This document shows, in pieces, positions 1-64,000 of a DNA stretch of 64,000 nt (positions are counted from its first letter, which is position 1; each line of letters starts with the position of its first letter). The stretch is from Flavobacterium covae. Lineage in GTDB: Bacteria; Bacteroidota; Bacteroidia; Flavobacteriales; Flavobacteriaceae. Location: contig CP067379.1 of the NCBI GenBank assembly GCA_019565575.1, positions 2,852,001 to 2,916,000 on the forward strand, in the 5' to 3' direction. The notes under the pieces are model-generated. The model was not told where the DNA came from and ran no database searches. It was given only the letters and a program-made list of their open reading frames with translations. Made by a program: the position numbers and the translations under genes.

Positions 1-65
1 TCATTTGGGGCGCAACTGCTATGATGATGAGCGAACTTAAAGATACTATAAAAAAAGTCTTGTAA
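1..65 (+). CDS. C-terminal end of an upstream gene, possibly NUDIX CoA pyrophosphatase
   Basis: An open frame enters from the left edge and stops at 63-65. The visible tail reads IWGATAMMMSELKDTIKKVL. The WGATA-M-SEL pattern resembles the C-terminus of flavobacterial NUDIX hydrolases of the CoA pyrophosphatase type, which often precede a PlsC-like gene, as here. That identification is from memory of the family and rests on 20 residues, so it is tentative. The NUDIX box itself would lie outside the window. Confidence 0.4.
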   Translation, partial: IWGATAMMMSELKDTIKKVL

Positions 66-76
66 TTTTTTTTTCA

Positions 77-84
77 TACATTTG
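77..84 (+). promoter_or_regulatory. Putative Bacteroidota -7 box for the acyltransferase gene
   Basis: TACATTTG matches the Bacteroidota -7 consensus TAnnTTTG, 21 bases before the acyltransferase start. It lies just after the stop of the preceding gene, so the acyltransferase may have its own promoter. No convincing -33 element at normal spacing is visible. Confidence 0.45.
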
Positions 85-104
85 CCAGCTCCAAATTAAA
101 AAAT

Positions 105-923
105 ATGGGACTATTTAAACGAAATCCTTTCGGACATATACTACTTATAAAAAGATGGATCATTATTCTATTTGGAATTTGTACTCATCGTAGATACCGA
201 GGATTTAACCAACTTAACATTGAGGGATCGGAAATCATACGTAATTTACCTAATACGAATGTATTATTTATATCTAATCATCAAACTTATTTTGCTGATG
301 TAGTAGCCATGTTTCATGTTTTTAATGCAAGCCTAAAAGGTCGTGAAAATAATATTAAAAATATTGGTTACTTATGGAAACCTAAGTTAAATCTTTATTA
401 TATAGGAGCTAAAGAAACACTTGATGCTAATTTACTTACTAAAATTATGTCTTATGTAGGTGCCATATCTGTTGAAAGAACATGGAGAGCGGGTGGTAAA
501 GATTTAGAAAAACACGAACAAAAACAAGTTAATCTATCTGATTTTAGAAATATTGAAATTGCTTTAAATGATGGTTGGGTAATTACGTTTCCACAAGGTA
601 CTACTAAATCCTTTAAACCTGTAAGAAAAGGAACTGCCCATATTATAAAAGAATATAAACCTATTGTTGTACCTATTGTAATAGATGGTTTTAGAAGATC
701 TTTTGATAAAAAGGGACTTATTACTAAGAAAAAAGGTATTTTACAAAGTTTTACAGTTAAAGAACCTCTACAAATAGATTATGACAACGAGTCTATTGAA
801 TCTATTGTAGAAAAGATTGAATTTGCAATAGAACAGCATCCTTCTTTTTTAAAGGTCTTATCTGTAGAAGAAATTAGAGAACAGGAAGAACTAAATAAGC
901 TACGAAAATGGCATATTGATTAA
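105..923 (+). CDS. Lysophospholipid acyltransferase (PlsC/LPLAT family)
   Basis: A 272-residue acyltransferase that probably transfers an acyl chain to lysophosphatidate or a related lysolipid at the inner membrane. A hydrophobic segment (residues about 11-25) is followed by the catalytic block SNHQTYFAD (His59 to Asp65). This is a slightly longer spacing than the usual HX4D motif. The substrate-binding block FPQGTTKSFKPVRKGTAH follows in the middle of the protein. Length and motif order fit the PlsC family as found in flavobacteria. The gene is intact, starts with ATG, and is preceded by a -7 box. It could equally be an acyltransferase for ornithine- or glycine-lipids; the sequence alone does not settle the acceptor. 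Confidence 0.85.
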   Translation: MGLFKRNPFGHILLIKRWIIILFGICTHRRYRGFNQLNIEGSEIIRNLPNTNVLFISNHQTYFADVVAMFHVFNASLKGRENNIKNIGYLWKPKLNLYYIGAKETLDANLLTKIMSYVGAISVERTWRAGGKDLEKHEQKQVNLSDFRNIEIALNDGWVITFPQGTTKSFKPVRKGTAHIIKEYKPIVVPIVIDGFRRSFDKKGLITKKKGILQSFTVKEPLQIDYDNESIESIVEKIEFAIEQHPSFLKVLSVEEIREQEELNKLRKWHID

Positions 924-961
924 AAAAACAGGGTACTAAAGTAAATTAACTTATTTTAATA

Positions 962-986
962 TTTTTTAGGCACTATCCTAAAAAGT
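962..986 (+). terminator. Possible short terminator after the acyltransferase
   Basis: TTTTTTAGG and CCTAAAAAG form a 9-bp stem around the loop CACTAT, shortly after the acyltransferase stop. A U-tract after the stem is lacking on the plus strand. On the minus strand the stem would run into T-rich sequence. This is weak evidence. Confidence 0.3.
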
Positions 987-1021
987 GTGTAAGTTATAAT
1001 AATGGGGTTTAACTTTTAATT

Positions 1022-1410
1022 AAAGTTGATCCCTTTTTTTAGTTTTTCAATTAATGATGACTCCATTTTGAGCATCATATCGTACAGGTGGATTTTCTAT
1101 GATCTCATTTTTTTTAATTCATCCCCTCTCATGTTTTCTAAAAACGATTTGAGTTCTTCTCCTGACAGATTAATAGTTTTATCATTTATCATAAGCTTAA
1201 TACTTTTTCCTTTTACTGTCAAGTTATTACCTTTGGTAATAATTCCTTGAGATTTTTTTAAATACCCCATACAGTACTGGCTTTATTGGTTGGAGTTGTT
1301 ATAAACTGTACTCTATCTATTTTTCGCTCAATAGTTTTTTGTGTATTAAGAATTTGAATTTCTTGAATCCTTTTTCTTGAATCCTTTTTCTTGAATCTTT
1401 TTAACTTCTT
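1022..1410 (-). pseudogene. Remnant of a TonB-dependent outer-membrane receptor (plug region)
   Basis: Read on the minus strand through several frame changes, this stretch encodes pieces typical of the plug region of TonB-dependent beta-barrel receptors. In order they are QILNTQKTIERKIDRVQF, then KGNNLTVKGKSIKLMINDK, INLSGEELKSFLENMRGDEL and EIIENPPVRYDAQNGVIIN. The last piece matches the family pattern IE-IE-NPPA-YDA-GN. Neither the N-terminal carboxypeptidase-like domain nor the beta-barrel is present, and stops follow directly after the plug piece. Frame changes lie near 1257 (short T run) and 1109 (A run). Some indels may be sequencing errors like others in this window, but the missing ends show a genuine fragment. 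A plus-strand frame at 1026-1250 is only its shadow. Confidence 0.7.
1362..1403. repeat. Three tandem copies of a 14-bp unit
   Basis: CTTGAATCCTTTTT occurs at 1362-1375 and 1376-1389, with a one-base variant at 1390-1403. It lies at the upstream end of the TonB-receptor remnant. A 14-bp unit shifts the frame, so it probably expanded after the gene had lost function. Confidence 0.8.
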
Positions 1411-1554
1411 TACTGACTAATTTCCAATTTAGAAATAGAAATAATAAAACAACTGAATGACGTATATTTTTTTATTCAAAATTGCGCAAACACTAGGTTA
1501 TCGTAGGTTAAGAGTTAGTTAATCAAAAGTTAATGATAGGTATTTTATAAAAAA

Positions 1555-1647
1555 GGGTGTCTTAATTTGTAACATTTTCTAATGGCAATTTGGATTTAAT
1601 TGTTGAAAAAACAAACTACACATTAAAATATTACTTTTCGGACACCC
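1555..1647. repeat. Dispersed inverted-repeat element, subfamily B
   Basis: A 93-bp element with arms GGGTGTCTTAA and TTTTCGGACACCC. The right inner part (TTGAAAAAACAAACTA, near 1603-1618) is shared in altered form with the element at 11842-11976. It sits between the TonB-receptor remnant and the 3' end of the flotillin-like gene. It resembles a small non-autonomous element and could also act as a terminator hairpin. Confidence 0.55.
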
Positions 1648-1695
1648 AGTTGTTAGTCATTATTAAACAGTAACAAATAAATGATAAAAAAATCG

Positions 1696-3597
1696 TTATT
1701 CTTTTTTAGAGTCGTTAGATGTGTTCATAAGTTCCATTAATTTCATACCTAATAGACCACTAATACCTCCATCCGTTCCATTTGAACCTGAAATTAGTAC
1801 TTCAGGAATTACTTTAATATTTCCTTTACCAATTTCTTCTGTAATTTTATATTTAGTAAAATTATCGCCACCCATTGCGGAAACTTGTAATTGATATGAT
1901 TCTGCTGTTGATTTACCAATAGCCATAATTTTTTCAGCTTCGGCTAGACCTGTTTTTGATATTTTTTCAGCTTCTGCACTTGCATTTAATTTAGTTGCTT
2001 CTGCTTGAGCAGCAGCCTTTGCCTTAGTAGCCTCAGCCTCGGCAATAGCTCTCATTTTAGTAGCCTCAGCTTCTGCATTAACATTTAATTTTAAACTAGC
2101 AGCATCTCCTTCTGCTTTTTTAACAGTAGCATCCGCTGTACGCTGTGCTATTTCTACGCTTTGAGCTGCTCGAACAATTTCTTTTTGCATATCTGCAATG
2201 GCTGTTTCTTTTTCAACTCCTTGACGTTGTTCTTGTGCCATTTTTTGCGTTTGATATGTTTTTTGTTCTTCTTCTGCTATTTTTCTATCCGTTAATGTTT
2301 TCATTAATGATTCAGGAGGTATAATATCTCCAATTAAGGTATCAACTGCGTTTACATTATATTCATCTAAAACGGTTTTAATGTGTACTTTTGCTGATTC
2401 CTGACGCTCTTTACGTGTACTTAAGAATGATATTACATCACTATCTTGTGCTGAATTACGAAAATAGTTTCCTATTGTTGGTTCTAACACTTGAGAAACT
2501 AAATTAGTCATACTACCAAAGCGGGCAATAACTTTAGGTGCTTCATTTGCAGGAACGTGAATAATTTGAGATACATCTAGATTAAACGGGAATCCATCCT
2601 TTGAACGAACCGTAATAGTTGATAAATTTTTGTCTAAATCATGTGATTCACTACGTGCATTTGCCCAATTTAAAACCAAATTCGTTGTAGGAACTAATTC
2701 TAATTTAGTGGTATATTTATTTAACGCGTACTTACCAGGTCCTAGCGGTTCCATCCATACACCTCTTTGTCCTTTAGAAACAATATTACCGTGTTTAAAA
2801 GTTTCTCCTGTTACATCTTGTCCATCTTCTCCTATATAAGAAATCACTACTCCTACATGCCCAATTGGAACATCAGTCATAGGATTTTGTTCTATTTGTA
2901 TTGCCCAAGGGTTTATATAATAAGAACCTGCTAACATTACTTGCGGTTGCAAACCACGATTTCCACCTTGATCTAAAAAACGATCAAAATTTTGAAAATT
3001 ATTATGCCCATCAGCAAATTTTCCAGCAATTTGGCCATGAGGTATAGGCTCTCCATCAAGTGCTGTTACAATCCCAACCATGTTTTCAAAAATCTTAATT
3101 TGGTCTACGATAACGATCTCAAATAAATAGGTATTAATACGATACGATCCACTCGTAATAAAGGCTGTTTGACGACCTTTTTGTCCTCCTCTATCCAAAA
3201 AGCCTGTAGCATCTTGATAATTATCACATTCTACTCTGCGTGCTAAAATTCTACCTGTAGGAATTTCTTTTCCATCTTTGCTTAATATTAAACCTATTTT
3301 TCCTTCTGGAATAATCGTAAATGCGGTCATATCTACTGAATATTGCCAGATCCACATCCCCCAATACAATCCTGGAGCCAATGTTTGTGCCTGAAAACCA
3401 GCTTCTCCCTTTGTTGCTATAATTCTACCATCTGGCAACGATTTATCTGTCCCAAACAATACAAATTTTTTGGTTACTAAACCTATTTTGTCCTCAGGTA
3501 CGATGACCATTCCAAAAAAAACTCTTAAAACAAATTTGTAAAATACAACAGTTAATACCAATGGTAATAACCACCATAATGAAATAATTGATGTCAT
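1696..3597 (-). CDS. Flotillin-like SPFH/band 7 membrane-scaffold protein with repeated N-terminal units
   Basis: A 633-residue protein. Residues 5-32 are hydrophobic (one or two membrane passes). Four related units of about 65 residues follow, starting near residues 37 (KIGLV), 100 (KIGLI), 173 (MVGIV) and 247 (HVGVV). Units 2 and 3 share the pattern GRI or GQI, then FLD-GG--G, then GSY-IN. An SPFH/band 7 region spans about 310-440. It is followed by a long Ala/Glu/Lys coiled coil (about 440-580) rich in AEAEATK repeats, as in flotillins. Family members organise membrane domains or act as scaffolds for membrane proteases; no specific partner is visible here. The gene is intact and diverges from the MarR unit. 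No NfeD-type partner gene lies next to it. Confidence 0.85.
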   Translation of the reverse strand: MTSIISLWWLLPLVLTVVFYKFVLRVFFGMVIVPEDKIGLVTKKFVLFGTDKSLPDGRIIATKGEAGFQAQTLAPGLYWGMWIWQYSVDMTAFTIIPEGKIGLILSKDGKEIPTGRILARRVECDNYQDATGFLDRGGQKGRQTAFITSGSYRINTYLFEIVIVDQIKIFENMVGIVTALDGEPIPHGQIAGKFADGHNNFQNFDRFLDQGGNRGLQPQVMLAGSYYINPWAIQIEQNPMTDVPIGHVGVVISYIGEDGQDVTGETFKHGNIVSKGQRGVWMEPLGPGKYALNKYTTKLELVPTTNLVLNWANARSESHDLDKNLSTITVRSKDGFPFNLDVSQIIHVPANEAPKVIARFGSMTNLVSQVLEPTIGNYFRNSAQDSDVISFLSTRKERQESAKVHIKTVLDEYNVNAVDTLIGDIIPPESLMKTLTDRKIAEEEQKTYQTQKMAQEQRQGVEKETAIADMQKEIVRAAQSVEIAQRTADATVKKAEGDAASLKLNVNAEAEATKMRAIAEAEATKAKAAAQAEATKLNASAEAEKISKTGLAEAEKIMAIGKSTAESYQLQVSAMGGDNFTKYKITEEIGKGNIKVIPEVLISGSNGTDGGISGLLGMKLMELMNTSNDSKKE

Positions 3598-4036
3598 AAT
3601 AAAACAATTAATTAGTTTGAATAAAATATTTCTAATAAAATTTAACCAAATGAAATAGGGGTTTATTTTTCGATTTATTACAAATAGGAATTCTTACTGC
3701 AGTAAAATTTAGAAATCTATTTTTAATTTAGTAACACCTTAGTGCCATTCTTACATTGATTAAATTTAAATACCTTAATTATACGTTTGTTGAAAAAAAA
3801 AGTTACACAAAATTGCAAAAACATTTTATATAAAAACAAATATCGAAATGACTCTCTAAAAAATAGTCATTTAAAATCTAGTTTATCTCTTCAACAACAA
3901 AAGCAATCACATTATCAATGTTATATAATTTTCTTCATCTATTCATTTCATTTGAGCTTACTTTTAATAAAAATAAAAAGATAGCTTTTAGAATTTCTTT
4001 TTATTATTACATAAAATAAATTAACATTTTTTTACC
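3598..4036. other. AT-rich divergent intergenic region
   Basis: About 440 bases separate the flotillin-like gene (leftward) from the MarR unit (rightward). Both promoters should lie here. A 65-codon plus-strand frame at 3787-3984 is Lys/Asn/Ser-rich without family resemblance and is not called. The 15-mer AATCACATTATCAAT near 3904 recurs near 56614 and may be a repeat fragment. Confidence 0.6.
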
Positions 4037-4060
4037 AAACATTTGTATATACAAATGTTT
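4037..4060. promoter_or_regulatory. Perfect 24-bp palindrome, candidate MarR operator
   Basis: AAACATTTGTAT is directly followed by its exact reverse complement ATACAAATGTTT. The palindrome lies 8 bases upstream of the -7 box of the MarR-family gene, in the position expected to block RNA polymerase. MarR regulators are dimers that commonly bind palindromes at their own promoter. Autoregulation of the MarR-nitroreductase-YceI unit is therefore a reasonable inference. Confidence 0.7.
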
Positions 4061-4068
4061 ATTTTTTT

Positions 4069-4076
4069 TACATTTG
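4069..4076 (+). promoter_or_regulatory. Bacteroidota -7 box that decides the MarR start
   Basis: TACATTTG matches TAnnTTTG. Transcription would begin around 4082, so the in-frame TTG-type start at 4074 cannot be used. The ATG at 4098 is the better start for the MarR gene. Confidence 0.6.
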
Positions 4077-4097
4077 CTGTATCAAATTTCTATAGAA

Positions 4098-4550
4098 ATG
4101 AAAATAGAAGAAGAAATTAAAAGTACAGTTACCTTATCGCTAGCAAAAAGGGTACTTCTAAATCTTACGTTCACACGAAATGTTGTTGGAGATAAATTTT
4201 TAGAAATATTAAAACCTCATGACTTATCAAGTGAACAATATAATGTATTAAGAATTTTAAGAGGACAAAAAGGCAAACCTGCTAATATGGCATGTATACA
4301 AGAACGTATGTTGGCCAAAACTAGTAACACTACCCGATTGGTTGACAAATTATTAATAAAAGAACTAGTCGTTCGAAAAGTTTGTCCTGAGAACAAAAGA
4401 AAAATGGAAATTACAATTACAGAAAGAGGATTAGAAGTATTAGAGGCCTTGGATCCTTTAGTATTAGCACACGAAAATGAGTTTGCTAATAAGTTAACAC
4501 CTGCTGAATTAGAAATTTTCAATGAATTATTAGAAAAATACAGAAGTTAA
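4098..4550 (+). CDS. MarR-family winged-helix transcriptional regulator
   Basis: About 150 residues, starting MKIEEEIKSTV. The middle carries the winged-helix core: EQYNVLRILRGQKGKPANM, then RMLAKTSNTTRLVDKLL, the recognition-helix region of MarR proteins. It continues with R---PENKRKMEITITERG, the wing. The C-terminal helix (LTPAELEIFNELLEKYRS) fits the dimerisation region. It probably represses its own unit from the palindrome at 4037-4060 and responds to a small aromatic or oxidative ligand. That response is inferred from the family and from the nitroreductase and YceI genes that follow 3 and 648 bases later. The start was chosen because the upstream start overlaps the -7 box. Confidence 0.88.
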   Translation: MKIEEEIKSTVTLSLAKRVLLNLTFTRNVVGDKFLEILKPHDLSSEQYNVLRILRGQKGKPANMACIQERMLAKTSNTTRLVDKLLIKELVVRKVCPENKRKMEITITERGLEVLEALDPLVLAHENEFANKLTPAELEIFNELLEKYRS

Positions 4551-4553
4551 ATA

Positions 4554-5185
4554 ATGAGTAAATTTATTGAATACCAAAATTGGCGATATGCCACCAAAAA
4601 ATTCGATTCTTCTAAAAAGTTAGTGAATCGGATCTAAATATACTAAAAGAAGCTATTCGATTAAGTACTTCTTCTTATGGGCTTCAACCCTATAAAGTAC
4701 TAATTATTGATAATCCAGAGATTCGTGAACGATTAAAACCTGCTTCTTGGAATCAGTCCCAAATAACAGATGCTTCTCATCTATTTGTTTTTGCAAACTA
4801 TAGTCATTTAGATGAAACTACTATTGATGATTTTATAAAAAGAGTGAGTTTTGTTAGAGAAGTACCACAAGAACATTTAACTGGTTATAGTGCATTTATG
4901 AAAAGTAAAATTTTAGAACTAAGCACTAAAGAACAAAATATATGGACTTCTAAACAAACTTATTTAGCACTTGGTAATTTGTTAAATGCTGCTGCTGAAC
5001 TAAAAATAGATGTAACTCCTATGGAAGGTTTTGAAGCCGAAAAGTACAATGAAATACTAAATCTAAATTCTCAAAATTTAAATGCCTCTTTAGTAGCTAC
5101 TATAGGTTATAGACATGAGGAAGATCTTACTCAACATGATAAAAAAGTAAGAAAATCAAACGAAGAATTATTTATTAATATCTAA
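4554..5185 (+). CDS. Nitroreductase-family NAD(P)H-dependent oxidoreductase (one frameshift)
   Basis: The restored protein is 210 residues, beginning MSKFIEYQNWRYATKKFD. It is an FMN-dependent nitroreductase of the NfsB/YdgI type, reducing nitro- or quinone compounds with NAD(P)H. The N-terminal RYATKKFD motif and LSTSSYGLQPYKVLII (FMN binding) are typical. So is the C-terminal LNASLVATIGYR segment. The frame breaks at the A run 4614-4618; one extra A gives SKKVSESDLN and a continuous protein. This matches the window-wide pattern of lost A/T bases and is probably not real decay. It lies 3 bases after the MarR gene and 13 bases before the YceI gene, consistent with one transcription unit. Confidence 0.85.
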
Positions 5186-5198
5186 CACTACATAAAAA

Positions 5199-5765
5199 AT
5201 GAAAATTTTAAAATCTTTTGCTTTAGCAATACTCGTAACTTTAGGGGGCCTAACTGCCACTGCTCAAACTTCAAAAAAAGTAGACGCATCAAAAAGTAAA
5301 GTTTTATGGTTGGCAAAAAAATTTGGTGGTCAACACGATGGAGATATAAAACTAAAAGAAGGTCAATTAATTTTTAATGGAAAAGAATTAAAAGGCGGAA
5401 ATTTTACAGTAGATATGACTACTATTAATACTTTGGATTTACAAGGTGAATGGAAAAACAAATTAGATGTACATCTTAAAGATGGTGACTTTTTTGCTGT
5501 AGATAAATTTCCTACCTCAACTTTAGTATTCAAAAAAATTGGTAAAAAGTCTACAAACACTTATAGTATAGAAGCTGATTTAACTATAAAAGGAATTACA
5601 AATCCTATAAAATTTGATCTAGTAACTAATAAAAATGTTGCAAATGCTACCCTAATGGTAGACCGAACTAAATACGATGTAAAATATGCTTCTAAAAACT
5701 TTGGCGCCCTAGCAGACAAAGCTATTGATGATGAATTTGAATTAAAAGTTCAATTAAAATACTAA
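5199..5765 (+). CDS. YceI-family secreted lipid-binding protein
   Basis: 188 residues with a signal peptide (MKILKSFALAILVTLGGLTATAQ, cleaved near residue 22) and one YceI lipocalin-like barrel. Typical stretches are SKVLWLAKKFGGQHDGDIKL, FPTSTLVFKK and the closing DEFELKVQL. YceI proteins bind polyisoprenoid or other amphiphilic molecules in the periplasm; the ligand here is unknown. It is the last gene of the MarR unit and is followed by an inverted-repeat element that may end transcription. The gene is intact. Confidence 0.88.
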   Translation: MKILKSFALAILVTLGGLTATAQTSKKVDASKSKVLWLAKKFGGQHDGDIKLKEGQLIFNGKELKGGNFTVDMTTINTLDLQGEWKNKLDVHLKDGDFFAVDKFPTSTLVFKKIGKKSTNTYSIEADLTIKGITNPIKFDLVTNKNVANATLMVDRTKYDVKYASKNFGALADKAIDDEFELKVQLKY

Positions 5766-5787
5766 ATAAATTTTTAAATCCTAATAA

Positions 5788-5916
5788 AAGAGGCTATCTG
5801 AAAAAAACTCAACATATAATCTGTCATTTAACTAAAGGGAGAAATCATATTATAAACACTATGTAATTCCCCCTTTAGTCAAAATAACAAGATTTTGAAC
5901 TTTTCGGATAGCCTTT
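5788..5916. repeat. Dispersed inverted-repeat element, subfamily A
   Basis: About 129 bp between two convergent genes. The outer arms are AAAAGAGGCTATC and GGATAGCCTTTT. A nested inverted repeat (ACTAAAGGG near 5829 and CCCCTTTAGT near 5872) lies inside. The right half (ATGTAATTCCCCCTTTAGTC, then AACAAGATTTTGAAC) is shared with the elements at 7645-7768 and 43830-43922. The outer arms resemble the ends of the IS1182 element at 33962. Confidence 0.7.
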
Positions 5917-5920
5917 TAAA

Positions 5921-7423
5921 TTATTCTAAATCTTCTACATAAAAACTAGATAAGAAAGCAATTGATTTTTCTATATCATAATGTAAAATTCGATCTTCTT
6001 TTACAAGAGGAACTTCTTCTCTATATAACTTTAAGAAACTTTCTAAAAACGTACTAGATTGTAATGGTCGTCTAAATTCAATAGCTTGTGAAGCATTCAT
6101 TAATTCAATAGCTAAAATACGTTCTAGATTTTCCATTATTTTCAAACACTTCGTTGCGGCATTAGCTCCCATAGAAACATGATCTTCTTGCCCATTACTA
6201 GAAACAATACTATCTGTACTGGCTGGTGTTGTTAGTTGTTTGTTTTGACTTACAATACTGGCAGCTGTATACTGTGGAATCATAAATCCAGAGTTCAATC
6301 CTGGATCACTTACTAAAAATGCTGGTAATTCACGTAAACCTGAAATTAATTGATAAGTTCTTCTTTCTGAAATATTTCCTAATTCAGCTAATGCCATACC
6401 TAGAAAATCTAAGGTTAACGCCAGAGGTTGCCCATGAAAATTTCCTCCTGAGATAATTAAATCTTCTTCTGCAAAAATATTCGGGTTATCAGTAACTGAA
6501 TTGATTTCTGTTTTGAAAACTTTTTTTACATAATCAATTGTATCCTTTGACGCTCCGTGTACCTGTGGAATACAACGAAAAGAATAAGGATCTTGTACGT
6601 GTTTTTTGGGTTGTTTAATAATTTGACTTCCATCTAGCAACTCTTGAAAACGTTGTGCGGTTACAATTTGTCCTTTATGTGGACGAACCATGTGAATTAA
6701 ATCATTAAATGGCTCAATTCTACCATCAAAAGCTTCTAATGAAACAGCTCCTATCACATCAGCTAAATAACTATATTTCAACGCTTTTAGCAAGATATAA
6801 CTTCCGTAAGCGCTCATGAATTGTGTACCATTTAATAATGCTAGTCCTTCTTTAGATTGCAGGATAATAGGTTGCCAATTCATTTTTTCAAGTACTTTCA
6901 TAGCTGGTTGACGAAATCCATCTAAATATACTTCTCCTTCTCCTATTAATGGTAAACATAAATGCGCCAATGGTGCTAAATCACCAGAGGCTCCTAATGA
7001 TCCTTGTGTATACACTACAGGAAAAACATCATTATTATAAAAATCTATCAAACGCTCTACTGTTGCTAGTTGTACACCTGAATGTCCATAACTTAAAGAT
7101 TTTACTTTCAACAACAACATAATTTTCACAATCTCTTGTGGTACTTCATCTCCTGTTCCACAAGCGTGTGATTTCATTAAATTTTCTTGAAGTTTTGATA
7201 AATTTTCATTTGAAATTTTCACATCACATAACGAACCGAAGCCAGTGTTTATACCATAAATGGGGTCTTTGTGTTCCACCATTTTCTTATCTAAATATTC
7301 ACGACATTTTACAATGTTTAAGCGTGCTTCTTCTGATAATGCTAATTTTTGATTTTGTGAAATAATTTCTTGTAACGTTTCTAATGAAAATATATCAGAA
7401 GAAATATAATGAGTAGTATCCAT
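5921..7423 (-). CDS. hutH: Histidine ammonia-lyase
   Basis: About 500 residues; it deaminates histidine to urocanate, the first step of histidine degradation. The MIO cofactor triad Ala-Ser-Gly lies at residues 145-147 in GSLGASGDLAPLAHL. Other family blocks are IYGINTGFGSL, QDPYSFRCIPQVHG, NPNIF and GQEDHVSMGANAA. The start is placed at MDTTHYISSD; a longer frame begins 17 codons upstream without family resemblance. A tyrosine or phenylalanine ammonia-lyase cannot be fully excluded, but the residues around the active site read as HutH. No other hut genes are nearby. The gene is intact. Confidence 0.9.
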   Translation of the reverse strand: MDTTHYISSDIFSLETLQEIISQNQKLALSEEARLNIVKCREYLDKKMVEHKDPIYGINTGFGSLCDVKISNENLSKLQENLMKSHACGTGDEVPQEIVKIMLLLKVKSLSYGHSGVQLATVERLIDFYNNDVFPVVYTQGSLGASGDLAPLAHLCLPLIGEGEVYLDGFRQPAMKVLEKMNWQPIILQSKEGLALLNGTQFMSAYGSYILLKALKYSYLADVIGAVSLEAFDGRIEPFNDLIHMVRPHKGQIVTAQRFQELLDGSQIIKQPKKHVQDPYSFRCIPQVHGASKDTIDYVKKVFKTEINSVTDNPNIFAEEDLIISGGNFHGQPLALTLDFLGMALAELGNISERRTYQLISGLRELPAFLVSDPGLNSGFMIPQYTAASIVSQNKQLTTPASTDSIVSSNGQEDHVSMGANAATKCLKIMENLERILAIELMNASQAIEFRRPLQSSTFLESFLKLYREEVPLVKEDRILHYDIEKSIAFLSSFYVEDLE

Positions 7424-7530
7424 CTTTATTCTAAAATTTGTTGCCCAAAATTCCATAAAAAGATCAGAAATCAAAAAGAAGTTTTAGTATTTCAAATAAA
7501 AATTTACACACTAACTGGAAGTTAAGTATG

Positions 7531-7612
7531 TAGTTTTTTCATTTTTAAAACAACTCGAACAAAAGGTTTAGTATATAATTGAAATCATCGTCAGTTCGAG
7601 AGCGAAACGCAT
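7531..7612 (-). repeat. Copy 1 of an 80-bp dispersed repeat
   Basis: The reverse complement of this segment matches 46019-46100 closely. Shared blocks include CTCGAACT-ACGATGATTT, AATTATATACT-AACC and AGTTGTTTTAAAA, then TGAAAAAAC. It lies upstream of hutH in a gene-free stretch. Confidence 0.75.
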
Positions 7613-7644
7613 CGAGAACCAACACTAATTTTTATTGTTTTTGT

Positions 7645-7768
7645 AGGATGTGTCTAAATCAACATACAGTTTGTTACTCCTGCGTAAGGAGGAGTCTCAT
7701 AATCAATATTATGTAATTTCTCTCTTTGGTCAATGACAAGATTCCGAACTTTTTGGATAATCTCAAGG
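7645..7768. repeat. Degenerate inverted-repeat element, subfamily A
   Basis: The outer arms (AGGATGTGTCTAAA and TTTTTGGATAATCTC) are poorly conserved. The inner right half (TATGTAATTTCTCTCTTTGG, then ACAAGATTCCGAACTTTTTGG) clearly matches the elements at 5788-5916 and 43830-43922. It lies between the divergent hutH and gcvT genes, directly next to repeat copy 1 of the other family. Confidence 0.6.
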
Positions 7769-7884
7769 TTTAAAAAATAGTATTATGAGGAAATTTCAAA
7801 GTTTAAATGGTATAGTATAATAAAATAAAACAATTTTCATTTGATTTCAAAGAATAATAACACGAAACTTCTATTTAAAAATAT

Positions 7885-7892
7885 TAATTTTG
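7885..7892 (+). promoter_or_regulatory. Putative -7 box for gcvT
   Basis: TAATTTTG fits TAnnTTTG and lies 28 bases before the gcvT ATG. No glycine-riboswitch structure was recognised in the leader. Confidence 0.45.
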
Positions 7893-7920
7893 CAATCAAT
7901 TTTTTACAAACTACTTTAAA

Positions 7921-9003
7921 ATGAAAAACACAGCATTAACTCATATTCACGAGAATTTAGGAGCTAAAATGGTTCCTTTTGCAGGATTTAATATGCCTGT
8001 ACAATACGAAGGTGTAAATATAGAACACGAAACGGTTCGTAACGGTGTAGGTGTTTTTGACGTTTCTCACATGGGTGAGTTTATGCTCAAAGGTGAAAAT
8101 GCTTTGGCATTAATCCAAAAAGTAACTTCAAATGATGCTTCAAAATTAGTTAATGGTAAAGCACAATATTCTTGTCTTCCAAACAATGAAGGAGGTATTG
8201 TAGATGATTTAATTGTATATAAAATTGCTGATGATCATTATATGTTAGTCGTAAATGCTTCTAATATTGAAAAAGATTGGAACTGGATTTCATCTCATAA
8301 TGATTTAGGTGTTACAATGGAAAATCATTCAGATGCTTACTCCTTATTAGCTATTCAAGGACCTAAAGCAGCTGAAGCTATGCAACGTCTAACTTCAATT
8401 GATTTAGTAAATATGGGTTATTACACTTTTCAAATAGGCGAATTTGCGGGTGTACATAATGTAATTGTATCTGCTACTGGTTATACAGGTTCTGGAGGAT
8501 TTGAAATTTATTTTAAAAACGAAGATGCTGAAACTATTTGGAATAAAGTTTTTGAGGCAGGGGCTTCTTTTGAAATTAAACCTATTGGATTAGCTGCACG
8601 CGATACCTTACGTTTAGAAATGGGCTTTTGTTTATACGGAAATGATATTAATGATACAACATCTCCTCTTGAAGCAGGTTTAGGATGGATTACAAAATTT
8701 GATAAAGATTTTACAAATTCTTCAAATTTGAAAAAGCAAAAAGAAGAAGGAGTTACTCGTAAATTAGTTGGTTTTGAATTATTAGAAAGAGGTATTCCTC
8801 GTCATGATTACGAAATTGTAGATGCTAATGGAAATATTATAGGTATTGTAACATCGGGTACACAATCTCCCTCATTAAACAAAGGAATTGGTATGGGATA
8901 TGTACCAACAACTTTATCTACTCCTGACTCTGAAATTTTTATCAGAATTAGAAATAAAGACATTGCTGCAAAAGTGGTTAAATTACCTTTTTATAAAAAA
9001 TAA
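7921..9003 (+). CDS. gcvT: Glycine cleavage system T protein (aminomethyltransferase)
   Basis: 360 residues. It transfers the methylene group from aminomethyl-lipoyl H protein to tetrahydrofolate, releasing ammonia. Family blocks are [65 protein letters not shown] and the C-terminal [18 protein letters not shown]. The Asp in VDDLIV is the residue thought to act in catalysis. The gene is intact and monocistronic by appearance, with its own -7 box and a terminator shared with the convergent gene. gcvH and gcvP are not in the window. Confidence 0.95.
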
Positions 9004-9017
9004 TTCCCTCTTTTACC

Positions 9018-9060
9018 TTCTAAGTTCAAAATATAATCACTTATGTTTTGAACTTAGAAA
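9018..9060. terminator. Bidirectional terminator between gcvT and the phosphodiesterase gene
   Basis: TTCTAAGTTCAAAA pairs perfectly with TTTTGAACTTAGAA around a 14-base loop. T-rich sequence lies on both sides. It separates two convergent genes. Confidence 0.75.
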
Positions 9061-9063
9061 AAT

Positions 9064-9942
9064 TTATGTTCTTTTTAACTCGAAATAACGATTCGGATAA
9101 TCTGTAATCAACCCATCTACTCCGTATGACATTATTGTTTGCATATCTTCTTTTTTATTAACAGTCCAAGGAATTACTTTTATATTCTTTGTATGCAAAT
9201 AATCTACTTTTTCTTTATCTAATAAAATAAATTCTGGGCTATAAACAGTTGGCTTAAAACCTAATTGCTTTAAATTTTCATTAATAGACAACTTATTTTC
9301 AACTAAAAGAACGGTTTTAAATGAAGTGTATTTTTGATGTAAATACTGTAACGTTCTAACGTCAAAAGATTGAATATAAGTCCTATCTATAATATTTTTA
9401 TTTTCTAAAACGTTAACCAATAAATCTACAAATTCATTGGGTAACGGGTGGTATATTTCATCTCCTTTGGGATCTGATTTAGTTTCTATATTGTAAAAGA
9501 TTTTTTTACTAGGATATTTTGTCTGAACATATTTTTCAACAAAATCAATTACTTCTATTAATAATGGTTTATTGATTTTTATCTTTTCTTGTTCTAAAAA
9601 TCGGGGATGTATTTTACTACCACAATCACATTTTTTTATTTCATCATAATTCATTTGATATAAATTAAATGATTGTTCTGTGGCTTCACTAATGGTTTGA
9701 TTATCTTTATCTAAACAAATTTCATGTGATAAGAAGGGTTCATGTGATAATAAAACTTGTTTGTCTCTGCTAATAACGACATCCATTTCAAGAGTAGTAA
9801 CTCCTAGATCAATAGCTTTTTTCATTGCTTCTATTGAATTTTCAGGAAGTAACCCACGGCATCCTCGATGCCCTTGAATATCAAATTTTTGGGCTTGACT
9901 CATAAAAGGTAAAAATAATAATAGTTTTAGTATTTGTTTCAT
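9064..9942 (-). CDS. Secreted glycerophosphodiester phosphodiesterase
   Basis: 292 residues with a signal peptide (MKQILKLLLFLPFMSQAQ) and one GDPD TIM-barrel domain. The catalytic and metal-binding blocks GHRGCRGLLPENS, TLEMDVVISRD and LSHEP are present. KVIPWTVN and GVDGLITDYPNRY close the domain. It hydrolyses glycerophosphodiesters to glycerol-3-phosphate and an alcohol, probably in the periplasm. Its ATG overlaps the TGA of the upstream cysteine desulfurase gene, which suggests translational coupling, although the functions are unrelated. The gene is intact. Confidence 0.9.
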   Translation of the reverse strand: MKQILKLLLFLPFMSQAQKFDIQGHRGCRGLLPENSIEAMKKAIDLGVTTLEMDVVISRDKQVLLSHEPFLSHEICLDKDNQTISEATEQSFNLYQMNYDEIKKCDCGSKIHPRFLEQEKIKINKPLLIEVIDFVEKYVQTKYPSKKIFYNIETKSDPKGDEIYHPLPNEFVDLLVNVLENKNIIDRTYIQSFDVRTLQYLHQKYTSFKTVLLVENKLSINENLKQLGFKPTVYSPEFILLDKEKVDYLHTKNIKVIPWTVNKKEDMQTIMSYGVDGLITDYPNRYFELKRT

Positions 9943-11066
9943 AGTTTCTTAATAGTTTCAATTAAAAAATCAATATCATCTAAGGTATTGTATTTAGATA
10001 ATGAAATTCGAATATTGGGTTTAGCTAAATATTCAGTAGGAATAAATGTTTCTAAAACATGCGAAGGTTTAGAGCTTCCTGATTGACAAGCACTTCCTCT
10101 TGAAATAGCTACTCCATTCATATCCATTAAAAAAACAATCATCCCTGATTTAGTTTCTTCTAATGGTAAAATAATATTTACAATATTATATTGAGTTGTT
10201 TCTGGGTTTCCAACAAAAATACTTTCTGGAAAATATTTTTTTAATGCTTCTACTAAATATTTTTTTAACCCTTGAAGGTATTCTTTATTCGTTTCTAAAT
10301 GAGCTAATGAAATAGCTAAGGCTTTAGCCATTCCTACTATATTATGAATACTTTCAGTACCTGCTCTAAGTCCTTTTTCTTGTTCTCCTCCATACAATAT
10401 GGGTTCTAAAACAATATTTTTTTGATAAATGCAAAACCAACCCCTTTAGGTCCGTGAAATTTATGAGCACTGGCTACCAAAAAATCTATTGAAATCTTTG
10501 ATAAATCAACAACTGATTTTCCTATTCCTTGAACCGCATCTGTATGAAAATAAGCATTGTTTTTTTTTGATAGATGGGCCACTTTTTCTAAATCTAAAAC
10601 GGTTCCTATTTCATTATTAACATACATTAATGAAACTAAGGTTTTAACATCTGAATTTAGTAAGTTTTCTAGATGAGCGTAATTAATTGTCCCATCAGGG
10701 TTAATAGAGACAAAATCTACTTGTATTTCAAATTCTTTTTGTAAAACGGCTACTGTATGTAAAACGGCATGATGTTCTATTTTGCTTGTAATAATCCTTT
10801 TTACTTCCAAACTTTTTATAGCTGAACGAAGTATTAAATTATTAGCCTCTGTTGCACAAGATGTAAAAATAATTTCTTGAGCATTGCATTGAAGGTTTTT
10901 AGCTATACTTTTTCGGGCTAATTCAAGTTCATTTTTTGCTTCTCTACCTACTTCGTGAGAAGACGATGGATTTCCATATTGAGTACTTAATATTCGAGTC
11001 ATTTCCTCAATTACTTCCAGGATACAATGAAGTTGTAGAGGCATTATCTAAATATACTTTTTTCAT
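9939..11066 (-). CDS. Cysteine desulfurase, NifS/IscS type (two frameshifts)
   Basis: The restored protein is 375 residues, starting MKKVYLDNASTTSLYPEVIEE. It is a PLP enzyme taking sulfur from cysteine for Fe-S clusters or tRNA thiolation. Blocks are YGNPSSSHEVGREA, FTSCATEANNLIL, KIEHHAVL and HTDAVQGIGK. SAHKFHGPKGVGF holds the PLP lysine, YGGEQEKGLRAGTES follows, and the catalytic-cysteine loop is SRGSACQSGSSKPSHVL. Two frame breaks are seen. At 11014-11020 an extra base turns CTGAAG into CTGGAAG. At the T run 10417-10423 one base is missing. Both look like sequence errors, since all catalytic blocks are intact. It overlaps the phosphodiesterase gene downstream by ATGA. Confidence 0.88.
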
Positions 11067-11255
11067 TTTTAAATCTTAAAACAGCTAAAATAATAGTTAA
11101 TTTTATATAACTTTTATCTGAAATTATCTTTTGTATTTGTTCATTTCAAATTTAATGATTTTATATATTTGAATCTGAAAAATACTTCTGAATAAAAAAG
11201 AATATTTTTTAAATCATCTAACAACTTTTAAAATTATCCATTAGTTTTTCCTTGT

Positions 11256-11750
11256 ATGAAAAAAATCTTATTATTATCTGATACCCACGGACATATAGAT
11301 GAATTGATACTTAAACATATAAATTGGGCAGATGAGGTATGGCATGCTGGCGATATAGGAAATCTAATCGTCACAGATACTATAAAAAAATATAAACCAT
11401 TGCGTGCTGTTTATGGAAACATAGACGGAACCAGTGCTCGAATGGAATTTCCTTTACACAATCGTTTTTATTGTGAAAAGGTTGATGTTTTAATTACTCA
11501 TATTGGAGGTTACCCAAATAAATACAATGCAGAAATTAAAGAAGAACTTTATAAAAATCCTCCTAAATTATTTATTTGTGGGCATTCTCATATACTGAAA
11601 GTTCAATTTGACAAGACATTGAACCTTTTGCACATGAACCCTGGTGCTTGTGGTAAAAGTGGATTTCATCAAATACGAACTATGTTGCGATTTATTATTG
11701 ATGGCGAGGCCATTAAAGAACTAGAAGTTATTGAATTAGGTTCTAGATAA
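11256..11750 (+). CDS. YfcE/MJ0936-type metallophosphoesterase
   Basis: 164 residues of a compact calcineurin-like phosphoesterase. All metal-binding blocks are visible: LLSDTHG near residue 7, HAGDIGN, YGNIDG, LITHIGGYP and CGHSH. Family members hydrolyse small phosphodiesters in vitro; the physiological substrate is unknown. The gene is intact, diverges from the cysteine desulfurase gene, and is followed by an inverted-repeat element before the convergent valS. Confidence 0.9.
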   Translation: MKKILLLSDTHGHIDELILKHINWADEVWHAGDIGNLIVTDTIKKYKPLRAVYGNIDGTSARMEFPLHNRFYCEKVDVLITHIGGYPNKYNAEIKEELYKNPPKLFICGHSHILKVQFDKTLNLLHMNPGACGKSGFHQIRTMLRFIIDGEAIKELEVIELGSR

Positions 11751-11841
11751 AGATCTATAATAGTTTTTATAATTTCTTTAATTTTTAAATTTCTGAATCA
11801 AGAAAAAGAGATCCCAGAATAAAATAAAAATCATAAATAAA

Positions 11842-11976
11842 TATGAGGGTACCCTAAAAGATCGTAACTCTATTATTTCTATCAAAGAAAAAATCAGATA
11901 GTACTGATATAATATACTTTCTTTTGTTGAAATAACAAACTAAAGGTTTAGTTACTCCTTTTTAGACACCCTCATA
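11842..11976. repeat. Dispersed inverted-repeat element, subfamily B
   Basis: 135 bp with arms TATGAGGGTACCCTAAAAG and CTTTTTAGACACCCTCATA, nearly complementary. The right inner part (TTGTTGAAATAACAAACTA, near 11924) is related to the element at 1555-1647. It lies exactly between two convergent genes. Confidence 0.7.
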
Positions 11977-11997
11977 AAATTTTAGTAGGATATTTTC

Positions 11998-14624
11998 TTA
12001 TTTCAGTCCTGCCAAACTCTGTTCAATAGTTGCAATTTTAGCTAAAGCATCCGTTTCTTTTTTTCGCTCATTAGCAATTACTTGTTCTGGAGCTCCTGAA
12101 ACAAATTTTTCATTAGAAAGTTTTCCTTGAACTGATTTTAAGAATCCTTTTATATAATTTAACTCTTCGGTTAATTTCTTTATTTCAGCCTCAATATCAA
12201 TTCCCTCACCTATTGGAATAAAATATTCATTTGATTTTACACGATAAGATAAAGCTCCATTTACTTTTTCGGAAACATATTCTAAATGAGATAAATTTCC
12301 TAGCTTAATAATTACACTATCAAAAAAAGTAGAAATTGTTTCGTTATTCACTACTTTCAATTCGATAGCATCTTTAAACGAAATATTTTTATCTTTTCTA
12401 ATCATTCTAATTCCTGAAATTACTTCTGTTGCAAAATCAAAATCTGAAACTAATTTTTCATCATAAGTTTTTATTTCTGGCCATTGAGCAACGATTAATG
12501 CTTCTTCAGAGGTTCTATCAGCAATATGTTGCCATATTTCTTCTGTTAAAAAGGGCATAAATGGATGCAATAACTTTAGATTAGCTTCTAACATTTCGAT
12601 TGCTTTATCAAAAGTAGTTTTATCAATAGGTTGCTGATAACCTGGTTTAATCATTTCTAAAAACCACGAACAAAAATCATCCCAAACTAATTTATAAATT
12701 GCCATTAGAGCATCGGAAATTCTATATTTATCAAAATTATCTTCAATTTCTACTAATGTTTTTTGCAATTTAGCTTCATACCAAGCAATTGCTGATTTAG
12801 AGGCTTCTGGTTGTGCAATATCTGCTACTTCCCAACCTTTTATTAAACGAAAAGCATTCCAAATTTTATTGGCAAAAGATTTCCCTTGATTACATAATTC
12901 TTCATCAAATAAAATATCGTTACCTGCTGCTGCACTTAACAACAATCCACAACGAACTCCATCGGCACCAAATTTATCAATTAAATCCAACGGATCTGGT
13001 GAATTTCCTAAGGATTTAGACATTTTACGTCCTTGTTTGTCACGTACTAAACCTGTTAGATATACATTCGTAAAAGGTTTTGCGTCTGTATATTCATAAC
13101 CTGCAATAATCATACGTGCTACCCAGAAAAATAAAATATCAGGAGCTGTTACTAAATCATTAGTAGGGTAATAATATCTAAAATCTTCATTTTTGGATCT
13201 AACATACCTCCAAAAACGGCCATAGGCCATAACCATGAAGAAAACCAAGTATCTAAAGCATCTGCATCTTGTTGTAAATCATCCTTTGTTAGCTCTTGGT
13301 TTTTTGTTTTTTGTTTAGCTAATTCAAGTGCTTGTTCTTTTGTTTCAGCTACTACAAAATCTTCCTTTCCTTCACCATAGTAATACGCAGGAATTTGCTG
13401 TCCCCACCATAGTTGACGGGAAATATTCCAATCGCGGATATTTTCCATCCAATGACGGTAAGTATTATTAAAACGTGATGGATATAATTTTACCTCTTCG
13501 GTTTCTAATACTGCTTTAATTGCGGGTTTAACCAATTCTTCCATACGTAAAAACCATTGATCAGACAATCTTGGCTCAATTACAGCTTTAGTTCTTTCGG
13601 AAGTTCCTACTTTATTTAGGTGATTTTCGGTTTTAACTAATGCTCCAATAGTTTCTAACTCTTTTGCAATTTCATCGCGAACTACAAAACGATCTTTGCC
13701 AATATAATGCAAACCAAAACTATTTAAGGTAGCATCTTCATTAAAAATATCAATGATTTCTAAATTGTGTTTATTTCCTAATTCTTTATCGTTTATATCA
13801 TGTGCTGGTGTTACTTTTAAACAACCTGTTCCAAATTCCATATCTACATACTCATCAAAAATAATAGGAATTACCCTGTTACAAATAGGAACAATTGCTT
13901 TCTTTCCTTTTAAGTGTTGGTAACGCTCATCTTCAGGATGAATACAAATGGCAGTGTCTCCTAAAATAGTTTCAGGACGAGTTGTAGCAATCGTTACAAA
14001 CTCATTACTATCCTCTATTTTATATCTTAAGTGGTATAATTTTCCTTGACGCTCTTCATAAATCACTTCTTCATCTGACAAAGTTGTTTTAGCCTCAGGA
14101 TCCCAATTTACCATACGGTAACCACGATAAATCATTCCTTTGTTATATAAATCTACAAATGACTTAATTACTGATGCCGTCATATCATCATCCATAGTAA
14201 ATTTGGTTCTATCCCAATCACATGAGCATCCCAACTGTTTTAATTGTTCAAGAATAGTTCCTCCATATTTCTCTGTCCAATCCCAAGCATGTTTTAAAAA
14301 CTCTTCACGAGATAAATCATTTTTATTAATTCCTTCTGCTTTTAATTTAGCTACTACCTTTGCCTCAGTAGCAATAGAAGCATGATCTGTACCTGGAACC
14401 CAACAAGCATTAAATCCTTTTAAACGAGCACGACGAATTAAAACATCTTGAATCGTGTTGTTTAACATGTGTCCCATGTGCAAAACTCCTGTCACATTAG
14501 GTGGTGGAATGGTAATTGTATAAGGTTTACGATGGTCTGGAATAGAACGGAAATATTTATTTTCCATCCAATAGTCATACCATTTTTTCTCTACTGACTT
14601 TGGATCGAATTGTGCTGGTATCAT
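11998..14624 (-). CDS. valS: Valyl-tRNA synthetase (one frameshift)
   Basis: The restored protein is 875 residues, normal for bacterial ValRS. It charges tRNA-Val with valine. The HIGH-type motif lies in [17 protein letters not shown] near residue 45. The CP1 editing domain has [13 protein letters not shown]. The KMSKS loop is [16 protein letters not shown]. The C-terminal coiled coil ([17 protein letters not shown]) is present. The frame breaks once in the T run 13190-13194 (coding A run); one extra A restores [15 protein letters not shown]. An essential single-copy enzyme with one frame break and otherwise perfect motifs argues for a sequencing error. Confidence 0.93.
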
Positions 14625-14934
14625 TTTAAATTTTTGATTTTTGATATTAAATAATATTAGAATTCAGAATTTCTGAAATATTTTTATAAAAGTACTAGAA
14701 ATAATCAAGTAGTTCTAATTTAATTAACTATTATATAGTCAATCCTTAGAAATTTTTAAGAATTACTGACACAAAAGACAGACTCGTTCTTGTAGAAAAA
14801 TATAAGTATTTTTTTGGTACAATTTTTGTATTTTTATGCAAAAATAAATAAACCACATAAAAATAAAAAGTTTAAGTTTTTTTTTTTGTAGGTTTACTTC
14901 AAAGAAAGTTTTTTTACTTAATCAATTAAATCAA
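14625..14934. other. Divergent promoter region between valS and the DUF1573 gene
   Basis: 310 AT-rich bases. The sequence TAGGTTTA near 14889 is a near match to TAnnTTTG for the rightward gene. No T-box, other riboswitch or attenuator structure was recognised upstream of valS. Confidence 0.4.
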
Positions 14935-15317
14935 ATGAAACGAGTTTTATATTTTACAACACTAATATTATTCAGTTTTTCCTTACAAGCTCAAGATGGC
15001 GCAAAAATAGAATTTAAAACACATGAAATTGATTATGGCACAGTTAGTAAATCTACTGACAATGGCATTCGTTTTTTTGAATTTACAAATACAGGAGATG
15101 CTCCTCTTATTATAAAAATGTGCAATCAACCTGTGGCTGTACAATTCCTTCTTTTTCTAAAGATCCTGTTGATCCTGGAAAGTCTGGAAAGATTGAGGTT
15201 AAATATAATATGAATCCAGGTCCTATTCGCAAATCTATTATGGTAGAAAGTAATGCAACTAATACCGAAAGTGGGTTAACTCATTTAAAAATAAAAGGAA
15301 TCGTTGAGATTAATTAG
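14935..15317 (+). CDS. Secreted DUF1573-domain protein (one frameshift)
   Basis: The restored protein is 127 residues with a signal peptide (MKRVLYFTTLILFSFSLQAQ) and one DUF1573 immunoglobulin-like domain. Diagnostic features are HEIDYGTV, FFEFTNTGDAPLII, the STCGCTIP cysteine motif, and PGKSGKIEVKYN. The frame breaks in the A run 15114-15118; one extra A restores IIKNVQSTCGCTIPSF. The domain is very common in Bacteroidota secreted proteins, with no agreed function. A clear terminator follows. Confidence 0.85.
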
Positions 15318-15334
15318 ATTCTTAAAATCATCAT

Positions 15335-15369
15335 AAAAAACCAATCTGCAAGTTAAGATTGGTTTTTTT
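15335..15369 (+). terminator. Rho-independent terminator after the DUF1573 gene
   Basis: AAAAAACCAATCT pairs with AGATTGGTTTTTT around a short loop. It is T-rich on both sides and so may also serve the convergent kdsB gene. Confidence 0.8.
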
Positions 15370-15409
15370 ATGTTTTCTATTTTCTCTAAATTATAACATC
15401 AAGCCCAAC

Positions 15410-16140
15410 TTATTGCTTTAGAAACGCCTTTGCTTTTTCTAAATCTTCGGGAGTATCTATACCTATACTTCCATGCGTGGTTTCAACCATACGAATACGT
15501 TTGCCATACTCTAAATAACGCAATTGCTCTAATTTTTCTGCTGACTCCAAAGGTAACATGGGCAAACAATAAAAATCCATTAAAGCTTCTTTTCTAAAAG
15601 CATAAATACCTATATGTTTCATATATCTAACCCCTACATTTTCTTCTCTTGGATAAGGAATTACTGAACGTGAAAAATACAGGGCAAATCCTTCTTGATC
15701 TACAATTACTTTAACATTATTAGGATTTTGAATTTCCTCTTTATCTTTTATTTCAAACATTAAAGAAGCTAAATCTACCTTTTTATCCACATCTTTTTAA
15801 AAATTTCAATAATTTTTACTAGCGGTTCCTCATTAATAAAGGGCTCATCACCTTGTACATTTATTACAACATCAACATCCATATCTTCAACTGCCTCGGC
15901 TATACGATCACTTCCACTTTCATGCTCTTTTATACTCATTAAAGCTTTCCCTCCATTAGAAACAATTTCATTATAAATCAAATCGGAATCAGTTACTACA
16001 AATACATCATCAAATAATTGAGTCTTCACAGCAGATTCATAGGTACGAAGTATAACCGTTTTACCTCCTAAATCTTGCATTAATTTCGCAGGAAAACGAG
16101 TAGAGGCATAACGAGCAGGTATTACAGCTATTATTTTCAT
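15410..16140 (-). CDS. kdsB: 3-deoxy-manno-octulosonate cytidylyltransferase (one frameshift)
   Basis: The restored protein is 243 residues. It activates Kdo with CTP for lipopolysaccharide core synthesis in the cytoplasm. N-terminal nucleotide-binding blocks are [18 protein letters not shown] and [18 protein letters not shown] and NVQGDEPFI follow, then [37 protein letters not shown] and [11 protein letters not shown]. The frame breaks in the T run 15794-15798; one extra coding A restores [14 protein letters not shown]. All family motifs are intact, so a sequence error is likely. The RecD-like helicase gene is upstream on the same strand, 79 bases away. Confidence 0.93.
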
Positions 16141-16219
16141 TTTTTTGTTTTTTAATTATCTATCAATATAGTAAATTCTATTTAAATACATTAGGGACAA
16201 AAACAGAATTAAAAATAAA

Positions 16220-17640
16220 TTAAGTTATAAAAAATTCATCCTTAAAACCAATCAAATACAATTTATCTTTTGCACGTGTCATAGCAGTATACAACCAACG
16301 TACAAAATCTCTATCTATATCACTAGGCAAATATGGTTGTTCTATAAAAACAGTATTCCATTGCCCTCCTTGCGATTTATGACAAGTAATAGCGTACGAA
16401 AATTTTACTTGAAGAGCATTAAAATATTCATTATTTTTTACTTTTAGGTATTTTTTATAATGTGCACGTTCGTTTTCATAATCCTTCATTACTTCCTGAT
16501 ACAATAAATTTGACTCTTCATAAGTCAAAGAAGGTGATTCACTCATGATCGTATTTAACAACAAAATAGTATCTAAAGGGGGTTGATTAGGATAATCAAT
16601 CATTCTTATTTTTACTACTGCAAACCTAAAACTATATAATTCTTTTATAGAACGGATTTCTAAAATCTCAATAATATCGCCATTTGCAATAAAACCCGCC
16701 TCATCTGAATCTTTAAGCCAAAAATAATTATTTTTTACAACCATTAAAAAATCACCTGTAGATAATTCACTTTCTTTTCCTAAAATTTTAGAGCGTATTT
16801 GTTGATTATATTGATTAGCCCTTTTATTTGAACGAACAATAAAAGTTGTATCCTCTATACTGTAATTATTATATGCTTGATGAATAGCATCTTGTATATC
16901 ATACCCATCAGTAAGTCTCACTATATCCTTAAAACCTTTTAATTTAAATTTAAAATCTGTAATAAAATGTTCCTTTAATAACTCTCTTAATTCAGTAGCA
17001 TTATTCAAAATTCCAGAATTAAATTCTTGACGCATAACTTCATCTAATTCCATAGAATAAACCTCTTTTGTATAATTTAAACTTAAAGTCTCTACGTTTA
17101 AAGCAGGAGAAATATCTAAATTAACTGGAGGTAACTGAGCCGTATCACCTATAAAAATCATTTTACAATTCTGCCCAGAATATACATACGATATCAAATC
17201 ATCTAATAATGACCCATTTTCATACATTTTAGAATCCGTATCCACATCCGAAATCATAGACGATTCATCTACAATAAAAATTGTATCCGTATGCTTGTTA
17301 GTTTGCATAGTAAAACGAACACCACCTCCATTGCTTTTCTTTGGAAAATAAATTTTTTTATGTATCGTAAAAGCTTTTTTATCAGAATAATTAGCAATAA
17401 CCTTTGCAGCTCTACCTGTAGGAGCTAACAAAACATATTTTTTTGGACTTCCACTAAATGATTTACTATAGTAGAAATTAAAGTGGTCTTACCTGTACCA
17501 GCATACCCTTTTAAAACAAATAATTCATTCTTATTTGAACTTTCTATAAATTCAGCCACCTTACCAAAAAATAGATCCTGCTTTACTGTAAGTTGAAAAG
17601 GGAACTTTTTTCGTAAAATACTATAAAATAATCCTGAACT
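16220..17640 (-). CDS. RecD-like superfamily 1 DNA helicase (one frameshift)
   Basis: The restored protein is about 473 residues, starting MSSGLFYSILRKKFPF. SF1 helicase motifs are in order. Walker A is GYAGTGKTTLIS, motif Ia is LLAPTGRAAKVI, and Walker B is FIVDESSMI. Motif III is MIFIGDTAQLPPV. Near the C-terminus, YAITCHKSQGGQW (motif V) and FVRWLYTAMTRAKDKLYL (motif VI) are typical of RecD2-like enzymes. It lacks the long N-terminal region of RecD2, so it is the compact form common in flavobacteria. It probably acts in DNA repair or replication restart. The frame breaks in the T run 17438-17444; one extra coding A restores QKKYVLLAPTG. Confidence 0.87.
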
Positions 17641-17962
17641 CATAAAATATTTATTTAAAAAAGAAGCCAAATATAAAACATATAATAAAATATCATATTC
17701 TTAGTTAGCTAATATTACCCAAACATTATCAATCTTCTTTCATCTAAAATTATACATCAAACTTTCCGATCAAAATAAAAAATATAAAAATCCCCCATAG
17801 ATCCACCTTGTTAACATTTAAAACAAAAAACTAAACCCATTTTAAAATTTAAATCCATTATTATTCGTAATAATTTTCTATTCCGTAATTTAACTTTATA
17901 AAAACACTCAAAATATTACTAATCTAAAACTCATTAAAAGTAATTCTTTATCAAAAAAATCG

Positions 17963-17970
17963 TAGTTTTG
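17963..17970 (+). promoter_or_regulatory. -7 box that decides the DUF3822 start
   Basis: TAGTTTTG matches TAnnTTTG. It overlaps the in-frame TTG at 17968, so translation should begin at the ATG at 17995 instead. Confidence 0.55.
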
Positions 17971-17994
17971 TCATTAATAAGGGTACAAAAACGA

Positions 17995-18819
17995 ATGCAA
18001 ACATCAACTAATACAATACTTAATAAAAAATATAAAAAATTACTTCTTCAAATATCATTACATGAAGTATCATTTTGCTTATATAACACTTTAGACTCTA
18101 AAATAGAGTTCTTTAGCAACTATATTTTAACCCAAAACAATACCGTTCAAGAAACGGAAGAAGAAATTTTGAATTTAATTCGCCAAAGTACTATTTTACA
18201 AACAGGCTTCGATGATGTATTAATATTACATGATAACGCGCTAAATACTTTTGTTCCACAAACACTATTTGATGAACAAAATCTAAAATCATATTTACAC
18301 TACAATGTAAAAATTTCTCCAACTGATTTCGTTACCTACGATCAAATAACTGGAAACGATATGAATAACATATACATTCCTTTTACTAAACTTAACAACT
18401 CATTAATCGAATTGTATGGCGAATTTCATTATAAACACACAGCCTCCATTTTAGTTAAAAAAATCTTAGAAATAAGTAAAAATGTAGCAGAACCTCAAAT
18501 TTTTGTTCATATACAAGAAAAACATTTTCAAATAATCGTCGTTCAAAACCAAAAATTACTCCTCTACAATTCATTCGAATATAACAAAGAAGAAGATTTT
18601 ATATACCATCTACTTTTCACAGCCGAACAACTAAAACTAAACCCCGAATCAATTGTTGTAAAACTACTTGGAAAAATAACAAAAACCAGTCAATTATTTC
18701 AAATAGCATATAAGTATATCCGAAATGTAAGTTTATACACCGAAAACCTACAATTTGACCAATCAATATCCGAAGACAACTATTTAAAAAACTTTATTTT
18801 AATACACGCATGCGAATAA
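17995..18819 (+). CDS. DUF3822-family protein
   Basis: About 274 residues, starting MQTSTNTILNKKYKKLLLQI. The family (DUF3822) occurs almost only in Bacteroidota, next to rsmD, as here. It has an actin-like or type IV pilus PilM-like look, but its function is unproven. Visible features are LLLQISLHEVSFCLY near the N-terminus and FTKLNNSLIELYGEFHYKHT in the middle. The final 10 bases overlap the rsmD gene, so the two are translationally linked. The gene is intact. Confidence 0.8.
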   Translation: MQTSTNTILNKKYKKLLLQISLHEVSFCLYNTLDSKIEFFSNYILTQNNTVQETEEEILNLIRQSTILQTGFDDVLILHDNALNTFVPQTLFDEQNLKSYLHYNVKISPTDFVTYDQITGNDMNNIYIPFTKLNNSLIELYGEFHYKHTASILVKKILEISKNVAEPQIFVHIQEKHFQIIVVQNQKLLLYNSFEYNKEEDFIYHLLFTAEQLKLNPESIVVKLLGKITKTSQLFQIAYKYIRNVSLYTENLQFDQSISEDNYLKNFILIHACE

Positions 18820-19397
18820 TTTCAGGCAAATACAAAGGTAGACGTTTAGTTGCCCCTAAAAATCTACCCGTAAGACCAACAACCGATATGGCAAAAGAAT
18901 CACTCTTTAACATATTAAACAACTACTTTAATTTTAATGGCTTACGCGTATTAGATTTATTTAGTGGTACAGGTAATATAAGCTACGAATTTTCATCCAG
19001 AGGAGCAGAAAATATAATCAGTGTAGATGGAGACTTCGGATGTATTAATTATATCAAAAAAACAGCTAAAGAATTTGAAATGAACATTACCCCAATAAAG
19101 AGTGATGTCTTCAAATTTCTAGAAAAAAACAAAAATAATTATGATATTATTTTTGCGGACCCTCCTTATGATCTAGATCAAAAAAGTTTTGAAAAAATAT
19201 TAGACCTAATTTTCGAAAACAATCTGCTCAATTTAGATGGAATGCTTATTATAGAACATTCAAAGTACACAAAACTCTCACATAAAGAAAATTTTTCATT
19301 CGAAAAAGCCTATGGAGGTTCTGTATTTACTTTTTTTGAATTTGAACAAGAAGAAGATGACGAATACGATGAAGAAGAATTAATAAACGAAGAATAA
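18810..19397 (+). CDS. rsmD: 16S rRNA (guanine966-N2)-methyltransferase RsmD
   Basis: 195 residues. It methylates G966 of 16S rRNA with SAM. MRIISGKYKGRRLVAP is the conserved start, then RPTTDMAKESLFNIL. The SAM-binding motif I is LRVLDLFSGTGNISYEF, and the catalytic motif is FADPPYD. The C-terminus carries an acidic tail (EEDDEYDEEELINEE) longer than in the E. coli enzyme. It overlaps the DUF3822 gene by 10 bases. The gene is intact. Confidence 0.93.
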   Translation: MRIISGKYKGRRLVAPKNLPVRPTTDMAKESLFNILNNYFNFNGLRVLDLFSGTGNISYEFSSRGAENIISVDGDFGCINYIKKTAKEFEMNITPIKSDVFKFLEKNKNNYDIIFADPPYDLDQKSFEKILDLIFENNLLNLDGMLIIEHSKYTKLSHKENFSFEKAYGGSVFTFFEFEQEEDDEYDEEELINEE

Positions 19398-19451
19398 AAA
19401 CAAACAGCTTATCAAAACTTTTTTAAAATTTTTTTTTAACCATACATATAG

Positions 19452-19459
19452 TATTTTTG
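19452..19459 (+). promoter_or_regulatory. Putative -7 box for the YebC gene
   Basis: TATTTTTG fits TAnnTTTG and lies 48 bases before the yebC ATG. Confidence 0.45.
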
Positions 19460-19507
19460 TAACAATAAAAATCAATAAACATTCATATAGTCCAATTATA
19501 GATAGAA

Positions 19508-20217
19508 ATGGGAAGAGCGTTTGAATTTAGAAAAGCACGTAAAATGAAACGTTGGTCAGCAATGGCTAAAACGTTTACAAAAATTGGTAAAGACATTGTA
19601 ATGGCCGTAAAAGAAGGCGGTCCAAATCCTGAAACTAATTCTCGATTAAGAGCCGTTATACAAAATGCCAAAGCAGCTAATATGCCTAAAGACAACGTGG
19701 AGCGAGCAATAAAAAAAGCAACCGATAAAGACACAGCAAATTATAAAGAAGTACTGTTCGAAGGTTATGCTCCACATGGTATCGCCATCTTAATAGAAAC
19801 CGCAACAGACAACAACAATAGAACTGTTGCCAATATCAGAAGCTATTTCAATAAATGCAACGGCACGCTGGGTACACAAGGTTCTGTGGAATTCATGTTT
19901 GATCATACCTGTAATTTCAGAATCTCTTCTGAAGGACAAGATGTAGAAGAATTAGAATTAGAAATGATCGATTTTGGAGTAGAAGAAATATTTACAGACG
20001 AAGACGGAATTGTCATGTACGCTCCCTTTGAAAGCTTTGGAGCTATACAAAAGAACTAGAAAATCGTGGTATAGAAGTCTTATCATCTGGATTTGAAAGA
20101 ATACCTCAAGTAACCAAAGAACTAACACCAGAACAAATACTTGATGTTGAAAAACTACTCGAAAAAATCGAAGAAGATGATGATGTCATGAATGTATTTC
20201 ACACCATGCAAGAATAA
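19508..20217 (+). CDS. YebC/PmpR-family protein (one frameshift)
   Basis: The restored protein is 236 residues, the usual YebC length. It starts MGRAFEFRKARKMKRWSAMA, the flavobacterial form of the conserved GHSKWANIK start. GKDIVMAVKEGGPNPETNSR, NMPKDNVERAIKKATDK, LFEGYAPHGIAILIE and NGTLGTQGSVEFMFD follow. The C-terminal part resumes as ELENRGIEVLSSGFERIPQV. YebC proteins bind DNA and, in recent work, help ribosomes past stalls. The frame breaks in the A run 20049-20052; one extra A restores IQKELENRG. A terminator follows. Confidence 0.9.
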
Positions 20218-20262
20218 TAAAATACCTAACCCCTTAAAATACCCCGCACTAGATAACTTTAT

Positions 20263-20308
20263 AAATAGTCCATTTTCTATATTACAATCAAAAAATGGAC
20301 TATTTTTA
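20263..20308 (+). terminator. Rho-independent terminator after the YebC gene
   Basis: AAATAGTCCATTTT pairs with AAAATGGACTATTT around a loop of about 18 bases, then a T-rich tail. Confidence 0.75.
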
Positions 20309-20480
20309 ATTTTAATTTAACAATTCAATTTTCTATCTTCAAAAAATTTTACCCTTAAAAAACAAGCAATTATCACCAAAATAATACAAAAAAGATGGAT
20401 TTTCTATTTTTATACAATCATAAAATCTATAAAAAATACTAGATCTTTCATATTTTTTTAAAATTCTAGTTCATTTTAGT

Positions 20481-21049
20481 TTATTGTTTCTTTGTTGGTT
20501 CATATCTATCTGTTTTATCATTATAACTATATTTAGTTATCATTGATTTATTACTCAAACTAAAATCACCATTAGATAATAAAGTAAATAAGTATCCTTC
20601 ATTTCTTTTTTGGAAATAGTTTGCGACGTGTTCTTCAACTTATCTAAATATTCTACTTCGGTTATATCTGTTGTTTTTTCTGTATTAGCTATTAAAAGTG
20701 TTTTAGTTACTGGATTCCAAATTTGATTTTCATTTAGAATAGCAAACTCTTTACGTATCGAAGTTTCTCTTTTTTCAGTGGCTTTCCAGTTAACATGATA
20801 AAACGTTTTATTTTTAATTTTTAATGCACTAACTTTCATTGTATTAGGCATAAGGTTCGGGTTGTTTTTAGTTAATAACATACTATCTTTTAATACAACT
20901 AAATACAATTCTTTCTTCTTATTAAATACAATAGTTGCCTCTCCATTTTTAACTAATAAAAGACTATTTGTATAATCAATAGGTTTTGTTTTTTGAGCTT
21001 GAATTGAGTTCAACACAAGAAAACTTAATAGTAGAATTATTTTATTCAT
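20481..21049 (-). CDS. Secreted hypothetical protein (one frameshift)
   Basis: The restored protein is 189 residues with a signal peptide (MNKIILLLSFLVLNSIQAQ). I do not recognise the family. The mature part is Lys/Asn-rich with beta-strand-like stretches (LLLVKNGEATIVFNKKKELY, FYHVNWKATEKRETSI). The original frame ends at 20555. One extra coding A in the run 20606-20611 continues it as KKRNEGYLFTLLSNGDFSL and ends with YEPTKKQ at 20481. The continuation looks like a natural C-terminus. It has no close operon partner; the methylglyoxal synthase gene is downstream in coordinates but upstream in transcription, 160 bases away. Confidence 0.6.
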
Positions 21050-21209
21050 GGACAGACATTTTATGAGTTATAATTTTCTAGCAAGGATTTTATTTTTACA
21101 AATAAGCCGCAAAATGCAACAGACGGTATTAAAAACAAGAATCAATACAATATAAAACTTTTTTTTAAAAAAACATTCTTTTTTTTGTTGATTTTATAAG
21201 AATCCTCAT

Positions 21210-21578
21210 TTATCCTGCTATTGCATCTAACAACAATTGTGCTGTTGCTTCGTTAGTTGCAAGAGGGACATTATGTACATCACAAATTCTTATGAGCATA
21301 TTAATATCTGGTTCATGCGGATGACTGCTCATAGGATCTTTAAAAAACAAAACCATTTTGCATTTACCAACGGCAACTCTAGCTGCTATTTGAGCATCTC
21401 CTCCTAAAGGTCCACTCAATAGTTTTTTTACTTTTATACCTGTTACTTCTACCTTTCTTCCTGTGGTTCCTGTTGCTATAATTTTCATATTTTCTTTTAA
21501 AAGTAAATCTAAATTTCTATTTACAAACTGAACCATGTCTGCCTTTTTTACATCATGTGCTATTAGTGCTATCTCCAT
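21210..21578 (-). CDS. mgsA: Methylglyoxal synthase
   Basis: 122 residues. It converts dihydroxyacetone phosphate to methylglyoxal and phosphate, a bypass of lower glycolysis. IALIAHDVKKADMVQF opens the protein. IIATGTTGRKV binds phosphate. SGPLGGDAQIAARVA holds the catalytic Asp, and FFKDPMSSHPHEPDINML and PLATNEATAQLLL follow. It starts 5 bases after the sugar-kinase gene and ends the glycolysis block. The gene is intact and slightly shorter than the E. coli enzyme. Confidence 0.93.
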   Translation of the reverse strand: MEIALIAHDVKKADMVQFVNRNLDLLLKENMKIIATGTTGRKVEVTGIKVKKLLSGPLGGDAQIAARVAVGKCKMVLFFKDPMSSHPHEPDINMLIRICDVHNVPLATNEATAQLLLDAIAG

Positions 21579-21583
21579 ATTGT

Positions 21584-22435
21584 TTAATTATTCTGTAAAT
21601 GGTATGCTATTAGTCCATCTATTGGTCTTTGTAAAATTTTCCCTATTTTTATATTATGTTTTTTTAGGACAGATTTAATTTCATCTTGTAAAAAATAAGC
21701 AACTGATCCTATAAAATGGTTAGATACTTCATCATAATTTTCAAACTGTTTGATGCTATTTTCTATAAAGGATTCTATTTCTTTATATATAATTTGCTGA
21801 CAAAATGCTTCTTCTTTATGTTTAATTAAAAACTCTGTAAATGAAGCTAGATAAGCATTTGGATTGGCTTCTTTATATAAATTTTGCTTAATAACATCTG
21901 GATCTAAATTATATGAGTTTTCAAAAATTTCAGCTAATTTTTTAGGCATTTTGTTATAATAATATCCTCTTAATAAATGACGACCAAAACGATTACCTGA
22001 ACAATCATCCATTATAATATACCCTAACGATTGTACTTTTTGATGTAATAGATAACCATCAAAATAACTACAATTAGAACCTGTTCCTAAAATACTAACA
22101 ATGGCTTTTTCTTCTTTTAAAGTTGTAGCATATACAGCTGCGTAAGTATCTTCATAAACATCTATTTTTGCTTTTAAAAAATATTTTTCAAAGATTGAAG
22201 TCAAAAAATCTTTCATACGATTCGTTCCACATCCTGCTCCATAAAAATATAAATTTGAAACGTTTTCCTTATTTGAACTTAACTCTAAATTATCATCTAA
22301 ACGTTTTAGAACTTCTGTTTCTGTTAAAATTTCAGGATTTAAGCCTTGTGTATTTGTAGAAAATAAAATGTTTCCTAATTCATCTATTGCAATCCAATCT
22401 GCTTTAGTTGAGCCACTATCAATTATTAATTTCAT
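21584..22435 (-). CDS. N-acetylglucosamine kinase-like (BadF/BadG ATPase family)
   Basis: 283 residues of the ASKHA ATPase fold. The phosphate-1 loop is LIIDSGSTKADWIAID. The second phosphate loop is VSILGTGSNCSYFDG, followed by LGYIIMDDCSGNRFGRHLLR. The C-terminal adenosine region is HFIGSVAYFLQDEI. In flavobacteria this family is annotated as N-acetylglucosamine kinase and sits beside gapA and pfkA, as here. The sugar substrate is inferred. The gene is intact and next to mgsA. Confidence 0.78.
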   Translation of the reverse strand: MKLIIDSGSTKADWIAIDELGNILFSTNTQGLNPEILTETEVLKRLDDNLELSSNKENVSNLYFYGAGCGTNRMKDFLTSIFEKYFLKAKIDVYEDTYAAVYATTLKEEKAIVSILGTGSNCSYFDGYLLHQKVQSLGYIIMDDCSGNRFGRHLLRGYYYNKMPKKLAEIFENSYNLDPDVIKQNLYKEANPNAYLASFTEFLIKHKEEAFCQQIIYKEIESFIENSIKQFENYDEVSNHFIGSVAYFLQDEIKSVLKKHNIKIGKILQRPIDGLIAYHLQNN

Positions 22436-22613
22436 TTGTATAATTTTATCTCTTTATAGTTTTAAGTTTTATTAATATAATCATTTAAAAGTTTAGATTG
22501 ACAAATAAACTTTTCTTTCTTGTTTAAAATGGTTGTTTTAATTGTTTATAAATTTTTACTTTATATCTTTTAGGGAATAATACGAACAATCAAATAGTTT
22601 TGATTTACTTATA

Positions 22614-22652
22614 ATAAAAATCCCGTTTCATTAAGATAAAGAAACGGGATAT
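22614..22652 (-). terminator. Terminator after gapA
   Basis: ATCCCGTTTC pairs with GAAACGGGAT around an 11-base loop. In the gapA direction it runs into TTTTTATTATA, giving a good U-tract. Confidence 0.8.
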
Positions 22653-22669
22653 AAAAATAATCATTTTAG

Positions 22670-23670
<1,001 letters not shown>

Positions 23671-23681
23671 CTATTTTTTTA

Positions 23682-23718
23682 ATTCGTTTTCAATCGTTTA
23701 TAGTGATTCGTTTTCAAT
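23682..23718. repeat. Two direct 13-bp repeats just upstream of gapA
   Basis: ATTCGTTTTCAAT occurs at 23682-23694 and 23706-23718. The copies are 24 bases apart and begin 15 bases upstream of the gapA start. On the gapA strand each reads ATTGAAAACGAAT. This could be a binding site for a regulator of gapA or a leader element. Confidence 0.5.
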
Positions 23719-23837
23719 ATTTTAAAATTCTTTAGCAACTTCAATATATTTACTTTCACTAATCTCTATATGATATAATTTTACATTATGTATTTATTTT
23801 GTGTCTAATTTTACTTTTGTTTATTTTTAATATTTTG

Positions 23838-24828
23838 TTAGGTAGACATGATGTCAGAAACTTTAAGTAGGTCTTGATCTATTTTAGAATGTCCTTTTAT
23901 AGCTTGTTCTAAAGGAGTTAGAGCTACTTTATCTTCTAATAATCCTACCATATAGTTGGATTTTCCTTCTAAAAGGGATTCAATGGCTTTTACACCTAAA
24001 CGAGCTGCTAACACTCTATCAAAACAGGAAGGGGAACCTCCTCTTTGTATATGTCCTAATACAGAAACTCGGACATCATATTCAGGCAAATTTTCTTCGA
24101 CATATTCTTTTAGCTCAAACACATTTTTACCTATTTTATCTCCTTCTGATACTACTACTATACTTGATGATTTTCCTGGAAGCTTTGCTTTTTTTTAATG
24201 ATTCTAATAATCTTTCTAATCCTAAATCTTCTTCAGGAATTAAGATTTCTTCTGCTCCTGCTCCTATACCTGCATTTAATGCAATATGTCCAGCATCTCG
24301 TCCCATTACTTCTACAAAAAAAAGCCTGTTATGAGAACTGGCTGTATCTCTAATTTTATCAATAGCTTCTACTACGGTATTTAGGGCTGTATCATATCCT
24401 AATGTATGACTTGTACCATAAATATCATTGTCAATGGTACCAGGAATTCCCATTACGGGAAAATTAAATTCTTTATTAAAGATTTCTGCACCTGTAAAGG
24501 TTCCATCTCCTCCTATTACAACTAGGGCATCTATTTGGGCTTCTTTTATTTTTTTAAAAGCTAGTGTTCTTCCTTCTATGGTTCTAAAATCTTTAGAACG
24601 AGCAGATTTAAGTATTGTACCTCCTTTATCTATTATATGATTTACGGAACGAGGTCCCATTTCTTTAAAATCTCCTTCTATCATTCCTTGATAACCTCTA
24701 TAAATACCTATACATTCTACATTGTAAAAGGCACATGTTCTCACAACTGATCGAATTGCCGCATTCATCCCTGGGGAATCTCCACCAGAGGTCAAGACTC
24801 CTATTTTTTTTATATTATTATTTGACAT
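23838..24828 (-). CDS. pfkA: 6-phosphofructokinase (one frameshift)
   Basis: The restored protein is 329 residues. It phosphorylates fructose-6-phosphate with ATP. VLTSGGDSPGMNAAIRSVVR, VIGGDGTFTGA and GIPGTIDNDIYGT are the nucleotide and catalytic blocks. VEVMGRDAGHIALNAG and VLGHIQRGGSPSCFDR are also present. The GGDGT glycine fits an ATP-dependent rather than PPi-dependent enzyme. The frame breaks at 24176-24182, where CTGAAG appears as CTGGAAG. Removing one base restores KSKASGKSSSIVVVSEGDKI. It begins the glycolysis block pfkA, gapA, kinase, mgsA. Confidence 0.93.
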
Positions 24829-24986
24829 TAAAAAGGATTTTCAGAATAAGTAAAGGTACAAACACTCACTTTACTTAAAAATGATAAATATTATTTTTTA
24901 AGTATTTTTTTACAATCAAAAAGTAAAGAAGATTGACAAAAGTACTCAACGAAAGTCTAAGGTAGTATTTTTTTAGAAATAAACAA

Positions 24987-27900
24987 CTAATTTAGTTCTG
25001 GAATTCTATCCTCATCTTCTTTCGTTTTATCAGAAGATTTTTTTGTCTTTTTTCTGTAGATTGGATAATTTCTGGTAATAAATCAGAATCTGGTATTTGA
25101 TCTTTAGGTTTATCGGATTTTCCTTTGTTTTTATTATTTTTAGAATTAAAAACTTTATACATTAGTTCCTTAAATGTATTAAAATCTACTTCATAACTTA
25201 CCCCTACTCCTTGGGTGTAGCCTATTCCTCCTTGTCCTAAATAGGTTATATCATTTTCTCTATTAAATACACGAGCTTTTAATGAACCATCTTCATTCAA
25301 ACGCAATTGGATTTCTACATCACCTACTACAACTGATTCATTTACGCCTCCTACCGGTACCCCAAATTTACCATTAATAGTAATTTTATCACTAATTTGG
25401 GTTGAAACTGTAAATCCTACTCGTCCTCCCGTAGTTGTTTCTTGATTTAATCGATCATTTTGCACATAGTTTAATCCTAATTTAAAACGATCATCATTAG
25501 CAAATAGGTCATCAAATAAACTATTTGCGCGCTCTAAGATATTTCCGCTAATAACGTTTTCTACGACCCCTTTATCTGATAAAAAACTTCCAGAAGAGAT
25601 TAATGATAAGGCTTGTTTTTGACGTGTATCAAAATCATTTAATTTGTAATCTATTTCTGAACGAAGCACAGAACTAACAGTTGGAAAATTTATAAAAATT
25701 TCAGGTGTTGGATTTGTTAATTTATCTGTTAGTTTAATAACTACCTCTGTTGGAACTTTTTTATTAAAACTAGGATTATCTAATAATATAGAGGGGTTTG
25801 CTTCCGTTTTATAAACGGCTTCCATGTTTAGAGTTGCGTTTAATGGATCTCCATCCCAAGAAATATATCCTCCGTTTTTAACTTTTATTTTTTTGTCTAT
25901 AAAACCACCATATTTAAAATTATATACTCCATCATATACTTGAAAATCTCCCCACATATTAAATTTACCTAGGGTATTTATCTCCATTAACAAAGAACCT
26001 CGTCCACGACCTTTTAACCCATGTCCATTATTTTTATTAACAATTACTTCTATTTCTGCAACAGGAGTGATATCTAATTCAAAGTTTAACTCTAAACCGT
26101 TATAGTCTTTTTCTTTATTTTTTTCTTTATGGGTAGTATTTTTAGAATTTATGAATTTAATATAGTTTTTTTCTGAACTGGCTTGATCATCATTAATAGG
26201 AATTTTTAAGGAAGATCCTTCTGCTGAAGTAGCATTAACATTAATAACCAAAGCATTTGTAGGACCTTTGATCGTTGCTTTTCCATCCATATAAGCTGTT
26301 CCATAATACAAAGCATCTTCATGATCTTTTGTATCAAGTACGACGATTCGATCTGAATTAATATTAAAATTTAGATACCAATCACTTAATTTATTATGTT
26401 TTACCCAGCCTTCCATTGTACCGGTTGTCTTAAATTTAGAATCTGTTACTTTTACATCTCTAAATGAAAATTGATTTTCTGTAACTTCTACTATGGAATT
26501 ATTTCCAAAATTATAATCTGTATTTAAATAGGGAACTTTTAAACCTGATTGATTTAAATAAAATCGTCCATTTATTTCTGGGTTGTAAATATCTCCTTCA
26601 AATTTGGCTGAACCTGATGCTAGTCCTCTTATATTTGTTATTATATCAGCTCCCATGGGGGTAAAAAGGAAAGATCAAAATCTTTGAGTCTCACATCAAG
26701 ATCTATCAACGTTTTTTTACCTTGAAAATAAAGACTTCCTTCTGTTTTTAGTATATCATTTCCTTTATTATTTAAAACAGAATTAATTTTAAAATTTCTA
26801 AGGCTATCATCTCCTATTACTCCTATATCAAATTTACCTAAGATTAAATCATTTATTCTAAAATCATCGATTGTTAATTCAGAGGCTGGTTCGTAAATGT
26901 TTTTTTCTTGTTTAAAATCTACGTTTCCATTTAGTTTCCCTTTAAACCGTAGGCTATCTATGGCAGGCGTAATTTTATCTAGTTCTACATCTTTAAATGA
27001 TAATCGGAGGTCTTTATAGGTAGAATCTTGTAAAACTCCCATTAACTCCATTGCTTGATTATTATGGGATAGGGAAATTTTTTCAATAGAAAAATCAGTT
27101 AATTTTTTGTTGAATATAATTTTATTATTATGTTCTTCTTTTTCATTTAAAAACCATAAATAATTTTTAAAATTAATTTCTGACTTTTTAATTCCTACTA
27201 CACTCTTATTATCTTTATCAATGGTATGGTATAGGTTTAAATTATAAAAATCTTCTGCTTTGTCTCCTCCTTTAAATTCAGTTCGAACAAATAATGTATC
27301 GTTTGAGGTTACATTTATCAAACTCATTTTCGAAATTTTATAGTATTTTGTTTTGATACTATCCATTTCTACATAAGCATTATAAAGAGGGTTTTTGTTG
27401 TTTATATCTACACTTATATTATCAAATTCATTATCGTATGCTTTTATTTTAGGGGATTTAAAATTAAGTTTAAATAATCCTTCATTAGAATCTATTTCTC
27501 CTTTCATAAAAGTATTTTCACCTAATGAAATTTCAGGATAAAATATTTCTATTAGTTTACTGTATACATTAAAATCAAACTTCATAAATTGTCCCTTACT
27601 CACTTTGTTAGGTGAATAATTGGCGTATAGACTTCCTAGTGAATTTTCTATCAAATCAGGTAATTCTTTAAACTTAAAGATTCCTTCTACTTTTCCTTCT
27701 ACTATATCAGGAGAATTGACTATAATGGTTCTAAATCCATCTTTTTCAAAAGTAGATTTAACCATAAAATCGTCAAAAAAATAGGTTTCTTTAGGATTTT
27801 CATACGATGTTTTATTTATGTATACATTACCATAAATATCATCAATTGAATTTCCTTGTAAATCCATTCTTACATCTCCTCTAAAAACGGAAACAGCATC

Positions 27901-29477
27901 AGGAGTATATAGATTTAGTTTTTTTAGGTTGGCGTATTCTACTTTTGCATGAAAATTATATTTATTTTCTTTTCTAGTTAAATCAAGGAAACCATCAAAT
28001 TCCATAATTAAATTGGGGTCATTAGTTTTTATAGAGCCTTCAAAAATGGCTTTGTTCATCTGACCATCAACGATTATATTTCTATAATTATATTTGTTAT
28101 AATAGATACTCCCTACGGTTCCTTTTATTTTTGTATTTAAATACTTTTCAACAAAACCTATTCCGTCTACTTCTGTATCTAAGTTTACAATTCCTAAATC
28201 TTTACGGTTTAAAAATGTTCCTAAATCAAACTCTGTTAACCTAACATTTCCTAGATAAGTAGCCTTATCAATGTTATTGATGTTAGTCATTGCTAAATTT
28301 GTTTTTACAATTCCTAAGGCAGAAGAAAGTGAAACGTTTGCTTTTAATTTATTAAAATCTATTTCTGCTTGACCGCTTAACGAAAAAACACCTAATTTTT
28401 TAAAATTAGTGGGTATTTTTTTCCTAAAACATTAGGCAATATTTTAATTAAATCTTGATAAGTAGAAGTTATTTTAGAAAAGTGTCCTTTTACGTAATAA
28501 GTGTTTTCATTTTTTGAAAAAAGATTTTTAAATTGAAAATTACCTTTTATTTGCGATCCGAAATCGTCTAATACAATCAATTTTTTTGTAAAAAAATTAT
28601 TTAATGTTCCTAATAATTTGCCTTTTACTTGATATTTTAGATTTTTCCCAAATTCTCCATAAAATTTATTCAAATCATTAGATGAAATTATTCCTTCTTG
28701 TATTTTTACATCAAATAGAACTTTATTATTAAAATCTGCAAAATCTTTACGATCATAACGTAATTCTACATCGCCTTTTAAATTTGATTCTTTAGTTTTT
28801 AATTTTAATTGAGCAAGGTGAATATTTTTCTTTGTATATGTAAAATCTGACGATGACTCTTCTATTTCTATTCCTCTATCGTCTGTAAAAGACATTTCTT
28901 TGATTTGAGTTGTAACATCAGGTCCTAAAATTTTTAGATTAGCTGCTTCTGCATTCAATTTTTTAGCACTAAAGAGCAGAGGATTGGATATATTATCATC
29001 CCAAAAATAAAATTCACTATTCATCAAGTGAATATTTTTTATGGTCATTAAAAATTTTTTCTTAGAGGTAGAAGATTTTCCATCGTCAAAAAGTTCTATA
29101 AATTTATCTAGATTGGTATCACGCTCTCCTTTATAATTCCTAATTTTAAACTTAAGTCCATCCATTCTGACTTCTCCAAAATGCAAATCACCATCTGTAA
29201 GTTTTTTAAAATCAAGAATATTCGTTTTCAATACATTAATATGAAACAATGTATCTTTTTTATAATCTCTGATAAAAACTTTTTTTAGTTTAATTCCTCC
29301 AAAAATGGTAAAGTTAGCTTCTTGAACAGTTATATCAGTTCCAAATTCTTTATTTAAAAACTCTGTTGCATACTGTCCTAATCGCGTTTGAACAGAAGGC
29401 ATAGAAAGAGCAATAACCAATGTAAGTAACGATAATATTATTCCAAGAAAAAAATACATCTTGAATTTTAAAATCAC
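24987..29477 (-). CDS. tamB: TamB-like translocation and assembly module protein (three frameshifts)
   Basis: The restored protein is about 1497 residues, normal for flavobacterial TamB. An N-terminal membrane anchor (MYFFLGIILSLLTLVIALSM) precedes a long periplasmic beta-helical region and the C-terminal DUF490/TamB domain. That domain contains GRGSLLMEINTLGKFNMWGD, GDPLNATLNMEAVYKTE and GVSYEVDFNTFKELMY. It is thought to bridge inner and outer membrane and to carry lipids or help outer-membrane protein assembly. Frame breaks lie at 28416-28422 (T7), 26657-26667 (runs of G5 and A5) and 25048-25053 (T6). Each is repaired by one base, the last giving the C-terminus DEDRIPELN. The start is uncertain: the open frame begins with GTG next to a 16-base T tract. 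It diverges from tsaD. Confidence 0.9.
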
Positions 29478-29487
29478 TACCCATAGA

Positions 29488-29503
29488 TTTTTTTTTTTTT
29501 TTT
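29488..29503. repeat. 16-base T homopolymer at the tamB 5' end
   Basis: An uninterrupted run of T (A on the tamB strand) lies just before or inside the first tamB codons. Its true length affects which start codon is in frame. Confidence 0.9.
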
Positions 29504-29555
29504 ATTTCATCTTTTTGCTCTTCCAAAGGAAATATTTTTTTGAGTTAAATTTTAG

Positions 29556-29563
29556 TAACTTTG
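29556..29563 (+). promoter_or_regulatory. Putative -7 box for tsaD
   Basis: TAACTTTG matches TAnnTTTG and is followed by CACAGG, 58 bases before the tsaD ATG. It probably drives the tsaD-rsmE-DUF4159-TrmH unit. Confidence 0.5.
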
Positions 29564-29620
29564 CACAGGTTGTAAAAATAATCTATTCCTTGATTTTACA
29601 CAACTTTAGAAATAAAATCT

Positions 29621-30650
29621 ATGTCTCAAATGAAAAGAGAAAATATTTACATACTAGCAATCGAAAGTTCTTGTGATGATACGGCTTGCGCTGTCCTACA
29701 GAACGATAAAATGTTATCAAATGTTGTTGCTCGTCAAAATATACATGAAGAATATGGAGGCGTTGTCCCTGAATTAGCCTCTAGGGCACATCAACAAAAT
29801 ATTGTACCTGTAGTAGATGTGGCACTAAAAAAAGCAGGAATAACCAAAGAAAAATTATCTGCCATAGCTTTTACACAGGGTCCTGGATTAATGGGATCTT
29901 TATTAGTAGGTAGTTCTTTTGCCAAAAGTATGGCAATGGCATTAAACATCCCTTTAATAGCCGTTAATCACATGCACGCTCATATATTAGCTCATTTTAT
30001 ACATGAAGAAGGATTTTCTAAACCAGAATTTCCTTTTTAGCCCTTACCATATCAGGAGGACATACTCAAATTGTAAAGGTAAATAGCTTTTTTGAAATGG
30101 AAATTATTGGAGAAACTACTGACGATGCCGTAGGGGAAGCTTTTGATAAATCTGCTAAAATATTAGGCTTACCCTATCCTGGTGGACCTCTTATAGACCA
30201 ATATGCTCAACTAGGAAATCCTAGACGTTTTGAATTTACAAAACCAAAAGTTGATGGTCTTAATTTTAGTTTTAGTGGACTTAAAACACAATTTTTATAT
30301 TTCATCCAAAAAAACATCAAAGAAAATCCTAATTTCATTAGTGAGAACTTAAATGATATCTGTGCTTCTATACAATATATCATTATTAAAATATTAATGG
30401 ATAAAATTAAAGAAGCTTCTATACAAACAGGAATTAAACAAATTGCTATAGGAGGGGGAGTTTCTGCTAATAGCGGTATTCGCCAAACACTAAAAGATGC
30501 CGAAAAAAATATGGTTGGAAAACCTTTATCCCAAAATTTGAATACACCACCGACAACGCAGCTATGATAGGTATAGTGGGATATTATAAATTTTTAGAAA
30601 ATCATTTTAGTAACAATTCCGTAACTTCCAAAGCAAGAATCGAGTTTTAA
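29621..30650 (+). CDS. tsaD: tRNA N6-threonylcarbamoyladenosine synthase subunit TsaD (two frameshifts)
   Basis: The restored protein is 343 residues, of normal length. It transfers threonylcarbamoyl to A37 of ANN-decoding tRNAs, with TsaB and TsaE. ILAIESSCDDTACAV opens the ATPase domain. NHMHAHILAHF provides metal-binding histidines. ALTISGGHTQIV, LPYPGGPLID, FSFSGLKTQ and AIGGGVSANSGIR follow, and YTTDNAAMIGIVGYY closes the protein. Frame breaks are at 30034-30038 (T5) and 30503-30509 (A7); one base each restores FPFLALTISGG and EKKYGWKTFIPKFE. It is an essential gene in most bacteria, so errors are likely. It is first in a four-gene unit. Confidence 0.94.
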
Positions 30651-30677
30651 AAAACCATTAACGACCAATAAGAAATA

Positions 30678-31381
30678 ATGCAATTATTCTACAATCCAGA
30701 CATAACTATTGCTTCGACAGATTTTTCTTTTGACAAAGAAGAAAGCAAACACATAGTAAAGGTATTACGCAAAAAAGAAGGCGATATCTTATTTGTTACC
30801 AATGGTGTTGGTTTTTTATTTGAAACAGAAATTACTTTGGCTCCAGAAAAAAATGCTCTATAAAAATTAACAATCATAAAATGTTTGACCAAACTGAGTT
30901 TTATTTACATTTAGCTGTTGCTCCTACTAAGATGAACGAACGTTATGAATGGTTTTTAGAAAAAGCAACCGAAATAGGTATACATGAAATAACTCCTATT
31001 ATTTGCGAACATTCTGAAAGAACTACTATCAAGGTAGATCGTTTTGATAAAATCTTACAATCTGCTATGAAACAATCTAATCAATTTTATTTACCAAAAT
31101 TAAACAATACTATCTCTTTTAAAGATTTTATTAGTAAAGATTTTGAAGGACAACTGTTTGTTGCACATTGTGAAGATTCTGATAAAAAAAAATTAAAAAA
31201 TGAAATTAATCCTAATTCTAAATACACTATTTTAATTGGTCCTGAGGGTGATTTTTCAGAAAAAGAAATTAAATTAGCCATAGACAAAGGTTTTATACCT
31301 GTAACTTTAGGAAACACAAGATTACGAACAGAAACCGCTGCGGTTATTGCCTGTCATAGTGTGGTTTTTAGTAATGAATAA
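30678..31381 (+). CDS. rsmE: 16S rRNA (uracil1498-N3)-methyltransferase RsmE (one frameshift)
   Basis: The restored protein is 234 residues. It methylates U1498 of 16S rRNA. The N-terminal PUA-like domain has KEESKHIVKVLRKKEGD. The SPOUT domain shows ERYEWFLEKATEIGIHEITP, ILIGPEGDFSEKEI (the knot) and TLGNTRLRTETAAV. The frame breaks in the A run 30847-30853; one extra A restores PEKKCSIKINNHKMFDQ. It starts 27 bases after tsaD and lies in the same unit. Confidence 0.92.
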
Positions 31382-31450
31382 TTAAAACACTTTTTAGAAA
31401 TTTATATCAATTACAATATTATTTTTACAAAATAAGACTTACGAGGCAAA

Positions 31451-32101
31451 ATGTTTAGAATATATCTTATAATTTTTAGTTTTTTAGGATTTTTTAGTTA
31501 TCCTCTTTTTTCTCAAGAAATAGCTCTGCTAAAATACAATGGAGGTGGCGATTGGTATGCTAATCCTACATCATTACCTAATTTAATAAAGTTTACAAAT
31601 CAAACAATTAACACACGTATCAAACAAAAACCTTCTACTGTAACCCCTGGTAGTAGCGATATATTTTCATATCCCTTTATACACATGACAGGACATGGAA
31701 ATGTTGTTTTCAGTTCACAAGAAGCCGAAAATTTAAGAAACTATCTAAATGCAGGAGGCTTTTTACATATTGATGACAATTATGGTATGGATCAATATAT
31801 ACGAAATGAAATTAAAAAACTTTTCCCTAATCAACCTTTAACCGAAATTCCCACTTCGCACACTATTTTTGAAAAGCCTTTCCCTTTCCCTTATGGTTTA
31901 CCTAAAATTCATGAACATGACGGAAAAAGACCACAAGCCTTTGGCATCTTTATAAACAATCGTTTAGTTTTATTATACACTTATGAATGTGACTTAGGCG
32001 ATGGATGGGAAGATTATGAAGTTCATAACAACCCAAAAGAAGTACGTGAAAAAGCATTAAAAATGGGAGCTAATATTTTAAATTACGTTTTTAATCATTA
32101 A
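31451..32101 (+). CDS. Secreted DUF4159-domain protein
   Basis: 216 residues with a signal peptide (MFRIYLIIFSFLGFFSYPLFSQ). The DUF4159 family carries conserved stretches seen here: IALLKYNGGGDWYANPTSL, IHMTGHGNVVFS, AGGFLHIDDNYGMD, PTSHTIFEKPFPF and CDLGDGWED. It resembles a glutamine-amidotransferase-like fold without clear catalytic residues, and its function is unknown. It lies between rsmE and a TrmH-like gene, an order seen in other flavobacteria. The gene is intact. Confidence 0.87.
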   Translation: MFRIYLIIFSFLGFFSYPLFSQEIALLKYNGGGDWYANPTSLPNLIKFTNQTINTRIKQKPSTVTPGSSDIFSYPFIHMTGHGNVVFSSQEAENLRNYLNAGGFLHIDDNYGMDQYIRNEIKKLFPNQPLTEIPTSHTIFEKPFPFPYGLPKIHEHDGKRPQAFGIFINNRLVLLYTYECDLGDGWEDYEVHNNPKEVREKALKMGANILNYVFNH

Positions 32102-32105
32102 ACAT

Positions 32106-32615
32106 TTGGAACAGCTTACTCATTACAACACTGTATTTGAAACTAAAAAGCACCCTATAACTTTAGTATGCGATGGTGTGTATTTTCAAGAAAACATAGG
32201 CAGTATTTTTAGAATTTGTGACGCAATGGGTGTTTCTAAAATTATTTTTTCAGGTTCAAATTTTATCTTTTCTGAGCGCAAAATCAATAAAACATCTAGA
32301 AGTACTCACAAAAGAGTTTCTTTTGAAATTATACAAGAAAAAGAATTACTACTCAATTACCTTCATTCAAGCCCTTCTATCTGTATTGCATTAGAAATTA
32401 CTCAATCTAGCATCTCTCTTAATAAAGTAAAAATAAATCCAAACCAACCTATAATTTTAATAATAGGTAACGAAATACAGGGAATTTCATCTGAAATACT
32501 AAATTGCTGCAAAATTCATACCCATATTCCTATGTTTGGACATAATAGCAGCATGAATGTTGTCCAAGCTCTATCTATAGCTCTTTACGAATTAACTCTA
32601 CAATTAAATAAATAA
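32106..32615 (+). CDS. TrmH-family (SpoU) RNA methyltransferase
   Basis: 169 residues of a single SPOUT domain. It probably 2'-O-methylates a tRNA or rRNA ribose with SAM. Motif 1 is FQENIGSIFRICDAMGVSKI, motif 2 is ILIIGNEIQGIS, and motif 3 is HIPMFGHNSSMNVVQALSIA followed by LYEL. The N-terminal L30e-like domain of larger members is absent. The open frame begins with TTG, 5 bases after the DUF4159 stop. An ATG is not available nearby, so TTG initiation or a slightly different start is likely. Confidence 0.85.
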   Translation: MEQLTHYNTVFETKKHPITLVCDGVYFQENIGSIFRICDAMGVSKIIFSGSNFIFSERKINKTSRSTHKRVSFEIIQEKELLLNYLHSSPSICIALEITQSSISLNKVKINPNQPIILIIGNEIQGISSEILNCCKIHTHIPMFGHNSSMNVVQALSIALYELTLQLNK

Positions 32616-32968
32616 TACTATTTTAACTTTTAATTTACCAAGATATAATTATCTCTTGACAAAACTTATTATCATTATCTAAATCTTATTCTTAATTCCA
32701 TTTTCTTAGCCTATAAGGATTACACTATAAAAAGAATAGGGATAATCATTAAAAACACCTTAATATCTACAAAAATCAAATACAAAAACATATAAAATAT
32801 GCAATAAAAAACAAAAATAAATACACATAACACATTTTAAAACATAATAAAATAAACATATTATCAAAATAAAAACAATTTAATAAAAAAATATTTTTTA
32901 AATTAAAATATATTTTATATCATTGCAACACAATAAAAGAAACTTTATCAACCAAAAACCAATCAATT
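32616..32968. other. Very AT-rich gene-free stretch
   Basis: About 350 bases, close to 85-90% A+T between 32750 and 32940. It is built of AAATAAAA- and ATAAAACA-like words with no open frame of note. TATCATTG near 32919 is a weak -7 candidate for the protease gene. The extreme composition could favour DNA bending or a nucleoid-protein site. Confidence 0.5.
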
Positions 32969-33922
32969 ATGAAAAAAGTTTTATTATCCGCATCAGTAGC
33001 GTTAATGATTTTTTCTTGTCAAAAAGAAGATAGCTCTTCGACAACTCAAGCAGATACTCTAGCTCAGAGAGGATGTGCTTCACATGAAGTATTAGAAAGA
33101 CAAATGCAAGAAGATCCCTCTTTAGCTTCTAGAATGGCATCTTTTGAAAAACAAGCATCTGAGGCAATTAAAAACAACCGTTTAGTAAACGGTGTTATTG
33201 AAATCCCTGTTGTTTTCAATGTACTATATAATGGTAGCACAGAAAATATTTCACTAGCTCAATTACAATCACAAATTGATGTGTTAAATGCCGATTATGC
33301 AGCTACAAATGCTGATTATAACACAGCTAACAATCCTTATTCTTCTGTAAGAAGTGGTAATTTTAACGTTCGCTTTGTTTTAGACCAAGTAATTCGTAAA
33401 AGCACTAAAAAGAGAAGTTGGGGAACTGATGATTCTATGAAAAAATCAACACAAGGTGGTATAAGCCCTACATCTCCAACTACAAAATTAAATATTTGGG
33501 TTTGTAATTTAGGTTCAAGCTTATTAGGATATGCTCAATTTCCTGGAGGTGCCGCTGCAACCGACGGTGTAGTACTACATTATAAATATACAGGTACAAC
33601 AGGTACAGCTACAGCTCCATTTAATTTAGGTAGAACAGCTACTCACGAAGTAGGTCACTGGATGAACTTACGTCATATTTGGGGTGATGCAAATTGCGGA
33701 AATGATTTTGTAGCTGACACACCGCTACATGATTCTTCAAATTACGGAGTGCCTGCTGTAGGACATAGATCTACTTGTACTGGTACCCCACTAGAAATGT
33801 ATATGAATTATATGGATTATACTGACGACAGAGGCATGTATATGTTCTCACAAGGACAAAAAGAAAGATCATTAGCTATCTTTGCTGCTGGTGGCGCTAG
33901 AGCATCTTTTGCTCAACCATAA
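32969..33922 (+). CDS. Secreted M43-family zinc metalloprotease lipoprotein (cytophagalysin type)
   Basis: 317 residues. The signal peptide MKKVLLSASVALMIFSCQKE carries a lipobox ending in Cys17, so the protein should be lipid-anchored. The zinc site is HEVGHWMNLRHIWGD, the extended HEXXHXXXXXH form of metzincins. The Met-turn follows in MYMNYMDYTDD. GNDFVADTPLHDSS is typical of the M43B (pappalysin/cytophagalysin) family. It degrades extracellular proteins and may act in nutrition or virulence. It stands alone and is followed within 40 bases by the IS1182 element, whose left end may act as its terminator. The gene is intact. Confidence 0.9.
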   Translation: MKKVLLSASVALMIFSCQKEDSSSTTQADTLAQRGCASHEVLERQMQEDPSLASRMASFEKQASEAIKNNRLVNGVIEIPVVFNVLYNGSTENISLAQLQSQIDVLNADYAATNADYNTANNPYSSVRSGNFNVRFVLDQVIRKSTKKRSWGTDDSMKKSTQGGISPTSPTTKLNIWVCNLGSSLLGYAQFPGGAAATDGVVLHYKYTGTTGTATAPFNLGRTATHEVGHWMNLRHIWGDANCGNDFVADTPLHDSSNYGVPAVGHRSTCTGTPLEMYMNYMDYTDDRGMYMFSQGQKERSLAIFAAGGARASFAQP

Positions 33923-33988
33923 TAGAATCATATTTTCCTCATAATAATATTTTTTAACATTGAGGCTGTCCTAAAAGGGCAGCTTTTT

Positions 33989-35648
33989 TTATGCCGCAAA
34001 TTCACGATATTGGTGATTGCTAGTAAAATTTAATTTTTCAAAAACAATTAGAAGGCAAAATCGAGTCATATAGTTGTATGTTGAGCAAGAACGAGTTGTT
34101 TTAAAAGCTTTTTTCATTGAATCTGTAGTTGTAGCCACCATTTTTCTGAAATTATGACCAAGCGCCATTAGTAGAAACTCCATTTCTACCATTTCTAACC
34201 CAAAAAATGTAAACCGATTAAATTTATTGTTGTTTTTTAGTTGTCCGAATACTGCCTCTACTTCAACAGGTCTTTTACTTCTGTGTTTGTGTCCTTTTTT
34301 GAGTTTAGTAATTCTTTAGCTTCGTTTTTTAGGCAATTTAGACGGTGATTGACTTCTATTTTTCGATTCCCTTTTGCTTTGTGGCATAAACTTCTCAATG
34401 GGCATCCTTCGCATCGTTTAGCTTGATAATAAGTCACTTCTGATTCATATCCATTGCTAGAGATTCGCTTACCTATTCCTATGTTTTCCATTTTTTGCCC
34501 CATAGGACAGATATAGAAATCGTATTGTTGATTGTAAAATAAATTTTGCACTAAAAAGGATTCTCTTTAAGTTTCTTTTTCTGCTCTGCATGAAAATAAT
34601 TGTACTTTACAAAGGGCTCAATTTGCTTGTTTTTAAGCATTTGGTAATTTTCTTCACTGCCATATCCAGCATCGGCGACAACTTCTTTACTTTGTCTATT
34701 ATAGTTTTCTTCAAAACTGTTTAAGTGTGACTCTAATGTGTTGGTATCGTTGGTCGTTTGATGTATAGAAACGTGTGTAATAAATTGATTTTCAGTTGAT
34801 ATTTGAGGGTTGTAAGCTGGTTTGAGTTGCCCATTTCTCATATGATCTTCCTTCATTCTCATAAAAGTAGCGTCAGGGTCTGTCTTACTATAAGAGTTTC
34901 TATTTCCAAGTATTTCTAAATCCTTTTCGTATTTCTCTAATCTTGGAAGGTGTTCTTCCTGTAATTTCTGTAGTTCTTTTACCTGTTTCTTAGTCGGTTC
35001 TTTTAACTTTTTATTCAATTCTGATAGCTTTTCTTTTAATTCATCTGAATTGATTTTTTTTGGCAATGCTTCTTGGTTAAGTTCTTGGTTTTCTGATTGT
35101 ATACTGTTTTCTATATCAGATAAAATAGTGTTGATTTTTACTTCTAATTTCTCTTTGTATTTTTCAACCGAACCACGCCAAACAAAGGTGTATTTGTTGG
35201 ATTTTGCTTCAATTTTAGTACCATCAATATATTGAACATCAAGGCTTATATAACCTAGGTCGACCAATATTTTTACTACTTCTGCGAATAAAACTTTGAT
35301 TTTATCTTTCAAAATTTTGCCTCTAAACTCGTTAATGGTTCTAAACCCAGGAGTGGAATTGCCTGAGATAAACATAAAATGAATGTTCTCATTAAGTGCT
35401 TTGGCTATTTTTCGGCAAGAATAGATATTTGACAAATAGCTATAAAACAATACTTTGATTAGCATTCTAGGATGGTAAGCAGAGCATCCACCACCGCGAT
35501 AAAGCTTAACTATGTCGCTAATATCAAGTCTGTCAACTATAGAATCGACCAGTCGAACAGGGTGGTTATCATCAATTTTATCAAAAATATTGATTGGAAA
35601 AAGTTCTGGAGAATTGCCTGTCTGGTTTTTAAATGTTACTTTAGCCAT
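33989..35648 (-). CDS. IS1182-family transposase (two frameshifts)
   Basis: The restored protein is about 553 residues, starting [18 protein letters not shown]. It has the N-terminal DUF772-like domain ([19 protein letters not shown]). A split DDE domain follows, with [17 protein letters not shown] (first Asp) and [16 protein letters not shown] (second Asp). The Cys-rich insert is [20 protein letters not shown]. The catalytic Glu lies in [15 protein letters not shown]. Frame breaks lie at 34553-34557 (A5) and 34295-34300 (T6), each repaired by one base. Since host genes show the same errors, the transposase may in reality be intact and active. Confidence 0.87.
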
Positions 35649-35702
35649 TGCTTGTTTTTTGTCACCTCTAAAATACATGTTTTAGAGTAAAACAGCAATA
35701 AA

Positions 35703-35731
35703 AAGGCTGTCCTAAACTTTTTGGACAGCCT
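35703..35731. repeat. Hairpin formed by the IS right end
   Basis: AGGCTGTCC and GGACAGCCT pair perfectly around the loop TAAACTTTTT. This puts a second, inverted copy of the IS end motif right at the element's boundary. It may shield the transposase gene from outside transcription. Confidence 0.65.
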
Positions 35732-35732
35732 C

Positions 35733-36071
35733 TTTGTTTTTATGTTATTATTTTTACTTCATTTTACTAAAAATACCCTAATTGTTTTCTCTTTAAATAA
35801 TTCTAATAATTTAACATACAATGAAATCATTGTTTTTGAATACCTTAATTTCTATTATATAAACTAGAAATTTTTTAGAATTTTTTTAACATTATCATCT
35901 CCTCTTCTAAAACATCTTTCAGAAATCCCTTTTCAAATAATTTCTATCTATACTTTATAATTTTCCCTATTCTTCTTAATCTCTTAAGTAAACCAAAATT
36001 TAACATAAACGATATAAAATATTTTTGTTTTTATCTATTCTAAGGAAATTCTTAAAAACCCTATCTTTTTC
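35733..36071. other. AT-rich gene-free stretch next to the IS
   Basis: About 340 bases with T-rich runs and no open frame of note. No promoter or structured RNA was recognised. It may be the old target region of the IS. Confidence 0.45.
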
Positions 36072-36932
36072 CTACTTTATTTCTAAAAAAGTATCTCCTG
36101 CTTGTAAATCACCTGTTTGATAACCTTTTAAAAACCATTTTTTACGTTGTTCGGACGTACCGTGGGTAAATGATTCAGGTACAACATATCCTTGCATTCT
36201 TTTTTGAATAGCATCATCCCCTACTGCTTGTGCGGCGCTTAAAGCTTCATCAATATCGTCTGGATCTAAATATTTTTGATTATGTTTAGCCCAAACACCT
36301 GCATAAAAGTCAGCTTGTAATTCTAAAGCTACAGATAAACGATTTCCTTCTTCTTGAGTGGTTTTTTGTTGTAATTGTCGTACCTTATTAGAAGTTCCTA
36401 TAACTGTTTGTAAATGGTGTCCAACCTCATGCGCAATAACGTAAGCTGTTGCAAAATCTCCTCCTTTAGCACCAAAACGCGTTCTTAATTCTTCAAAAAA
36501 TGTTAAATCCATATATACTTTTTCATCTCCAGGACAGTAAAAAGGACCCGAAGCTGAAGAAGCACTACCACAGGCTGTTTCAATTGCTTCTGTAAATAAA
36601 ACCATTTTAGGATTTCTATAATTAATATTATTTTCTTTAGATAATTTACCAAAAATATCTTCTGTATCAGCAAAAACAGTGGCTACAAATTTACCCATCT
36701 CTTTTTCTTCTGCTGTAAGTGAACGTTGTATTGATGGAGTTTCCTCCTGTGAATTGGATTGATTTACTTGTTCTAAAACGGGGATAATCATTTTTCCTGT
36801 TTCTCCTCCAAAAAGATTTAACAATAGAATAACAATACCTAGAACTCCTCCGCCTACAACCATCTTTCCTCCTCTAGATACACCTCTTCTATCTTCTACA
36901 TTATCACTTTGACGTCTTCCTTGCCATTTCAT
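36072..36932 (-). CDS. YpfJ-like neutral zinc metallopeptidase
   Basis: 286 residues of the YpfJ/KPN_02809 family. MKWQGRRQSDNVEDRRG is the conserved cytoplasmic start. A single membrane segment follows (KMVVGGGVLGIVILLLNLF). The zinc motif is AYVIAHEVGHHLQTVIG. FYCPGDEKVYMDLTFFEEL and ELQADFYAGVWAKH are also family blocks. The catalytic part probably faces the periplasm; its substrate is unknown. It starts 7 bases after the hybrid histidine kinase and so is likely co-transcribed with it. The gene is intact. Confidence 0.9.
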   Translation of the reverse strand: MKWQGRRQSDNVEDRRGVSRGGKMVVGGGVLGIVILLLNLFGGETGKMIIPVLEQVNQSNSQEETPSIQRSLTAEEKEMGKFVATVFADTEDIFGKLSKENNINYRNPKMVLFTEAIETACGSASSASGPFYCPGDEKVYMDLTFFEELRTRFGAKGGDFATAYVIAHEVGHHLQTVIGTSNKVRQLQQKTTQEEGNRLSVALELQADFYAGVWAKHNQKYLDPDDIDEALSAAQAVGDDAIQKRMQGYVVPESFTHGTSEQRKKWFLKGYQTGDLQAGDTFLEIK

Positions 36933-36939
36933 ATTCTTA

Positions 36940-39900
36940 TTATTTTATAATTTTTAACCATTTAAGTATTGTTACTTCAAAAAATTCTTTGTCTATAGGT
37001 TTAGATATATAATCATTCATACCTACTTCTAGACATTTTTCTTTTTCTCCTCTTATAGTTCCTGCTGTTAGTGCAACAATTGGAATATTTGGATCTGTCT
37101 TTCTAATTTCTAATGAAACTTCATATCCATTCATTAAAGGCATTTGAATATCTAACAATATTAAATCTGGACTACTTTCAATATATTTTTCTACTCCTAT
37201 GATTCCATTTTCAGCTTCAATAAGAATCACATTGGGTAATATTTTTTTCAAAAGAGTTTTGGCTAACATCATGTTAATTTTATTATCTTCTACAATTAAT
37301 ATTTTGAATTCTCTTTCTTTCGTAGTTTTTAAATATTCAGCAGTAAAATTTTCATAAATTACTTCTTTTTTATGAGTTTCTTCTTTTTTACATTCCACAT
37401 TTTGTTCGCAAAATATCAAATCCAATTCAAAAAAGAAGGTACTTCCTAATCTATGACTACTTTCTAATTGGAGTTGTGTTCCCATTAAGCTCAAAATATT
37501 ATTAGAAATTGTTAAACCTAAACCAGTACCTCCATATTTTCTAGTTGTTGAATTATCTTCTTGTGAAAAAGGCTCAAAAATTTTCTGATGATTTCCTTTT
37601 TTAATTCCTATTCCGCTATCTTGAACTAAAAACTGAATTTTAGCTTTATTTTCTTGAATTTCTTTAAGTTTTAATTCTAACAATACTCCTCCTTCATTTG
37701 TAAATTTCACGGCGTTTGATAACAAATTTAATAGGACTTGTTTTATTCTTAAAGGATCTATTGAAACATATTTGGGAATTTTTTTATCAAATTTAAAAAT
37801 TAGATCTATTCCTTTTTTTCGGAATCAAAACGTATAATTTTTACTATTTGCAATACTAAATCATGTAAATCAGATTTTTTAAATTCTAAGTCTAATTTCC
37901 CCATTTCAATTTTAGAAAAATCAAGAATATCGTTTACCACCTCTAATAAAATCTTAGCTGATTCATTTACTGTTGATAGATATTCATTTTGAATCATATC
38001 TAACTTTGTTTGTTTCATTAAACCTGAAAAGCCTATAATAGCATTTAAAGGTGTTCTAATTTCATGGCTCATATTGGCCAAAAATTCAGATTTAGCTTTA
38101 TTAGAAGTTTCAGCATATTCTCGTGCTTTGATTTCTTTTTCTATTAATTTTTTTTCAGTTACGTCTACTAGAATCCCTCCTATATAAGATACTTTTCCTT
38201 CTTTAATTACGGTGTCACTAAATTCTTCAATCCAAATATATTCACCTGATTTTCTCTTAATTCTATAGATTAATTGAAATGGTATATTTCCTTCAAATGC
38301 TCTTTTATTTTCATATATTACATTTTCTCTATCATCTTTATGGGTCAAATCAAGCAAATACACTTTACCTTCTAGAAATTCTTCACGAGTATATCCTGTT
38401 AAATTTTCTATTTTGTCACTGATATATATTTTAGAAAATTTCTGGTCGTATTCTGACAGAAATACGACTCCTGGGATGTTATCAGCTAATAGATTGAATT
38501 GTTTTTGAGATTCTTCTATTAGATTTAAGTTTTCTATTCTTTCTATTGTAATAGAAACATTATTAGCTAGAATTTGTAAAATACTTACTTCTTCTTCTGT
38601 CCATTCACGTTCTCTTGAACAGTCATCAAATCCTAGAAAACCTCTAAATACATCATTTATAAATATAGGAAATAGCAAAATAGATAGTATTCCTTGTGAA
38701 CGTAATCTTTGATAAATAAAAGGATTTTTTATTTGGGAACTTTTGGCTTTAAATACTTGTTTTTTTGACAATACTTCGTAATAAATTAAATTGTCTTTAT
38801 GAAGCATTTTTTGCAATGATTTGTTATCTATTTCAGGTTGTATCTTTTTATTTTTGTTTACCCATTCATTTTTTTGGCTAAAATAATGTTCTGCTTCGTT
38901 ATTTTCGAAATAATAAATTCGATCAATATTAGTAGCTTGTCCTACAATAGAAAAGATCTCTTCAAATAATTGATTTAAGTTGTTATTCTTAAGCAATTTT
39001 TCTGTTGAAACAGCAATTGCTGTTAATATTTTTGTTTTTTCTTCTAACTTTTCTTCTGTTTCTCTTCTTTTATACGTTTCAATTGCCAAAGAAACGACAT
39101 CTGCTATTGATCTTGCAAAATTAATATCATCATTATCCCACTCTCTTTTTTGTTTGGTTGTTTCAAAACTTAATAAGGAATGTAATTCTCCGTTAATAAA
39201 AACAGGAAGGTTTAACATAGATTTAATTTTTTTCTTTTAAAAAATAATCATCTACAAATTCATTAGTATAAAAACATTCATATACATCGGTTGCTACTAT
39301 TAATTTTTCTTTTTCTAAATACTCAAAATAGTTAGGACGATCTGATCTAAAGGATACTAAACCTTTTTAAAGTGATCTAATCCTAAATCATATAAAGAAA
39401 AACATTTTAAACTTAATTTATCATAGGTCCAATAACTTACTCTATCAATCTTTATTCCTTCTGCTGCAGATTTTAATATTAAATTAATTCTATCATTAAA
39501 ATTTTCTTTTTCTCTGTAAGATAAAATAGCTAGTTTATGTATCGTTTTATTAAAAATTTCGTTTTTCTTTTGTCTATTCTTTTGTTCTATTTCTATATTT
39601 TTGAGTAGTGTAATATCTCTTGCTATTGCTGAAAAACCAAGAATTTTTCCTTCTTTATTTTTTTTTATATTTACTTTTTGAGATAACCATAATTCTGTTC
39701 CTTTGTTAAAAATAACAGGAAATTCTATTGAAGGAATATCTTTTCTTCCTAATAAATGAGAACGATAAAACTGGAGGACTTTCATTTTATAATCTTCTCT
39801 AATAAATAGAGCAAAATTTTCACCTATTACCTCTTCGTTTGTCAAATTAAACAAAGATTTAGCAAAAGTATTTACAAAAGTAAACCTCCCTTCTTTATCT

Positions 39901-40870
39901 GTTTCATAAATAATATCAGTAGCGGTTTCTATCAAATTTTTATATTGATGGTCTAAATTAATTACTTCTGTAATATCTTGACCTATACTTAAATACATAT
40001 CATCAGAATATTGTACATTCTTCCATTGTATATATTTATAGGAGCCTTCTTTTGCTAATACTTTACGAGTATAAAACTCATGGTTTATTTGATAATTTTC
40101 AATTGTAAACTCTGGATCTTCAATTAAGCTTAAAAAACTCATTCCTTTAAGTTCTTCAGAAGTATATCCTAAAATATTTCTTACATTTTGGGAACAATAA
40201 ACTATTGTCCCATTTTTATTAATTCCTATAACCAAAGTTGCTTTTTTATTAATAGCATTATTGGTAAATAAAAAAGTATCTTTTGCTTTATATTTTATAA
40301 TGTAACGTACTTGATTAATTAAAGAAATCATTAAACAACTGCATCCTAAGGTAACGAACATTACTTCATTTAGTATTTTATAAAAAAACAGAAAGATTAT
40401 GAGTAAGTAATTAAAAATTACAAAAACCCAATAAAAATGTATGGTAGCAAAAAGATAATATGAAAAAAGAATAAAACAATCCAATCAAAATAAGTAAATA
40501 TATATTCTGGATGTACTACTATTCTTAATAAAGTAATTAAAAAATAGGCAAAAAATATTAGAGTAAAAAATACTCTTAGATGCTTTTCTATAAATTTAAT
40601 TTTATAACTGGCTGCATACAGGATAAGTAAAATAGTAGCAATTGTAAAATTAATAGGAAAAATTTCGTCTTCTCTTAAATTAAAAAAGACAACTGTAAAT
40701 TCTATCAAGGCTAATCCTATCCCTACAAATAAAAAGTATAAGCGGTATTGCTCATAAGAATTTTCTAATTCTGAAAAATCACGTATGATTTCTCGGTTTA
40801 GTACAGATTTATTTAAAAAACCATAATAAAAAATAAAAAGACAACAAACAAAGAAAAAAATACAAACCAT
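36940..40870 (-). CDS. Hybrid sensor histidine kinase, membrane-bound, PAS/GAF-rich (four frameshifts)
   Basis: The restored protein is about 1310 residues. Four to six hydrophobic segments (residues about 1-170) come first. PAS domains follow ([39 protein letters not shown]), then two GAF-like domains (EFVDDY to [16 protein letters not shown], and [13 protein letters not shown]) and a third PAS. HisKA has the phospho-acceptor in [20 protein letters not shown]. HATPase_c has [16 protein letters not shown]. The C-terminal receiver has [16 protein letters not shown]. Breaks lie at 40422-40426, 39364-39368, 39227-39233 (one extra base) and 37813-37819. A further T-run error near 40850 would move the start to an ATG at 40908 ([15 protein letters not shown]). 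The signal is unknown. It is followed by the peptidase gene after 7 bases. Confidence 0.88.
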
Positions 40871-40999
40871 GAAGACTGGTAAATATTTAATCCTAATAAT
40901 TGAATCATCTGAAAATACAAAATCTTAATCAAAAGTATAAAATTTAATTTTTATCCTAAATCTTTATTAAAAATACAAAAAAACAGAGCTTTTAAGTAA

Positions 41000-42238
41000 T
41001 TATTTTTTTTTTTTTTCTTCTATCCATTTTGACATATATTTTGTGGTTGCGAATTGATTTTGTAATAACAACTTACCAATAAAATTTTGATTCCTATGAT
41101 TATTTAAATCTTCTCTTAACTTTGAAATGAGTTCTTTGAATACTTTTTCATATAATTCTTTTTAAACTTATCAAAAAGAATTTGCTCTCCTATTTTACAG
41201 GATTTCATCCAAACTTGTTTTTCTTTATACAAAATTATTGCCTTTTTATAAAATCATCTATATCATTAACTACATAACCATTCCAAAAATTTGTAGTACT
41301 TATCCCTTCAGCCCCTATAGGTGTGGTTACAGATGGTGTATTTGTTACCATAGCCTCTAATAATTTTCCTTTTATTCCTGCTCCAAATCGTAAGGGAGCT
41401 AATAAAACTTTACTTTGTTCAAGTACTTCATACACGCAATAAGCTCTTCCTTTTATATTAAATCCTTCTTTTTTATTATTCAACTGATTTATTTTAGGAG
41501 AAACATAGGCTCCATAAACATTAAGATTAACATCTGGTAATTCTTTACGTATCTCTTTCCAAATCTTTTTTAATTGAACAACAGCATCAGAATTGGGTTC
41601 ATGTAAAAAGTTGCCAATAAAAACAAAATCCTTTCTATCCTCGTAAACAATCGTTTGAACTTTGTTTAAATAAAAAATAGGTAAATAAAGGAGTAATGAC
41701 TCATCTATTTTAAAAACATTTTTGAGTATTTCTATTTCAAATTCAGAAATTATCAAAGTTAAATCACATCTGTATATACTAGCTATTTCTCTGAATGCTG
41801 ATGGTTCTTCTAAAATATTTTTTACTTCAAAAATCGTATTCTTTTTATTGCTGTATGTCTTGCATAACGCAAACAATGCAAATCTTCTGAATCTAATATT
41901 CGTATTGCTTGAGGACAGATAGTAGCCACGCGCCAACCAAATTGTTCTTCTGATATAAAACGATCAAAAACAACCATGATTGGATCAAGTTGTAAAATGA
42001 ATTCATCAAAGCTATTATGATTTAGTTCTATAGCATATTCAAGTACATCAATAGATAACAAATCAAAAGAATTTTCTGTTTTTTGAGCTGTTGAAGCAAA
42101 AACAACTTTATATCCTAACTCCTTATATAAATTAATGAGCTGCAAAATTCTAGTTCCAGCCGCAGAAGAAGTAGGCTCTGGAAAAACTAAACCTATAAAT
42201 AAAACTGTCTCCAAGTCTTTTTTTGTACAAAATAACAA
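41000..42238 (-). CDS. Glycosyltransferase, GT4-like (three frameshifts)
   Basis: The restored protein is about 413 residues. The N-terminal half has VLFIGLVFPEPTSSAAGTRI and LINLYKELGYKVVFAS, an acceptor-binding Rossmann domain. The C-terminal half has DFVFIGNFLHEPNSDAVVQL and LAPLRFGAGIKGKLLEAM, typical of the sugar-nucleotide site. It probably adds a sugar to a cell-surface glycan; donor and acceptor are unknown. Breaks in T runs at 41842-41846, 41243-41247 and 41159-41163 are each fixed by one base. The restored tail ends in WIEEKKKK within a 14-base A tract. The start is uncertain: the open frame begins with TTG at 42238 and an ATG is lacking. It diverges from miaE. Confidence 0.8.
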
Positions 42239-42287
42239 TTATAATTTAGGAGTAAAAAATGTAATTTTGTATTTCAATAATTTTTAT

Positions 42288-42869
42288 ATGTTAGGATTAA
42301 AATTAAAAACAGACCCTAGATGGGCTAATATAGCAGAAGGAAACCTTGCTGAAATTCTTTCAGACCATGCGTGGTGCGAACAAAAAGCAGCTACTAACGC
42401 AATCAACCTTATCATTAACAATTCTGAAAAGGAAGATTTGGTAACCGAAATGACCAAAATAGCCATTGAGGAAATGGATCATTTCAGAATGGTTCATGAT
42501 ATTATTAAAGAACGTAATTATGAATTTACACGCGAACGTAAAGACGATTATGTAGGTCAATTAACTAAATTCCTTAAAAAGACGGAAGTCGCGAACAATC
42601 TATGATTGATCGTTTGCTATTTGCTGCTATGATTGAAGCTAGAAGTTGCGAACGTTTTAAGGTACTTTCAGAAAATATTCAAGATCAAGAATTATCTAAA
42701 TTTTATAGAGAACTCATGATTTCTGAAAGCTAATCATTACACTATTTTTTTAAATTTTGCTAGAAAATACGGAGAAAGAGATTACGTAGATAATCGTTGG
42801 AAAGAATGGATTGCTTTTGAAGAAAGTATTATTGTAAATTATGGTAAAAAAGAAACTATACATGGTTAA
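42288..42869 (+). CDS. miaE: tRNA-(ms2io6A) hydroxylase MiaE (two frameshifts)
   Basis: The restored protein is 193 residues, starting MLGLKLKTDPRWANIAEGN. It is a di-iron, O2-dependent enzyme that hydroxylates the isopentenyl side chain of ms2i6A at tRNA position 37. Helices carry the iron ligands in DHAWCEQKAATNAINLI, EEMDHFRMVHDIIKERN, MIEARSCERFKVLSE and ISEANHYTIFL. Breaks lie at the A run 42576-42580 (one base lost) and at 42723-42729, where CTGAAG appears as CTGAAAG. Both repairs give unbroken family sequence. The gene stands between the divergent glycosyltransferase and the AIM24 gene. Confidence 0.9.
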
Positions 42870-42952
42870 GAAACATTCAAAAAAATTAAACTCTTTTTTG
42901 TAACATTTTCTTATAATATAAAACTTATTATTAAACATTAAAAACTAAGAAA

Positions 42953-43752
42953 ATGCAAGCACATGAAATAGATTACCATATTTATGGTGAGGAAATGCAA
43001 TATGTAGAAATAGAGTTAGATCCACAAGAAATCGTTGTAGCTGGAAGCTGGGAGTTTCATGATGATGGAAAATGGAATTAAAATGGAAACTATTTTTGGC
43101 GATGGTTCAAACCATCAGGGTTCAGGAATATTAGGCAAGCTCTTAAGTGCTGGTAAACGCGTATTAACAGGCGAAAGTTTGTTTATGACCGCTTATCAAA
43201 ATCAGGATTTTTCAAAAGAAAAGTATCCTTTGCCTCCCCTTATCCTGGAAAAATTATTGCAATAGATCTAATGAAATATGGAGGTAAATTTATCTGTCAA
43301 AAGGATTCTTTTTATGTGCAGCAAAAGGCGTGTCTGTAGGTATTGAATTTTCTCGAAAATTAGGTCGAGGCTTATTTGGTGGAGAAGGATTTATCATGCA
43401 AAAAATAGAAGGAGATGGTATGGCATTTGTCCATTCAGGAGGAACATTAGCTCGCAAAGAACTACAAAACGGAGAAGTTTTAAAAATTGACACAGGATGT
43501 ATTGTAGGATTCACAAAAGATGTAGATTATGATATAGAGTTTATAGGAGGTATAAAAAATACTTTATTTGGAGGAGAAGGTGTATTCTATGCTACTTTAA
43601 GGGGACCTGGTATAGTATATATACAATCTTTACCTTTTAGTCGTTTAGCCGGACGCATCATTACTGCATCTAATATTGGTGGGCAAAACAAAGAAGAAGG
43701 TAGTTTGTTAGGTGGATTTGGTAAGTTATTAGATGGTGATAATGGATTTTAA
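42953..43752 (+). CDS. AIM24/TIGR00266-family protein (three frameshifts)
   Basis: The restored protein is 266 residues, starting [20 protein letters not shown]. It forms a beta-rich AIM24 fold, made of two related halves. Typical blocks are [50 protein letters not shown] and [20 protein letters not shown]. Frame breaks lie at 43041-43047 (CTGAAG read as CTGGAAG), 43219-43222 (A4) and 43309-43313 (T5). The family is widespread, but its bacterial function is unknown. It follows miaE by 83 bases and ends before an inverted-repeat element. Confidence 0.88.
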
Positions 43753-43829
43753 TCTTTAAATGATAAAAAGTTCATTATAAAAGAATACACTCTAAAAAAA
43801 ATAACAATTTTCAGAATTGACTGGATAAT

Positions 43830-43922
43830 CATGAGGCTGTCCTAAAATAATAAATCAACATTATATAATTTATCCCTTTGGTCGAAATGAACAAGATTGC
43901 GAACTTTTTGGACAGCCTCATG
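43830..43922. repeat. Dispersed inverted-repeat element, subfamily A (best-preserved copy)
   Basis: 93 bp with near-perfect arms CATGAGGCTGTCCTAAAA and CTTTTTGGACAGCCTCATG. If the element proper is AGGCTGTCC to GGACAGCCT, it is flanked by CATG on both sides, a possible 4-bp target duplication. The arms equal the ends of the IS1182 element at 33962-35732. The inner right part (TCCCTTTGGTCGAAATGAAC) is shared with 5788-5916 and 7645-7768. It lies between convergent genes. Confidence 0.75.
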
Positions 43923-43976
43923 TATTATTATTTTAAAATTGATAAACAAGTCTTTATATACCCAAAATTTACTTAA

Positions 43977-45113
43977 TTATGTTCTTATAAGATGAGGAAC
44001 GAAATGAGATGTATTATCTGTTATTAAAGATTTTGACTCTCTTATTCCAATACCTGCAGGTTCTTGACCTATAATCCAACTACCTATTAAGGGATAATTA
44101 TTATGAAAATCTGGTAATTCTGCTAGTTCTTGATATATAAAACCTTCTTCTCCATATTCTCCTCCTGTCATAGCTAACAAGTCTCCTTCCTTAATTAATT
44201 TTATATTAGATCCTTCTCTTGACAAAATGGGCTTTTCACACCAAGAGGTCAAATTTTCAGGCGAATCAAAATAGGAGGCTAATAAAAATTCATGATCTGG
44301 ATATAATCTCCACAAAATAGGAAGTAATGCTTTGTTAGATAATAACATTTTCCAACTAGGTTCTATCCAAAATGTTTCATTTTTATCTAATATAATATTT
44401 TTTCCAAACGTTTCATTAATCATCCACTCGTAAGGATATAATTTAAAAATAGAAGCGATACTGTTATTTTTATCATCAACAAAAATTTGATTATCAGTGT
44501 CCCATCCCAACTGGTCTATAGATGTATAATATGTATCTAAACCTACTTGCATTGCACAATCTTGTAAATAACGCACCGTGGTAATATCTTCTAATGAATC
44601 TGGCACACTAGTAAAGTGTAATTTTGAGCCTTTTAAATAAGGTTTAACATACTCCCAATAAGCAATTAGTTTTTCATGAATAGAATTAAACTGATCACAA
44701 TATGGATAACATTCTTGTAACCAAAACCATTGTACAATACTCGCTTCAAATAATGATGTAGGAGTATCCGCATTAAACTCCAATAGTTTTAATTTACCCT
44801 TTTTATAACAAAAATCAAAACGACCGTAAATAGAAGGGTCTTCATTTTCCCAAGTTTTTTTTATATGTGGTATAAACCAATTAGGAATATGAAACTTATG
44901 AAATAAATCATTTTCAATTACGTACTCTACAGCATGTAAACACATTTCCCATAACTGAGCAGTAGCTTTTTCAATTCTTGTAATTTCATCTATAGAAAAT
45001 TCGTAAAATACTGATTCATCCCAGTATTTATCTCCTGTAGAATGAAAATTAAAACCTAGTTCTTCTACTTTATTTCTCCAATCAACTCTTGGAGTAATTG
45101 TAATTCTATTCAT
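43977..45113 (-). CDS. Glutathionylspermidine synthase-like ATP-grasp enzyme
   Basis: 378 residues of the GSP_synth family. Blocks include DESVFYEFSIDEITRIE near the N-terminus, YGRFDFCYKKGKLKLLEFNA, DTPTSLFEASIVQWFW and KPILSREGSNIKL. The C-terminus has GSWIIGQEPAGIGIRES. In E. coli the domain joins glutathione and spermidine; many bacterial homologues lacking the amidase domain probably form a different peptide bond. No amidase domain is present here. It is the last gene of a unit with two small lipoprotein genes, 110-150 bases upstream. The gene is intact. Confidence 0.85.
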   Translation of the reverse strand: MNRITITPRVDWRNKVEELGFNFHSTGDKYWDESVFYEFSIDEITRIEKATAQLWEMCLHAVEYVIENDLFHKFHIPNWFIPHIKKTWENEDPSIYGRFDFCYKKGKLKLLEFNADTPTSLFEASIVQWFWLQECYPYCDQFNSIHEKLIAYWEYVKPYLKGSKLHFTSVPDSLEDITTVRYLQDCAMQVGLDTYYTSIDQLGWDTDNQIFVDDKNNSIASIFKLYPYEWMINETFGKNIILDKNETFWIEPSWKMLLSNKALLPILWRLYPDHEFLLASYFDSPENLTSWCEKPILSREGSNIKLIKEGDLLAMTGGEYGEEGFIYQELAELPDFHNNYPLIGSWIIGQEPAGIGIRESKSLITDNTSHFVPHLIRT

Positions 45114-45223
45114 TCTAGTTTGTTTATTTTTAATTAGAGTAACTATATAATTAAACTAGTTTAAAAATTTGACAATAAATATTTTAAATAGTTTTATATA
45201 AACTAAAAATTAGTGATCTATTT

Positions 45224-45557
45224 TTAAGATGATACGTGAAAACTTGAATGTCCAAAACCACCTCTACTCACCACCTTTAGTAGTATTATGTCCTACATTT
45301 GAGCTATAATGTATTCCATCTGAATAATAACCTGTTCGTCTTGAATAACTCCCTGAACCTCCTGATGAACTATAAGCTCTAAAAGCATGATAGGAATGCT
45401 GGTGTTGTTCGCTTTTAGTATAAACCGCTGTAGTATCTGAGCGTAAATAAACTTTTCTATTAGATCCTCCTCCACCTTCCCAGTCTTCCTCTTTTTTGCC
45501 ACAGGCAGCTGTAATAGTTGCCACCAAAACTAAATTGATAATGTTAGATTTTTTCAT
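45224..45557 (-). CDS. Small Ser/Gly/Tyr-rich lipoprotein (possible frameshift near the end)
   Basis: MKKSNIINLVLVATITAACG is a lipoprotein signal with Cys19. The mature part is polar and repetitive (SEQHQHSYHAFRAYSSSGGS, YYSDGIHYSSN). The direct frame stops at 45264 (97 residues). Removing one base near 45270 extends it through SRGGFGHSSFHVSS to a stop at 45224 (110 residues), which looks like the usual tail of this flavobacterial family. That repair is inferred. The start follows the upstream stop directly. Its function is unknown. The context with an ATP-grasp ligase suggests a cell-envelope role. Confidence 0.65.
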
Positions 45558-45866
45558 TTATTTTGCTGTAAAATATATTTCATACTCTTTTTTCCCTTTT
45601 ACAATTTCGCCTTCTTCATCTTCTTCTTCGTATTCTCCTAATGCTGGTATTGTATCTTTATAAACGATTTCTTTAGTTAAACTTCCTTTTGACCAAACTT
45701 TATGCTTAGTAATCACAAGATCTTTTTCACTATCAATATGCTCAATAGTCATCTCTGTTTCAACTGATCCTCCTTTATCTACCTCTGTTACTATATCTTC
45801 TTTATAATCGTAACAATTAGACATAACAAAGCCTAATAGTGATAGAACAACTAGTTTTTTGTACAT
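45558..45866 (-). CDS. Small acidic lipoprotein of unknown function
   Basis: 102 residues. MYKKLVVLSLLGFVMSNCYD is a lipoprotein signal with a Cys near residue 18. The mature part is Glu/Asp-rich (LGEYEEEDEEGEIVKGKKE). The stop is immediately followed by the next start, so the two lipoproteins are probably translationally coupled. I do not recognise the family. The gene is intact. Confidence 0.65.
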   Translation of the reverse strand: MYKKLVVLSLLGFVMSNCYDYKEDIVTEVDKGGSVETEMTIEHIDSEKDLVITKHKVWSKGSLTKEIVYKDTIPALGEYEEEDEEGEIVKGKKEYEIYFTAK

Positions 45867-46018
45867 TTTTTAAAAATTAATTAAATTGTATTTTATTATT
45901 TGAAGTACAGGCATTAGTCGTAATTTCTAGTTTTCGTTACAACAAAAAGATTTCTTTTTCTTCCTAATACGCTATCTTAACATGTAATTTTAGGGGTTTA
46001 ATATCATTTAAACTTTAA

Positions 46019-46100
46019 ATGCACTTCGCGCTCGAACTAACGATGATTTTAATTATATACTCAACCATCTGTTCAAGTTGTTTTAAAATGAAAAAACATA
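46019..46100 (+). repeat. Copy 2 of the 80-bp dispersed repeat
   Basis: It matches the reverse complement of 7531-7612 over about 80 bases with an estimated 80-85% identity by eye. It starts ATGCACTTCGCGCTCGAACT and ends TTTTAAAATGAAAAAAC. It lies between the lipoprotein unit and the yidC terminator. The rest of 45867-46178 holds nothing recognisable. Confidence 0.75.
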
Positions 46101-46178
46101 TTGAGAATTTTATTTTTTAATCTAGTATATTTTAAGTTTAAAATGGTATAATACATTACTTAGGTAACCTATATCGAA

Positions 46179-46217
46179 TAAAAAACGTCTCAAATTTAAA
46201 CTTGAGACGTTTTTTTA
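46179..46217 (-). terminator. Strong terminator after yidC
   Basis: AAAAAACGTCTCAA pairs perfectly with TTGAGACGTTTTTT around ATTTAAAC. It has U-tracts in both directions. Confidence 0.85.
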
Positions 46218-46243
46218 TAAAATCTATTTTGTAATAATATTTT

Positions 46244-48125
46244 TTACTTTCTTTTCTTTTCTTCTTGCTGCTTTTGAGCTTGTTCCATAGCTTCTTGCAA
46301 TTTCTGTTGAAACTTACCTGGTTTTTTAGGTTCTTTTTGTTTGTTTTCTTGTATTTGTGCATGAATTTTTGCATCATCTACTAAGAACTTCTTAATATAA
46401 AACATTAATCCCAAAGTCATTAAATTTGAAAATAAGTTATATAAACTTAGACCTGAACCATAGTTGTTAAAGAAAATTAACATCATAATAGGCGAAATCC
46501 AAATCATCATTTTCATGATTCCTGCCATATCAGGCATACCTTCTTGTGGTGGTGCTGACATAGCTTGATCTCCTGTTGTATATTTCATATAAAAGAAAAT
46601 AGCAATAGCAGCTAAAATTGGAAATAAACTGATATGATCTCCATATAGAGGAACATTGAATGGTAATTTAGCTATTAAGTCATACGATGATAAATCTTTT
46701 GCCCATAAAAATCCTTGTTGTCTTAATTGTATAGCTGATGGGAAAAACTGAAAAGAAGCATACATGAAAGGCAACTGGATCAAAGCTGGAATACATCCTG
46801 CCATAGGGTTTACTCCTGCTTTATTATAAAGCTTCATTGTTTCTTGTTGTTTCTTCATTGGATCTTTAGAAAACTTCTCATTTATTTCATTCATTTCTGG
46901 ACGCAAAACTTTCATTTTAGCTTGCGATAAAAATGATTTATAAGTAAATGGAGACATGGTCAATTTTATTAAAACTGTAAATAAGATAATGGCTATTCCG
47001 TAAGGCAGAAAAGTACTCATTAATCCAAATAATGGGACAAAAATAAATTTGTTAATCCAACCAAAAATCCCCCAACCTAAAGGAATAATTTCATCTAAAT
47101 TACGATCATAAGCATTTAAAATCTTATAATCTGAAGGACCATAATACCAGTTCATCTTATAATCTAATTCACCTTTTGCATAAGCTAAAGGTAAAACAGC
47201 AGCAAATTTTTTAGTAAAAGTAGTATCTATAGCGGCATCTTTTACTAAATTTTGAGTTGATAATTTTGCTATTTTAATAGGTGTTTTAGTTAATAAAATA
47301 GATGTAAAAAAGTGCTGTTTGAAAGCCACATAGGTCAAATTGGACACTTTTTCTTCTTCTTCTGATTGGTTTAAGTAATTATCTTTTCCTTCTTCATATT
47401 CATAAACTACTTCGGTGTAACGATTTTCATAGCTTACACTCTTTTCATTACGGTACGTTTTTAAATCCCAAGTTAGATTAACAGGTGCTGGAAGTATTCA
47501 ATACATTAGCTAAACCTTGTGATCGCACATTAAAATCTAACATATAATCATTAGGTTTTAATGTATATTTATATTCTAAATAAGTTTTTTCATTTGTTTT
47601 TAAACGCATTGAAAGTACTTGATTAGCTCCTTCTTTTACTAAAGTAGGTTCAAAAAATAAATCTTTTGTATTTAAATTCTTTCCTTCTTTGGTTTGAAAA
47701 GCCAGATTGAGCTGCGCATTATTATTTTTTATTAATTGGACTAGAGGTCCTTTTTCATCTATTGATTTAAAGTTTTTTAAAGTAGCTTCTACAATATATC
47801 CTCCTTTGTTAGCAATTTTTAAACGTACTAATTCATTTTCTAAAGTCGTAAATTCCCCTTTAGCTGAAGGCAAGGTTGCTGAATAAGCAAAACTTCCTAA
47901 TGTAGCCTTTAAAGCCGCTGTTAGTTTAGTAGAATCTTCTACTACAGAGGTTAAATCTGTTGTTTTAATTAGTGTCTGTTTAGCTTTTACTATTTTTTCT
48001 TTTTTAGCTTTTTCAGCATCAATTTCGGCTTGTGTGGGTTGATTTTTATACATTATCCACATCATAATACCGAAAATTAACGTAAATCCGATAATCGAAT
48101 TAAGGTCTAACTTTTTTTCTTCCAT
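46244..48125 (-). CDS. yidC: Membrane protein insertase YidC (one frameshift)
   Basis: The restored protein is 626 residues. An N-terminal membrane anchor (IIGFTLIFGIMMWIMYKNQP) precedes the periplasmic beta domain. The five-helix insertase core follows, with IAIILFTVLIKLTMSPFTYK, then KMKVLRPEMNEINEKFSKDP and AGVNPMAGCIPALIQLPFMY. A basic, Gln-rich tail (KQQEEKKRK) is typical. It inserts proteins into the inner membrane, alone or with SecYEG. The frame breaks at 47488-47494, where CTGAAG appears as CTGGAAG; removing one base restores LNTSAPVNLTWDLKTYR. It follows pyrG by 79 bases on the same strand and ends at a strong terminator. Confidence 0.95.
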
Positions 48126-48204
48126 TTCCTTTTTAGTTCAGCGTTTAAAATTCGGAAAGTTTAATGTTTTAGAACCACCTAAACATCAAACATTTTATTT
48201 TAAA

Positions 48205-49842
<1,638 letters not shown>

Positions 49843-49976
49843 TTAAAACCGCGCAAAAATACAATTATTTAGAATGAATTTCCAATTTAGAAATCACAAA
49901 AAACAAATAAATTTAAACAACAATTTTAAATTTAGAATTTCAAAAAAACAAAATTTTTAGATCTTTAAAATTCATA

Positions 49977-50201
49977 TTATTTTTTAGGAAAATTTCGTTG
50001 AATATTACGCACTAATTCCTCAATTCCATTAAGTTTAAGTTCATACACTAATGCTAATTGTTGTCCTAATACACCTTTTGGGAATCCTTTTTGTTTATAC
50101 CAAACTATGTAATGTTCTGGCAAATCAATTAAATAATGTCCTTCATATTTTCCAAAAGGCATTTTAGCATGAGCTAATTTTATAAGTTGTTCTTTGTCCA
50201 T
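49977..50201 (-). CDS. DUF3820-family small protein
   Basis: 74 residues. MPFGKYEGHYLIDLPEHYIV and YKQKGFPKGVLGQQLALVYE are the conserved blocks of DUF3820, sometimes labelled a putative quorum-sensing-regulated virulence factor. Its function is not established. It stands alone on the minus strand, 158 bases upstream of pyrG and 220 bases downstream of the OsmC gene. The gene is intact. Confidence 0.8.
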   Translation of the reverse strand: MDKEQLIKLAHAKMPFGKYEGHYLIDLPEHYIVWYKQKGFPKGVLGQQLALVYELKLNGIEELVRNIQRNFPKK

Positions 50202-50420
50202 TCCTTTTTACTAAAAAACTATTACTTTTTAAGAGAAATTTTTAAAATTATAAAAATCAATATTTTTATAGAACAAAATACTCTTTTATGTAAAGTCTTT
50301 TTTATTTATTACAATTCAAAAAAAATAATCTCATCCTATTTTTATTGAATTACTTCATTTTTTTCTAAATAGTAATGAAATTATTTTTTGATTTTAAAAC
50401 CATTTATAATGATTCTTAAA

Positions 50421-50825
50421 TTACTTCCAATTAAAAATTATTTCTTTTTTAATATCAGGATGTAAGCTATAAAAAACGGGACAAGTCATAGCAGTGCGTT
50501 CTAAAATAGTTTTTACTTTTTCATTCGAATCTATAGACATTGAAAAAACAATATGGATTTCGGCAATACGTCTAGGTTCTGTTCCCATGATTTTAGTTAC
50601 CTCTGCTGTTGAACCTAGAATTTCTAACTCCATTTCTTGTGCTTTAATTGCCATAATCGTTAACATACAAGAAGCTAAAGCATTAGCTACTGTATCTGTT
50701 GGCGAAAATGCCTCTCCTCTACCATGATTATCTATTGGGGCATCTGAAATAATTTCAGAACCTGAATTTAAATGAACAGAAGAGGTGCGTAAAGCCCCTA
50801 AATAAGTTACTTTAGAAGTTGCCAT
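50421..50825 (-). CDS. OsmC-family peroxide-reducing protein
   Basis: 134 residues. The two redox cysteines are in ALASCMLTIMAIKAQ and RTAMTCPVFYSLHPD. The segment GRGEAFSPTDTVANALASC is typical of OsmC/Ohr-like proteins. It probably detoxifies organic hydroperoxides in the cytoplasm. Its ATG overlaps the last base of the upstream LysM gene stop (TAATG), so translation is coupled. The gene is intact. Confidence 0.9.
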   Translation of the reverse strand: MATSKVTYLGALRTSSVHLNSGSEIISDAPIDNHGRGEAFSPTDTVANALASCMLTIMAIKAQEMELEILGSTAEVTKIMGTEPRRIAEIHIVFSMSIDSNEKVKTILERTAMTCPVFYSLHPDIKKEIIFNWK

Positions 50826-52743
50826 TAATTTGCTTGTTTAATTGTTAAATCAGTATCGTAATATAAAATATAAATTCCTTTGTTATAAAATCCTCCTTCT
50901 GAATTAGACTGGTAATCAAATCGACTCTCTGCTTGTTCCGTACTGTTATCATTAGCAGTATCGGCAAAAGGTTTTTCTTGCATAAGTCTTAAAAGAGTAT
51001 CAAATGTTACATCAAAACCTCTAATTGCAAATGTATTAGGATTAATTTTATTTTTTTCTTTTGTATTGGGTTTCAAAATTTTGGTATTCTTTAGAGGTAT
51101 TTACTCTATGTTGTGAAGGATAGTGCATTTTTAATTTGGTCAATCTTTTCATTTGAATTTCTTCAAAATCAAGTGCTTCATTTTCTCCTAGAATAACTAA
51201 TTTTACATCAAACTGTTTTTGTAATGCTAAAAGATTAGTTGTAATAGACAAAATTAAATTTGTCTTTTCTGTTTCCATTACCACATAATTTGTTTTACCT
51301 GTAACTAATAATGATTTTAGACTAGAAACATCTAAAACACCTGAATCAGAAACATTTACAAACCTAACTTCTTTACAATTTTCTTGTATATATTGTTTTG
51401 CTGATTGTTTTTTAGGATCTACTATTGCTATAATATTTCCATTTTTAGATCGCATAAATTCAAACATGGTTTTCTTTATATCATCTGGCAATGGAGTAGC
51501 TTGATAAAGATTAGGATATTTTTTATCATAATCTTTAGACAAAGGTGAAATAACAGGTACTTTTTCTAATATGGCTGCTAATTTTTCAACATTGTTTTGA
51601 TAAAAAGGACCTATGATTGCATCGTATGATTTTAATTCGTATTCATTTACTAAGGCTGATACATTTGAAGAAGAGCGAGTTTCATCAGAGTCTAAAATGG
51701 TTACATCTACTTTTGCGCCTAGCTTATTAATTGAATCAATAGCCATCAAAGCTCCTGAGTAAAAATCTAAAGTCATATTTAAAAACTTATCTTTCTTCAA
51801 TCTTGATTTAGTTGAATTGATCGTATCTTGATCTAGTTTGGCTATATTAAAAGGTAGTAAAAGAGCCATTTTTTTAGAAGTTCCCATTGAAATGTATTTT
51901 GATAAATCAATGATTTCTTTTTTCATTTCTTTTCTTTTAGAAATAGTTGGTATTTTTAATATCATACCTTCTTTTAAACCTTCTTTTAACTCTGGATTAA
52001 GTCCTATTAATTCTTCTTGTGAACAACTAAACTGATTAGCTAAAGCATACAAAGTCTCTTGAGGTTTCACTATATATGTCGTTCCTAACCCTTTAAGTAT
52101 TTCTGTTTTTTTTTACTTGACTTCCTTCTTCTACTTTGAGTTTTATTGTTTCTTTTGATTTATTTCCTCTAATAAATAGGATTTGACCTATAGCCAATTC
52201 TTTTCCAACGATATCAGGATTTTTAGTTTCTAATTCATCTACTGTAATACCGTATTGTTTAGCTATTCCAAATTTAGTTTCTTTAGCTTCAACCGTATGC
52301 TCTATACGTGTTTTTTCTTGTGGTGTTATTTTTTTAGGAATTGTTTTAAGTTCTGATTTTACAGGTATTTTCAATACTTCATCCATCTTTAAACCTGTTA
52401 CAATTGAAGGATTTAATTTTTCTATTTCAGCTAGTGTTACCTGATATTTTTTTGCAATGCTAAATAATGTTTCACCTTCAGCTACTGTGTGATTTATAAT
52501 TTTTAAATCTTCTTTCTTAACGGTTTCTTTTTTCTTTTTAACAGGTATGATTAATATCGTATTTTCTGTTATTTTGACGCGCGCATCTGGGTTTAAATCA
52601 TATACTTCAGAGGCTGGAACTCCATATTTTTGTGCAATTTGAGAAATACTTTCCCCTTTTACCACTTTGTGCTTGATCATTGCTACTTGAGCTGACACAA
52701 ATTGTCCTCCTAAAATCAATAAAATCCCAAAAATTTTTTTCAT
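50825..52743 (-). CDS. Secreted LysM protein with a periplasmic-binding-protein-like domain (two frameshifts)
   Basis: The restored protein is 638 residues. A signal peptide (MKKIFGILLILGGQFVSAQ) is followed by four LysM domains (HKVVKGESISQIAQKYGV, HTVAEGETLFSIAKKYQV, HTVEAKETKFGIAKQYGI, VKPQETLYALANQFSC). The C-terminal half resembles a type 1 periplasmic binding fold (KMALLLPFNIAKL, YDAIIGPFYQNNVEKLAAIL, FDVTFDTLLRLMQ). It should bind peptidoglycan in the periplasm. Frame breaks lie at 52106-52114 (T9, one base too many) and 51051-51057 (T7, one base too many). It sits between a second LysM gene and the OsmC gene, with which it overlaps by one base. Confidence 0.85.
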
Positions 52744-52924
52744 GTGTGTAAATTATATTTATTACAATTCTTTTAAATTATTATGACAACTAGTCCTTTA
52801 AAGCAAAACTTTATTATGCGTTTTCAATTTCAAAATCTTGATTAGATTACTATAAACAATTGATAACAAAATGATTCGCCTCTTTTTATTCAAAAGGTTT
52901 TTAGTACTATTTGCAAGGCCAAAT

Positions 52925-54808
52925 TTAGAGTTCTTTTTTGATTTGAACAATGAACAGTTTTTTAAATAAATCAGATCTTGGTTTTACCTTATATTCAAAC
53001 AAAGCTTCTTCTAATGTTTGATATTTATTAGTATAAACGTAATATCCAAAATTATTTATATTATAAAAAAACTTGGTTTGACGCTCACCAGAATAACTTA
53101 ACCGAAGCGCAAAAGCATCGCGCTCTACTGATTCAGTAAAAGTGTTTGCAACTAAATAATAACCTGTTTCTAATTCTGGAAGGTTATTAATAATTTCAAT
53201 TTTAGTAGATTCTTCATTAGTGTTTTCATTTAAAATTTTTCTTTTTTCTTCAAGTGTTGTTTCTGTATTAGAAATTTCTGTTATTGGTATTTCTTTTTGA
53301 ACTCGTTCTAATTTCACTAAGGCTAACCGATCATCATAATCTCTTGCTTCCAGTACTATAAAAAGTAGCCTTCGCAATTTTACGTTTTAAAACTGTTTTT
53401 TCTTCTAATTCTAAATCATTGATTTTAGACAGTAAACTTTCTTTCCTTTCTTCTTTCATTGTCAAATCTTGATCTATTTTTTTTATTTCATTAAGTCTTA
53501 CTTGATCTCTATCAGAAAGTTGCTCTCGTATTTTTTTCTTATATTCTTGATTTTCTTGTTGATTTATCTTTTGAACTTTTTGCATAACTCCAACAATTAT
53601 GCGACGATTTTCAGATAAATCATGTTTTAATTGTTGTACCAAATCCGTTGTTTCTTTTCTTTTTGATCTGATTCTTTTTGCAAACGTTTTGATTCTTCTA
53701 AAGATTCTATATTTTTTATTTTTAATTGTTTCAAGTCATATTCCATCGTAATAACCAAAGAATCTAATTTAGCAATCAAAACTTCTTGAATTTTTTTATT
53801 AGCATCTAAAATTAATCGCAATCGTTCTACAGAACCATTTTTTGTTTCATCAATAGTATTTAAATTAATATTTAATTTATTGAGTGTGATCATTTTTTTA
53901 TTAAATTCTTTTTGAACTTTTAAACGATCTTCTAAATCTTCAATTTTTAAGGTTTGTGATTTTGACTTTTCAATAACAGCTTGTTTTTCTGCTAGCGCAA
54001 TCATTAATTCTTCATTTTCGTTTTTTGCTTTAATCATATTTTTATTAATAGCTAATTTATTACCAATAATCAGACCATTAATAATTTCAGGATTTTGTTT
54101 TTCTAACTGATCAATTGTTATACCATATTTTTTTGTAATTGAATATTTAGTTTCTTTAGCCTGAACTATATGAAAAATAGTTTCTTCATTTATAATTCTT
54201 GCTTTTCCGTCTAGTGTCTTTTTTTTATTAGGAATTTCTATCTTTTGTCCTATTTGAAGTCCTTCTTTTAGTATAATTTCATTTTTTTCATCTAAATCTT
54301 TTACCGATACATTATACAAACGAGCAATACTAAATAATGTTTCCTGTGATTGTACTTCATGAAATTTACCATCAAAAACTACTTTTTTCTGATAAGGAAT
54401 TCCTCTTTGGGGAATATTTAAAACATAGCCTTCTTTAATATTGGTTTGAACAAGTAACGGATTAGCTTCTTTTAATTCTTCTACGGAAAGTTGATACTGT
54501 TTTGCTATACTATATAAAGTCTCTTTATTTGAAACCTCATGTTTATCATAAGATACCGCGTTTACATCATTTTTTTTAAACATATAAGAAATAGAATGCA
54601 CATTGGGTATTATTAAAATCGTATTTTCCTGAATTCCTTTTTCAGCACCTGTGTTTAGTTTTAGAATTTCTGTTTTTGAAACTTTGTATTTTAAAGCAAT
54701 AGATTCTAAGGTTTCGCTTTTTTGAATCAGGTGTTTAAATGTCTTTTCTTGTTGGGCGTAATAATATTGAGATAAAAAAAAGAAAATAAAAAGTAGGTAT
54801 TTAAGCAT
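52925..54808 (-). CDS. Secreted LysM protein with coiled coil and SPOR-like C-terminus (two frameshifts)
   Basis: The restored protein is 627 residues. The signal peptide is MLKYLLFIFFFLSQYYYAQQ. Four LysM domains follow (HLIQKSETLESIALKYKV, HEVSNKETLYSIAKQYQL, HEVQSQETLFSIARLYNV, HIVQAKETKYSITKKYGI). A long coiled coil spans about residues 265-480. The end (GYYLVANTFTESVERDAFAL, FGYYVYTNKYQTLEEALFEY) reads like a SPOR peptidoglycan-binding domain. Frame breaks lie at 53655-53658 (T4) and at 53347-53353, where CTGAAG appears as CTGGAAG. It is downstream of guaA but separated by a strong terminator. A structural or divisome role is inferred. Confidence 0.83.
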
Positions 54809-54836
54809 AAGTTTAGTAATTTATTTGAGAACACCA

Positions 54837-54890
54837 ATTTAAATAAAAATGCCGTGTATTTTTTATTTTACACGGCATTTTTATTTAAAT
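54837..54890. terminator. Long terminator hairpin between guaA and the LysM gene
   Basis: ATTTAAATAAAAATGCCGTG plus TA pairs perfectly with TACACGGCATTTTTATTT plus AAAT, an unusually long 22-bp stem with U-tracts in both directions. Confidence 0.85.
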
Positions 54891-54907
54891 ATCAATATCA
54901 TCTACAA

Positions 54908-56437
54908 TTACTCCCACTCTATCGTTGCAGGAGGTTTAGAACTAATATCATAAACTACTCTATTAACACCTTTTACTTTGTTTATAATTTCGTTAGACAC
55001 TTTCATTAGGAAATCATAAGGTAAATGAACCCAATCAGCTGTCATACCATCTGTAGATTCTACTGCTCGAAGTGCCACTACTTTTTCGTAAGTACGTTCA
55101 TCTCCCATAACACCTACACTATTTACAGGTAATAAAATAGCACCTGCTTGCCATACTTTATCATATAAACCATGCTCTTTTAAACCTTGTATAAAGATAG
55201 AATCTACTTCCTGTAGGATTCTTACTTTTTCTGGTGTAATATCGCCTAAAATACGAATGGATAACCCTGGTCCTGGAAAAGGATGGCGTCCTAAAAGTTC
55301 TTCATCTATACCTAAACTTCTACCTACTCTACGCACTTCATCTTTAAATAGCATACGTAAAGGCTCTACCACTTGCAATTTCATAAAATCAGGTAATCCT
55401 CCTACGTTATGATGTGATTTTATAGTTGCCGAAGGACCTTTTACAGATACAGATTCTATAACATCTGGATAAATTGTGCCTTGTGCTAACCATTTTACAT
55501 CTTCTATCTTATGCGCTTCATCATCAAATACTTCAATAAATACGCGACCTATAATTTTTCGTTTTGTTTCAGGATCTTCAACACCCGCTAACTCAGATAA
55601 AAAACGTTCTGAAGCATCAACTCCTTTTACGTTTAATCCCATTCCTTTATATTGATTTAATACATTTTGAAACTCATCTTTGCGTAATAAACCATTGTTG
55701 ACAAAAATACAATACAAATTTTCTCCTATAGCTTGGTTTAACAAAACAGCTGCTACAGTAGAATCTACACCTCCTGATAACCCTAATACTACCTTATCAT
55801 TATTGATTTTAGCTTTCATTTCAACCACTATATCTTCAACAAATGAATTAGGTGTAAAATTTTGAGGAACTTGCGCTATTTTTACTAAAAAATTTTCAAG
55901 CATTTGCTTCCCATCTTCACTATGGTAAACTTCTGGGTGAAATTGAATAGCATAAGTAGTTTCTCCTTCAATACGATAAGCTGCATTTTCAACATCTTTA
56001 GTAGAGGCTAAACGAACCCCATTTGTTGGTAACTGTTTGATCGTATCACTATGACTCATCCATACCTGACTATTGATATTTACTTCTTCAAAAAAAGTCT
56101 CATCATCTTTTATAAATGACAAATTGGCTCTACCATACTCTCTAATATTAGAAGGAGCTACTTCACCTCCATGAAAATGAGCTAAATATTGCGCTCCATA
56201 ACAAACCGCTAATAATGGCATTTTACCTCTAATTTGAGATAAATCGGGATGAGGCGCATCTTCAGCACGAACTGAAAAAGGACTTCCTGATAAAATAACA
56301 GCTTTATAGCTGCTTAAATCTGATGGAACATGATTAAAAGGAAAAATTTCGCAGAAAATATTTAACTCGCGAACGCGGCGTGCAATAAGCTGTGTGTATT
56401 GCGACCCGAAATCTAAAATAAGTACATTGTGTTGCAT
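54908..56437 (-). CDS. guaA: GMP synthase (glutamine-hydrolysing)
   Basis: About 509 residues, intact. It converts XMP to GMP with glutamine and ATP. The glutaminase domain has [18 protein letters not shown], the nucleophile in [17 protein letters not shown] and [14 protein letters not shown]. The ATP-pyrophosphatase PP-loop is [18 protein letters not shown]. The dimerisation domain ends [16 protein letters not shown]. The start [10 protein letters not shown] is preferred over a start two codons upstream because it matches the usual family N-terminus. A terminator isolates it from the LysM genes. Confidence 0.97.
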
Positions 56438-56443
56438 GTACAA

Positions 56444-56751
56444 AATTAAAAAAAATCTTAAAAAATGAAAATTTTAATTATAAGAAGATTTTTAATGTTT
56501 CCTAAAACAAATTCTATACCTAATAAATGAATTTCTAAAAATCATTTATTCAAAAGTGGGTGTTTTAAAAGTAGTAACTTAATTTTTGGTTTTCTACTTT
56601 TTAAAAGTAAAAGAAATCACATTATCAATACTCCATTTTTCCATCTGTAAAATTCATTTTAGTCTTCTTTTTGACTAAAACAAACCCAATTAAAATCTTT
56701 TAAAACACCCTCTTTCCCTCCTTTTTATAAATTAAAAAAATATATTTAAAC
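56444..56751. other. AT-rich intergenic region upstream of guaA
   Basis: About 300 bases between two minus-strand genes. It contains AATCACATTATCAAT near 56614, a 15-mer also found near 3904, possibly a degraded fragment of the dispersed-repeat family. No purine riboswitch or other structure was recognised. Confidence 0.4.
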
Positions 56752-57474
56752 TTATTTTTTATCTTGTAAAGCAAAAACCTTTTTCAATAAATCACTCGTA
56801 CGAGAATCAAAATTAGTTCGAATATCCTTCTCCTCTACTGCTATCATTTTAAAAACACCATCAAGCGCTTTATTCGTTACATAATCCGTTATATCAGGAT
56901 TAACTTTAGAAACAAAAGGAATCATATTATATCTATCTATAATTGTTTTCCATACAGCATCCGCTCCTACCTTTCCAATTGATTTTTGTACAACAGGGTT
57001 AAATTTTAGATAAAGAGGCTTACGAGTTCCCGTCTGTAAAAACTCAGTAGCAGCATCTTCTTTGCCCAATAAAATATTTTTAGCATCCGTTATCGTAATA
57101 TTTTTAATAGCATTCACAAAAATGGGTGTAGATTCCTTCACTGCATCTTCGGCTGCTCTATTCAATGCTTTTATTCCATCGTCAGCCAAATTTCCCATCC
57201 CCATCTTCCGTAACATACTATCTACTTTTTGAAGTTCGTCAGGAAGTACAATTTTAACTAATTCATTACCATAAAAACCATCCATTGCAGTAAGCTTAGA
57301 AACTTGATTGGTAACCCCTTTGTTTAACGCTTCTTTTAAACCTCCTGAAATATCTAAAACATTTTTTTTAGTAGTATTAGTCATTACGGATTCCGTTGTT
57401 TTTTTTATAAAGTCTTTTAATTGAGCTTGACTCATACTAGGAATCAAAAAAGCTAGGATAAATATTTTTTTCAT
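56752..57474 (-). CDS. Secreted DUF4197-domain protein
   Basis: About 240 residues, start chosen at MKKIFILAFLIPSMSQAQL, which is a clean signal peptide. DUF4197 blocks are GGLKEALNKGVTNQVSKL, GFYGNELVKIVLPDELQKV, MNRAAEDAV-like LNRAAEDAVKESTPIF and the C-terminal TNKALDGVFKMIAVEEKDIR. The protein is helical, and its function is unknown. The gene diverges from the acyl-CoA mutase gene and is intact. Confidence 0.85.
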   Translation of the reverse strand: MKKIFILAFLIPSMSQAQLKDFIKKTTESVMTNTTKKNVLDISGGLKEALNKGVTNQVSKLTAMDGFYGNELVKIVLPDELQKVDSMLRKMGMGNLADDGIKALNRAAEDAVKESTPIFVNAIKNITITDAKNILLGKEDAATEFLQTGTRKPLYLKFNPVVQKSIGKVGADAVWKTIIDRYNMIPFVSKVNPDITDYVTNKALDGVFKMIAVEEKDIRTNFDSRTSDLLKKVFALQDKK

Positions 57475-57598
57475 TTTTCTAATTATGTTTTTCAAAAATA
57501 CACAAATTATGTGCCTAATTTTTTTTATTTGCTTTCCTTTTTTTCATCTCTTTTTTACTCTAAAATCAGTAAATTGCACCCGATAACTAAAAATCAAA

Positions 57599-60500
57599 AT
57601 GGAACAAGTACAACCATACCAACCAAAAAATAAAGTTAGAATTGTAACGGCTGCGTCCTTATTTGACGGACACGATGCAGCCATTAATATCATGCGTCGC
57701 ATTATCCAAGCTACTGGAGTCGAAGTAATTCACTTAGGACACGACCGTAGTGTAGAAGAAGTAGTAAATACGGCTATTCAAGAAGATGCCAATGCCATCG
57801 CAATGACTTCCTACCAAGGTGGTCATAACGAGTATTTTAAATATATGTATGATTTGCTAAAAGAAAAAGGAGCAGGTCATATCAAAATTTTTGGTGGCGG
57901 TGGAGGAGTAATCCTTCCTTCTGAAATTGAAGAATTACACGCTTACGGAATCACGAAAATTTATTCTCCAGACGATGGTCGTGCCTTAGGGTTACAAGGA
58001 ATGATTAATGACTTGGTGCAAAAATCTGACAGCCCCCTAACCCCCGAAGGGGGAATGGTTGAGTCAAATCCAACCGACAATCAAAAACGTTTAGAAGATA
58101 AAGATGTAAATACAATATGTCGTTTAATATCATTAGCTGAAAATTATCCTGATGAATTTCATAAGCTTTTCCAAGCTCCCCCTTCGGGGGCTGGGGGCTT
58201 GTCCCAGTTCTTGGTATCACTGGAACAGGAGGAGCGGGTAAATCTTCGTTAGTAGATGAATTAGTACGTCGATTTTTAATCGATTTTCCTGAAAAAACCA
58301 TCGGATTAATTTCTGTCGATCCTTCAAAACGTAAAACAGGTGGTGCTTTATTAGGAGACCGTATTCGTATGAATGCGATCAATAACCCACGTGTGTATAT
58401 GCGTTCGTTGGCGACCCGTCAATCGAATTTGGCTTTGTCTAAATATGTTGCCGAAGCCATTCAAGTACTTAAAGCAGCAAAATACGATTTGATTATTCTT
58501 GAAACTTCTGGAATTGGTCAGTCGGATACGGAAATTTTGGACCACTCTGATGTTTCGTTGTATGTTATGACACCTGAGTTTGGTGCGGCTACGCAATTGG
58601 AAAAAATCGATATGTTAGATTTCGCCGATTTAGTAGCTTTAAATAAATTTGACAAACGTGGGGCACTTGATGCGATTCGCGATGTGAAAAAGCAATACCA
58701 ACGCAATCATAATTTATGGGATGTAGATCCTGATAAAATGCCTGTTTTTGGTACAATCGCTTCACAATTCAACGATCCAGGGATGAATACTTTGTATAAG
58801 TCGATTATGGATAAAATCGTGGAGAAAACGGGAGCTGACCTAAAATCGACTTTTGAAATTACTCGTGAAATGAGCGAGAAAATCTTTGTGATTCCGCCAC
58901 ATAGAACACGTTATTTATCTGAAATTGCTGAGAATAATCGTAAATATGACGAAACGGCTTTATCGCAAGTTGAAGTAGCACAAAAGTTATACGGTATTTT
59001 CAAAACTATCGAATCAGTAAATGGCAATCTGCCACAAATCGATAAAGCTGGAATCATTGAATCTTCGTTGAAAATAAATGAAAGTAACAAAGATTTCTTA
59101 GGCTTATTAATCAAAGAATTCGACCGCGTAAAAATGAATTTAGACCCGTACAACTGGGAAATTATTCAAACGTGGGACGACAAAGTAAACAAGTATAAAA
59201 ATCCAATATATTCTTTTAAAGTACGTGATAAAGAAATTAAGATTCAAACACACACGGAATCGCTGTCACATACTCAAATTCCAAAAGTAGCCCTTCCCAA
59301 ATACCAAGCATGGGGCGATATCTTAAAATGGAACTTACAAGAAAACGTACCTGGGGAATTCCCATTTGCCTCAGGATTATATCCATTTAAGCGTGAGGGC
59401 GAAGATCCTACGCGTATGTTCGCGGGTGAGGGAGGTCCAGAAAGAACCAACCGCCGTTTCCATTATGTATCCTTAGGAATGCCAGCTAAACGTTTATCCA
59501 CCGCGTTTGACTCGGTTACTTTATACGGAAACGATCCAGACCACCGACCTGATATTTACGGTAAAATTGGTAATGCAGGGGTGTCTATTTGTTGTTTAGA
59601 CGATGCTAAAAAATTATACTCTGGTTTCGATTTAAGTCATCCTGCCACTTCGGTGTCGATGACGATAAACGGACCAGCGCCTATGTTGTTAGGGTTCTTT
59701 ATGAATGCGGCGATTGACCAAAACTGTGAAAAATACATCAAAGAAAATGGTTTGGAAGCCGAAGTAGAGAAAAAATTCAAAGAGGTTTATGATGCGAAAG
59801 GTTTAGAACGTCCTCGCTATAACGGAGAATTACCAGAAGGTAACGACGGATTAGGGTTGATGCTTTTAGGGCTAACAGGGGATCAAGTGTTACCTGCCGA
59901 TGTGTATCAAGACATCAAAGTAAAAACCTTAGCACAAGTACGTGGAACGGTTCAAGCCGATATTTTAAAAGAAGACCAAGCCCAAAATACCTGTATATTC
60001 TCGACTGAGTTTGCCTTACGTTTAATGGGTGACGTACAAGAATATTTCATCACACAAAACGTTCGTAATTTCTACTCAGTTTCTATTTCAGGGTATCATA
60101 TTGCCGAGGCAGGTGCGAATCCTATTACACAGTTGGCATTTACCTTAGCCAACGGATTTACGTATGTAGAATATTACCTAAGCCGAGGAATGAATATCAA
60201 CGACTTTGGTCCTAACTTATCGTTCTTCTTCTCTAATGGTATTGACCCAGAATATGCGGTGATAGGACGTGTAGCACGTAAAATTTGGGCAAAAGCCTTA
60301 AAGAATAAATACGGGGCTAACGAAAGAGCGCAAATGTTGAAGTACCATATCCAAACATCTGGACGTTCGTTACACGCACAAGAAATTGATTTTAACGATA
60401 TTCGTACGACTTTACAAGCCTTGTATGCGATTTATGATAATTGTAACTCGTTGCATACCAATGCGTATGACGAAGCGATTACGACACCAACAGAAGAATC

Positions 60501-61043
60501 CGTTCGTCGTGCGATGGCAATCCAGTTGATTATTAATAAAGAATTAGGACTAGCGAAAAACGAAAACCCTATCCAAGGTTCGTTTATCATTGAAGAGTTA
60601 ACCGATTTAGTAGAAGAAGCGGTATTAGCCGAGTTCGACCGAATCACCGAAAGAGGTGGCGTACTAGGTGCGATGGAAACCATGTACCAACGTTCGAAAA
60701 TTCAAGAAGAATCACTGTATTACGAAACCTTAAAACATACGGGCGAATTCCCAATCATTGGAGTAAATACCTTCTTAAGTTCAAAAGGCTCACCAACGGT
60801 AGTACCAGCGGAAGTCATTCGTGCGACTGAAGAAGAAGAAAACAATTCCAGATCAAAACATTAGAAAACCTACATAAAGCCAAAGCCAAAGAAGTGGAAG
60901 GACAAATCGCAATCATTCAAGAAGCCGCGATTCAAAACCACAACATCTTTGGAAAATTAATGGATGCCGCTAAGGTATGTTCGTTAGGTCAAATTACTAG
61001 CGCGTTGTTTGAAGTGGGTGGGCAGTATAGAAGGAATATGTAA
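57599..61043 (+). CDS. icmF: Fused B12-dependent acyl-CoA mutase, IcmF type (two frameshifts)
   Basis: The restored protein is 1148 residues. The order is a B12-binding domain ([20 protein letters not shown], the DXHXXG region as DGHDAA), a MeaB-like G-protein chaperone ([19 protein letters not shown]), and the mutase barrel ([37 protein letters not shown]). This layout defines IcmF, which interconverts isobutyryl- and butyryl-CoA; a methylmalonyl-CoA role is less likely. The linker between the first two domains contains two GC-rich palindromic repeats. Breaks are at 58193-58197 (G5, inside a repeat) and 60839-60842 (A4), the latter restoring [22 protein letters not shown] content and codon use are visibly higher than in the neighbours. 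TAAATTGC at 57570-57577 is a weak -7 box. Confidence 0.92.
58031..58055 (+). repeat. GC-rich palindromic repeat inside icmF, copy 1
   Basis: AGCCCCCTAA followed by CCCCCGAAGGGGGAA. The core CCCCC-GAA-GGGGG is a hairpin. It is translated in frame as SPLTPEGG within the interdomain linker. It contrasts sharply with the 30% GC surroundings. Confidence 0.85.
58175..58200 (-). repeat. GC-rich palindromic repeat inside icmF, copy 2 (inverted)
   Basis: GCTCCCCCTTCGGGGG followed by CTGGGGGCTT is copy 1 in reverse orientation with small changes. It is translated as APPSGAGGL. One of the two gene frame breaks lies in its G5 run (58193-58197). Confidence 0.85.
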
Positions 61044-61063
61044 GCAGAATTAATTCATAAATC

Positions 61064-61099
61064 AAAAGGTTGTCTGAAAAGTTTTAGACAACCTTTTTT
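61064..61099. terminator. Bidirectional terminator after the mutase gene
   Basis: AAAAGGTTGTCTGAAAA and TTTTAGACAACCTTTT pair around a minimal loop, with a T-tract. It separates the convergent mutase and primase-helicase genes. The sequence resembles the ends of the dispersed repeats (AGGCTATCTGAAAA). Confidence 0.75.
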
Positions 61100-61127
61100 A
61101 TGTTTTTAAAATAATTTCTTGCTCAAC

Positions 61128-64000
61128 TCAGATGTATTGATCTATAGTTGATTTCCAAGTCAAAAAACCTTTTAGTTTATCAGAATAATCGTGAATAATT
61201 CTTGTAAAGTTGTTTGGGCTATCTTCTAAAAAAATATGTCTCCCTTTTTCTCTAATGATATTTAATTGTTTGTCAATTTGTTTTATTTCTTCAATTAGAG
61301 ACAATTTGTTTTTAGGGGTATGCCAAATGTAAGTAGCTTCTTCTGTGTCTAATGTTTCCAAAACAACAAAATAATTTTGCTCTCCTGAAAGGAGAAATAA
61401 GAATGAAAAAGGGGTCAACACAAATCGAATCTTCATTACTTGACTTTCGTGTTTGTCTGCTAAATATTGAATTTGCTGTGAATGTTTGTATTGCTTGTTT
61501 TTGAGAATTTCATTCATCAACTCCTCTGCATTAGAATAAATTTTTCCCTGCTCTTGTAATTCATCAGATGTCAGGATGTTTTGTTTTTTTGATGCGATTT
61601 GCCTTAACAAACTTTTATTTAAGAATTGAAATTTCACACCTTCAACGACTTCTTTATTTATATGGTCAATATCAGTTGATAGTGCTAATTGAGAAACCAA
61701 TTTTCCGTTTTCAAACTCGGCGAATAGTTCTACAGTAATCTTCTTCGATTTTAATGTTTTGATGAAATAGTGTTTTAATACCTCAAACTCAGGTCTTATT
61801 TCAATGTTTTCAATTTGGAATGCAAGTGTGGTGTTCATTTCATCTATAGTATATTCAAATGTGACACTTCCATAATGAAACTCCAATTCTTCAATTGGAA
61901 CTTTGATTGTTTTTTCAATATTTACAATTTTATTTGAAGAAATGATTTCTTCCTTTGGTTCATCAAATAAAGTTGCTTGCTTGTTAATTTTTCGATAATA
62001 AGTATTGCGTTTCAGGAAAAGCTTATTGAGATATTCAACTCTATAATCTCTGTAGTCATAAATAGTAGGGTTTATTTCCGAGCGTTGCACTCTGCCTATA
62101 TATTGAATTAGTTTGCCTTCAAAAGAAAATGGATAGACCAAAAACAAACAGTTTATATTTTGTAAATCTGTTCCTTCACCAAAATATTGTCCTGTGGTAA
62201 TTAAAACCTGAAAATTACCCTCTTCTAATGTTTTCCATTTAGATTTTTTAGAATTTTCTGAATCTTCCCCGCTGAGAGTAATGGTTTCATACGATTGTTT
62301 TAAAAACAAATATAGGGTATCAATATGCTCTTTTCGTTCGGTAATGATAACTATCTTTTTTCCTTGATTTAGTTCTTTTTTACATCTTCTAAAATAACTT
62401 TATTTCGGATGGTATCGTGAACCAAAATTTTTGATAATGTTTCAAAACTGTCTGTCTTGGAGTTATATGGAACATCTAATTCTGTGTTGCGGATAATGAT
62501 TTTAGCCTGCTTATAATTCTCAATTTCCGTTGGTTTAATATTTGTAATGATTTCTCCTAAATGGGTGAAAATCATTTTTCCATCACTGTATTTGCGGAAA
62601 GGGGTAGCAGTCAATCCATACAAATAATATGCTTGTAATTTTTCAATTGAATTTCTGAATGTTTCGGCAGGAACATGATGGCATTCATCCACAATGATAG
62701 TTCCGAATTGATTTTGAACAGATTCTATTTGTTTTAGCAAACTTTGAATTGTTGCTACTGTGATTTGTTTTCCGATTTTTGATTTTCCTTGTCCAATAAC
62801 GCCAATATCTCTTTTTGGAATACCCAAAAAAGCTTCAATCCGTTCTGCCCATTGCTCTAGCAATTGTTTTCGATGTACAAGAATAAGCGCAGGTTGTCTT
62901 TTATTCGCAATTATTTTTAGGCCAATAACTGTTTTTCCTGAACCAGGTGGGGCAACTATTACTCCGAAATCTTTTTTAGAAACAGTTTCAATTACATCTA
63001 GTTGATGATTTCGCAAAGCAGCATTGAACGCAAAAGGAATAGATACTTTTAGTTTTCTTTCATCAACAAACTCAAATTCGATTTGTGATTCCTTGCAAAA
63101 GCGTAAAAGCTTTCCGATAAAACCTCTTGGAATGAAAATTTCACTTTCCGTTTCCTCAACTAATTTAAAATATCGTGCTGTTTCAAATGTATTTCTACCT
63201 GATTTCTTTTTGATAAAAAACTCAGAGTTAGCAAAATTCAATTCTTCTTTCAGAAAATTGATCAATGTGGGTGTTAATCCAATTCGGGTTAGTCTTATAT
63301 TATTGTTTAAAGTAATGTTGAGTTTGCCGTTTTTTATTACCGAAATATTACGTTCAATACCTGACTTCAATGTTTGTACTGATGGTTTTAAAGCATCATA
63401 TAGTTCGTCTAAATGATTTGTGGAAACTCTTTTGATATTTTTCAGGAAGTCCCATTGGTCAGTGATAGGTTTAAATGATTCAGGATTGATAAAACAGTTA
63501 TTTCCTTTTTCAAAAGTTGGTTTAAAAAGTGGCAATGCAATCAGATTCCCGAAACCTTTTCCTGAAAGAAAATCTTGATTTGGAAACAATCTGTCAAAAC
63601 TTGAACTTTTGTCAAACATTGAAAAGACACCCGATTGTTCTAAAATCGAAATGAATATTTTTCGACTTCTTATAGCAGGATAAGGTTTGTCAAAAATATC
63701 CAAACGTGTCCGCCATTTCCTGAACGGGAACGCTCCAAGTAGGCAGGAATTGACTTTTCTTTACAAGCGTTTAGAAAAGTAATAGCTTCATTTTGCCAAT
63801 TGGTTTTGTCAAAATCAGCTGCTAAAAACCAAGTGGTATTGTCTTGCAGTAAGGGATAAATTCCAATATGGTGAAAACCGTCCAAATGCTTTTGTATTTG
63901 TTCATTTGTAAGTTTCAAATAAGACTTTTCAGTAAAATTCTGAAATGTTCCACCATTCATTTTATGTGCCCGAAAACGATATGGGTCATAAAAATAGGCT
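61128..64000 (-). CDS. Archaeo-eukaryotic primase-helicase fusion, TOTE-conflict-system type (partial, two frameshifts)
   Basis: At least 957 residues, open past the right edge. The visible N-terminal part is an archaeo-eukaryotic primase. It has the catalytic Asp pair in TWFLAADFDKTNW, the His motif in SRSGNGGHVWIFF, and FPNQDFLSGKGFGNLIALPL. A superfamily 2 helicase follows: Walker A VAPPGSGKTVIGLK, DECH box IIVDECHHVPAETF, GLTATPFRKYSDG, and motif VI LIQYIGRVQRSEI. A C-terminal domain of unknown type follows (about 300 residues). NCBI labels such proteins TOTE conflict system primase; that name is from memory. Breaks at 63692-63696 (A5) and 62376-62381 (T6) are fixed by one base each. The partner genes would lie beyond the window. 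Confidence 0.85.

Follow-up and report, generated by a model that had tools for sequence, protein, structure and literature searches.

A conserved palindromic word at the promoter of a Flavobacterium MarR-nitroreductase-YceI operon, a predicted operator of the MarR protein

Described MarR-type switches and the Flavobacterium unit

MexR and Escherichia coli MarR are repressors tied to efflux. MhqR and YodB/QsrR of Bacillus subtilis and Staphylococcus aureus are MarR-type repressors as well; in the part of the source used here, their regulon combines a nitroreductase with a dioxygenase, and an FMN-linked monooxygenase is under QsrR control (PMC6798810). Among the ligands of YceI lipocalins are prenyl quinones and hydrophobic compounds; in the BcnA-LcoA system a secreted YceI-family protein is induced by stress and has cytochrome b561 as its partner (PMC5350466 and PMC9113575, in part). 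One Ralstonia yceI gene is induced by the phenolic compound methyl gallate and protects against it (PMC8472277, in part), and the regulator MgxR, whose effector is methylglyoxal, has a YceI gene as its neighbour (PMC4349456, in part).

Here we describe a unit of this kind in one window, that is, the whole stretch of 64,000 nucleotides analysed. The window stems from a bacterium closely related to a fish-disease Flavobacterium. Three genes lie on the plus strand of the window: a MarR-family regulator of 150 residues (4098–4550; PF01047, 37.5 bits, cut-off 24.6), an NfsB-like nitroreductase (4554–5185; PF00881, 63.8 bits, cut-off 23.5) and a YceI-family protein, a bacterial lipocalin (5199–5765; PF04264, 89.8 bits, cut-off 23.7). 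All three score above the curated Pfam cut-offs, which confirms the gene calls of the original prediction. As judged by eye, the YceI protein has an apparent N-terminal signal peptide. With the downstream part of its frame as the query, the nitroreductase reaches 104.8 bits against the NfsB equivalog NF008275 (cut-off 227).

The nitroreductase frame is broken in a short A run near 4613–4618 of the window assembly and is open from 4619; the original prediction does not mention this break. It is intact in F. columnare NBRC 100251; in F. davisii it is also broken, but in a different A run. Seven of 16 comparable genes of the F. columnare NBRC 100251 contig are broken in the window assembly, versus 0 of 16 genes of window positions 1–30000 in the reverse comparison; the same comparison with F. 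davisii gave 4/15 and 5/17. Because the window assembly is so rich in broken genes, a sequencing error is the simpler reading, and the break is probably an indel error of assembly or sequencing. Biological loss of a prodrug-activating nitroreductase in a fish pathogen was set aside on the same counts (7/16 versus 0/16). The genome of the window is rated 88% complete. The intergenic stretch behind the YceI gene (5770–5925) belongs to an interspersed repeat family that matches the genome at 38 places, this one among them; by eye, the stretches near 1550–1640 and 7660–7760 resemble it.

The original prediction had coupled a redox enzyme with the YceI protein. Neighbouring genes were scored by tblastn (E ≤ 1e-5), and the order MarR, nitroreductase, YceI is kept in 48 of 48 loci on genome contigs (L002–L048 and L050). 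It is the lipocalin, not the nitroreductase, that proved to be the wider partner: at the more distant loci (L049, L051–L081) YceI was found in 27 of 32, not always as the adjacent gene, and the nitroreductase in none. By these counts YceI is the more widely kept partner of MarR, and the nitroreductase is an addition in Flavobacterium. At eight loci of other families (L104–L111), neither gene turned up within 1.5 kb. Several of the 48 ordered loci stem from metagenome bins with other organism names; five Flavobacterium-like loci (L007, L011, L013, L016 and L024) come from bins labelled Limnohabitans, Chryseobacterium, Rhizobium or Lentimicrobium, and their contigs are probably misbinned.

The operator word of MhqR is of the TATCTCGAA type, different from the word described below, and no YceI lipocalin is named in the part of that source used here (PMC6798810). 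The MarR protein of the window belongs to the MarR family by its PF01047 score, its structural model (mean pLDDT 92.6) and its fold matches, the nearest solved folds being a Clostridioides difficile MarR (8xt8, 29% identity), Xanthomonas HpaR (22oz, 25%) and a planctomycete MarR. These proteins have the MarR fold in common. The MhqR structures 9qdr and 9smz rank 37th and 50th among the fold matches, with 22% identity to the window protein; together with the different operator word, this low identity does not support orthology with MhqR. Orthology with HpaR is not supported either, the score against TIGR02337 being 44.8 bits (cut-off 121.2). The MarR fold is likewise shared with MexR and E. coli MarR, and an RND adaptor is among the predicted targets in Flavobacterium relatives; unlike in those systems, the pump is unlinked here. 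Different from BcnA-LcoA, the Flavobacterium unit has a nitroreductase in the place of cytochrome b561.

A palindromic word over the MarR promoter

Promoters of Bacteroidota differ from those of E. coli. Upstream of the MarR gene, positions 4037–4060 form a perfect gapless palindrome, AAACATTTGTATATACAAATGTTT, with two arms of 12 bases, and the box TACATTTG begins eight bases beyond it (4069–4076, plus strand); both had been claimed from the letters of the window, and both are correct. The palindrome belongs to neither strand in particular, and the gene upstream of it points away, in divergent orientation. It is the sole gapless perfect palindrome with arms of at least 9 bases in the 64-kb window; in dinucleotide shuffles of the window, arms of at least 12 were reached in 3 of 100, with a mean of 0.03 per shuffle. 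Measured against the shuffles, palindrome length by itself is suggestive only as evidence of an operator.

The box is of the TAnnTTTG type; in the part of PMC9723704 from which its consensus and place are taken, the Bacteroidota-type −7 box spans −12 to −5 from the transcription start. With the box placed in this way, transcription is predicted to start at about 4081 on the plus strand. A conserved 16-bp core of the palindrome, ATTTGTAnnTACAAAT / ATTTGTATATACAAAT at 4041–4056, is the predicted operator O1 and would lie at about −40 to −25 of this start. A TTTG within O1 (4042–4045), separated from the −7 box by 23 nt, is a candidate upstream promoter element. The relic of a second operator, O2, is found 31 bp from O1 at 4072–4087 (ATTTGCTGTATCAAAT, 4 mismatches; no strand assigned, as for O1), corresponding to −9 to +7 of the predicted start, much like the palindromic MhqR operator, which in the cited part of its description covers −6 to +12 over the start (PMC6798810).

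We compared 60 distinct Flavobacterium-type upstream regions and counted the 58 with at least 100 nt, leaving out the short L014 and L101; five of the 58 stem from metagenome bins labelled otherwise, and the sequences are related, not independent. With ATTTGTAnnTACAAAT and up to two mismatches as the definition of a match, O1 was found in 57 regions (L103 is the one without it), O2, a second copy 29–33 bp downstream of O1 (mode 30), in 55, and both together in 54. All 58 regions contain the word as such; the reversed word is found in one, and each of 20 permuted palindromes in 0–6. The TTTG of the −7 box (TAnnTTTG) doubles as the left arm of O2. A first count of O2 had demanded TA three bases upstream; in a repeat count made without that demand, all second copies of the two-copy regions (54 of 54) still lie within a TAnnTTTG box; for the first copy the figure is 4 of 58.

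O2 is missing only in the window, in F. columnare (L002) and in F. davisii (L003), the two sequences nearest to it; all three keep a relic with 4–5 mismatches 31 bp from O1. F. columnare and F. davisii belong to one species complex. The full 24 bp are common to the window and L002 alone, 20 bp are shared with L003 and less with the other relatives; across the upstream regions the arms of the word are fixed and the outer bases are free. Because the whole palindrome is confined to these two sequences, the conserved unit in this alignment is the inner 16 bp, not 24 bp. Four regions (L084, L096, L101 and L103) contain a weaker third copy, with 3 mismatches, 15 bp downstream of O2 and near the start codon. 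Among 40 more distant MarR homologues, TGTAnnTACA is found within 150 bp upstream of 19, and 21 are without it; the reversed word is found at 0/40.

The word at other promoters

Across 61 genomes of the genus, that of the window among them, there are 78 copies of the exact 16-mer and 3 of the reversed control. Of these 78, 71 distinct copies were classified, the rest being unlisted, not fetched or duplicates (at least one MarR site, in G014, was counted twice via overlapping contig ends). Forty-four copies precede MarR; seven precede the dioxygenase, two each a DsbA-like protein, an LLM flavin oxidoreductase and an RND adaptor, and one an OhrR-like gene. Thirteen of the 71 initially fell in no target class. 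Among these, L177 has, by eye, the start of a MarR gene at the contig end, L156 stands upstream of another RND adaptor, at a distance of 232 bp, six are inside reading frames (L166, L217, L221, L223, L224 and L225), and five matched no explanation.

No MarR orthologue, defined as a match of at least 55% identity, was found in seven of the 61 genomes (G018, G020, G022, G042, G049, G056 and G073; G049 is only 60% complete). The exact site is present in 0/7 of these versus 43/54 of the others (Fisher p 7e-5), a co-occurrence that is partly trivial because most sites stand at the MarR promoter itself.

For each target family, we searched upstream of the best 30 homologue loci for the word with up to two mismatches; the identity thresholds given below were set after the first results had been seen. 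Within these best 30 loci, the RND adaptor has the word in 21, in 17 of them at 111–117 bp before the start, and 1 of the 21 sites lies within a −7 box. The adaptor scores 240 bits against RND_mfp (cut-off 94.9), and in L165 the next gene is of the AcrB type. The DOPA-type extradiol dioxygenase (326 bits, cut-off 233) has the word in 9 of 11 homologues with at least 73% identity and in 1 of 19 more distant ones, the other 18 being without it; nine of these ten sites are fused to a TAnnTTTG box. For the DsbA-like protein (PF01323), the word is found in 8 of 11 homologues with at least 68% identity and in 0 of the other 19, and 8/8 sites are fused to the box. The LLM flavin oxidoreductase, with the word in 6/30, is a weak candidate target. 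When 20 permuted palindromes were searched for in the same way, the matches per 600 trials were 4 for the dioxygenase, 4 for the DsbA-like protein, 8 for the RND adaptor and 5 for the LLM family.

RND adaptors with at least 60% identity are found in 38/54 genomes with MarR versus 0/7 without it (Fisher p 6e-4, with kinship ignored). In the MarR-less genomes, the site is absent from 12 of 12 homologues of the other families (dioxygenase 5, DsbA-like 3, LLM 4); all 12 are distant, and this control says little because distant homologues mostly lack the site in MarR-bearing genomes too. The recurrence of the word at likely detoxification genes suggests a defence switch against quinone-like poisons.

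The original prediction called for a palindrome search of the genome. No second match to the 24-mer with up to three mismatches was found in the whole genome of the window. The exact shorter word TTTGTANNTACAAA occurs at five places (reversed control, 1); only the one at MarR is promoter-placed beside a recognised gene, and three are inside reading frames. At L265:1700–1713 (near 616199 of the genome), TTTGTAATTACAAA lies 28 bp before a frame of 78 residues without a Pfam match; this 14-mer also occurs in two close relatives. With one mismatch, TTTGTANNTACAAA has 90 places versus 47 for the control; two of the 90 were inspected, and weaker targets may exist. The dioxygenase, the DsbA-like protein and the LLM oxidoreductase have no match in this genome, and the best match to the RND adaptor has 27% identity. 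In this organism, in which O2 is lost as well, the switch may thus control just itself and two genes, as what seems a single autoregulated operon.

Autorepression, the inducer and their meaning

The original prediction held that a MarR dimer represses its own unit from the palindrome. The conservation of the palindrome, its placement at the promoter and the position of O2 on the −7 box in almost all relatives strongly support this proposal, with the correction that the unit is 16 bp and not 24; a palindrome of 16–20 bp lies over the regulator's own promoter and is conserved with the gene. We put the probability that 4037–4060 is the operator at which MarR represses the MarR-nitroreductase-YceI operon at about 0.88. 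Counting against it are the OhrR-like paralogue of another genome that has the word in front of it, the loss of O2 in the window's group, the kinship of the upstream sequences, and the lack of the word at 21 of 40 distant MarR homologues and at nearly all distant homologues of the dioxygenase and the DsbA-like protein. A MarR dimer would bind O1 over the upstream part of the promoter. Most Flavobacterium have a second site, O2, about three helical turns downstream over the −7 box and start site, which another dimer would bind. Since O2 covers both, RNA polymerase would be shut out by the bound protein. Release of MarR would come from a ligand or an electrophile, probably a quinone or some other phenolic compound, and would switch on the reductase and the secreted lipocalin. 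In many relatives the response would extend to unlinked promoters, namely those of an RND efflux system, an extradiol dioxygenase and a DsbA-like thioredoxin.

It is quite unlikely that another regulator, for example an OhrR-type MarR paralogue, is the chief reader of the site in place of the local MarR. In G062, TACATTTGTATCTACAAAT (L170:2920–2935) stands just before an OhrR-like gene (NCBIfam 170.9 bits, cut-off 200), which is followed by an Ohr gene (171.8 bits, cut-off 88.85); the word is thus not exclusive to the local MarR. Against a chief role of such a paralogue, 44 of the 71 classified exact copies precede MarR of the local type and a single one precedes OhrR, the seven genomes without a MarR orthologue lack the exact site, and the 3-kb stretch with the distant MarR homologue of the window's genome (25% identity over 81 residues) is free of such a word. 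One operator word may serve two regulators of the MarR type in G062. Still more improbable is that the palindrome is an RNA hairpin, a terminator, an attenuator or a product of chance in AT-rich DNA. Chance does produce arms of this length in the few shuffles mentioned above; however, neither chance nor RNA structure fits a sequence conserved in 57/58 regions with fixed arms and free outer bases, nor a word that recurs at unlinked promoters, and for an RNA element the palindrome is on the wrong side of the predicted transcription start, with a divergent gene as its upstream neighbour. An RNA hairpin or terminator was rejected on these grounds.

As to the inducer, the original prediction had guessed at a quinone or another amphiphilic electrophile. 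We consider a quinone or phenolic inducer plausible, at even odds; the unlinked targets in relatives lend it circumstantial support, with the operator present at the nitroreductase unit and, in some relatives, at the dioxygenase, and with no dioxygenase match in the window's genome. Nearly as credible, though short of even odds, is that the operator is read correctly and the inducer is something else, such as a fatty acid or prenyl lipid, a product of lipid peroxidation or an antibiotic, in an envelope or general drug response. The constancy of YceI beyond Flavobacterium (27/32 loci) and the RND adaptor as the commonest unlinked target among the best 30 loci speak for such an inducer, and so does the binding of prenyl compounds and hydrophobic antibiotics by YceI lipocalins (parts of PMC5350466 and PMC9113575). 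Against it, nitroreductases and ring-cleavage dioxygenases together form known quinone regulons (PMC6798810, in part), and the target set found here resembles these MhqR/QsrR regulons in kind.

Cys96 of the MarR protein (codon 4383–4385, plus strand) follows the strand of residues 91–95 at the start of the wing loop in the model. The position is Cys in 66/66 Flavobacterium-type and 36/39 other distinct homologues, and Cys96 is a possible thiol sensor. Cys95 of S. aureus MhqR is described, in the portion of the source cited here, as not conserved and dispensable (PMC6798810).

The switch is of a known kind, and a description of this regulon or operator was not found in the open-licence papers searched. 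To our knowledge, few transcription-factor operators have been worked out in Bacteroidota. What would set this switch apart is that operator and −7 box are fused at several unlinked promoters and that the lipocalin is its most constant partner. We tentatively propose, with a confidence somewhat below one half, a genus-wide MarR regulon in which the operator and the −7 box of Bacteroidota are fused (TAnnTTTGTAnnTACAAAT) and in which lipocalin, reductase, catechol-type dioxygenase, DsbA-like protein and RND pump would form one quinone/phenolic defence, with the near-invariant wing cysteine as a possible sensor, pared down in the F. columnare group to one operon and one operator. The gain is a precise predicted operator with a defined place in its promoter, together with a set of predicted targets and a class of inducer that is simple to test; YceI lipocalins, whose role is unclear, would thereby be set into a context of regulated detoxification.
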